Source: Synechococcales cyanobacterium GL140_1_metabat_312 (GTDB lineage: Bacteria > Cyanobacteriota > Cyanobacteriia > Leptolyngbyales > Leptolyngbyaceae). Taken from it: DNA of 34,386 nt. The stretch covers positions 1-34,386 of the forward strand of contig JANXWB010000046.1 in assembly GCA_025351345.1 (NCBI GenBank), read 5' to 3'. Numbering within the stretch: the first letter of the stretch is position 1; every line of letters starts with the position of its first letter. A program made the position numbers and the translations under genes. This document shows, in pieces, positions 1-34,386 of this stretch. Below the pieces are notes generated by a model. It was not told the origin of the DNA, did no database searches, and worked only from the letters and a program-made list of their open reading frames with translations.

Positions 1-222
1 GATCAAACAGAGATAGGTAAGGTATTGAGTGGTGATTTTGTCCCGATCGTCATAGGTTAAGCTAACATCTGGCTGGATAGATATAGCTATCGGCTTCGAC
101 AATATTAAGCTTGACGTTAAAATTACCCGTGATATAAGTAATAATCGACTAACGCTGTGAATCGAATGGCAATGCGACCATGATTTACACTATCGCCACT
201 CAATATATTGATACTTTTCTGG
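1..222 (-). pseudogene. Uma2-family (DUF820) endonuclease remnant, frameshifted, runs off the left edge
   Basis: Read on the minus strand, this stretch gives pieces of an Uma2/DUF820 protein in shifting frames. A piece near 222-193 reads EKYQYIEWR and then hits a stop. Positions 185-126 read NHGRIAIRFTALVDYYLYHG. Positions 121-74 read FNVKLNIVEADSYIYP. Positions 69-1 read DVSLTYDDRDKITTQYLTYL. Joined, they follow the family order: N-terminal substrate-facing helix, a variable strand, then the YPDV..T.D.RD block that holds acidic residues of the PD-(D/E)XK-like core. At least two single-base frame changes (about 122-125 and 70-73) and in-frame stops separate them, so the gene is dead. Uma2 genes are very numerous in cyanobacteria and often decay. 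The rest of the gene would lie to the left of the window. The family call rests on motif memory without a search. Confidence 0.72.
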
Positions 223-240
223 TTGCTGTTCCTCCTAAGT

Positions 241-275
241 AAAATGCTCTCCAGAGGTAAAACGGAGAGTATTTT
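241..275 (-). terminator. Hairpin downstream of the protease gene
   Basis: AAAATGCTCTCC (241-252) pairs with GGAGAGTATTTT (264-275) over 12 positions with one G-T wobble and an 11-base loop. The A-rich left arm gives a T-rich tail when read on the minus strand. The hairpin lies about 50 bases past the stop codon of the minus-strand ATPase/protease operon, so it is a good candidate for its intrinsic terminator. It could also serve the plus strand. Confidence 0.55.
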
Positions 276-325
276 ATTTGAGTACGATCATAATAAGTCT
301 GCTCCTAGTGGGGTGTTGTTAGTAC

Positions 326-2833
326 TTAAGCTGGAACTTCGATCGCCAGCGTTTGCCTTACCAAAGTTGCAACAGGCGTATAAATATCAGCCCCTTCTCC
401 CATCACCCGAATCGAAACAATCAGCGCATACCTAATCTGCTCACCCCAGCGATTATGGATAGGACGATCTTTCCACCATCCGCCTACTGGATAAATACCG
501 ATCGCATCCTTGGCCGCCAAATCAGCAGCAGTTCCCGTCCAAATATCCGAATGCAAGGAACCTCGGTTACGCAATTCGGTACCTAGAAACCAGCCTTTAT
601 CCTCTTTAAAAGAAACTGTATCTCCTTCCTCATGGGCATCCTTGGTTATCCGTTTCTTGAACTCTGGAAGTGGCTCAGTTGCATCTTTAGTGGCAAATCT
701 TAGCCCATAGGAAGGATAAGAATAGCGGCGAACCCAACCTCGTTCTCCTGGATTCGACTCGATAAAGTAGGAAAGTGTGACCCTCATCTCAACATCTCTC
801 TCACCCAAAGACTCCAGTTCCTTTTTTGGCCAGGGAAAGGTATGAAGATTCATATCCTTAGTTGTCACGTTGGACTGCTTTTCTTTCTTCTGAAAAGGCT
901 GAAACCCATCTTCAACAATCATTGTCAAATCATTCTTCGCACTCCGAAGCGCCTTTTCTAAACTCGGTACACCATACCCATAACGTCTGAGCAGAATGTT
1001 TTTGTCCTTTTGCTGTGGTGTAGCAGGCAAATACTTTCGCATCGCTGCTGTCCAAGTCGCTGAGTGAACAATCAAGGCTCGCACCGTCTCCGGCCAAAAA
1101 TTAGGATTTTGAACCAGAATTTGCGCGGTAAAATATCCAGCTAGAGCAGCCGCTGCACTGGTATCACCAAATAGCGTAAACAGGCGTTGCTCGGCTTTGT
1201 GATGAACCGTGAGTAGTCTCAAATCATCTGGATCTGTACCTGCACAAACTCCATCAGTCGCAAGATTTCCCCCTTCAAATACGACATCCGGGCGATTAGG
1301 CCATTGTCGGCCCCAGATACAAGATGTTCTACTTCGAGGTGACAGATCACCAGCAGGCGCGATCGGCTTCCAATGACGGTATTTAGAATTATCTATACTC
1401 ACCCTTTCAGTGAAAGCCCCAACGACTAGTGCATTCCAAGACTGTGCCGGATTCTCAGCGGATGCACTATCGTTGTTGTTAATGTAATCCTGAAGGTTGA
1501 TCTCATTACGAATATTACCAACTGGTAAAATTATTAACCGTTGCACCAATTCATCTGAAACCTTATCTCGACCAAAGCATAGATCGTCGATCGCCGCCGA
1601 CCAAGAGGAAGGAGTTCCTCGATTTAGACCCTCACTGGTTACTGGCATACAAATCACCCGTGTTCGGAATGGAGCTTGTATCTCAGCACGGCTAATACCT
1701 TGCTGCATAATCCATCCATACAGCGCAGGATCATTCTCCCCTTGAGGGGGAAGTATTTTTACTGATTCTAGGCAATGCGAAACCTCGATTTTTTGATTAC
1801 CAACCAGAGCTTCACATAGTTCTCCATACATCAATAGTCCAGACATATTGGTGCCGTGCCCTTCACGAGTATCGTGAGTCTCCCATGCTGGCTCATAGCT
1901 ATGCATATCATCCACGCTGAGGCTATGTTTTAGCAATGGATGAGTTCTCATCACACCACCATCGAGCAAACATATAGAGACATTTGGAGATTGCTCAAAT
2001 ACACATCTATCTAGTAAATCATTCATCCATGCCTGTTGCTCAAGCTCATTATTCTCAAAAAACAACGATGGCATATCCTTCGCAATTCTGAGTTCAGCGA
2101 TCGCATCACACTTACGGATGATTTGTCCAAACTGAACAACATTAGCCAGCGCTAAAACCACTTCACGTTCGACAAATTTAACGGAATGTGGCTGAACCCG
2201 AACATCCAGTCGCTCAGTGATCTCATCAAAACTCTCCTTTCGATCGCCTCTGAGCCAGACCTCCCACCAAACCAACACACTTTGATCTTGCGGAAATAGT
2301 GATTTCTCGTCTGTAAATAATGAAGTAAGAGAACTTAAGAAAAAGGATTCTATTCGGCTAACTAAAGGTTCATTTTTAGGTTTGCCAGTTTTTGTTTCCT
2401 CATTCTCATAAGCAGTAATTTTTTTCGTAAAATCATTCTTCTTACTCTCAGGAACAAATAGTGTCGCCTCCAAATATTCATTGCTATTTGGAGAAACGCT
2501 AACTGACATCAACTCAATCTTAGCCTTACCCCTAAGATTTTCTATGCTTTGAAGCACCTTGTCCTTTTCAGAAACGCTAAACTGTACATCCAAATAGAAC
2601 CCACGCTCACCTACTACATCCGTTTCGGATTCAGATGACTTCCTCTCCTGTTCCAAAGCCTCCAGAACATTGTTCAAATCAGAACGCAGCTTACTAGCAT
2701 GGCTCCCCCGATTTCGTGCAGGGTTAGGCCGTTTATCATTTACTATTTTGGGATATGTATAATCTTGCCGATTTGTAAAAGAGGGATGATGAGGAATACT
2801 CAGATGGGAAAGGTTACGCAGCGATTCGGACAT
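326..2833 (-). CDS. ietS: Subtilisin-like S8 serine protease, IetS-like partner of the AAA ATPase
   Basis: Large subtilase of about 835 residues. With the ATG at 2833 as residue 1, the S8 catalytic triad reads Asp291 (CLLDGGV), His326 (EGHGTNMSG) and Ser559 (GDTSAAAA), with an oxyanion-type Asn in the SWNALVVGA stretch near 467. No signal peptide is seen, so it should act in the cytosol, unlike secreted subtilisins. About 280 residues precede the protease core and about 240 follow it; both flanks are unassigned and may bind a target or the partner. The gene follows the AAA ATPase by 46 bases on the same strand. An AAA ATPase beside a cytosolic subtilase is the known IetAS arrangement, first described as a plasmid stability/incompatibility toxin-antitoxin pair and later as an anti-phage system. 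The frame opens earlier with a TTG at 2866; neither start has a clear ribosome site, so ATG was preferred. The family call is firm, the defence role inferred. Confidence 0.85.
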   Translation of the reverse strand: MSESLRNLSHLSIPHHPSFTNRQDYTYPKIVNDKRPNPARNRGSHASKLRSDLNNVLEALEQERKSSESETDVVGERGFYLDVQFSVSEKDKVLQSIENLRGKAKIELMSVSVSPNSNEYLEATLFVPESKKNDFTKKITAYENEETKTGKPKNEPLVSRIESFFLSSLTSLFTDEKSLFPQDQSVLVWWEVWLRGDRKESFDEITERLDVRVQPHSVKFVEREVVLALANVVQFGQIIRKCDAIAELRIAKDMPSLFFENNELEQQAWMNDLLDRCVFEQSPNVSICLLDGGVMRTHPLLKHSLSVDDMHSYEPAWETHDTREGHGTNMSGLLMYGELCEALVGNQKIEVSHCLESVKILPPQGENDPALYGWIMQQGISRAEIQAPFRTRVICMPVTSEGLNRGTPSSWSAAIDDLCFGRDKVSDELVQRLIILPVGNIRNEINLQDYINNNDSASAENPAQSWNALVVGAFTERVSIDNSKYRHWKPIAPAGDLSPRSRTSCIWGRQWPNRPDVVFEGGNLATDGVCAGTDPDDLRLLTVHHKAEQRLFTLFGDTSAAAALAGYFTAQILVQNPNFWPETVRALIVHSATWTAAMRKYLPATPQQKDKNILLRRYGYGVPSLEKALRSAKNDLTMIVEDGFQPFQKKEKQSNVTTKDMNLHTFPWPKKELESLGERDVEMRVTLSYFIESNPGERGWVRRYSYPSYGLRFATKDATEPLPEFKKRITKDAHEEGDTVSFKEDKGWFLGTELRNRGSLHSDIWTGTAADLAAKDAIGIYPVGGWWKDRPIHNRWGEQIRYALIVSIRVMGEGADIYTPVATLVRQTLAIEVPA

Positions 2834-2879
2834 AATTAAAGGCAAAGATTGATTTTTTAACTCCAAGCAATGAGTCAGT

Positions 2880-3866
2880 TTACCAGTGAGTCATCGATTT
2901 ACGCTCTATGATTGATGAAATTAGCTCATCTTCCAAAATTGTTTTCCTATTCTCTAGAACAGCATTCTTTGCGGATTCCGTAATCGCTCGAATAATTTCA
3001 GCCTGACTCAAGCCTGCAGCGGCTTCCAGAATGCCATCCCAAACTTTCCAGTCCAATCGAAAGGTTACAAGGCGCGATTGAACCAACTTTTTTATAACTT
3101 CTGAGCTAGGCAACTCGTATTGAATCACATCATCAAAGCGTCTATAGAGAGCCTTATCTAAGAGGTCAGGATGATTGGTGGCAGCAATTATCAAACTATC
3201 ACTATCATCATTCTCCAAAAATTGTAAACAAGAATTTAAAACACGTCGAATCTCACCGACATCATTATTGCTAGAACGCTGCGACCCAAGAGCATCAAAC
3301 TCATCAAAAAAATAAACCCCACGAGTAGACGACATTGCCTCAAAAATCAGTTTCAGTTGAGTTGCTGTTTCACCCATAAATTTTGTGAACAGTCCCTCAT
3401 ACATCACTGTAAAGAGAGGGAGCTTTAGTTCTCCAGCGATCGCTGCGGCTGTCATTGATTTACCTGTTCCTGGTGCTCCTACCAAAAGCAGTTTACGCCG
3501 GGGATCTAGATTATGCTGTTTCAAAAGATTTGAGTTTGCCTGTTCAGTCACAACTCTCATTAATCTTTCATACAAATTCTCGGAAAGTACCATGTCTCCC
3601 AGACGCATATCCGAATATCGGGCAGACAGAAGGCTCAGTAAATCACCTTTTGGCTGAATTAAAGGAATAGGCCCGCCTTTCTTGCTGACAAACTGAGATT
3701 TTTGGTCTTTTGCTTGATCGACTAAACCCCGAATCTCTTGAGCAACTTTTCCATGCCCTTGACGTGCCTCATGCGCAGCAACCTGCATCGCAACAGTCAA
3801 AAACTGCTGTTCTTCGCCTTCTATATGACTCTTCAAAAGAGCAATGACTTGACGAGCAGTCGACAT
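2880..3866 (-). CDS. ietA: AAA+ ATPase, IetA-like, first gene of the ATPase/subtilase operon
   Basis: 328-residue single AAA+ module. The Walker A is GAPGTGKS at 130-137, Walker B VYFFDEFDA at 184-192, sensor-1 Asn231 in ATNHPDLLDKAL, and the arginine-finger pair R242/R243 in YRRFD. This is the FtsH/spastin-like group of classical AAA proteins. The first roughly 80 residues form a helical N-terminal region with no known domain I can name, probably the substrate or partner adaptor. There is no membrane segment and no protease domain of its own; the protease is the next gene, 46 bases downstream. By analogy with the ietAS pair, this protein either restrains or feeds the protease. ATG at 3866 is the only reasonable start, but it lacks a clear Shine-Dalgarno; a strong one (GGAGGAG) lies about 52 bases upstream. 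A perfect TTGACA box is found further up. Confidence 0.85.
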   Translation of the reverse strand: MSTARQVIALLKSHIEGEEQQFLTVAMQVAAHEARQGHGKVAQEIRGLVDQAKDQKSQFVSKKGGPIPLIQPKGDLLSLLSARYSDMRLGDMVLSENLYERLMRVVTEQANSNLLKQHNLDPRRKLLLVGAPGTGKSMTAAAIAGELKLPLFTVMYEGLFTKFMGETATQLKLIFEAMSSTRGVYFFDEFDALGSQRSSNNDVGEIRRVLNSCLQFLENDDSDSLIIAATNHPDLLDKALYRRFDDVIQYELPSSEVIKKLVQSRLVTFRLDWKVWDGILEAAAGLSQAEIIRAITESAKNAVLENRKTILEDELISSIIERKSMTHW

Positions 3867-3897
3867 GACAGAATGTAAAGCTGAGTGGTATATATCG

Positions 3898-3924
3898 TTA
3901 ATGATGCCTCAAAAAGACTCCTCC
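3898..3924 (-). other. Strong ribosome-binding sequence with a four-codon leader frame upstream of ietA
   Basis: On the minus strand GGAGGAG (3924-3918) is followed after five bases by TTG AGG CAT CAT TAA (3912-3898). The frame differs from that of ietA. It is the best Shine-Dalgarno match near this operon yet has no long gene behind it. It may be chance, or a mini-leader that tunes ietA translation. Only the sequence match is observed. Confidence 0.25.
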
Positions 3925-3960
3925 GGTTAAAAAATGTAACAAATTAAAGCGATCGTAAAA

Positions 3961-3989
3961 ACGCTATATAGACTTGCTACCTGTGTCAA
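3961..3989 (-). promoter_or_regulatory. Candidate sigma-70 promoter of the ietA-ietS operon
   Basis: A perfect -35 box TTGACA (minus strand, 3989-3984) is followed by exactly 17 bases and TAGCGT (3966-3961), which fits the TAnnnT form of a -10 box. Transcription would begin about 85-90 bases before the ietA ATG. It sits between the hairpin that ends the upstream flavoprotein gene and ietA, where a promoter is needed. Confidence 0.45.
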
Positions 3990-4004
3990 TAATATACAAA
4001 ATTT

Positions 4005-4018
4005 TGCCTGAACAGGCA
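4005..4018 (-). terminator. Short hairpin after the PPOX flavoprotein gene
   Basis: TGCCTG (4005-4010) and CAGGCA (4013-4018) form a perfect 6-bp stem with a 2-base loop, 10 bases past the minus-strand stop codon. Read on that strand the hairpin is followed by AAATTTTG. The T-run is interrupted by three A, so termination may be partial. Confidence 0.45.
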
Positions 4019-4028
4019 GTCCAAACTC

Positions 4029-4610
4029 TTAAGGATTAACTGCTGTTTTTACCCAACTATCATCAGTTTGTCGCCTATAGTCCGTCCGATTTTGGGGATC
4101 GCCCCGTAGCTCTAAATGATCCACCGTTTGCGGATCCATCAACAATACACAAAACTCAGGCAATACCTCGGTCTCGCTCGGCAACTCCATTTGAAACGGC
4201 GCATCCAAATCCCGAGTTGTCCCCGGATCTGCCCAAGAAAACTGTGCCCGTGCCGCCAAGGATAAATCCTGCCAGGTTTGCGATCGGAGCGCCTGCAACT
4301 CTCGGTCGTCCGTATGCAACGAGATAAGCGTCAGCCGTCCATGTAACCGAAATTGCTCCCGAGTCTTAGGAAAATACCAACACACCTCGGCCCAAGGTTG
4401 CTCATAAAGATCCGAAATCTTCTGACTCCGAAAATCGGTAATAAATTTCAACTGGTTCGTCTCGTCCCAAAACCCACGAAATACAACGGTCCGGTTTGCG
4501 GGGTGTCCATTAGGCCGCACGGTTGCCAGTTGCACAAATCTACAATAGGCTAACGATCGATTTCGATACAGCGCATGGGCAATGGACGATCGCCAGGGAG
4601 CGAGAGACAT
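4029..4610 (-). CDS. FMN-dependent PPOX-type flavoprotein, Alr4036/Npun_F5749 family
   Basis: 193-residue split-barrel flavin protein of the pyridoxamine 5'-phosphate oxidase superfamily, of the cyanobacterial Alr4036 type. The N-terminus MSLAPWRSSIAHALYRNRS is typical of the group. The FMN-binding strand RTVVFRGF, the phrase AEVCWYFPKTREQFRLHGRL, and the C-terminal VKTAVNP tail all match what I know of the family. The substrate is unknown; a role in pyridoxal phosphate metabolism is by homology only. The start was set at the ATG at 4610 because AGGAGA lies four bases before it; an ATG ten codons earlier (4640) lacks such a site. The gene is divergent from the glycan cluster at 4684, so the 73 bases between carry both promoters. 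Confidence 0.85.
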   Translation of the reverse strand: MSLAPWRSSIAHALYRNRSLAYCRFVQLATVRPNGHPANRTVVFRGFWDETNQLKFITDFRSQKISDLYEQPWAEVCWYFPKTREQFRLHGRLTLISLHTDDRELQALRSQTWQDLSLAARAQFSWADPGTTRDLDAPFQMELPSETEVLPEFCVLLMDPQTVDHLELRGDPQNRTDYRRQTDDSWVKTAVNP

Positions 4611-4683
4611 AGGTTCTCCTGAAGAGTTTTCGAGTAGCATGGGAACTCTAATAGTCTGCTGAATTCACTATCAACATATTCTT

Positions 4684-5517
4684 ATGCTTCAATCACATTT
4701 TATCGCACTACTAAAGCATATCGCTAGAATCGCGAGCAAACCTGTTTATCGCGAACGTTATGTTCAACTGAAACGTCTTCAAAAAAAGGAGCGCTACCAA
4801 GTCTGTGAAGTAAGGCTAGAAAATCAAACTATTGAACTTGTTGATGCAGCATCCTTTATCTTTATGTATAAAGAAATTTTTGAGCATGAAATCTATCGAT
4901 TCAACACATCTAATAGTACTCCAAGAATTATAGATGGAGGTTCAAATATTGGATTGAGTGTTCTTTACTTTAAAAAATTATATCCAAATTCAGAAATAAT
5001 CTCATTTGAGCCAGATGAAAAGATATTTTCAATCTTAACTAAAAACATAAATAATTCTGTTCACAAAGAAGGAATAACATTAGTCCAGAAAGCACTTTGG
5101 AATGAAGAGACAATGCTAGAATTTATGTCTGAAGGTGCAGACGCCGGAAGACTTCAGCAGGTAAATCGATCGCAGAATATAATAACTGTTCCGACAGTTA
5201 GACTTAGAGATTATTTGACACAAACTATAGATTTTCTCAAGTTAGATATCGAAGGTGCGGAATTAGAAGTTATTCGAGATTGTGAGGATTTACTTTGTAA
5301 TGTTCACCGTATGTTTATTGAGTATCATTCTTTTTTGGGAATGCCTCAAACACTTAGTGAGTTATTAGGAATCATTTCTAGGGCAGGGTTTCGTTTTTAT
5401 TTACAACCTTGTGTTAGTTCACCACATCCGTTTAGTGAAATCAGGAGTTACCAGGGAATAGATGCACAGGTTAATATCTTTGCCTATAGCAAAAATTCAG
5501 GAATAAATATTCTATGA
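4684..5517 (+). CDS. FkbM-family SAM-dependent methyltransferase
   Basis: 277-residue class I methyltransferase of the FkbM type. The SAM-binding glycine motif is IIDGGSNIG at 82-90 (more usually DVGAN..G), the acidic motif II is ISFEPDEKIF around 106-115, and the FkbM hallmark LKLDIEGAE lies at 185-193. Such enzymes usually O-methylate sugars or small acceptors. No membrane segment or signal peptide is seen. It opens a plus-strand run of glycosyltransferases, so a sugar hydroxyl on a surface glycan is the likely acceptor, by inference. The coding sequence is clearly more AT-rich than the flavoprotein gene before it, as often seen in exchanged surface-glycan clusters. The substrate cannot be read from the sequence. 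Confidence 0.85.
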   Translation: MLQSHFIALLKHIARIASKPVYRERYVQLKRLQKKERYQVCEVRLENQTIELVDAASFIFMYKEIFEHEIYRFNTSNSTPRIIDGGSNIGLSVLYFKKLYPNSEIISFEPDEKIFSILTKNINNSVHKEGITLVQKALWNEETMLEFMSEGADAGRLQQVNRSQNIITVPTVRLRDYLTQTIDFLKLDIEGAELEVIRDCEDLLCNVHRMFIEYHSFLGMPQTLSELLGIISRAGFRFYLQPCVSSPHPFSEIRSYQGIDAQVNIFAYSKNSGINIL

Positions 5518-5582
5518 AACCTACTCTAATAAGTACTGAGCTTCAGAAGTTTCTAGCGTGGACACTTGCTAAGATCAATTAA
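5514..5582 (+). pseudogene. Possible remnant of a glycosyltransferase start: 22-codon frame overlapping the FkbM stop
   Basis: An ATG overlaps the FkbM stop codon by four bases (ATGA). It opens a 22-codon frame beginning MKPTLIST. The intact family 4 glycosyltransferase at 7482 begins MKTTLLST and overlaps its own upstream methyltransferase by the same four bases. The first eight codons here may therefore be what is left of a similar glycosyltransferase, the rest having been deleted. After codon 8 the sequence no longer matches and stops at 5580-5582. A chance resemblance cannot be excluded. Confidence 0.3.
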
Positions 5583-5630
5583 TTCGATACTGTACTTACT
5601 TTTTGAAAAAGGAGTCGAGTAGTAAATCCC

Positions 5631-5658
5631 AAAAATTTACTTTAAATAATAAATTTTT
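5631..5658 (+). terminator. AT-only inverted repeat between FkbM and glycosyltransferase genes
   Basis: AAAAATTTA (5631-5639) and TAAATTTTT (5650-5658) form a perfect 9-bp stem with a 10-base loop, followed by AAAAATAAAA. The stem holds no G or C, so it is weak as a terminator. The 151-base gap it sits in (5583-5733) is very AT-rich and otherwise shows nothing I can name. Confidence 0.25.
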
Positions 5659-5733
5659 AAAAATAAAAACAAGAATTAGAGTTAGACCTTATTTATTCAT
5701 CTCAGGATTCCTAGTCAAAGAGAGCATTTTCAA

Positions 5734-6651
5734 GTGAATCAACATCCGATCGCGTTTTTTATTTTTAATCGACCTGAGATAACTCGTCTAACATTTGAAA
5801 GAATCCGGGATGTCCAACCTAAAATGCTGTTTATAGTTGCTGATGGCCCGAGACAGGAAATAGAATCTGATCGTCAAAATTGTACAAAAACGAGAGGAAT
5901 TGTTTCTAAGATTGATTGGGATTGTGAAGTTTTTAGGGATTACTCTGACATCAACTTAGGTTGTAAAATTAGGATGTCTAGTGGCTTGGATTGGGTGTTT
6001 GAACAAGTAGATACTGCTATAATTCTAGAAGATGACTGTTTAACAACTCCCGATTTTTTTAGGTTTTGTAATGAGTTACTTGACCGCTATAAGGATGACA
6101 AGCGTGTGTTCTCAATTTCAGGTAGTAGTCTTAATCCAGAATTTCATCCTGTCTGTCAGTCAAGTTATTATTACTCCCTCTATCCTCTCGTCTGGGGTTG
6201 GGCGACTTGGCGTCGAGCATGGAAATATTATGATGTCACGATGTCTTTGTGGAAGTCTGATCGGCATGTAATTAATTTAAAAGGACTAGAAAAGGATTGG
6301 CAAATCTTGGCTTATTGGGAAGATGTTTTCAATAAAACTGCTCAGAATGAAATTGATACTTGGGACTACCAATGGACTTTTTGCTCTTTTTTGCAAAGTG
6401 CTCTACATATCATTCCTAGTCAAAATCTAATTAGTAATATTGGTTTTGGTCAAGGTGCCACACATACGACGCAAAAAAGTCATCTGTCCAATCTATCAAC
6501 TTATGCAATACATTTTCCTTTGAAACATCCATTAACAATGATGAGGAACTATGAAGCTGATCGACTGACAGAAATAAATGTATATCAATGTAGAATGAGG
6601 CAACGTATCCTTAAGAAAATTTTAGGTTATTTATCAAAATTTAAGCGGTAA
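5734..6651 (+). CDS. Glycosyltransferase, HlpA/GNT-I-like family
   Basis: 305-residue nucleotide-sugar glycosyltransferase-like protein. It opens PIAFFIFNRPE, then FIVADGPR at about 33-40, and carries the acidic metal-binding triplet in IILEDDC (99-101) followed by TPDFFRF. This pattern belongs to proteins often labelled hemolytic HlpA-like or sugar transferases and distantly resembles GNT-I. WGWATWRRAWKYYD in mid-protein is another conserved phrase of this group. It is soluble with no membrane helix, so it would act on the cytoplasmic face. It starts at GTG (5734). The gene ends six bases before the next methyltransferase, forming a tight unit with it and the following glycosyltransferase. 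Donor and acceptor sugars are unknown. Confidence 0.8.
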   Translation: MNQHPIAFFIFNRPEITRLTFERIRDVQPKMLFIVADGPRQEIESDRQNCTKTRGIVSKIDWDCEVFRDYSDINLGCKIRMSSGLDWVFEQVDTAIILEDDCLTTPDFFRFCNELLDRYKDDKRVFSISGSSLNPEFHPVCQSSYYYSLYPLVWGWATWRRAWKYYDVTMSLWKSDRHVINLKGLEKDWQILAYWEDVFNKTAQNEIDTWDYQWTFCSFLQSALHIIPSQNLISNIGFGQGATHTTQKSHLSNLSTYAIHFPLKHPLTMMRNYEADRLTEINVYQCRMRQRILKKILGYLSKFKR

Positions 6652-6657
6652 GAACAT

Positions 6658-7485
6658 ATGAAATTATTTAATATTGGCTGTGGAAATACTACTCATCCTA
6701 ACTGGCTTAATTTAGATATATCCCCGACTAATCCGATCGTAAAATCTTTCGATTTCCGTCGAGGTTTACCTGCTAGGTCGGAAACTATAGATGCTTGTTA
6801 TAGTTCTCATGTTTTAGAACATGCAAGACTTGATGAAGCAAAATTTTTAATTCAAGATTGTTATCGAGTCTTGAAGACAGGAGGGATTATTCGGATTGTT
6901 GTTCCTGATTTAGAAACGATCGTCCGAGAATATCTACATTGTCTAGATCAAGTTAGACAAGGCGATCGAACTTCAGAGGCTAATTATGATTGGATGATGC
7001 TAGAGCTACTGGACCAAGTTGCACGCGATCGCTCAGGGGGTGAGATGGCAAAATATTTAAATCAGTCTCAGCTTTCTAATGAAGATTTCGTCTCTAGCAG
7101 AATCGGATTTGAGCTGAGTAATTGCCGTGCAGGAAGTCAAAAAATAATGGGAAAGAAATCAAAATTAAAAAAATTAAAACGGCCAATTTTGTTTATTCGG
7201 AAAATTCGCTACAGAATCTCAGAAACTCTAGTTTTTTTAGTAGCGGGTCGATCGGCTCAATTAGCATTTCGAGAAGGAATCTTTCGTAATTCTGGAGAAG
7301 TTCATCGCTGGATGTACGATCGGTATTCGCTCAGTCGGCTTTTGATAGAATCTGGATTTATTAACATTCATATTTGTCAAGCTGATGAAAGTTCTATTCC
7401 AAACTTCAACACCTATGAACTAGATTTTTGCCAGGGAAACGTTCGTAAGCCGGATTCACTTTTTATGGAAGCTACTAAACCATGA
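6658..7485 (+). CDS. SAM-dependent methyltransferase (type 11-like) of the glycan cluster
   Basis: 275-residue class I methyltransferase. The SAM-binding loop is at the very N-terminus (FNIGCGN, 4-10), followed by WLNLDIS with an acidic ribose-binding residue and SSHVLEHA, then YRVLKTGGIIRIVVPD, the usual motif after helix D. This order is that of the predicted SAM-dependent methyltransferases common in polysaccharide loci. A basic insert (KKSKLKKLKRPILFIRK, about 165-182) may lie at the membrane or the acceptor site. It follows the upstream glycosyltransferase by six bases and overlaps the next by four (ATGA), so the three are likely translated together. The substrate is unknown. Confidence 0.8.
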   Translation: MKLFNIGCGNTTHPNWLNLDISPTNPIVKSFDFRRGLPARSETIDACYSSHVLEHARLDEAKFLIQDCYRVLKTGGIIRIVVPDLETIVREYLHCLDQVRQGDRTSEANYDWMMLELLDQVARDRSGGEMAKYLNQSQLSNEDFVSSRIGFELSNCRAGSQKIMGKKSKLKKLKRPILFIRKIRYRISETLVFLVAGRSAQLAFREGIFRNSGEVHRWMYDRYSLSRLLIESGFINIHICQADESSIPNFNTYELDFCQGNVRKPDSLFMEATKP

Positions 7486-8726
7486 AAACTACTCTCCTGA
7501 GTACCTATGATATTTCTGGGGGCGCGGCGCGGGCGGCCTATCGACTGCATCAAGGTCTACAAGAGATTGAAGTAGATTCAACAATGCTAGTCCAGAATCG
7601 TAATAGTGACGATCGGAGCGTAATTGGTCCTCACAGTAAGGCTGAAAAAATCATTACCTTTCTTAGCCATGACATTGATCGTTTGCCTTTGGCATTATAT
7701 CGAAAGCGAAGTCCAAATATGTACACACTTAATTGGTTTCCGGGCCAAAAAACCAATACTATCCTGCGACAAAATCCAGATATTGTTAATCTTCACTGGA
7801 TAGGTGGCGGGTTTTCTAATCTTGGGAATTTGCGGAAACTCAAGCGTCCGATCGTCTGGACAATGCATGATATGTGGGCTTTTACGGGTGGTTGTCACTA
7901 CACAGAAGGTTGCGATCGTTATCTTAAAAACTGCGGAAAATGTCCACAGTTAAGTAGTCGCAAAAATGCAGATCTTTCCCGGTGGAATTGGAATCGGAAA
8001 CATAAGATTTTGCAAGAATTAGATTTGACGATCGTTACACCTAGTCAATGGTTAGCCAATTGTTCGAGAAGCAGTTCTATGCTAGGAAATATGCGGACGG
8101 AGGTGATTCCCTATGGTATCGACTTGAAGACCTACCAGCCACACGATCGTAATTTTGTTCGGAAAGCACTAAAACTGCCCATTAACAAACCCCTAATTCT
8201 TTTTGGTGCATCAAGTGCGATGAAAGATAAACGAAAAGGTGTTTATTTTTTGGAAGAAATATTACAAAGACTGGAGACTTTTGAATTTAAAGAACAGCCC
8301 GAAGTTCTCATTCTAGGGGCATCCTATGGAGACTTGAACTGTCCCTTTCCTGTGCATTATTTGGGTACACTACAAGATGACATATCGTTATCTCTTGCCT
8401 ATTCTTGCGCAGATGTTTTTGTTGCGCCCTCATTAGAAGATAATTTGCCGAATACTGTTATTGAGGCGATCGCCTGTGGGGTGCCTTGTGTCGCGTTTCG
8501 GATTGGGGGAATGCCCGACTTGATTAGTCATGGGTATAGTGGCTATCTGGCGAGTCCGTTTGATGTGGTGGATTTCGCGCAAGGGATACATTGGGTTTTG
8601 ACGGCCACAGAACCTTTGGGGCGACGATCGCGGCAGATTGCAGAGGAGCGTTATGAATTGGTGCGGCAAGCACAGGCTTATCGGTCTTTATTTGAAGAGT
8701 TGCTAGAAAATAAATCAGTAAAATAA
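7482..8726 (+). CDS. Glycosyltransferase family 4 (GT-B fold)
   Basis: 414-residue GT-B enzyme. The N-terminus STYDISGGAARAAYRLHQGL carries the Gly-rich acceptor-side loop typical of cyanobacterial GT4 enzymes. HWIGGGFSNLGNL and WTMHDMWAFTGGCHYTEGC follow. The C-terminal donor half has FVAPSLEDNLPNTVIEAIACG with the E-x7-E arrangement of retaining GT4 enzymes and GGMPDLI. A cysteine group (C at about 139, 145, 153 and 156) in the CHYTEGC...KNCGKCPQ stretch is common in this subgroup and might bind metal. It overlaps the previous methyltransferase by four bases. It probably adds a sugar to a lipid-linked or LPS acceptor on the cytoplasmic side; the sugar is unknown. Confidence 0.88.
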   Translation: MKTTLLSTYDISGGAARAAYRLHQGLQEIEVDSTMLVQNRNSDDRSVIGPHSKAEKIITFLSHDIDRLPLALYRKRSPNMYTLNWFPGQKTNTILRQNPDIVNLHWIGGGFSNLGNLRKLKRPIVWTMHDMWAFTGGCHYTEGCDRYLKNCGKCPQLSSRKNADLSRWNWNRKHKILQELDLTIVTPSQWLANCSRSSSMLGNMRTEVIPYGIDLKTYQPHDRNFVRKALKLPINKPLILFGASSAMKDKRKGVYFLEEILQRLETFEFKEQPEVLILGASYGDLNCPFPVHYLGTLQDDISLSLAYSCADVFVAPSLEDNLPNTVIEAIACGVPCVAFRIGGMPDLISHGYSGYLASPFDVVDFAQGIHWVLTATEPLGRRSRQIAEERYELVRQAQAYRSLFEELLENKSVK

Positions 8727-8828
8727 ACCTAGAGCTAAATAATTCTATCTCAACGTAAGGTAGAGGACAATATCACTCTTTCTGATCAAGCTTATAAATA
8801 TATCCAGCTATTTGAATCACTAATCTAA

Positions 8829-9710
8829 ATGCAAGAAAAAACAGTTTATATTCTAATTCCTGTCCACAATCGCCGTGAGATTACAGTCCATTGCTTAAAA
8901 CACCTTGAACAACAAGGAATACTTGATCAATATCAAGTTGTCGTAATCGATGATGGGTCTACAGATGGGACAGCCGATGCAATTGCTCGCGACTATTCTC
9001 AAGTCAGAATACTACAAGGGAGCGGGGATCTTTGGTGGACGGGGGCGATCGTTCAAGGCATGAAGTATGCCATGTCACAGGATGCAGAATATATTATTTG
9101 GCTAAATGACGATACATTGCCGTATGATGGCGCGATCGAAATGCTAGTTGCAGCCTGTCAAAAAAATATCAAGGTGATTGCGAGTGCCCAATGCTATGAA
9201 GATGACTCATTAACTCATCCTACTTACGGCGCACAAATTAAAAGATTTCTTGATATTAAACTAAAGCCAACTAAACGCAATCATATTCAAACTTGTGATG
9301 CTTTAAGTGGAAATTTAATTTGTTTTTCTAGCGATCTCATCCGATCGATTGGCTATCCTGCCGCTGATCATGTCCCCCATTATCAAGCAGATATTGTTTA
9401 TACCTATCAAGGTAAAAAGTCTGGTTTTATTCCAATAGTAGTGGGAGATTCAATTGCAATTTGTGCGATGGGTCCAGGCTGGATTAATAGTCCACTAGCA
9501 ATCCGAAAGCATTGGAAGAAGATGAACTCGCCCAAGTCAGATCTCTATCCCTCCGCTTACTGGTACTATTGTTGGAAATTTTATGGTCTTCTAGGTATAC
9601 TTCCGTTCATTATGGTTTATCTTAGACTTGCGATTGTCACGGTACTAAGCCTTGTGTTTCCAATTACCTGGTTACAACGTTTAAAGGTTTTTAAAGATCG
9701 ATGGATGTAA
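8829..9710 (+). CDS. Glycosyltransferase family 2 with C-terminal membrane helices
   Basis: 293-residue GT-A enzyme. The start PVHNRREITVHCL is the nucleotide-sugar loop. The motif IDDGSTDGT at 40-48 supplies the first aspartates, and WLNDDT (91-96) is the DXD-type metal site. GSGDLWWTGA in between is shared with rhamnosyltransferase-like GT2 enzymes. The last 40 residues are strongly hydrophobic (GLLGILPFIMVYLRL and VTVLSLVFPITWL), suggesting anchorage to the membrane. It lies 102 bases after the GT4 gene and 42 bases before lpxD, which supports a role in LPS or outer-membrane glycan assembly. Acceptor and donor are not known. Confidence 0.85.
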   Translation: MQEKTVYILIPVHNRREITVHCLKHLEQQGILDQYQVVVIDDGSTDGTADAIARDYSQVRILQGSGDLWWTGAIVQGMKYAMSQDAEYIIWLNDDTLPYDGAIEMLVAACQKNIKVIASAQCYEDDSLTHPTYGAQIKRFLDIKLKPTKRNHIQTCDALSGNLICFSSDLIRSIGYPAADHVPHYQADIVYTYQGKKSGFIPIVVGDSIAICAMGPGWINSPLAIRKHWKKMNSPKSDLYPSAYWYYCWKFYGLLGILPFIMVYLRLAIVTVLSLVFPITWLQRLKVFKDRWM

Positions 9711-9752
9711 CACTCTCATCAAATCAATATTGTTCTACTAGGAAATTAACGT

Positions 9753-10781
9753 ATGAAGTTCAGTGACGTAATAGAACGATTAGGTGCTGTGAAAAGTTAT
9801 GGCGATCCTAATCTAGAACTGAATGGCGTAGGAGCGATCGAAGATACTAAACCCGGTCAGATTAGCTACATTGGTAGCGAAAAATTTGTCTCTTTCATTG
9901 CCACAACCCAGGCCAGCGCTTTAATACTGCCAAAGCATGATGAATTACAAGCCCATGTCACCTCCCTTAAAATTGCTTGGATGGAGGTCCCCGACCCGCG
10001 ATTAGCCTTTGCTCAAGCGATCGACTTATTCTATACTCCCTATAAACCACCCATTCGCATTCATCCCACTGCCGTAATTGATTCCTCAGCCAAGATCGGA
10101 AACAATGCCTCGATCGGTGCGCACGTCGTGATTGAAGCAAATGTGACCATTGGTAATGATGCTTGTATTCATCCGAATGTTGTGATTTATCCAGGAGTTT
10201 GTATTGGCGATCGCGTCACATTACATGCAAATTGCACCATCCAAGAACGATCGCAGCTTGGCAGTGATTGTGTCATTAACAGCGGTGCAGTCATCGGCGG
10301 CGAAGGGTTTGGGTATGTCCCGACAGCAAACGGTTGGGTGGCAATGCGGCAGTCAGGCTATGTGGTGCTAGAAGACAAGGTAGAAATTGGATGCAATTCA
10401 ACGATCGATCGGCCTGCGGTGGGTGAAACTCGCATTGGACGCGATACTAAGTTAGATAATTTAGTCCACATTGGCCATGGGACGATCATCGGTTCTGGTT
10501 GTGCGATGGCAGCGCAGGTGGGACTGGCCGGAGGCGTTACCGTTGGGGATGGGACGATTTTGGCGGGGCAGGTTGGAGTGGCCAATAATGCCAAAATTGG
10601 TAAAGGCGTGATTGCTTCATCAAAAACAGGTATTAATGGCACGATCAAAGATGGATTAGTAGTATCTGGAAGCCCCCCTGTTGATCACAGAACTTATTTG
10701 AAAATTTGTGCAATTTACAGCAAGATTCCTGATTTGTATCAAGATGTTCGTCGTTTGAAAAAACAAATGAAAGAATCGTAA
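9753..10781 (+). CDS. lpxD: UDP-3-O-acylglucosamine N-acyltransferase LpxD
   Basis: 342 residues, the usual LpxD length. The N-terminal 95 residues form the uridine-binding domain (GVGAIEDTKPGQISYIG is diagnostic). Left-handed beta-helix hexapeptide repeats run from about 102 to 300, and a C-terminal helix ends in RRLKKQMKE. The catalytic histidine is His239 in LVHIGHG, the same number as in E. coli. LpxD adds the N-linked acyl chain in the third step of lipid A synthesis. The other early genes (lpxC, fabZ, lpxA, lpxB) are 8-12 kb away in this window. Here lpxD ends a glycosyltransferase run, an arrangement compatible with co-expression of lipid A and glycan genes. It begins at ATG 9753, 42 bases after the GT2 gene. 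Confidence 0.95.
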   Translation: MKFSDVIERLGAVKSYGDPNLELNGVGAIEDTKPGQISYIGSEKFVSFIATTQASALILPKHDELQAHVTSLKIAWMEVPDPRLAFAQAIDLFYTPYKPPIRIHPTAVIDSSAKIGNNASIGAHVVIEANVTIGNDACIHPNVVIYPGVCIGDRVTLHANCTIQERSQLGSDCVINSGAVIGGEGFGYVPTANGWVAMRQSGYVVLEDKVEIGCNSTIDRPAVGETRIGRDTKLDNLVHIGHGTIIGSGCAMAAQVGLAGGVTVGDGTILAGQVGVANNAKIGKGVIASSKTGINGTIKDGLVVSGSPPVDHRTYLKICAIYSKIPDLYQDVRRLKKQMKES

Positions 10782-11124
10782 TCCTAGATAGTCCGCAATA
10801 TGCGCAATATAGGTTTAGGGCTTTTATAGAGAATTAAGGAATTACAATATTAAATCCTCATTGTTAATCCCGGTTTCACTGTGTAGTCTTTCATAGGATT
10901 GACTATAAGTTCGGGATTGACCATAAATTCTATGGGGCATTTATTATTTAATTCTTATTTCGTAGCCAATTATGAGGTCTAGCCATTAGGCTTGCTTCTG
11001 CGTGATCTAGCAAATTATTAGTCTCCTGAATTATCCCTTACCGATCGTAATAATTAATAAATTTTGATAAAAAATTAGTTTTAAAACTAGGCAGTGCAAA
11101 ACTTTATGAAATCGATTATAGTAT
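10782..11124. other. Spacer between lpxD and the efflux regulator
   Basis: AT-rich spacer without a confident gene. It holds a diverged tandem repeat (10895-10930) and, just beyond it, the operator and promoter of the TetR gene. On the minus strand a 32-codon frame (10940-10842) reads MPHRIYGQSRTYSQSYE and onward; it lacks a ribosome site and its YGQSRT/YSQSYE echo is only the tandem repeat translated. A second short minus-strand frame ends in MARPHNWLRNKN. Neither could be assigned. Confidence 0.4.
10895..10930. repeat. Two adjacent 18-bp direct repeats
   Basis: AGGATTGACTATAAGTTC (10895-10912) is followed at once by GGGATTGACCATAAATTC (10913-10930), identical at 15 of 18 positions. Upstream TTAATCCCGG (10864-10873) resembles the reverse complement of the GGGATTGA core. 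This may be a protein-binding site or merely a tandem duplication. Confidence 0.5.
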
Positions 11125-11146
11125 AATGCAAGTAAGCACTTACATT
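11125..11146 (+). promoter_or_regulatory. TetR-type operator overlapping a -10 box
   Basis: AATGCAAGT (11125-11133) and ACTTACATT (11138-11146) are inverted repeats matching at 8 of 9 positions around a 4-base spacer AAGC, the size and symmetry of a TetR-family operator. A perfect -10 hexamer TATAAT at 11122-11127 overlaps its left edge. A repressor bound here would block polymerase, which fits autoregulation of the gene that begins 20 bases later and of the efflux genes behind it. No good -35 box is seen. Confidence 0.6.
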
Positions 11147-11165
11147 GTGTTAGAAGAGGTTTTCA

Positions 11166-11771
11166 TTGAACCAGCGCACCGCTCAAACGCGCGATCGGTT
11201 ACTCAAGGCAGCAGTTGAGGTGTTTTCTAGCGCCGGAATTGCTGGAGCAACTACCCGTGAGATTGCGCGAGTGGCGGGGGTGAACGAAGTGACATTATTT
11301 CGCCACTTCCAGAGCAAAGAGCAGCTATTAAGTGCTGTAGCCGAGCACATCACCACCGCACAAATAGAGGTATTCGCCGATCCTTCAGAATGGACCGAAG
11401 ATCTAACAGCAGCTTTAGGTCGCTACGCTCGGTTCCATGACGAAATTTTGGAAGAATATTCTGCCTTGGTCCGAATGTTCATTGGGGAGGCCGATCGACA
11501 TCCTAAGGAAGCACTGCAAGTCCTACCGGAGTATTTCATGCCACTACGGGTCAAGTTGATCGATTATCTCCAAGGCTGTGTCGCTCAAGGTCGGGTGCGG
11601 GCTGATATTGATTTGCTCTTAGCGGTCGATCAATTTACCGGGATGCTGTTTGCCGGGATGCTGCGCCGCCATGTAATTCCAGTCGATCGTGGATATGGGC
11701 GCGATCGCTATGTCGAAAGCTGTGTCGATTTGTTTGTACAGCATATTCAGGTTAGACCCGATCGGACCTAA
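11166..11771 (+). CDS. TetR/AcrR-family transcriptional repressor of the efflux operon
   Basis: 201 residues, all-helical. The TetR N-terminal DNA-binding domain covers about 6-55 with the helix-turn-helix TTREIARVAGVNEVTLFRHF followed by the usual KEQLL. The C-terminal two thirds form the ligand/dimer domain, which is not conserved enough to predict the inducer. The start codon is TTG at 11166; it is supported by GAAGAGG seven bases upstream and by the protein beginning in the usual place before the first helix. The gene is first in an operon with the HlyD and EmrB-type genes, 63 bases before the former, so it most likely represses both until a toxic compound binds. The operator overlapping its promoter is described separately. 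Confidence 0.9.
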   Translation: MNQRTAQTRDRLLKAAVEVFSSAGIAGATTREIARVAGVNEVTLFRHFQSKEQLLSAVAEHITTAQIEVFADPSEWTEDLTAALGRYARFHDEILEEYSALVRMFIGEADRHPKEALQVLPEYFMPLRVKLIDYLQGCVAQGRVRADIDLLLAVDQFTGMLFAGMLRRHVIPVDRGYGRDRYVESCVDLFVQHIQVRPDRT

Positions 11772-11834
11772 CGTTTCAGATTTAAATTTTCGACTTATTC
11801 CAAACCAGCATCTTAGTTAGATTTTAAAACCACC

Positions 11835-13355
11835 ATGAAAAGAAATCAGTTACGGGATTCTTCAGCATCCTCAAATAGCACTCTATCAGCCTCGACAAAT
11901 ACGCTGGAATCTCTTCCCAGAGCGAACGAGGCGTTAACTGAATTGTCACCCTCCAATAAATCATCCTCTGATCAGCCAGTACTTGACCAATCACCACTGG
12001 ATCAATCACCCCTAGATCAATCAGTTCCTAATAAATCACCATCACCTTTAACAAAAAAACGACTACCGTTAATTCTCGGTGGATTAATCCTGTTAGTCAC
12101 AGGAGCGGTATTTGGTGGACGGTGGTGGCAGTTTCAGCAAACTCATGCTGAGACGGATAATGCCCAAATTCAAGGCCATCTCTCCCCGATCGCAGCCCGC
12201 ATTTCCGCAACCGTCCAGAAGGTGTTAGTCAAAGAAGGTGATCACGTAGAAGCGGGACAGGATTTAGTAATTCTCGAAGATCAAGATCTGAGTCTGAAGG
12301 TGCAGATGGCCCAAGCCCAACTCGCTAACGCCCAAGCTCAACTCGCGGGTGCCCAAGATACCGTACGGATTACCAATCAAACTAATCCAACCCAAGTCGA
12401 ACAGTCTCAAGCCAAACTCGCCGCAAGCATGGCTGGGATTAACGCCGCCGAAGCCGTTGTCGCCCAAGCGGAGGCCCAAATCGCGACCCGTCAGGCCGCC
12501 GTCACCCAAGCCCAAACGGCACTCACCAAAGCCGCAGCGGATTATCGTCGCTATAGTTCCCTCTACAAAGAGGGTGCCGTATCAGCCCAGCAAAATGATA
12601 CCGCCCGCGCAGCCTACGAGAACGCTCAAGCCAGTTTGGTCGCCGCAACCCAGACCGTCCAAGAATCTGAAGCCGGATTAGTCACCGCCAAAGCCCAACT
12701 GCAAACTAGCCAAGCCAATGCCAACGCCGCAAGTGGGCAAGTCAAGGAAACCCAAATTTCGGGGCAAAATGTGACGGTGCAGCAAGCTCAACAAAAGCAA
12801 GCCCAAGCCCAGATTGCCCAGGCTGAAGCGACCTTAGCGCTTGCCAAACAGCAAATTACCTATACCGTGATCAAAGCGCCCGTCAGTGGTGATGTGGGTC
12901 AACTGACCGCTCAAGTGGGTCAGAAGATTCAAACGGGTCAGCCATTACTGTCGATCGTCCCCCTACAGACCGATACGATATATGTTGAAGCTAATTTTAA
13001 AGAAACAGCCTTAGGCCGACTAAAAGTAGGAAATCCTGCCGACGTTAAGGTCGATGCCTATCCCAATGAAACCTTTGTAGCTCATGTAGCGGGGATTAGT
13101 CCTGCGACCGGATCCAGTTATGCGTTGCTACCGCCGGATAATGCCACGGGGAATTTCAATAAAGTGGTGCAGTGGGTGCCCGTGCGTTTGGTGTTTGATT
13201 CGCAGTCTGATCCCCAACATAAGCTCCGCCCTGGTCTTAATGTATCGGTGAGCGTTGATACGGTCAGTGTTGATCCGGTTAGCGATGAACCGATCGATAA
13301 GTCTCCGATCGACAAGCCGACGAACACAAAACAAACCTCCACGATTAAACGGTAG
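11835..13355 (+). CDS. HlyD/EmrA-family membrane fusion protein
   Basis: 506-residue periplasmic adaptor, longer than EmrA (about 390). The N-terminal 70 residues are cytosolic and low in complexity, with DQSPLDQSPLDQS repeats. One membrane helix spans about 76-94 (LPLILGGLILLVTGAVFGG). The barrel-sandwich/lipoyl half motif follows (TDNAQIQGHLSPIAARISA, VKEGDHVEAGQDLVILED). A long Ala/Gln-rich coiled coil (about 155-340, AQAQLANAQAQLAGAQ-like heptads) forms the hairpin that reaches the outer-membrane channel. The second lipoyl half is YTVIKAPVSGDVG. The C-terminus is again a low-complexity tail (VSVDTVSVDPVSDEPIDKSP). It works with the next gene and an outer-membrane TolC-like channel not present here. 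Confidence 0.92.
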   Translation: MKRNQLRDSSASSNSTLSASTNTLESLPRANEALTELSPSNKSSSDQPVLDQSPLDQSPLDQSVPNKSPSPLTKKRLPLILGGLILLVTGAVFGGRWWQFQQTHAETDNAQIQGHLSPIAARISATVQKVLVKEGDHVEAGQDLVILEDQDLSLKVQMAQAQLANAQAQLAGAQDTVRITNQTNPTQVEQSQAKLAASMAGINAAEAVVAQAEAQIATRQAAVTQAQTALTKAAADYRRYSSLYKEGAVSAQQNDTARAAYENAQASLVAATQTVQESEAGLVTAKAQLQTSQANANAASGQVKETQISGQNVTVQQAQQKQAQAQIAQAEATLALAKQQITYTVIKAPVSGDVGQLTAQVGQKIQTGQPLLSIVPLQTDTIYVEANFKETALGRLKVGNPADVKVDAYPNETFVAHVAGISPATGSSYALLPPDNATGNFNKVVQWVPVRLVFDSQSDPQHKLRPGLNVSVSVDTVSVDPVSDEPIDKSPIDKPTNTKQTSTIKR

Positions 13356-13363
13356 GGATCTTT

Positions 13364-14965
13364 ATGGCGACAAATACAGCTTTAGCCCGATCGGATACGG
13401 GTTATATTCAGGGACCATTGAAATGGGCGATCGCCTTTACTGCGGCCTTAGGCGCAATGCTAGAGGTGATTGATACTAGTATTGTGAATGTGGCCTTAAC
13501 TGATATTCAGGCAACATTAGGGGCCACGGTCAGTGAAGTCGGCTGGGTCGTGACGGGTTATGCGATCGCGAACGTCGTGCTGATTCCGCTATCGGCTTGG
13601 TTAGGCGATTTCTTTGGTAAAAAGAGTTACTTTGTATTTTCATTAATCGGCTTTACTTTGGCCTCAATGTTGTGTGGTTTTTCAGCAAACCTTCAGATGT
13701 TGGTGGTGGCGCGGATTCTCCAAGGGCTTTGTGGGGGTGGATTGCTGGCGAAGGCTCAATCAATTTTGTTTGAAACATTTTCCCCCGCAGAACAGGGACT
13801 CGCCCAAGCGGTATTTGGGGTCGGGGTAATTGCTGGACCCGCGATCGGTCCGACTTTAGGCGGATATTTAACCGATGGGTTAGGCTGGCGGTGGATTTTC
13901 TTTGTGAATTTACCCGTCGGCATCGTGGCCGTGGCCATGGCCTTAATATTTTTGCAGCCAGATATCAAACAGCCGTCATCAGCTACGACTCGATCGGTTA
14001 GCCAGCAGCCTGTTGATTGGTGGGGAATTGTTCTGCTCGTGGTGGCGGTGGGTAGTTTGCAAACGCTCTTGGAAGAGGGGCAAAAAGAGGATTGGTGGCA
14101 ATCCAATTTCATTATCACCTTGACCATTAGCAGCGTTGTGGGCTTAGGGTTATTTATTTGGCGTGAATTACGAATAAAGTATCCGGCAGTGGACTTACGG
14201 GTATTGCGATATCGTTCTTTGGCGGCGGGGAGTCTTTACTCTGGAATATTAGGGATGGGGTTGTATGGGGCATTGTTTGTTGTCCCATTATTCACCCAAA
14301 GTGTGTTGGGATTTTCGGCCACCCAAACAGGATTATTGTTAGCGCCAGGTGCTTTGTCTTCGGCGATCGTGATGGTGTTGTTGGGGAAAATATCGGGCAA
14401 AGTCGATCCACGGCTATTAATTGCGATCGGGGCGATCGGGACATCGCTGGTAATGTTTGATTTATCCGGAATTACTTCTGAATCAGGCGTAGATGACTTA
14501 TTCTGGCCTCTTGTTTGGCGAGGCGGTGTCACGGTATTTATGTTTTTGCCCTTAAGTTTAGCGACCTTGGGAAATTTGCCAAAGCAGGATATCCCAGCGG
14601 GTTCAGGGTTTTATAACTTGACCCGACAACTAGGGGGCAGTATTGGAATTGCTATATTGACCACATTACTGATGCAACGTGAGGCGTTTCATCGGGCCAT
14701 ACTTTTAAGTAAGTTGACCATTTATGATCCCGTAACAACCCAACGGATCAATGTATTAACTCAAGGTTTTCAGCAGCATGGAGCGGATGCGGCGACCGCT
14801 TACCACCAAGCCTTGGACGCACTACAGCACAGCGTTGCACTCCAGGCAGCAATTTTATCCTATGCCGACATCTTCCGCTTTGTTGGAATGATCTTTTTGG
14901 TTTCCTTACCGCTCCTATTCTTTTTAGGTAAAGGCGGCGGAACAAAACCACCGATCGGTCATTAA
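13364..14965 (+). CDS. DHA2-family drug:H+ antiporter, EmrB/QacA type
   Basis: 533 residues with 14 predicted hydrophobic segments, the DHA2 topology. Motif D1-like VIDTSIVNVAL lies in TM1, where the acidic residue is typical. Motif A is LGDFFGKKSYF between TM2 and TM3. Motif C, GVGVIAGPAIGPTLGGYL in TM5, marks antiporters. RQLGGSIGIAILTTLL late in the protein is also characteristic of EmrB. It exports hydrophobic toxic compounds in exchange for protons across the inner membrane and hands them to the HlyD adaptor encoded eight bases upstream. It ends the operon: a cytosine deaminase fragment follows at once and purC is 346 bases on. Confidence 0.93.
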   Translation: MATNTALARSDTGYIQGPLKWAIAFTAALGAMLEVIDTSIVNVALTDIQATLGATVSEVGWVVTGYAIANVVLIPLSAWLGDFFGKKSYFVFSLIGFTLASMLCGFSANLQMLVVARILQGLCGGGLLAKAQSILFETFSPAEQGLAQAVFGVGVIAGPAIGPTLGGYLTDGLGWRWIFFVNLPVGIVAVAMALIFLQPDIKQPSSATTRSVSQQPVDWWGIVLLVVAVGSLQTLLEEGQKEDWWQSNFIITLTISSVVGLGLFIWRELRIKYPAVDLRVLRYRSLAAGSLYSGILGMGLYGALFVVPLFTQSVLGFSATQTGLLLAPGALSSAIVMVLLGKISGKVDPRLLIAIGAIGTSLVMFDLSGITSESGVDDLFWPLVWRGGVTVFMFLPLSLATLGNLPKQDIPAGSGFYNLTRQLGGSIGIAILTTLLMQREAFHRAILLSKLTIYDPVTTQRINVLTQGFQQHGADAATAYHQALDALQHSVALQAAILSYADIFRFVGMIFLVSLPLLFFLGKGGGTKPPIGH

Positions 14966-14972
14966 GGATTAG

Positions 14973-15080
14973 AAGACGTTTGAAAATTCCCGCGAAGAGG
15001 CTGTTAAATGTCTACCCCGTATCTTTGAACTTGGACAGAAATACGATCGATTGATTGATAGTCATTGTGACAACGCATGA
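14973..15080 (+). pseudogene. Fragment of a cytosine deaminase (CodA-like) gene
   Basis: A start-less frame just after the transporter stop reads [16 protein letters not shown] then [18 protein letters not shown] and a stop. The middle of E. coli CodA reads [32 protein letters not shown] as I recall it, so the spacing and the KYDRLID.HCD core agree closely. The histidine of HCD is a metal ligand region in this amidohydrolase family. Only about 34 codons survive, with neither the N-terminus nor the catalytic remainder nearby, so this is a relic. It suggests a pyrimidine-salvage gene was lost before purC. The remaining spacer, 15081-15311, shows only an extended -10-like CTACTATAAT near 15120 and no other feature. 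Confidence 0.65.
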
Positions 15081-15311
15081 ATAAATTACGCTCTAAAAAC
15101 GAAACCCACTTTCATTTCGCTACTATAATTCCAAGTTTCTAGAGTGAAAATAGTTCAGAAATAGCTTACCTTTAAGTCATTTTTTGAACCAAGCTTTCTA
15201 GTAAATCTTTAATCTCCATCCCAAAAAGTACTCGCCAGACGTTAAAATATTGAACGCTTCGAGGGCCATTCTGCTCCGAGGTTCTCACAATATTTCAAAG
15301 GTCTTGAACTT

Positions 15312-16103
15312 ATGTCTGACGAACCTGGATCTAGCGAACAACTTGGCAAACCGCTTGGTCAAAACTTAAGCCAAAACTTAGGTCAAAAACTATATGAAGG
15401 GAAAGCAAAAATTCTCTACGCCACAGACAATCCTGATGTCTTGCTGACCTATTTCAAAGACGATGCCACAGCTTTTAATGGTCAAAAAAAGGATAGTATT
15501 CGCGGCAAAGGCGAAATCAATAATGCCATTTCAGCCCATTTGTTCAAGCTGATGGAATCTAAAAATATTCCAACCCATTTTGTTGAAATGCCATCCTCAA
15601 CCCAAATGTTGGTCAAATCAGTCAGTATTGTTCCATTAGAAGTCGTTGTCCGCAACATCGCCGCCGGAAGCTTGTGTAAACAAACAGGGCTAGAATTAGG
15701 CACCACTATTGAGCCGTCTTTGGTTGAGTTCTACTACAAAGATGATGCGCTGGGCGATCCGCTGTTGACGATCGATCGGATTCGGCTGATGAACATTGCT
15801 ACCGATGATGATGTGAATATATTGCGAACCATGGCGCTGAAAATCAACGATGTATTGAAAGAATTCTTCAATCAATGTGGAATTACCCTAGTTGATTTCA
15901 AATTAGAATTTGGACGCGATCGCAGTGGAAAAATCTTACTTGCGGATGAGATTAGTCCCGATACTTGTAGATTATGGATTCAAGGGGAACCTGATCCGAA
16001 AAAGCGCGTCCTTGATAAAGACCGTTTCCGTCAGGATATGGGAAATGTCGAAGAAGGGTATCAGCAAGTTTTAGAACGCGTGCTGAAATACTCATCTCTT
16101 TAG
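15312..16103 (+). CDS. purC: Phosphoribosylaminoimidazole-succinocarboxamide synthase (SAICAR synthetase)
   Basis: 263 residues. It joins CAIR and aspartate using ATP to give SAICAR, the eighth step of de novo purine synthesis, in the cytosol. The ATP-site start KLYEGKAKILY lies at 27-37 and the signatures VEVVVRNIAAGS-like (VPLEVVVRNIAAGS), LVDFKLEFGRD and LLADEISPDTCRLW follow in order. The C-terminus NVEEGYQQVLERV is typical. An N-terminal extension of about 25 residues (SDEPGSSEQLGKPLGQNLSQ) precedes the conserved core; it is repetitive (LGQNLSQNLGQ) and unusual. A start nearer the core is not available as ATG before residue 27, so the extension may be real. It stands alone, with no other purine genes next to it. 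Confidence 0.95.
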   Translation: MSDEPGSSEQLGKPLGQNLSQNLGQKLYEGKAKILYATDNPDVLLTYFKDDATAFNGQKKDSIRGKGEINNAISAHLFKLMESKNIPTHFVEMPSSTQMLVKSVSIVPLEVVVRNIAAGSLCKQTGLELGTTIEPSLVEFYYKDDALGDPLLTIDRIRLMNIATDDDVNILRTMALKINDVLKEFFNQCGITLVDFKLEFGRDRSGKILLADEISPDTCRLWIQGEPDPKKRVLDKDRFRQDMGNVEEGYQQVLERVLKYSSL

Positions 16104-16114
16104 TACTCATCCCT

Positions 16115-16149
16115 TTAACCTAGTATTGGTCTAACTAATGTTAGGTTAA
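16115..16149 (+). terminator. Inverted repeat after purC
   Basis: TTAACCTA (16115-16122) and TAGGTTAA (16142-16149) form a perfect 8-bp stem, but the loop is 19 bases and no T-run follows. It lies 12 bases past the purC stop. It may be a weak terminator or a binding site. Confidence 0.3.
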
Positions 16150-16278
16150 CTACAATTTGAGTCTGTTGATTTTCTGCCAGACTTTCGACTTATTCCCTTT
16201 CCTGATATTGTGAATCATCCAGTTACGTAATATCTTGTAGCCACGGTTACGGGTTTGGGTTGAACGGTCTGGTGGCAT
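16150..16278 (-). CDS. Possible 42-residue basic protein between purC and bamA
   Basis: A minus-strand frame runs from ATG at 16278 to the stop at 16150 and encodes a 42-residue, strongly basic peptide (MPPDRSTQTRNRGYKILRNW at its start, ending KVWQKINRLKL). It fills nearly all the gap between purC and bamA. Its codon choice is mixed and it has no strong ribosome site (GGTG nine bases before ATG). I do not recognise a family. It could be a small DNA- or RNA-binding protein, a relic, or chance; it would be divergent from bamA and convergent with purC. Confidence 0.3.
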   Translation of the reverse strand: MPPDRSTQTRNRGYKILRNWMIHNIRKGNKSKVWQKINRLKL

Positions 16279-16336
16279 AAAAGATGCACCAGATTTTAAT
16301 GGTTTGCTGTTGGTGTGTTTTAGGAGTGAATTGATC

Positions 16337-18724
16337 GTGCGTGATCGGCGTTTTTCTCAAGTTTGGTTAGTTCTGTTGGCCACCACTGCGGCGATCGCAG
16401 TCCCTGAAGTCCACCGCGCAGAGGCGTCCACCGAGTCTCAGAGGGGGACCAACGGCACCCAAATTCGACAGTCTTTCTTCTCGCCTGAATCCGAGTTGAT
16501 CAAATCTGTCCCATCTGTTTCTAAACCGATCGCACTGGTTGTCGATGGTCCAGCCGCAGCTTCCATTAAGGACGAACCACTAGTACCCCGATCGCCCGCT
16601 GAGTTGGCTCCCATAGCTGTCCAAGCTGCCATTGCTCAACCTGCGATCGCTACGCCCCCAATGGTTTTGGCACAATTTGACCAAGACACACCCAACCAAA
16701 TTAAAATCACGCCTGGAGGTCCCGTTACTCCTCCGACGACCCAACCGATCGAGACCCCAATCCAAGCCGCTCCAGGAGTTGTGCCCGCCCCCAGCCGCGC
16801 TCCAGAACTTCCCACCATCACGACTCCACCCGGTACCCCCACCCCTGGATCAGAAGCTCGTGTTTTAGTGGGTGAAGTACTCGTCACGGGAGCTGGCAAG
16901 CAAGAACTTGAAGATGAGGTTTACCGGGTTATTAAAACCCGACCCGGCCAAACGGCCACCCGAACTCAGCTTCAAGAAGACATCAATGCTATTTTTGCAA
17001 CAGGCTTCTTTGCCAACGTGCAAGCTGATCCCAAAGACACGCCCATCGGCGTCCGTGTGACTTTCCAAGTTCAACCTAATCCTATTTTGAAGGGTGTCCG
17101 CGTCGAGGGGAGTTCCCTGGTTCAACAAAATACCGTTGACGAGATCTTCAAGCCTCAATATGGCAACACTCTCAACTACCGTGATCTTCAACGCGGCGTG
17201 CAAGATTTGACCAAGCGCTATCAAGACCAGGGCTACGTGTTGGCTCAGGTGACTGACCTACCCAAGGTTGCAGATGATGGCGTCGTCACGTTGCAAGTTG
17301 CGGAAGGCAACATTGAGCAAGTTCGCGTTCGCTTCTTCGATAAAGAAGGCAAGGAACGGCTAAACAAAGAGGGCAAGCCCAGTGGCCGTACTCGTGATTT
17401 CATTGTGCTGCGGGAAATGGAAACCAAAGCAGGGAAAGTCTTTAACCGGAAAACGGCAGAGCGGGACTTGGGACGGTTATCGACCTTGGGACTGTTTGAA
17501 GATGTGAAGCTGTCGCTGGATCCGGGAGTAGATCCCCGTAATGCGATCGTAAACGTGAATGTCGTTGAACGGAATGCCGGATCCATTGCCGCTGGGGCTG
17601 GGGTAAGTTCAGCAAGTGGACTGTTTGGAACCATCAGTTACCAACAGCAGAATCTGGGCGGTAATAACCAAAAACTCGGTGCAGAAATTCAACTCGGCGA
17701 ACGGGAATTATTGTTTGATGCAAGCTTCTCCGATCCTTGGATTGCTGGCGATCCCTATCGCACTAGCTATACGGTCAACGGGTTCCGTCGTCGAAGTATC
17801 TCTCTAATTTATGATGGTGGACAGCAGGTTCAGGTCTCCACAGGCGGCACGAATTCCGAAGTTGCTCGAATTTTGCGAACTGGATTTGGGGTCAGTTTTG
17901 CCCGTCCATTGTCTAAGAATGTCTTTGAACGATCGCCTTGGACTAGCTCCCTCGGCGTCCAATACCAGAGCATCCGCATCCAAGACAGCAACGGATCTCT
18001 AATCAATCCCGCCGCCCCGCAGTTCCGTCGTGATCCGAACACTGGACTCTTCAACATCGCAACTGGCGCAACTGGCGCGGACCTCAGCACCAGCGGCACC
18101 AGTCGAGATGATTTGCTGACTGTTCAGCTTGGATTTGCCCGAGACCTGCGAAACGATGTTCTGCGTCCAACCAGTGGATCTCTGTTGCGCTTCAGCACTG
18201 AACAATCCGCTCCCATTGGCAGTGGTAGCATCTTCTTCAACCGTCTACGCGGCAGCTACAGCCAATACATTCCAACCCGTCTCCTGAGATTGTCTTCTGG
18301 CTGTCGTGCCAATGCCAAGGTGCCTGATTGCCCTCAGACCTTCGCATTCAACATCCAAGCGGGTACAGCTCTGGGAACTTTACCGCCCTATGAAGCATTC
18401 TCCCTGGGAGGAAGTAACTCTATCCGGGGTTATGAAGAAGGCGATGTGGGTGCAGGGAAAAGCTTCCTGCAAGGCACTCTAGAGTATCGTTTCCCGGTGT
18501 TCTCCGTGATTTCGGGTGCGCTCTTTGTCGATGCGGGTACGGATTTGGGGACGGGCACTTCTCTTAAAGGGAATCCTGCTGGATTGCGAGGTAAACCGGG
18601 CAGTGGTATTGGCTACGGACTCGGGGTTCGGATTCAATCGCCCCTTGGTCCAATTCGGATTGATTACGGATTTAGCGATCGGGGTCAGGGCCGATTCCAC
18701 TTCGGGATTGGTGAACGCTTCTAA
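16337..18724 (+). CDS. bamA: Omp85/BamA outer-membrane protein assembly factor
   Basis: About 795 residues. The N-terminal signal-like segment ([14 protein letters not shown], followed by HRAEA) is succeeded by a roughly 150-residue Pro/Thr-rich linker, a cyanobacterial Omp85 trait. Three POTRA repeats then cover about 175-425, for example [39 protein letters not shown] and [18 protein letters not shown]. The C-terminal 16-strand barrel has the conserved [17 protein letters not shown] loop and closes with a terminal Phe (GIGERF). It inserts barrel proteins into the outer membrane. The start is unclear: GTG at 16337 was chosen; TTG at 16331 lies four bases after AGGAG, while a TTG at 16304 has no site. 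Its stop overlaps the lpxC ATG by one base (TAATG), tying it to lipid A genes. Confidence 0.95.
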
Positions 18725-19587
18725 TGGCGACGAGCATAGCCACAAACATAATGACTGCAAGGACGATCGTGCCCACAACCCTGAAAGCGGCGGTCACCTG
18801 TAAAGGAGTGGGGCTGCATTCTGGTGAAATTACCACCGTGAAGCTGCTGCCTGCGGCTATTCATTCGGGAATTCGCTTTGTTCGAGCGGATCTGCCCGAT
18901 CGGCCTGAAATTCCCGCCCAAGTGAACTTCGTCCAACAGACCATGCTCTCGACTGAACTTGTGACTCCAAACGGCAGTATTCGGACTGTGGAGCACCTTC
19001 TGGCCGGATTGTGGGGGGTCGGGGTTACGGACCTTATTATTGAGGTTAACGGTGGTGAAATGCCGTTGCTCGATGGATCGGCAATGGAATGGGTGAACGC
19101 TATTGAATCCGTGGGAACTCAAACCATTGGTCCCGATCGCGATCGTTCTAGTCTCCAAGAGCCGATTTGGATTCGTGAAGGCGATGTATTCGTTGCAGCA
19201 ATCCCATCGACTGAACTGCGGTTTAGTTATGGGATTGACTTTGATCTAAAAGCCATTGGAAACCAGTGGCACAGTTGGTCAGCGGCAATAGAACCATTTG
19301 CCAGCGCGATCGCCCCAGCTCGGACTTTCGGCCTCGCTCATCAAATCGAACAGCTCCAAGCTGCGGGTTTAATCAAAGGTGGAAGCTTAGACAATGCCCT
19401 AGTTTGCGGTCCGGATGGTTGGATAAATCCGCCTTTACGATTTGCAAATGAACCCGTTCGTCATAAAATTCTAGACTTAATCGGTGATTTGAGCTTGGTT
19501 GCCGATTTGCCCATAGCCCATTACTTGGCCTATAAGGCCAGCCATCGTCTCCATACCCAATTGGCCCAGCAACTGGTTGCGCTTTAA
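18724..19587 (+). CDS. lpxC: UDP-3-O-acyl-N-acetylglucosamine deacetylase LpxC
   Basis: 287 residues. LpxC is the committed, zinc-dependent step of lipid A synthesis, in the cytosol. The start of the domain [17 protein letters not shown] is diagnostic. Zinc ligands appear as His91 (TVEHLLAGL) and His247/Asp251 ([10 protein letters not shown]). The catalytic-site His274 follows in AYKASHRLH. The ATG at 18724 overlaps the bamA stop by one base, so translation is probably coupled; an ATG nine codons later (18751) would be nearer the normal N-terminus. It is followed by fabZ after 23 bases. Confidence 0.95.
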
Positions 19588-19610
19588 ACTAATCACGCCC
19601 CAAAAAACCT

Positions 19611-20114
19611 ATGCCCACCACTCTAGATCCAACCATCAGTGAAGCCGTTCCCGATACTGCCCCCGATACCGCTCCAATCAAAACAACCTTCTCCGTTGAA
19701 GAAATTCATCAGATGTTGCCCCATCGATTTCCCTTTGCATTAGTCGATCGGATCATTGATTTCGTGCCTGGAAAACTGGCGGTGGGTCTGAAAAACGTCA
19801 CGATCAATGAACCTCAGTTTCAAGGTCATTTCCCAGGTCGGCCCATTATGCCAGGGGTTTTGATCGTGGAAGCCATGGCTCAAGTGGGCGGCGTGGTCCT
19901 GCGACAGATGCCCGATATCCCCGATGGACTGTTTATGTTTGCGGGAATTGACAACGTTAGATTTCGCCGTCCTGTGGTTCCTGGCGACCAACTCATTATG
20001 ACTGTGGAACTGATCTCTATTCGGGGTCGTCGTTTTGGAAAGATGAAGGGACGCGCTGAGGTCGAAGGTAAACTGGCCTGCGAGGGAGACTTAATGTTTG
20101 CCCTTGTGGAATAG
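19611..20114 (+). CDS. fabZ: 3-hydroxyacyl-ACP dehydratase FabZ
   Basis: 167 residues, hot-dog fold. It removes water from (3R)-hydroxyacyl-ACP in fatty-acid elongation, competing with LpxA for hydroxyacyl-ACP, which is a known reason for the two genes being neighbours. The catalytic pair is His73 in [12 protein letters not shown] and Glu87 in [20 protein letters not shown] precedes them at 36-48. A 25-residue N-terminal extension rich in Pro/Asp/Thr (with an [10 protein letters not shown] echo) is longer than in E. coli FabZ. It ends 231 bases before lpxA, and a hairpin lies in this gap. Confidence 0.95.
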
Positions 20115-20115
20115 G

Positions 20116-20175
20116 ACAATTGGACCATAAGTTCATTCGATACATGTCGTAAAATAAACTCTGTGGTCTAATTGT
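20116..20175 (+). terminator. Long-range hairpin between fabZ and lpxA
   Basis: ACAATTGGACCA (20116-20127) pairs with TGGTCTAATTGT (20164-20175) over 12 positions with one G-T wobble, followed by TTT. The loop is 36 bases and begins directly after the fabZ stop. It may be a terminator or attenuator that separates bamA-lpxC-fabZ from lpxA-lpxB. The long loop weakens the case. The rest of the gap to lpxA (20176-20345) shows no gene. Confidence 0.4.
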
Positions 20176-20345
20176 TTTACTCAGCACCTCACACACACCG
20201 TTCATCTCCCAAAACCGCCTACGATCGTCAGCTTGTGTAAACAACAGTTTAGATTTTCAACCTGAAGGGGTTTTGATTTTGACTGATTTGGAACCGTGGC
20301 TCACTACTGATGTTTGTCAGGCAATCACACCCTGCGATAGGTTCT

Positions 20346-21152
20346 ATGGCAACCCTGATTCATCCGACTGCTGTCATTCATTCTGGCGCTGAACTTCATC
20401 CGACTGTCCAAGTTGGACCCTATGCGGTCATTGGTCCTAAGGTCAGAGTTGGCGCAGGTACCGTTATTGCACCCCATGTTGTCCTTGATGGAGATACTCA
20501 TATTGGTGAACGAAATCAGTTATTTCCGGGGGCAGCGATTGGCTTAGAGCCGCAAGATTTGAAATACGACGGATCGCTTGGTCCAGTTCGGATTGGCGAC
20601 GGTAACCAAATTCGTGAATACGTCACCATTCACCGTCCCACACGGGGCGACGAAATTACTCGAATTGGTAATAACAATTTGATTATGGGTTATACCCACA
20701 TCGGTCACAACTGCATTTTGGAAGATAACGTCATCATTGCCAACTCCGTAGCTCTCGCAGGACATGTCCACGTAGAATCCGGTGCCAGAATTAGCGGCGT
20801 TTTGGGGGTGCATCAATTTGTTCACATTGGTCGTTTGTCTATGGTCGGTGGCATGACCCGAATCGATCGGGATGTACCGCCGTTTACCATGATTGAAGGC
20901 AATCCATCGCGAGTTCGGGCCTTGAATTTGGTGGGGCTGAAACGGGCAGGCATTGGTGATTTGCAAGATGGGGAAGTGCTGCGATCGCTGAAGCACGCCT
21001 TTAGACTTCTGTATCGATCGGACTATACGTTTGCTGAATCTCTCGAAAAGCTCGAAACCTTGAATACCAATGATTATGTTGAACATTTAAGTAAATTTAT
21101 TCATCAGTCCCAGCTACCGGGTCGCCGGGGCTTGATTCCAGGTCGAGGATAA
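20346..21152 (+). CDS. lpxA: Acyl-ACP--UDP-N-acetylglucosamine O-acyltransferase LpxA
   Basis: 268 residues from the ATG at 20346, the normal length. First step of lipid A synthesis: it transfers hydroxyacyl from ACP to UDP-GlcNAc. The left-handed beta-helix of hexapeptide repeats (IHPTAVI, VQVGPYAVIG, VRIGDGNQI) carries the catalytic histidine as His121 in THIGHNC. GGMTRIDRDVPPFTMIEGNPSRVRALNLVGLKR is the characteristic late motif; a helical C-terminal domain follows. An ATG twelve codons earlier (20310) is in frame but adds residues not seen in the family. It ends seven bases before lpxB. Confidence 0.95.
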   Translation: MATLIHPTAVIHSGAELHPTVQVGPYAVIGPKVRVGAGTVIAPHVVLDGDTHIGERNQLFPGAAIGLEPQDLKYDGSLGPVRIGDGNQIREYVTIHRPTRGDEITRIGNNNLIMGYTHIGHNCILEDNVIIANSVALAGHVHVESGARISGVLGVHQFVHIGRLSMVGGMTRIDRDVPPFTMIEGNPSRVRALNLVGLKRAGIGDLQDGEVLRSLKHAFRLLYRSDYTFAESLEKLETLNTNDYVEHLSKFIHQSQLPGRRGLIPGRG

Positions 21153-21159
21153 GTTAGTT

Positions 21160-22392
21160 GTGAAGGGTGTTGTGAAAAAACGAATTTTTATTAGTACCGG
21201 AGAAGTTTCCGGTGATCTCCAGGGTTCAATGCTGGTAACGGCATTGCTTAAAAAAGCGAGGCTTGATGGGATTGACCTGGAGATTGTGGCGTTGGGCGGC
21301 GATCGAATGGAAGCGGCTGGGGCCAATCTTTTAGGGAATACTATTGCCCTAAGTTCCATTGGATTATTGGAGGCGGTGCCTTACATTCTACCGACGCTTA
21401 AAATGCAGCGCTATGCCAAGCAGCAACTTCGAGAACATCCTCCTGATCTGGTCATTTTGATTGATTACATTGGGGCCAATCTTGGCATGGGAAAATTTAT
21501 CCGATCGCAGTTTCCTAGGTGTCCCATTGTTTATTACATTGCGCCCCAGGAATGGGTGTGGTCGATGAATGACAAAAACACCAATCAGATTGTGGCTATT
21601 ACGGATCGGTTGCTTGCCATTTTTCCAGAAGAAGCACGATATTACAAAAATCAAGGTGCAAGTGTAACTTGGGTCGGCCATCCCTTGGTCGATCGGTTGG
21701 CATCCGCCCCCTCTCGTGAAGCAGCTCGCCAAACATTAGGCATTCTTCCCGAGGAAAAGGTAATTGTGCTTTCTCCGGCCTCCCGTAAACAAGAACTTAA
21801 GTTTTTAATGCCCGCTATCTTTGAGGCGGCTCAAAAGATTCAAGCTCAAGTCCCATCGGCTAAGTTTTATATTCCCTTAGCCCTCGATCGGTATCACAAT
21901 GAAATTGAAGCAGCTGTTGTAAATTATGGGTTGAATGCCAAATTAATTCCTAAAGAAAGTGGCCAAACTTTGATTGCAGCAGCAGATCTTGCGATTACGA
22001 AATCTGGCACCATTAATTTAGAAATGGCATTATTGAATGTGCCGCAAGTGGCTATCTATCGCATTAGTAAATTCACCGCTTGGGCGGGGCGCAATATTCT
22101 CAAGGTGAAAATTGTGTTTGCTTCACCCGTTAATTTAGTTCCGATGCGGTTAGTGGTTCCAGAATTATTACAAGAAGATGCTAACCCCGATCGGATTGCC
22201 CGAGAATCGCTGGCGCTGCTTTCTGGTCCCGCAAGAGACAAAATACTGGAAGAATATAAAGAAGTTCAGCGAGAACTGGGAGCTTTAGGGGCATGTGATC
22301 GGGCTGCAAGTGAGATTTTTGAACTGTTGAGTTATTCTTCTGAAGTTGCAGATCAAAATATTGCTCAGCCGATCGGCCTAAAATCGAAATAA
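21160..22392 (+). CDS. lpxB: Lipid-A-disaccharide synthase LpxB
   Basis: 410 residues. A GT19 enzyme that condenses UDP-2,3-diacylglucosamine with lipid X to give the disaccharide. IFISTGEVSGDLQGS at the N-terminus is the family's GE.SGD motif, followed by ALGGDRMEAAGANLL, IDYIGANLGMGKF, VYYIAPQEWVWSM and, in the donor half, ITKSGTINLEMAL. The start is GTG 21160, with GAGG eight bases ahead; a second in-frame GTG lies four codons on. It is seven bases downstream of lpxA, so they form a pair. LpxH/LpxI, which makes lipid X, is not here. Confidence 0.95.
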   Translation: MKGVVKKRIFISTGEVSGDLQGSMLVTALLKKARLDGIDLEIVALGGDRMEAAGANLLGNTIALSSIGLLEAVPYILPTLKMQRYAKQQLREHPPDLVILIDYIGANLGMGKFIRSQFPRCPIVYYIAPQEWVWSMNDKNTNQIVAITDRLLAIFPEEARYYKNQGASVTWVGHPLVDRLASAPSREAARQTLGILPEEKVIVLSPASRKQELKFLMPAIFEAAQKIQAQVPSAKFYIPLALDRYHNEIEAAVVNYGLNAKLIPKESGQTLIAAADLAITKSGTINLEMALLNVPQVAIYRISKFTAWAGRNILKVKIVFASPVNLVPMRLVVPELLQEDANPDRIARESLALLSGPARDKILEEYKEVQRELGALGACDRAASEIFELLSYSSEVADQNIAQPIGLKSK

Positions 22393-22939
22393 ATCATCCT
22401 AGTTTTACGTTACGAGAAATATTTTAGCTTGCTTATGGTGGTGACGAAATAGTGGGTACTCTAGAGTCCAATTAGTGCTAACAACAGCGTTGCGATCGCC
22501 CCCATGCTACTTGCCCTCGATTTCATCATCCTTTAAAGTTAATTGATGTTCAATTCGTATCAATAATTTTTCATTTTGAATTCGTTTGCTTACGTAATCA
22601 ACGCCGCAAGTGGTGCCCGGATCATCTGTAAGATTGCCGACTCGATCGATCGCGCCGAATCCTGATGAATTTCCCTTGATTGGCCAATGATTGACAGTGT
22701 TAGTATGGTCGTGGGGTTTTTTAGAAGAACGAGTTTAATCACCAATAATTATCGGTGTACTTAATCTCTGAAAAATACACTGATATATAGGTAATTAAAA
22801 ATTAGACAGTTAAGTCATACTCCAAATTATTAATTGATATTAGAAGGTCCGTTGAATTAAATTACAGGAAACAACTCAAATTCGAGCTTTTTCAGAATGG
22901 TACTGTAATAATTGTATTGGAAATATCGGTTAAGCTTCT
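22393..22939. other. 547-base spacer between lpxB and the cytochrome gene
   Basis: The right half (22735-22939) is AT-rich and carries no gene I can identify; it probably holds the cytochrome gene promoter. The left half contains the start-less minus-strand frame listed separately. A 22-codon minus-strand frame (22529-22461, MMKSRASSMGAIATLLLALI and on) encodes a hydrophobic segment and partly overlaps it. It matches no small photosystem or cytochrome b6f subunit that I know. Confidence 0.4.
22507..22734 (-). pseudogene. Start-less protein-like reading frame of about 75 codons
   Basis: A minus-strand frame is open from a stop at 22737 to the stop at 22507 with no ATG. Its residues look like real protein: HWPIKGNSSGFGAIDRVG, then LTDDPGTTCGVDYVSKR and a charged end LIRIEHQLTLKDDEIEGK. 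Random frames of this AT content usually contain stops sooner and lack this even mix of residues. I could not place it in a family. It could be the tail of a lost gene (5' end deleted), or a gene with an unusual start. Confidence 0.35.
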
Positions 22940-23518
22940 ATGAAAACGTTACCGCCACAATCGATCGTCATTAAACTATTGCACTGGGTGAATTTAGCCA
23001 GTGTGGTCATGATGTTGCTCAGTGGCTTACAAATTTACGATGCAAATCCCGTCTTTGGCGGACGATCGGGGATTCACATTCCTCCAGCATTATTGTTGGG
23101 TGGCTGGTTAGCGGGAGGACGAGATTGGCATTTTGCAGCCATGACCTTGTTCTCGCTTAATCTTTTGGCCTACGGGGTTTATATTCTACTCAGTCAGCGC
23201 TGGAAAATTCGATTTGTTAGTGGAAAAGATTTGCAAGCGATCGCCCAAAGCCAGAATCCAAAGCGCCTTGCTTATTCTTGGCATCGAATTGCTTATACTG
23301 CAATTATTCCAGTATTGCTAATTGCAATTTTAAGTGGCATTGGTATGTATAAATCAGCCCAATTTGATTGGATTGTTAAATTATTTGGCGACGATTGGCA
23401 GGCATTGCGAATTGCCCATTTTATGACGGTTCCGATCGTACTCCTATTCATTCCGATTCATGTTCTTTTAGCCTTGCGGGTCGGCAAACAAAAGTTGATC
23501 GAATCAATGTTTTGGTAA
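22940..23518 (+). CDS. Cytochrome b561-like/hydrogenase b-type membrane protein
   Basis: 192 residues, four hydrophobic spans: about 16-33, 66-83, 118-136 and 158-178. Histidines sit where di-haem four-helix cytochromes b need them: His15 (LLHWVNL), His64 (WHFAAM), His160 (AHFMTV) and His174 (IHVLLAL); His115 (WHRIAY) is also candidate. This pattern fits the Ni-hydr_CYTB/cytochrome b561 superfamily in the cytoplasmic or thylakoid membrane. In some cyanobacteria a related gene precedes a molybdopterin oxidoreductase; none follows here, since the next gene is a convergent kinase 58 bases away. Its electron partner is therefore unknown. Confidence 0.8.
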   Translation: MKTLPPQSIVIKLLHWVNLASVVMMLLSGLQIYDANPVFGGRSGIHIPPALLLGGWLAGGRDWHFAAMTLFSLNLLAYGVYILLSQRWKIRFVSGKDLQAIAQSQNPKRLAYSWHRIAYTAIIPVLLIAILSGIGMYKSAQFDWIVKLFGDDWQALRIAHFMTVPIVLLFIPIHVLLALRVGKQKLIESMFW

Positions 23519-23576
23519 AGCGAATAGTCTTGGTAATTTTAATAAACTATGCCCTTCAAGACTCCATAACCTTCAT

Positions 23577-25163
23577 TTAACGGGTAAGTCGACTTAAATC
23601 AGGATTTATTTTTGCCTTCATCTTATCGAATTCCGCCTTTAATATGTTTTTACTCGTATTTGCATCACTCACGGATCTCCAAGTCGCATTCAAAATCGAC
23701 CATTCCTGAATCAATGACTGCAACTGTGCATTAAATGGCATCTCAATCACTAACGAGCAGCGCTCCGGTTGGCCTTGAACGAATACCAGCAGATGATATC
23801 GACCCCGCTCACCTAAAAGCCTTAAGGTATCTCGACCCTGGTCTGTGGCTAAATCTAAATACTGTGGAAACCAACGAGCAGACCGATCGGAATGACCCGC
23901 ACGATTATAAAGTGCAGTCACCCACAGGGCCATCGGGTGGGGCGAGGGCAAGCAAATCATATTCTTGTAAGTACGATTGAAGATTGCATGATCTCGTAGT
24001 TTCTGCACCTCAACCTCTGGCAGCATCGCCCAAACTAAGGGCAATCTCTTTTCACAAATCTTTAAGCTTCGGGTGAAGGTAATCAATTGATTAGTCGGTT
24101 TATCCCTCGGCCAGCAAGCGTTCTGGTATAGTTCATTCACTACGGAGAGGGTCAGCCGATCGGGTAGATTTGAGTCTTCAATGGCGCCCGTTTGACGTGG
24201 AACAACGGTAGCGGGGGCTGTGGGGGTAGTGCCGGGGCTTGTGGGTCTGCTTTGTCGGGAGATGCTGTAGTGCTCTTCGAGTGGCTCTAGTTGTTTAAGA
24301 ATCTCAATTACCGATTGGGGGCGTTGTCTGGCTTCCTTGGCAAGGCAAGCTAAGACTAATGACTCTAGTGCGCGCGGTAGATGGATACTAGGATGGGCTG
24401 ATTTAAAGTTACGAGGAACCTGAGTGGTATGAGCGCGGTACCATCCGGCAAAGGTATGGGTTTCGGCCTGAAGTGGAATCTGGCCTGTTAGCATTTCAAA
24501 CATCATAATGCCGAGACTGTAAATATCCGATCGGACATCTAGCTCGCGGCCTTCCATTTGCTCGGGGGACGAGTAGACCATCGTGCCCATGAAGGTACTG
24601 GTTTGGTTCCCGTCTTCTTGAAGCACTTTAGAAATTCCAAAGTCTAATACTTTGACCAATTCGCCGAGGCTTTGGTCTTGCATGATTAATATGTTACTGG
24701 GTTTGATGTCCCGGTGAATAATTGGGCAAAGTACACCATCGACATCAATGCCTTGGTGGGCGGCCTGTAATCCTAAACATACCTGACGGGCCAGGGCTAA
24801 GAAACGCCGGAGTTCTAAGGGCTGTTTTCGGACAATTTCATTGAGACCATCACCTTGTAGGTATTCCATGACGTAGTAGGGTACGCCGTCGCTGTCGAAG
24901 TCGTAGTCGCTGACTCGGACGATGTGAATACTTTTTTGACCCAGCTGGGCGCAAATGCTGGCTTCAGTGCGAAATCTGCCACACATTTTGTCGCTGAGCA
25001 GTCCTTTAGATAATACTTTCACCGCCACGTGTGCCCCACCCAGTCGCATGTCACGGGCTTTGTATACACGCCCCATGGCTCCTTTCCCTATCAAGTCCAG
25101 CATCTGATAGCGATCGTTGAGCAGTTCGAGTTTGGTGTCAGGCGTGGACATCGGAGGAACCAT
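23577..25163 (-). CDS. PknB-like serine/threonine protein kinase with a cyanobacterial C-terminal domain
   Basis: 528 residues. The kinase domain covers about 19-290 with the glycine loop GKGAMGRV at 26-33, Lys49 (HVAVKVL), the catalytic loop HRDIKPSN (150-157), DFGISK (174-179) and the SSPEQMEGRELDVRSDIYSLG stretch around APE. The missing transmembrane segment suggests a soluble kinase. A Ser/Pro/Thr-rich linker (about 302-330) joins a C-terminal unit of roughly 190 residues that is not a known sensor to me. Targets are unknown. It starts at the ATG 25163; a second in-frame ATG lies four codons on, and neither has a clear ribosome site. It converges with the cytochrome gene, and the minus-strand neighbour upstream is the small unknown gene at 25307. 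Confidence 0.9.
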   Translation of the reverse strand: MVPPMSTPDTKLELLNDRYQMLDLIGKGAMGRVYKARDMRLGGAHVAVKVLSKGLLSDKMCGRFRTEASICAQLGQKSIHIVRVSDYDFDSDGVPYYVMEYLQGDGLNEIVRKQPLELRRFLALARQVCLGLQAAHQGIDVDGVLCPIIHRDIKPSNILIMQDQSLGELVKVLDFGISKVLQEDGNQTSTFMGTMVYSSPEQMEGRELDVRSDIYSLGIMMFEMLTGQIPLQAETHTFAGWYRAHTTQVPRNFKSAHPSIHLPRALESLVLACLAKEARQRPQSVIEILKQLEPLEEHYSISRQSRPTSPGTTPTAPATVVPRQTGAIEDSNLPDRLTLSVVNELYQNACWPRDKPTNQLITFTRSLKICEKRLPLVWAMLPEVEVQKLRDHAIFNRTYKNMICLPSPHPMALWVTALYNRAGHSDRSARWFPQYLDLATDQGRDTLRLLGERGRYHLLVFVQGQPERCSLVIEMPFNAQLQSLIQEWSILNATWRSVSDANTSKNILKAEFDKMKAKINPDLSRLTR

Positions 25164-25306
25164 TACAGGAACGGGAGGCGTAATTTACACGGGAATGTAG
25201 GCAGGGAGGCTGGGGCAGCATTGAGCGATGCGAAAGTTTCCTTATCCTTATTGTTCAGTATCGACCGAAGAGTCTGGAAAGTTGACGATTGGGTGGGGTT
25301 AGTTTT

Positions 25307-25777
25307 CTAGGCGCGTTCGATGATGGCTTCGAGGGCACTGGTGAGATAATGTCCGGCCATGATACCACTGGAGAAATGGTAGCGATCGTCCGCAACTCGG
25401 TATAAGGTTTCAAAGCCACTCCGCCGTTGCCGATCGCCTAAGGCCCAGTAGCGTTGAATAATCGATTCGGGTGCAATCCAGCCTTCGCCTTCGCCGCGTC
25501 CGAGTTCAGTATGCTGAAGTACGTAAGTATATCGTTGGTTTCCGGTGTCAAACCGACCTCGATATTGAAATTCAATCTTTTCCCGATCGCTATCGACAAA
25601 AACAAGGCGTGTCACCATGTTGAACCAGCCATCTCTGCCCCATTGAATAATAATTCTGCCCTTAACCGGAACAGGCATTGATTCTTTGTCTAGCCATGTC
25701 CCCTGAAGGTTCCAGGTTCCAGCTTCCAGTAAAAATGTGTGGGTCACAGGCTTATTTTGTCCGATCGACAAGCTCAA
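25307..25777 (-). CDS. Conserved-looking hypothetical protein, beta-rich
   Basis: 156 residues. The sequence alternates short hydrophobic strands and turns (HTFLLEAGTWNLQGTWLD, GRIIIQWGRDGWFNMVTRLVF, KIEFQYRGRFDTGNQRYTYVLQH), suggestive of a lipocalin or calycin-like barrel, and ends in a helix. I know no name for it. No signal peptide is seen. The frame begins with TTG at 25777, with no in-frame ATG before residue 34, so the start is uncertain. It lies between the kinase (143 bases) and anmK (31 bases past that gene's stop) on the same strand, so all three may be one transcript. Confidence 0.65.
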   Translation of the reverse strand: MSLSIGQNKPVTHTFLLEAGTWNLQGTWLDKESMPVPVKGRIIIQWGRDGWFNMVTRLVFVDSDREKIEFQYRGRFDTGNQRYTYVLQHTELGRGEGEGWIAPESIIQRYWALGDRQRRSGFETLYRVADDRYHFSSGIMAGHYLTSALEAIIERA

Positions 25778-25808
25778 CAGAATCCGGCCTTATGCTAACA
25801 CAGGGAGA

Positions 25809-26954
25809 TTAGACGGCAGTGGGATGAATTTCTCCTAAGAGTACGGATTGTGTCGCACCTGTGACGGCTGGAAGGTTGCCGCATTGCCCACAGTGCCGCC
25901 AGTAGGCTAAAACCGCAAAGGCGATCGCTTCCTTGGCATCGGCATTAATTCCGGCTTCGTCGGTAGTGAGGACTTGGGCGGTCGGCAGGTTGGCTTGAAT
26001 ACGAGATTTTAGGTAGCTATTGCGACTACCGCCGCCGCACAATAGAACTTCATCGGGCAATTCGGGGAGAAATTGTTGATAGCTTTGGGCGATCGATCGG
26101 GCGGTGAGTTCGGTGAGGGTGGCGAGAAAGTCTGCGGGCATTAATGAAAATGGTTTCGCATCTTGACAACAGCTTTCCAAATAGGCCGCACTAAACTGTT
26201 CGCGTCCGGTAGACTTCGGCGGGGCTTGACTGAAGAAGGGCTGAGTTAGCCAATGTGTTACGAGTTCATTGCAAATCTCACCCGTTGCGGCCCAAGCCCC
26301 ATCTGCGTCGTAGGTCTGTTTACCATTAGTGAATTGAGTGATGGCTAAGTCCAGTAGCATATTTCCTGGTCCAGTATCCCAACCTAAAATAGGGGTTTGA
26401 ATGGCATTGCGAGCGGGTAGGTAGGTAACATTGCCAATTCCACCGATGTTTTGAATAGCGCGGGAATGAGATAGATGGGTGAGAAGTGCGGCATCGATCG
26501 GGGGAACTAGGGGCGCGCCTTGGCCTTGAGCAGCAATATCGGCGGCACGGAAGTTGCTGATGGTTTTAATTTGGGTTATGTGTGCGATTAAGGCTCCGCG
26601 TCCGAGTTGGAGGCTGTAGCCGAGGGTTTCTATTGCTTGCGGGCTGCGGGGCCGATGAAAGACGGTTTGACCGTGGGAGCCGATGAGTTGAGCTTTTGGG
26701 TGGCCGTGGTTGATGGCGAGTGCGGCTTTGGCAAATTCTTGGGCGATCGCGTCGTCGAGGGTTGCGAAGGATTCCATGCTGAGAGGTTTTCCGCTACAAA
26801 CGTCGAGAATTTGCGATCGGAGGGATTCACTATAGGGATAGGTTTGGGCTTGAAGAAGATGAATGGTTAGTGAGGTGTGATGGTCTTCAATTTCGACGAG
26901 TGCTGCATCAATTCCATCGACTGATGTGCCGCTCATTAGGCCGATAATTCGCAT
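25809..26954 (-). CDS. anmK: Anhydro-N-acetylmuramic acid kinase AnmK
   Basis: 381 residues from ATG 26954; a TTG five codons earlier is less likely because [19 protein letters not shown] is the family N-terminus. The ATP-binding DGIDA and SGTS motifs lie at residues 7-16; GHDGQT-like [10 protein letters not shown] and [13 protein letters not shown] with its catalytic Asp follow, and [12 protein letters not shown] closes the nucleotide site. It phosphorylates and opens 1,6-anhydroMurNAc from murein turnover to MurNAc-6-P. The ROK kinase gene ends 22 bases upstream of its start, so these two are likely one operon. It implies cell-wall recycling, compatible with the divergent dacB. Confidence 0.94.
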
Positions 26955-26976
26955 GATTTTGGATTGCAATTTTTAT

Positions 26977-27903
26977 TTAGATTAGCAATTGTAACCCCAG
27001 TTTTGCTGCACCATACATTCCGGCCTGATTCCCCAATTCTGCTTTTAATAATTGACTTCCTTGAGATGGATGTGAAACCCGCATTTGCATTTCAGTCATT
27101 GCACTTTTAAAAAAGAATTCGCTACTACCAGAAATTCCACCTCCAATTACGATCGCTTCTGGATTCAGCACATAGATCAATGTCGTTAGCCCTATTCCTA
27201 AATCTCGACCATAGCATTCCCAAAAGGCTAGTGCATCAGGATCTCCAGCTTTTGCGAGTTGTCCTAATAGGGCGGGATCTTTTCCCGATCGTCGCATAAT
27301 TGAACTAATACAGAGTTGTTGTTCGAGTGATCCATGATTGCCACTATTACAGGGATGGCCATTGGGATTAAAACTAATAGATCCTAATTCGCCCGCTGCC
27401 CCGTTGTGGCCTATAAATAATTGTCCATTCAGAATGATTCCGCCGCCGACTCCTGTTCCCAGAGTGAGCATAACTATATTTTGATAGTGTCGTCCTGCGC
27501 CCTGCCATTGTTCTCCCAATGCCGCACAATTTCCATCATTCCCAACGGTGCAAGGGATTTTAAATTCTGCTTCTATCCGATCGGCTACAGGCACATTTAT
27601 CCATCCCGGTAAATTGATTGCTAACCTTGCGATGCGCCCAGTTACGTCAGTGGGTCCGGGGGTTCCAATGCCAATGCTTTTAGCGTGTTGATTTGGGTCT
27701 ATTGTTGGTATGGCGGCAACTATTGCATCTAGTATTGCATCGGGCGTGGCAGGTTGTGGTGTGGCGATCGTCAGAAATTGGAGTCCTTGGCCTGTATGAT
27801 CAAAGCGTCCTAATTTGATTGCGGTGCCGCCGATATCTATGCCTATGACGATCGGTTGCCAGGACGGGGTTAGTTTATGATGCTTTATAGATGATGTGGG
27901 CAT
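26977..27903 (-). CDS. ROK-family sugar kinase with altered zinc motif
   Basis: 308 residues. The phosphate-1 loop DIGGTAIK is at 23-30, the catalytic Asp is Asp123 in VGNDGNCAALGE, and GVGGGIILNGQLFIGHNGAAGELG holds the substrate His166. The ROK zinc motif CxCGxxGCxE reads CNSGNHGSLE at 185-194, so two of the three cysteines are serine and zinc binding may be lost. Glucose or N-acetyl sugars are likely substrates; the neighbours anmK and dacB favour amino-sugar salvage, but glucokinase is equally possible. It begins at ATG 27903, only four bases from the divergent dacB start, so each gene's promoter must lie within the other's 5' coding region, or expression comes from elsewhere. Confidence 0.88.
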   Translation of the reverse strand: MPTSSIKHHKLTPSWQPIVIGIDIGGTAIKLGRFDHTGQGLQFLTIATPQPATPDAILDAIVAAIPTIDPNQHAKSIGIGTPGPTDVTGRIARLAINLPGWINVPVADRIEAEFKIPCTVGNDGNCAALGEQWQGAGRHYQNIVMLTLGTGVGGGIILNGQLFIGHNGAAGELGSISFNPNGHPCNSGNHGSLEQQLCISSIMRRSGKDPALLGQLAKAGDPDALAFWECYGRDLGIGLTTLIYVLNPEAIVIGGGISGSSEFFFKSAMTEMQMRVSHPSQGSQLLKAELGNQAGMYGAAKLGLQLLI

Positions 27904-27907
27904 TTTT

Positions 27908-29371
27908 ATGATCTATTTAAATAAGTATTTAATTTCACTGATTATGCCTTTAATGGCTGTTTTGAATCAATGGCCAACACAAGCTTGTCCAGCCTTGATT
28001 CGCGACTTAGATCTGATTGTGAATCAGCCCCAATTTCGATCGGCGCAATTTGGTATCTCAATTCAAACCCAAGGTCGTAATCCATTAACACTGTATGCCC
28101 ACAATACCGATCGACTTTTACTTCCTGCCTCCAATGCGAAACTCTTAACGACTGCTGCTGCAATTCAAGCACTTCCTTTAAATTTTACGGTAAAAACAAT
28201 CCTTTATGATCTAGGAAATAATCAGTTTCATCTAGTTGGCGAAGGGGATCCAATGTTTAAAACGAGTCACCTTCAAGCCCTCGCCCAATCGTTGGCTCAA
28301 TTGCTTAGAGATCGCAACGTCAAACAGATTAAAAGACTTACTTTAGACGATCGTTACTATGGTCCAGAATGGCTAAATCCCCGCTGGGGTTGGGATGATG
28401 TTCAAGCAGATTATGCCCCGCCGATCAATGGGTTAATTCTGAATGAAAATGCGATCGGACTGATGTTAAGTCCTGGAATCACAGGCCAGCCCTTGATTGT
28501 AAAATGGAATGAAGTAGAAAATAGTAACCGTTATCGAATTGAAAATCAAACAAAAACCGTTGCGATCGATCAGCCTGAATTTGTAAATGTTGCCCAGCCT
28601 GAACTCGGATTAGTGCGAATAACAGGACAGCTTCGGGTTGGCGGGGAGCCTGAACCTGTGGGGATTTCTGTGCAACAGCCGACCAAGTACATGGCCGAAG
28701 AATTCCGCCGATCGCTCTCCCAACTTGGTATTGAAATTGAAACAGTAGAAATTACTTCCCCTAACAATCTTAATCCACTCATGTCCCCCCTTAGCAAGGG
28801 GGCTAGGGGGATCGTCGCAGAAATCACCTCACCCCCACTCTCTGAATGGATTTATGAAACCAATCAAACCAGCAATAATCTCTATGCTGAAGCATTGCTT
28901 AGACAATTAGGCCGATCGGACTTGCAGCCAATGGGAACGGGCTATAGCAGCGATCGTGGATTGATTGTATTACGTCAGCAGCTTATGAAAATGGGAATTG
29001 CGCCTGAAACCTATCAAATGGTAGATGGTTCGGGATTGGCTCGATTGGATTGGGTAAGTGCAGGGAATTTAGTTCAAGTATTGCAAGCAGTGGCGGAGAA
29101 TTCTACATTTAGAAAATCTCTACCAATCGCAGGCCAGAGCGGCAGCCTTACCGGACGATTTAAAGATACTCCAGCTCAAACTGTTTTGAGTGCAAAAACG
29201 GGCTTTTTGACGGGTGCTGTTGGGCTTTCTGGCTATATAAAGCCTAAAGAATTTTCACCTATTGTATTTAGTATTTTACTCAATAATTCAGTCCAACCTT
29301 TATCCGACCAACTGAAAGCAGTGGATGCGATCGCAATTCGCTTAGCCAATTTAAAAGAATGCAAATTATGA
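27908..29371 (+). CDS. dacB: D-alanyl-D-alanine carboxypeptidase/endopeptidase, PBP4 (peptidase S13)
   Basis: 487 residues from ATG 27908. A GTG four codons earlier is possible. A signal-like hydrophobic start ([13 protein letters not shown]) with ACP suggests export, perhaps as a lipoprotein or periplasmic enzyme. The three penicillin-binding motifs are SNAK (75-78, nucleophile Ser75), SNN (322-324) and KTG (430-432), in the order of PBP4. It trims and hydrolyses peptide crosslinks of murein. At about 292-302 lies [11 protein letters not shown], coded by a palindromic repeat inserted in frame between two conserved regions. It overlaps the convergent uvrB by six bases at the 3' end. Confidence 0.92.
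28785..28813 (+). repeat. Cyanobacterial palindromic repeat inside dacB
   Basis: CCCCCC-TTAGCAA-GGGGG, then CTAGGGGGATC, spans 28785-28813. The core CCCCCTT-AGC-AAGGGGG is a perfect 7-bp hairpin with a 3-base loop. This C-run/AAGGGGG.CTAGGGGGATC pattern is a dispersed repeat I know from many filamentous cyanobacterial genomes, usually between genes. Here it is in frame, contributing about ten codons without a stop. Confidence 0.75.
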
Positions 29372-31372
29372 ACGATTGCCAGTTAGTTTATCTCGAAGCT
29401 TTTTAATCCGATCGCGATGTTTGGCAGCCTCTTCAAACTCTTGCTTTTTCGCTGAATCCTTCATCAGTGCTTCCAATTGCTGAATTAATTCGGGGATATT
29501 TTCCAACGGCACATCTGCCACATGTTCCACGACTTGATCTAACTCCTGAGAATTCAATCGTCTCGATACATCTAAGAATGACAAAATTGAATTGGTCGAT
29601 CGTTTAATAATGGCCGTTGGTGTAATGCCATACTTTTCATTGTGGGCCATTTGAATCTCGCGACGACGGGCTGTTTCTTCGATCGCAACTGCCATACTGT
29701 CGGTCATATTGTTTGCATAAAGAATTGCCTTACCTTCCACATGTCGAGCCGCACGACCAATGGTTTGCAAAAGCGATCGTCTGGCTCTCAAAAATCCTTC
29801 CTTGTCTGCATCTAAAATTGCGACTAGTGAAACTTCGGGCAGATCTAATCCTTCTCGTAATAAGTTCACCCCAATCAACACATCAAACACGCCTTCTCTC
29901 AGATCTTGTAGAATTTCAATTCGTTCGATCGAGGTAATTTCTGAATGCAAATAGCGAACTCGAACGCTGCGTTCTTGGAAATATTCAGTCAAATCTTCGG
30001 CCATCTTTTTAGTCAAAGTCGTAATCAGGACACGCTGACTTTTTGGAACACGAATTTGAATTTCAGCGAGCAGATCATCGACTTGCCCTTCACTAGGACG
30101 AACGAAAATTTCGGGATCAAGTACACCCGTTGGACGAATGACTTGCTGAACAATATGATCGCCTGAAATCTCCTGTTCCCAATCGCCGGGAGTGGCTGAA
30201 ACGAAGATACATTGTTTGACCTTACCCCAGAATTCATCGGCTTTCAGTGGTCGATTATCTGCGGCGCTGGGTAATCGGAATCCGTGATCAATTAATACTT
30301 TTTTGCGCGCTTGATCGCCGTTGTACATCGCGCGAATTTGGGGAATGGTGACGTGGGATTCGTCAATTACAAGCAGCCATTCTTCAGATGGAAAATAGTC
30401 TACTAAGCATTCCGGCGATTCTCCGGCTCCGCGTCCGGCCAAATGCCTCGAATAATTTTCAACGCCCTGACAAAATCCCACTTCCCGCAGCAATTCCAAA
30501 TCATATTTTGTCCGTTGTTCTAAGCGTTGTGCTTCGACGAGTTTCCCTTGGCTTTCCATAACTTCAAGTGAATCTTTTAATTCAGCTTCGATCGCATTAC
30601 AAGCTTCTTCTAATCTGTCTTCTGGAGTGACGAAGTGACGGGCTGGATAGATGTTAATTGATTCTAAGGTTTTTAATGTTGAACCTGTGACCGGATCGAC
30701 ATATTTAATCGCATCAATTTGATCGCCAAAGAACTCAATCCGAATGATTCTATCTTCATAAGCCGGACCAATTTCCAATACATCGCCTTTCACACGAAAC
30801 CGTCCGCGCCCAAGGTCTAAATCATTGCGAGTATATTGAATTGAGGCTAAATCTCGTAGAACTTGCCGCTGGTTGATTTCTTCGCCGACTCTGAATGGAA
30901 TTGCAGCTTTGAGATATTCGGTCGGGATCCCCAGACCATAAATACAGCTAATAGAGGCCACTACAATTACATCACGCCGCTCAAATAACGATCGGGTGGC
31001 GGAGTGGCGCAGCATATCAATTTCTTCGTTGATGGAGGCTGTTTTTTCGATGAAGGTGTCGCTGACGGCAATGTATGCTTCAGGTTGGTAGTAGTCGTAG
31101 TAACTGATGAAGTATTCGACGGCATTATCTGGAAAAAATTCACGCAACTCGTTACACAATTGGGCGGCGAGGGTTTTATTATGAGCGAGGATCAAGGTTG
31201 GTTTTTTGACTTTATCGATGACACGGGCGATCGAGTGAGTTTTCCCGGTTCCGGTTGCGCCCAACAGGGTTTGATACTGCACGCCATTTTCAATCGACTC
31301 AATCATGGCCGCGATCGCAGTCGGCTGGTCCCCGTTGGGTTCATAAGGCGCTTGGATTGAAAATTCTGGCAT
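29366..31372 (-). CDS. uvrB: Excinuclease ABC subunit B
   Basis: 668 residues from ATG 31372, where [20 protein letters not shown] is the usual UvrB N-terminus; a start 14 codons earlier (31414) adds an atypical leader. The Walker A is GATGTGKT at 38-45, the damage-probing beta-hairpin [11 protein letters not shown] follows at about 91, DESH is in [11 protein letters not shown], helicase motif VI is QTIGRAARH, and the C-terminal UVR domain ([20 protein letters not shown]) contacts UvrC. It loads on damaged DNA with UvrA and recruits UvrC. It overlaps dacB by six bases in convergent fashion. The 196 bases upstream (31373-31568) show no clear SOS box. Confidence 0.97.
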
Positions 31373-31568
31373 GATGTTGGGGCTTGGGGGCGATAGCGGT
31401 CCATTGCTGATCATGCAACAAATTCACAAAGACTGCAACTATAAGACAAAGAGGTTTGAGTACGACTTTGAAATAATTCGACTTAGTGATGTCAGATATG
31501 AAGAGATAACTGTTTGCCCCTATTAAAAGAGACATGTTTGAATACAGCAATAGAATCAGCATCGATCG

Positions 31569-31775
31569 CTATTGTCCGCGTCCAGGTTTGCAATCGGCAA
31601 AGCCTAACGCTTCTGAATCGAGGAAGCTAGCGATCGCCATTTCAACCACCATTTCGATCGGGTATTCAATGTCAGTCGCGCGATCGAGTAATGCTGTTTT
31701 AATTCGGGTGGGGAGACGATCGAGAATGGCTTGAGCGTCGGTGGCAGATAGTTTTTCGAGGGTTGTGACTGGCAT
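31569..31775 (-). CDS. Small protein paired with the GIY-YIG gene
   Basis: 68 residues, helix-rich (TDAQAILDRLPTRIKTALLD, then EYPIEMVVEMAIASFLDSEA). I cannot name a family. It begins four bases after the stop of the GIY-YIG gene, and its ribosome site GGAG lies inside the last codons of that gene, so the two are translationally coupled. Possible roles are an inhibitor, a DNA-binding partner or a regulator; the size and position are reminiscent of an antitoxin but nothing in the sequence proves it. Confidence 0.6.
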   Translation of the reverse strand: MPVTTLEKLSATDAQAILDRLPTRIKTALLDRATDIEYPIEMVVEMAIASFLDSEALGFADCKPGRGQ

Positions 31776-31779
31776 GACT

Positions 31780-32253
31780 TTAGATCTCCGATGGAATAAG
31801 GACGTTGTAGGGTGGTTCGGTGGCTCTCAAGATTCTGGCTTCTAGCTCCAATAATAGCGCAGGGTCTTCCCAGGGTGAGAGAGGATAAAGGGAAAGGCGC
31901 ACGTCTTCGTCGTTGTATTTGTCGAGCCAGGACCAGAGAAAGGCTTTGTGTCCTCCGCTGAAGCGACCGCGCAAACTTTTGGATTTACCGATGTAGAGGA
32001 GTCCGATTGATCGGTGTCTGACGGCGTAGAGTCCAGGTCTTGCGGGGATGTTGGTAAAGTTTCGCTGTAGGGTTTGGCAGCGATCGAAGGGCTGAAAGGC
32101 AAGGGTATTAAGGATTTGGTCAGCTTCTTGGGAAAGGTCGGTCATAGTTAGGATGCGATCGGTTGGGTGATTGCGATCGTAATATATGGAGATGGCTGCA
32201 AGGTCGTCAGAATCGAATGTTATTTTAATATTTTGACTGAGCTTATAATTCAT
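31780..32253 (-). CDS. GIY-YIG family nuclease domain protein
   Basis: 157 residues. The C-terminal 90 residues are a minimal GIY-YIG fold: GLYAV at 74-78, LLYIGKS at 85-91, the catalytic arginine in SLRGRF (Arg95 or 97), the metal-binding Glu in LLELEARIL (136 or 138) and Asn150 in PPYN. The N-terminal 70 residues are unassigned. Such small cyanobacterial proteins are homologous to the UvrC/SLX1/homing-enzyme nuclease core, but the DNA substrate is unknown. ATG at 32253 is the longest start; ATG at 32145, 36 codons on, would retain the whole nuclease domain. The next gene (68 residues) follows after four bases, and uvrB lies beyond. It is not UvrC, being far too short. Confidence 0.75.
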   Translation of the reverse strand: MNYKLSQNIKITFDSDDLAAISIYYDRNHPTDRILTMTDLSQEADQILNTLAFQPFDRCQTLQRNFTNIPARPGLYAVRHRSIGLLYIGKSKSLRGRFSGGHKAFLWSWLDKYNDEDVRLSLYPLSPWEDPALLLELEARILRATEPPYNVLIPSEI

Positions 32254-32382
32254 ACATCGTTTACAGTAGTAAAGCTGGCTTCTAGGAAACGAAAATTTTT
32301 ACCTTGTGCGCTATTAAGCTAATTAAATTTACTGGCTTGCTCTAAAAGCTGTGAAGCTACTACATGGAATATATATTAACCT

Positions 32383-34092
32383 ATGGATAAGATTACCCGG
32401 AATCTACTTGAAAATTTTGTTGGAGAGAATGAACTCGAACGGCTTGAAGAGTTTAAGCAATTTGAGTATTTTGTAAATTATGTAGTAGTATCAAAATTAC
32501 ATAGAAGTAGTTTTGAACTTGATTCTTTGGACACAGGGGAAGGTGGTGATGTCGCAATTGACGGGCTTGCTGTTATTGTCAACGGCAGACTTATTACAGA
32601 CGTGGATGAACTCGACGATATAGTTTCTGATAGCAAATATCTCGATTGTGATGTAGCATTCATACAGTCAAAAACATCTTCAAAATTTGAGGGTTCTGAA
32701 ATAGGATCTTTTATTTTTGGTGTCAAAGATTTTATTTCTGATCAACCAAAGCTTGTTCATAACGAAAAAATGAAGAAGCTAAAGGAAATTTGGGAGGCTG
32801 TTATCAGTAAGTCATCCTATATGGTCCATCGCCGCCCAAATTGCAAACTTTACTACGCGACAACGGGGAAATGGATTGACGATCAAAATCTTAGAGCTGT
32901 GGTTTCTTCGGGACAGATTGAAATAGAAGATAGCGGTCTATTTCAGGAAACTTTCTTTGAACCTTATGGAGCAAGCGAGCTTCAAAGGCTCTACCATGAA
33001 ACTCGTAACAAGTTGTCAAGTACAGTTACATTCCAGAATAGGATTACCTTGCCAGATATTGATGGGGTTAAAGAAGCTTTCCTTGGAATATTACCATTTC
33101 AAGAATTTCTAAAACTCATTCAGGACAGTAATGAGTCTATGTACAGCATATTTTATGACAATGTACGAGATTTCCAAGGTGAAAATGAAGTAAATGCTAA
33201 AATCAAAGATACGCTAGATAATGGTAAGTTTGACTTGTTCTGCGTCTTAAACAATGGGGTTACTCTTGTTGCCACATCTCTGACCCCTGCTGGCAATAAA
33301 TTCACCCTCAGAGACTACCAAATAGTAAATGGTTGTCAGACTAGTCATGTACTTCACAAGTCCAAGTCTATTGAAGGAATGAATCGTGTAAACGTGCCAG
33401 TTAAAGTAATTGTTACTGAAGATGAAGATATTAAAAATCAGATTACTCTAGCAACAAATAGCCAAACAGAAGTTAAGCCAGAACAACTGGCTTCTTTAAC
33501 ACTTTTTCAGAAGAAGCTTGAACTCTATTACAATTCAATGAAGGGGGGTGTAGATCTGTATTATGAGCGAAGATCGCAGCAGTATCATGCAACTCCCGAA
33601 GTCAAGAAGACACAAATCATCTCAATACCAATTCAAATTAAAACATTTGCATCAGCTTTTCTGAATGCACCACACTTAGTCTCTGGTTACTATGGAACAA
33701 TTGCAAGAAGATTTCCAGGGAAGATCTTTGAGAGTAATCACAAACATTCCCCATACTATGCTAGTGCCCTATGCTACTACAGGCTGGAGGGCTTATTTCG
33801 TAATAACATTATTGATGTACGCTACAAGAAGCTTCGATTTCACATGATTATGATTGCGAGAATGTTGTCGATGGAATCAGTTGAGATTCCACTATTAAAT
33901 AGCAATAAAATTGAGAAGAATTCAGAGAAATTTATCAGAATTCTGAACGATGATATCAAGTGTACTGAGCTGTTCAGTATGGTCGTAGAAATCTTTGATC
34001 AATCTAATTTAGATTTATCGAAAAGACAGTTCAAGGCAGAGAGTGAGAGTGATTTGTTGATAAGTAAGTTGAAGTTGAAACTAGAGAAATAA
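32383..34092 (+). CDS. AIPR-family abortive-infection phage-resistance protein
   Basis: 569 residues. The family hallmarks are VRDFQGEN at 261-268, LNNGVTLVA at 289-297 and QIVNGCQTS at 313-321, in the right order and spacing. The N-terminus has GEGGDVAIDGLAV (Asp56 and Asp60) and DVAFIQSKTS (Gln95, Lys97), a pattern like the D...QxK core of PD-(D/E)XK nucleases, so it may cut nucleic acid when triggered. AIPR proteins were defined by phage-abortive-infection phenotypes; the trigger is unknown. No partner gene is next to it, so it acts alone or with unlinked genes. It is AT-rich relative to uvrB and lies between the GIY-YIG pair and the broken carB, which suggests gain by transfer. Confidence 0.85.
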   Translation: MDKITRNLLENFVGENELERLEEFKQFEYFVNYVVVSKLHRSSFELDSLDTGEGGDVAIDGLAVIVNGRLITDVDELDDIVSDSKYLDCDVAFIQSKTSSKFEGSEIGSFIFGVKDFISDQPKLVHNEKMKKLKEIWEAVISKSSYMVHRRPNCKLYYATTGKWIDDQNLRAVVSSGQIEIEDSGLFQETFFEPYGASELQRLYHETRNKLSSTVTFQNRITLPDIDGVKEAFLGILPFQEFLKLIQDSNESMYSIFYDNVRDFQGENEVNAKIKDTLDNGKFDLFCVLNNGVTLVATSLTPAGNKFTLRDYQIVNGCQTSHVLHKSKSIEGMNRVNVPVKVIVTEDEDIKNQITLATNSQTEVKPEQLASLTLFQKKLELYYNSMKGGVDLYYERRSQQYHATPEVKKTQIISIPIQIKTFASAFLNAPHLVSGYYGTIARRFPGKIFESNHKHSPYYASALCYYRLEGLFRNNIIDVRYKKLRFHMIMIARMLSMESVEIPLLNSNKIEKNSEKFIRILNDDIKCTELFSMVVEIFDQSNLDLSKRQFKAESESDLLISKLKLKLEK

Positions 34093-34137
34093 TTTTCAGC
34101 GCAATGGAAAGGCGATCACCCTGAACTCAAATAGGTT

Positions 34138-34245
34138 TTAAGGGAAATAATCCTGCAACGCTCGCACCGAGAGCAGTTTAGATTGAAGAGAGGCGATCTC
34201 GGCGGCGGTTGCCTTGGCTCCGGCGATGGTGGTGACGATCCCGCC
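34138..34245 (-). pseudogene. carB: 3' end of carB cut by an insertion sequence
   Basis: On the minus strand the last 35 codons before the stop (34138-34140) read GGIVTTIAGAKATAAEI, then ASLQSKLLSVRALQDYFP. The TTIAGAKAT phrase and the closing ALQDY tail are those of cyanobacterial carbamoyl-phosphate synthase large subunit, allosteric MGS-like domain. Upstream the frame continues only through VTF YNTDF before a stop at 34297-34299, and those residues come from the IS end. The body of carB, if present, lies beyond the right edge. CarB makes carbamoyl phosphate for arginine and pyrimidines, so a broken copy would need explaining. Confidence 0.7.
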
Positions 34246-34246
34246 T

Positions 34247-34386
34247 GGGACTGTAAAATAGTTTGTGTCAAAGGTCAAAAGAGATGATCTAATAAACTAG
34301 TGAACCGAGGCGCTGAATAATGACCTTCCGACCTGAACTAATTGACGAGTTGTTGAAAGATTATAAAAATGTTGATGATTTGATGG
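34247..34386 (+). mobile_element. Left end of an IS256-family insertion sequence
   Basis: The element is inferred to begin near 34247 at GGGACTGTAAAATAG, where the carB sequence stops matching. GGnCTGTAAAATA.TTTGTGTC-type ends are common in IS256-group elements of cyanobacteria. TCCCGCCT (34239-34246) would be its 8-bp target copy; the other copy is outside the window. Its transposase starts at 34320. The true terminal repeat cannot be verified without the other end. Confidence 0.6.
34320..34386 (+). CDS. IS256-family transposase, N-terminal 22 residues only
   Basis: The frame MTFRPELIDELLKDYKNVDD is the typical opening of cyanobacterial IS256/mutator transposases, which go on to GENGLLKQLTKALVERALEGE in intact copies as I recall. 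It is cut by the window edge at 34386. GAGG lies about 10 bases before the ATG. Whether the element is active cannot be judged. Confidence 0.7.
   Translation, partial: MTFRPELIDELLKDYKNVDDLM

Follow-up and report, generated by a model that had tools for sequence, protein, structure and literature searches.

The window analysed here, one entire cyanobacterial contig of 34,386 nucleotides, carries a gene pair for an AAA ATPase and a subtilase 325 bp from its left end, which raises the question of whether the two genes form an IetAS unit and, if they do, how the ATPase acts on the protease. As the earlier note had claimed, the pair consists of a single-module AAA ATPase and an 835-residue subtilase, both encoded on the minus strand (Table 1). 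The ietA gene precedes ietS with 46 bp between them when ietS is counted from the ATG at 2833, and the two are probably read from one transcript. The ietS reading frame itself opens at a TTG at 2866, which corresponds to 846 residues, but the start in relatives aligns with the ATG, and the protein was therefore taken to be 835 residues long. The neighbouring genes encode a PPOX flavoprotein and glycan-type functions, and no obvious defence island surrounds ietAS here.

Table 1 Features of the ietAS locus, in window coordinates.
Feature	Positions	Strand	Remarks
ietA	2880..3866	-	Single-module classical AAA+ ATPase, 328 aa, putative antitoxin/regulator; Pfam AAA 101 bits; PADLOC IetA 240 bits; 58% identity with pTiC58 IetA over 323 aa
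IetA N-terminal three-helix region, residues 1-61	3684..3866	-	Family-specific; conserved A-A-H-E-A-R-x-G-H motif; AlphaFold2 model
IetA Walker A GAPGTGKS, residues 130-137	3456..3479	-	
IetA pore loop F-M-G, residues 163-165	3372..3380	-	Aromatic in 56/59, Gly in 59/59
IetA Walker B region VYFFDEF, residues 184-190	3297..3317	-	Includes Asp188 and Glu189
IetA paired arginines R242-R243	3138..3143	-	Putative arginine fingers; invariant 59/59
ietS	326..2833	-	Cytosolic S8 subtilase, 835 aa, putative protease toxin; Pfam S8 188 bits; PADLOC IetS; 44% identity with pTiC58 IetS, full length
IetS N-terminal alpha/beta unit 1, residues 78-166	2336..2602	-	Secondary structure of AlphaFold2 model
IetS N-terminal alpha/beta unit 2, residues 188-250	2084..2272	-	Beta-alpha-beta-beta-alpha-beta, in the position of a subtilisin propeptide directly before the catalytic domain; AlphaFold2 model
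IetS conserved linker, residues 245-258	2060..2101	-	Consensus IAELRRAKETxxFF; between unit 2 and protease
IetS S8 catalytic domain, residues 284-621	971..1984	-	Pfam Peptidase_S8 188 bits
IetS catalytic Asp291	1961..1963	-	59/59
IetS catalytic His326	1856..1858	-	59/59
IetS oxyanion Asn440	1514..1516	-	59/59
IetS catalytic Ser559	1157..1159	-	59/59
IetS C-terminal beta-sandwich, residues 622-835	329..970	-	KP-43/SubHal type; structure alignment

The proposed likeness to ietAS is borne out in several ways. First, the PADLOC models for IetA and IetS match both proteins, IetA over residues 2-325 of its 328 and IetS with 88.5 and 83.1 bits, with other families far lower; these matches were judged by bit score and coverage and not by PADLOC's own cut-offs. 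Next, alignments with the founding pair of pTiC58 span the entire length of both proteins, 849 columns for IetS, and the best matches are not housekeeping AAA proteins or secreted subtilases. Finally, the pair recurs in the same order on one strand in distant genomes. The NCBIfam models for the anti-phage proteins IteA and IteS give 197 and 32 bits, which do not reach the curated equivalog cut-offs of 510 and 900, and the pTiC58 IetAS itself scores 199 and 40 bits on the same models, likewise below the cut-offs. Because of the full-length match to pTiC58, and because the anti-phage models score the window pair as low as they score pTiC58, sequence comparison identifies the pair as true IetAS and places it in the founding pTiC58 toxin-antitoxin clade, and the NCBIfam models appear to describe a different clade. 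Of the two roles that had been ascribed to ietAS, toxin-antitoxin and anti-phage, the first thus fits the clade of the pair, while anti-phage activity can only be suggested by analogy, since the equivalog cut-offs are missed and the anti-phage evidence comes from a more distant clade.

AAA proteins and S8 proteases are both large, common families, and an unrelated housekeeping AAA protein might in principle stand beside a protease by chance. The distribution of the two genes makes this scarcely conceivable. Each of the 26 other cyanobacterial loci that were examined has an IetA-type gene upstream of IetS on the same strand. Of another 81 loci, 75 show the same arrangement, mostly within 50 bp; five of the remaining six end at a contig edge, and one (L104) is interrupted by a Mutator-family transposase gene. 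IetA is therefore present, in many phyla, wherever the IetS relative is intact and has sufficient upstream sequence. Across 58 loci, the pairwise distances for IetA are correlated with those for IetS (r=0.894), the best of 1000 label shuffles giving 0.155. The near-strict pairing across phyla, this co-variation, the full-length identity with pTiC58 IetAS and the patchy distribution all speak against chance neighbours, and that reading was rejected on the co-occurrence result. The patchiness is evident in that 26 of 386 cyanobacterial genomes have the pair and none of three other genomes of the same genus does (0/3); relatives are carried by 482 plasmids, of which 340 are typed as conjugative. 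In the scan of genome contigs a single-protein query gave no match and an alignment-based scan succeeded. Some IetAS relatives have type I and III restriction-modification genes as neighbours at operon distance, and among 64 non-redundant loci no third gene generally recurs beside ietAS.

The motifs for ATP binding and hydrolysis are intact in IetA, including Walker A, Walker B with Asp188 and Glu189, Asn231 and Arg242/Arg243, and the key residues are invariant in 59 of 59 relatives. In the AlphaFold2 model the N-terminal region consists of helices 2-15, 19-35 and 39-61, in which, or between which, Ala30, Ala31, Gly37 and Ala42 are invariant in the same number of relatives; that these helices are MIT-like, of the Vps4 type, is only a guess. 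The protease is equally complete: the catalytic triad, which the earlier note had pointed out, and the oxyanion asparagine are retained throughout. A decayed, non-working remnant of IetAS might nevertheless be considered, given that this genome also contains another ietA-like gene, interrupted and missing one Walker A glycine, and that some other genomes, such as G357, have broken copies of IetS. In the window, however, both frames run to full length and none of the catalytic residues is missing, which renders a remnant very improbable, and the window copy is probably active judging from its sequence.

IetS lacks a hydrophobic leader, the top 19-residue Kyte-Doolittle mean within the first 50 positions being -0.41, in line with the absence of a signal peptide that had been claimed, and a secreted protease was rejected on these grounds. 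The catalytic domain is flanked by 283 N-terminal and 214 C-terminal residues; the former agrees with the earlier estimate of about 280, whereas the latter falls short of the estimated 240. Neither flank is as unexplained as had been supposed. In the AlphaFold2 model of IetS (mean pLDDT 87.4 over the whole model) the C-terminal flank takes on a known subtilase add-on fold, and structure alignment with VIA-align gives Z 25.5 for KP-43 (1wmd) and Z 25.4 for SubHal (5fax), with about 380 residues aligned within 280-808. The elements of the two N-terminal units appear to be ordered as in subtilisin propeptides, and the best Foldseek match of the whole model is ProN-Tk-SP, a structure that retains its propeptide. 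The linker that follows them is about as conserved as the catalytic domain (column entropy 1.48 over residues 245-262 vs 1.58). The N-terminal region is common to the whole family, yet it is the most variable section of IetS, and it may therefore have the sensor or docking role once suggested for the flanks. No solved IetS structure was found in the PDB: phmmer with IetS alone gave no match, and a profile search returned only ordinary subtilisins, over the catalytic region only.

How, then, could the two proteins work together? We consider it probable that the pair is a founding-clade IetAS in which a harmful IetS is restrained by IetA and released when IetA is lost or inactivated. IetS would be a cytosolic subtilisin-fold protease harmful to its producer cell, and IetA, a ring-forming AAA+ ATPase from the same transcript, would keep it harmless, presumably directly and in an ATP-dependent manner. 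Loss of IetA together with the element, or its disabling by, for example, an invading phage or plasmid, would free IetS to cleave cell proteins, and the resulting arrest or death of the cell would stabilise the genes and possibly abort an infection; both this trigger and these targets are putative. The present analysis establishes the anatomy of the pair, its intact active sites, its full-length match with pTiC58, and the near-strict co-occurrence and co-variation of the two genes, and toxicity and its neutralisation are carried over from homologues and would apply by analogy. In Salmonella Genomic Island 1 the protease SgiT is toxic to E. coli in less than 30 min and the ATPase SgiA prevents this toxicity (PMC5006074), and in mycoplasma A132/T133 losing just the ATPase kills the cell (PMC8562856). 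SgiAT expressed from its own promoter shows no post-segregational killing (PMC5006074), and simple addiction may therefore not be the entire story.

Two other arrangements of the same parts deserve mention. In one, IetA and IetS would together be a protease machine driven by ATP: the ring of IetA would recognise and unfold specific phage or plasmid proteins and thread them into IetS, and the toxicity of lone IetS would reflect no more than unregulated cleavage. The aromatic-Met-Gly pore loop (Met or Leu across the family), of a kind typical of threading ATPases, and the paired arginines are consistent with such a motor; the closest folds are those of protease-partner AAA motors, namely PAN (Z 24.2), the 26S Rpt subunits and FtsH, and the propeptide-like units of IetS could gate its active site. 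Fold matches of this strength, however, occur throughout the classical AAA family, for instance in Vps4 and p97, and subtilisin active sites are open clefts and not chambers. Homologous proteases, moreover, act without the ATPase and are suppressed by it (PMC5006074, PMC8562856), and a machine of this kind appears unlikely. The other arrangement, which we regard as somewhat more doubtful still, is an ATP-controlled protease of a type not described before. The two N-terminal propeptide-like units would be kept as a built-in inhibitor of the cytosolic subtilase, with the AAA+ ring clamping or releasing them, and in some lineages the pair would guard restriction-modification systems at operon distance and fire when those are blocked.

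The restraint of IetS by IetA, our preferred reading, bears on a system whose mechanism was still called unknown in papers of 2023 and 2025 (PMC9958689, PMC11878078). The system type is already known; the window pair extends the founding pTiC58 clade by a cyanobacterial member and offers testable parts in the IetS N-terminal units, the linker before the protease and the IetA pore loop. The name IetAS covers at least two clades with differing evidence, toxin-antitoxin in one and anti-phage in the other, and automatic "anti-phage" labels on the pTiC58 clade therefore exceed the data.

Among known systems, the KP-43 and SubHal subtilases share the catalytic domain and the C-terminal beta-sandwich with IetS, although their alignment starts at IetS residue 280 and the N-terminal region has no counterpart in those chains. 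To our knowledge these subtilases have no ATPase partner. IetAS as modelled for phage defence by NCBIfam (IteA/IteS) and PADLOC shares the architecture of the window pair, but only the PADLOC models claim both window proteins. The mycoplasma A132/T133 AAA-ATPase and subtilisin-like protease, likened here by description, have the same arrangement and toxin-antitoxin behaviour (PMC8562856), and SgiAT (S026-S025) is a two-gene system of the same type and a demonstrated toxin-antitoxin pair, with a SgiT that is more distant, at 36% identity to pTiC58 IetS (PMC5006074). The pTiC58 IetAS of Agrobacterium (WP_012655016.1 and WP_010974867.1) differs from the window pair in its 3 bp intergenic gap and in residing on a Ti plasmid, whereas no plasmid replication gene was noticed in the cyanobacterial contig; the gene order is shared, and the protein lengths, 328 and 836 residues in pTiC58 and 328 and 835 in the window, are nearly equal.

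The two genes of the minus-strand pair are separated by 46 bp, and the earlier note's reading of them as a single-module AAA ATPase next to an 835-residue subtilase with a complete catalytic triad and no signal peptide is borne out by both open reading frames. IetA carries one AAA module (Pfam, 101 bits), and IetS an S8 domain at residues 284-621 (188 bits) whose Asp291, His326, Asn440 and Ser559 are identical in all 59 sequences of the alignment of relatives; no hydrophobic leader was found at the IetS N-terminus. The IetS frame as listed opens at TTG 2866, while the start in relatives corresponds to the ATG at 2833.

Coordinates of ietA, ietS and other features discussed in the text
Feature	Location	Coordinates	Strand	Remark
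ietA	window	3866-2880	minus	328 aa
ietS	window	2833 (ATG) to 326	minus	835 aa
HIP1 site in ietS	window	2097-2104
HIP1 site in ietA	window	3436-3443
GIY-YIG ORF	window	31780-32253	minus	small
AbiU/AIPR gene	window	32383-34092	plus	full-length
ietA-like gene, broken	G000:C99 (L068)	130-681	minus	63% identical to IetA residues 1-175
Mod-ietA-ietS-helicase cluster	L148	3963-12514		four genes
Trypsin-like peptidase gene	L150	12451-15321		956 aa

The assignment to IetAS likewise holds and can be made more precise. The best model matches of the pair are the PADLOC IetA and IetS models, the latter also matched by all 59 IetS sequences, whereas the window pair falls far short of the cut-offs of the NCBIfam anti-phage equivalogs. 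The record of pTiC58 (NC_003065.3), the plasmid with the founding toxin-antitoxin pair, has its ATP-binding protein and S8 peptidase genes in the same order, and the proteins align end to end with those of the window at 58% (IetA) and 44% (IetS) identity. With NF042956 and NF042959 the pTiC58 pair scores 40 of 900 and 199 of 510 bits, a wide miss and equally low as the window pair, which therefore groups with it. The window pair thus lies outside the clade behind the anti-phage equivalogs. More distant cyanobacterial pairs score better on the anti-phage model, yet remain under the cut-off; profile comparison aligns 756 columns, almost all of IetS, with homology that reaches weakly into the N-terminal part. 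The window pair is one more IetAS of an already known type. The pTiC58 record itself names the two genes merely 'ATP-binding protein' and 'S8 family peptidase'.

The motifs of IetA are Walker A GAPGTGKS, Walker B FFDEFD, Asn231, Arg242-Arg243 and the pore loop F-M-G; the key ATPase residues are identical across the 59 sequences, 56 of which retain the pore-loop aromatic. Its AlphaFold2 model (mean pLDDT 86.6) places helices at 2-15, 19-35 and 39-61, followed by a low-confidence linker and the ATPase. The closest solved fold to residues 72-328 is PAN (Z 24.2, 250 residues, rmsd 3.1), with the 26S Rpt subunits and FtsH next and Vps4 not far behind; as all of these are classical AAA motors, the matches point to no single function.

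The flanks of IetS, which the earlier note considered unexplained, are for the most part confidently covered by the AlphaFold2 model built from the 59 sequences (mean pLDDT 87.4, pTM 0.75). For the C-terminal flank that view no longer stands, since residues 280-808 align over about 380 residues with KP-43 (Z 25.5) and SubHal (Z 25.4), subtilases with a C-terminal beta-sandwich, and the predicted flank is explained as the same fold. The N-terminal flank is modelled as two alpha/beta units, 78-166 and 188-250, of which the latter has the order beta-alpha-beta-beta-alpha-beta directly before the protease, the order and position of a subtilisin propeptide. Foldseek, given the whole model, ranks first ProN-Tk-SP (E 1.9e-19), a subtilase whose crystal structure includes its propeptide, and the two units would, on the predicted fold, be propeptide homologues. 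Mean column entropy is highest in the N-terminal region (2.0-2.4 bits, against 1.6 in the protease and 1.5 in the C-terminus), except for the linker 245-262, which at 1.48 is conserved like the active-site domain. A fair hypothesis is that the N-terminus provides a variable docking or sensing surface beside a fixed linker, so this flank may hold a sensor, as the earlier note suggested.

The two genes co-occur widely. An IetS relative is present in 26 of 386 cyanobacterial genomes, the window's genome counted, and in all 26 other loci from these genomes the protease gene is preceded, on its own strand, by an IetA-type gene; in two loci (L063 and L064) the protease comes from the initial genome search and was missed by the stricter tblastn. 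Among the best 80 of at least 561 relatives, 75 of 81 loci from genome and viral collections have the IetA-type gene; five of the remaining six start at a contig end, and in the sixth a Mutator-family transposase gene cuts IetS on its N-terminal side. These best 80 relatives span Cyanobacteria, Alphaproteobacteria, Deltaproteobacteria, Acidobacteria, Planctomycetes, Bacteroidia, Chloroflexi and Gemmatimonadetes. Across 58 loci the distances among IetA sequences and those among IetS sequences correlate at 0.894 (best shuffle 0.155), which shows that the two move together and fits co-adaptation or joint inheritance alike.

Of 482 plasmid records with an IetS relative, 340 are typed conjugative; the best plasmid match is from Leptolyngbya boryana, and integrase genes adjoin the ietAS copies on L. 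boryana and Geminocystis plasmids. Near ietAS and an integrase gene on an L. boryana plasmid (L150) lies a trypsin-like peptidase gene with weak PADLOC LmuA and RT-Protease matches. The window is an entire contig (C62), one of 100 in a 3.85-Mb genome, and stops 325 bp past ietS. The gene neighbouring ietAS matches the cyanobacterial PPOX family TIGR04026. IetS is absent from all three other genomes of the genus searched, and two of them retain the PPOX gene, at 89% and 79% DNA identity, but have no ietAS next to it; the presence of the pair at this position is therefore variable. The window contains 20 copies of the HIP1 octamer GCGATCGC, where 0.5 would be expected; this, the PPOX family match and the L. 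boryana plasmid match suggest that the window is cyanobacterial. The single HIP1 site in each gene is what would be expected if both had long resided in such a genome. The same genome holds a second, ietA-like gene. Its Walker A, GPPGASKT, lacks the usual glycine, and the gene passes into sequence of which the genome has five copies, one inside contig C6 and the others at contig ends. The gene resembles an ietA disrupted by a mobile element, likely an insertion element; the search of the genome gave no second IetS. At the contig end opposite ietAS, a protein of the AbiU/AIPR abortive-infection family (PADLOC AbiU 438 bits, Pfam PF10592) is encoded, adjoined by a GIY-YIG ORF.

As for the mode of action, mutation of conserved residues of both pTiC58 proteins, IetS and IetA (Yamamoto et al. 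2009), reportedly pointed to a need for protease activity and ATP binding. In E. coli the homologue SgiT exerts its toxicity in less than 30 minutes, an effect that SgiA prevents (PMC5006074), and in a minimised mycoplasma deletion of the ATPase only is lethal, while that of the protease or of both is not (PMC8562856). Recent papers state the IetAS mechanism as not known (PMC9958689, PMC11878078). Taken together, the toxicity of the protease in homologues, its neutralisation by the ATPase and the reported mutant data make a protease toxin under ATPase control the best-supported model, in which loss or disturbance of IetA would let IetS loose.

No general third gene accompanies ietAS across 64 non-redundant loci. 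DNA-modification genes lie at operon distance on the same strand in 7 of the 64 (a raw count), in different phyla: HsdS 28 bp upstream (L107), HsdM 25, 41 or 45 bp downstream (L115, L120, L136) and type III Mod 17, 28 or 80 bp upstream (L134, L148, L138). Representatives L107 and L148 were scanned with family models and the other five assigned by BLAST match to them. Type I and III restriction-modification genes may thus share operons with ietAS relatives. In L148 a UvrD-type helicase, of a family with weak GajB matches, begins at the end of ietS, and in five Mesorhizobium loci (L078, L083, L094, L114, L140) a Prokaryotic-E2/ThiF (BilD-like) gene near ietAS suggests a ubiquitin-like defence cluster downstream. 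These recurrent DNA-modification and other defence-type neighbours support a defence role of the family, and IetAS could possibly guard a restriction system in the way that PrrC guards EcoprrI.
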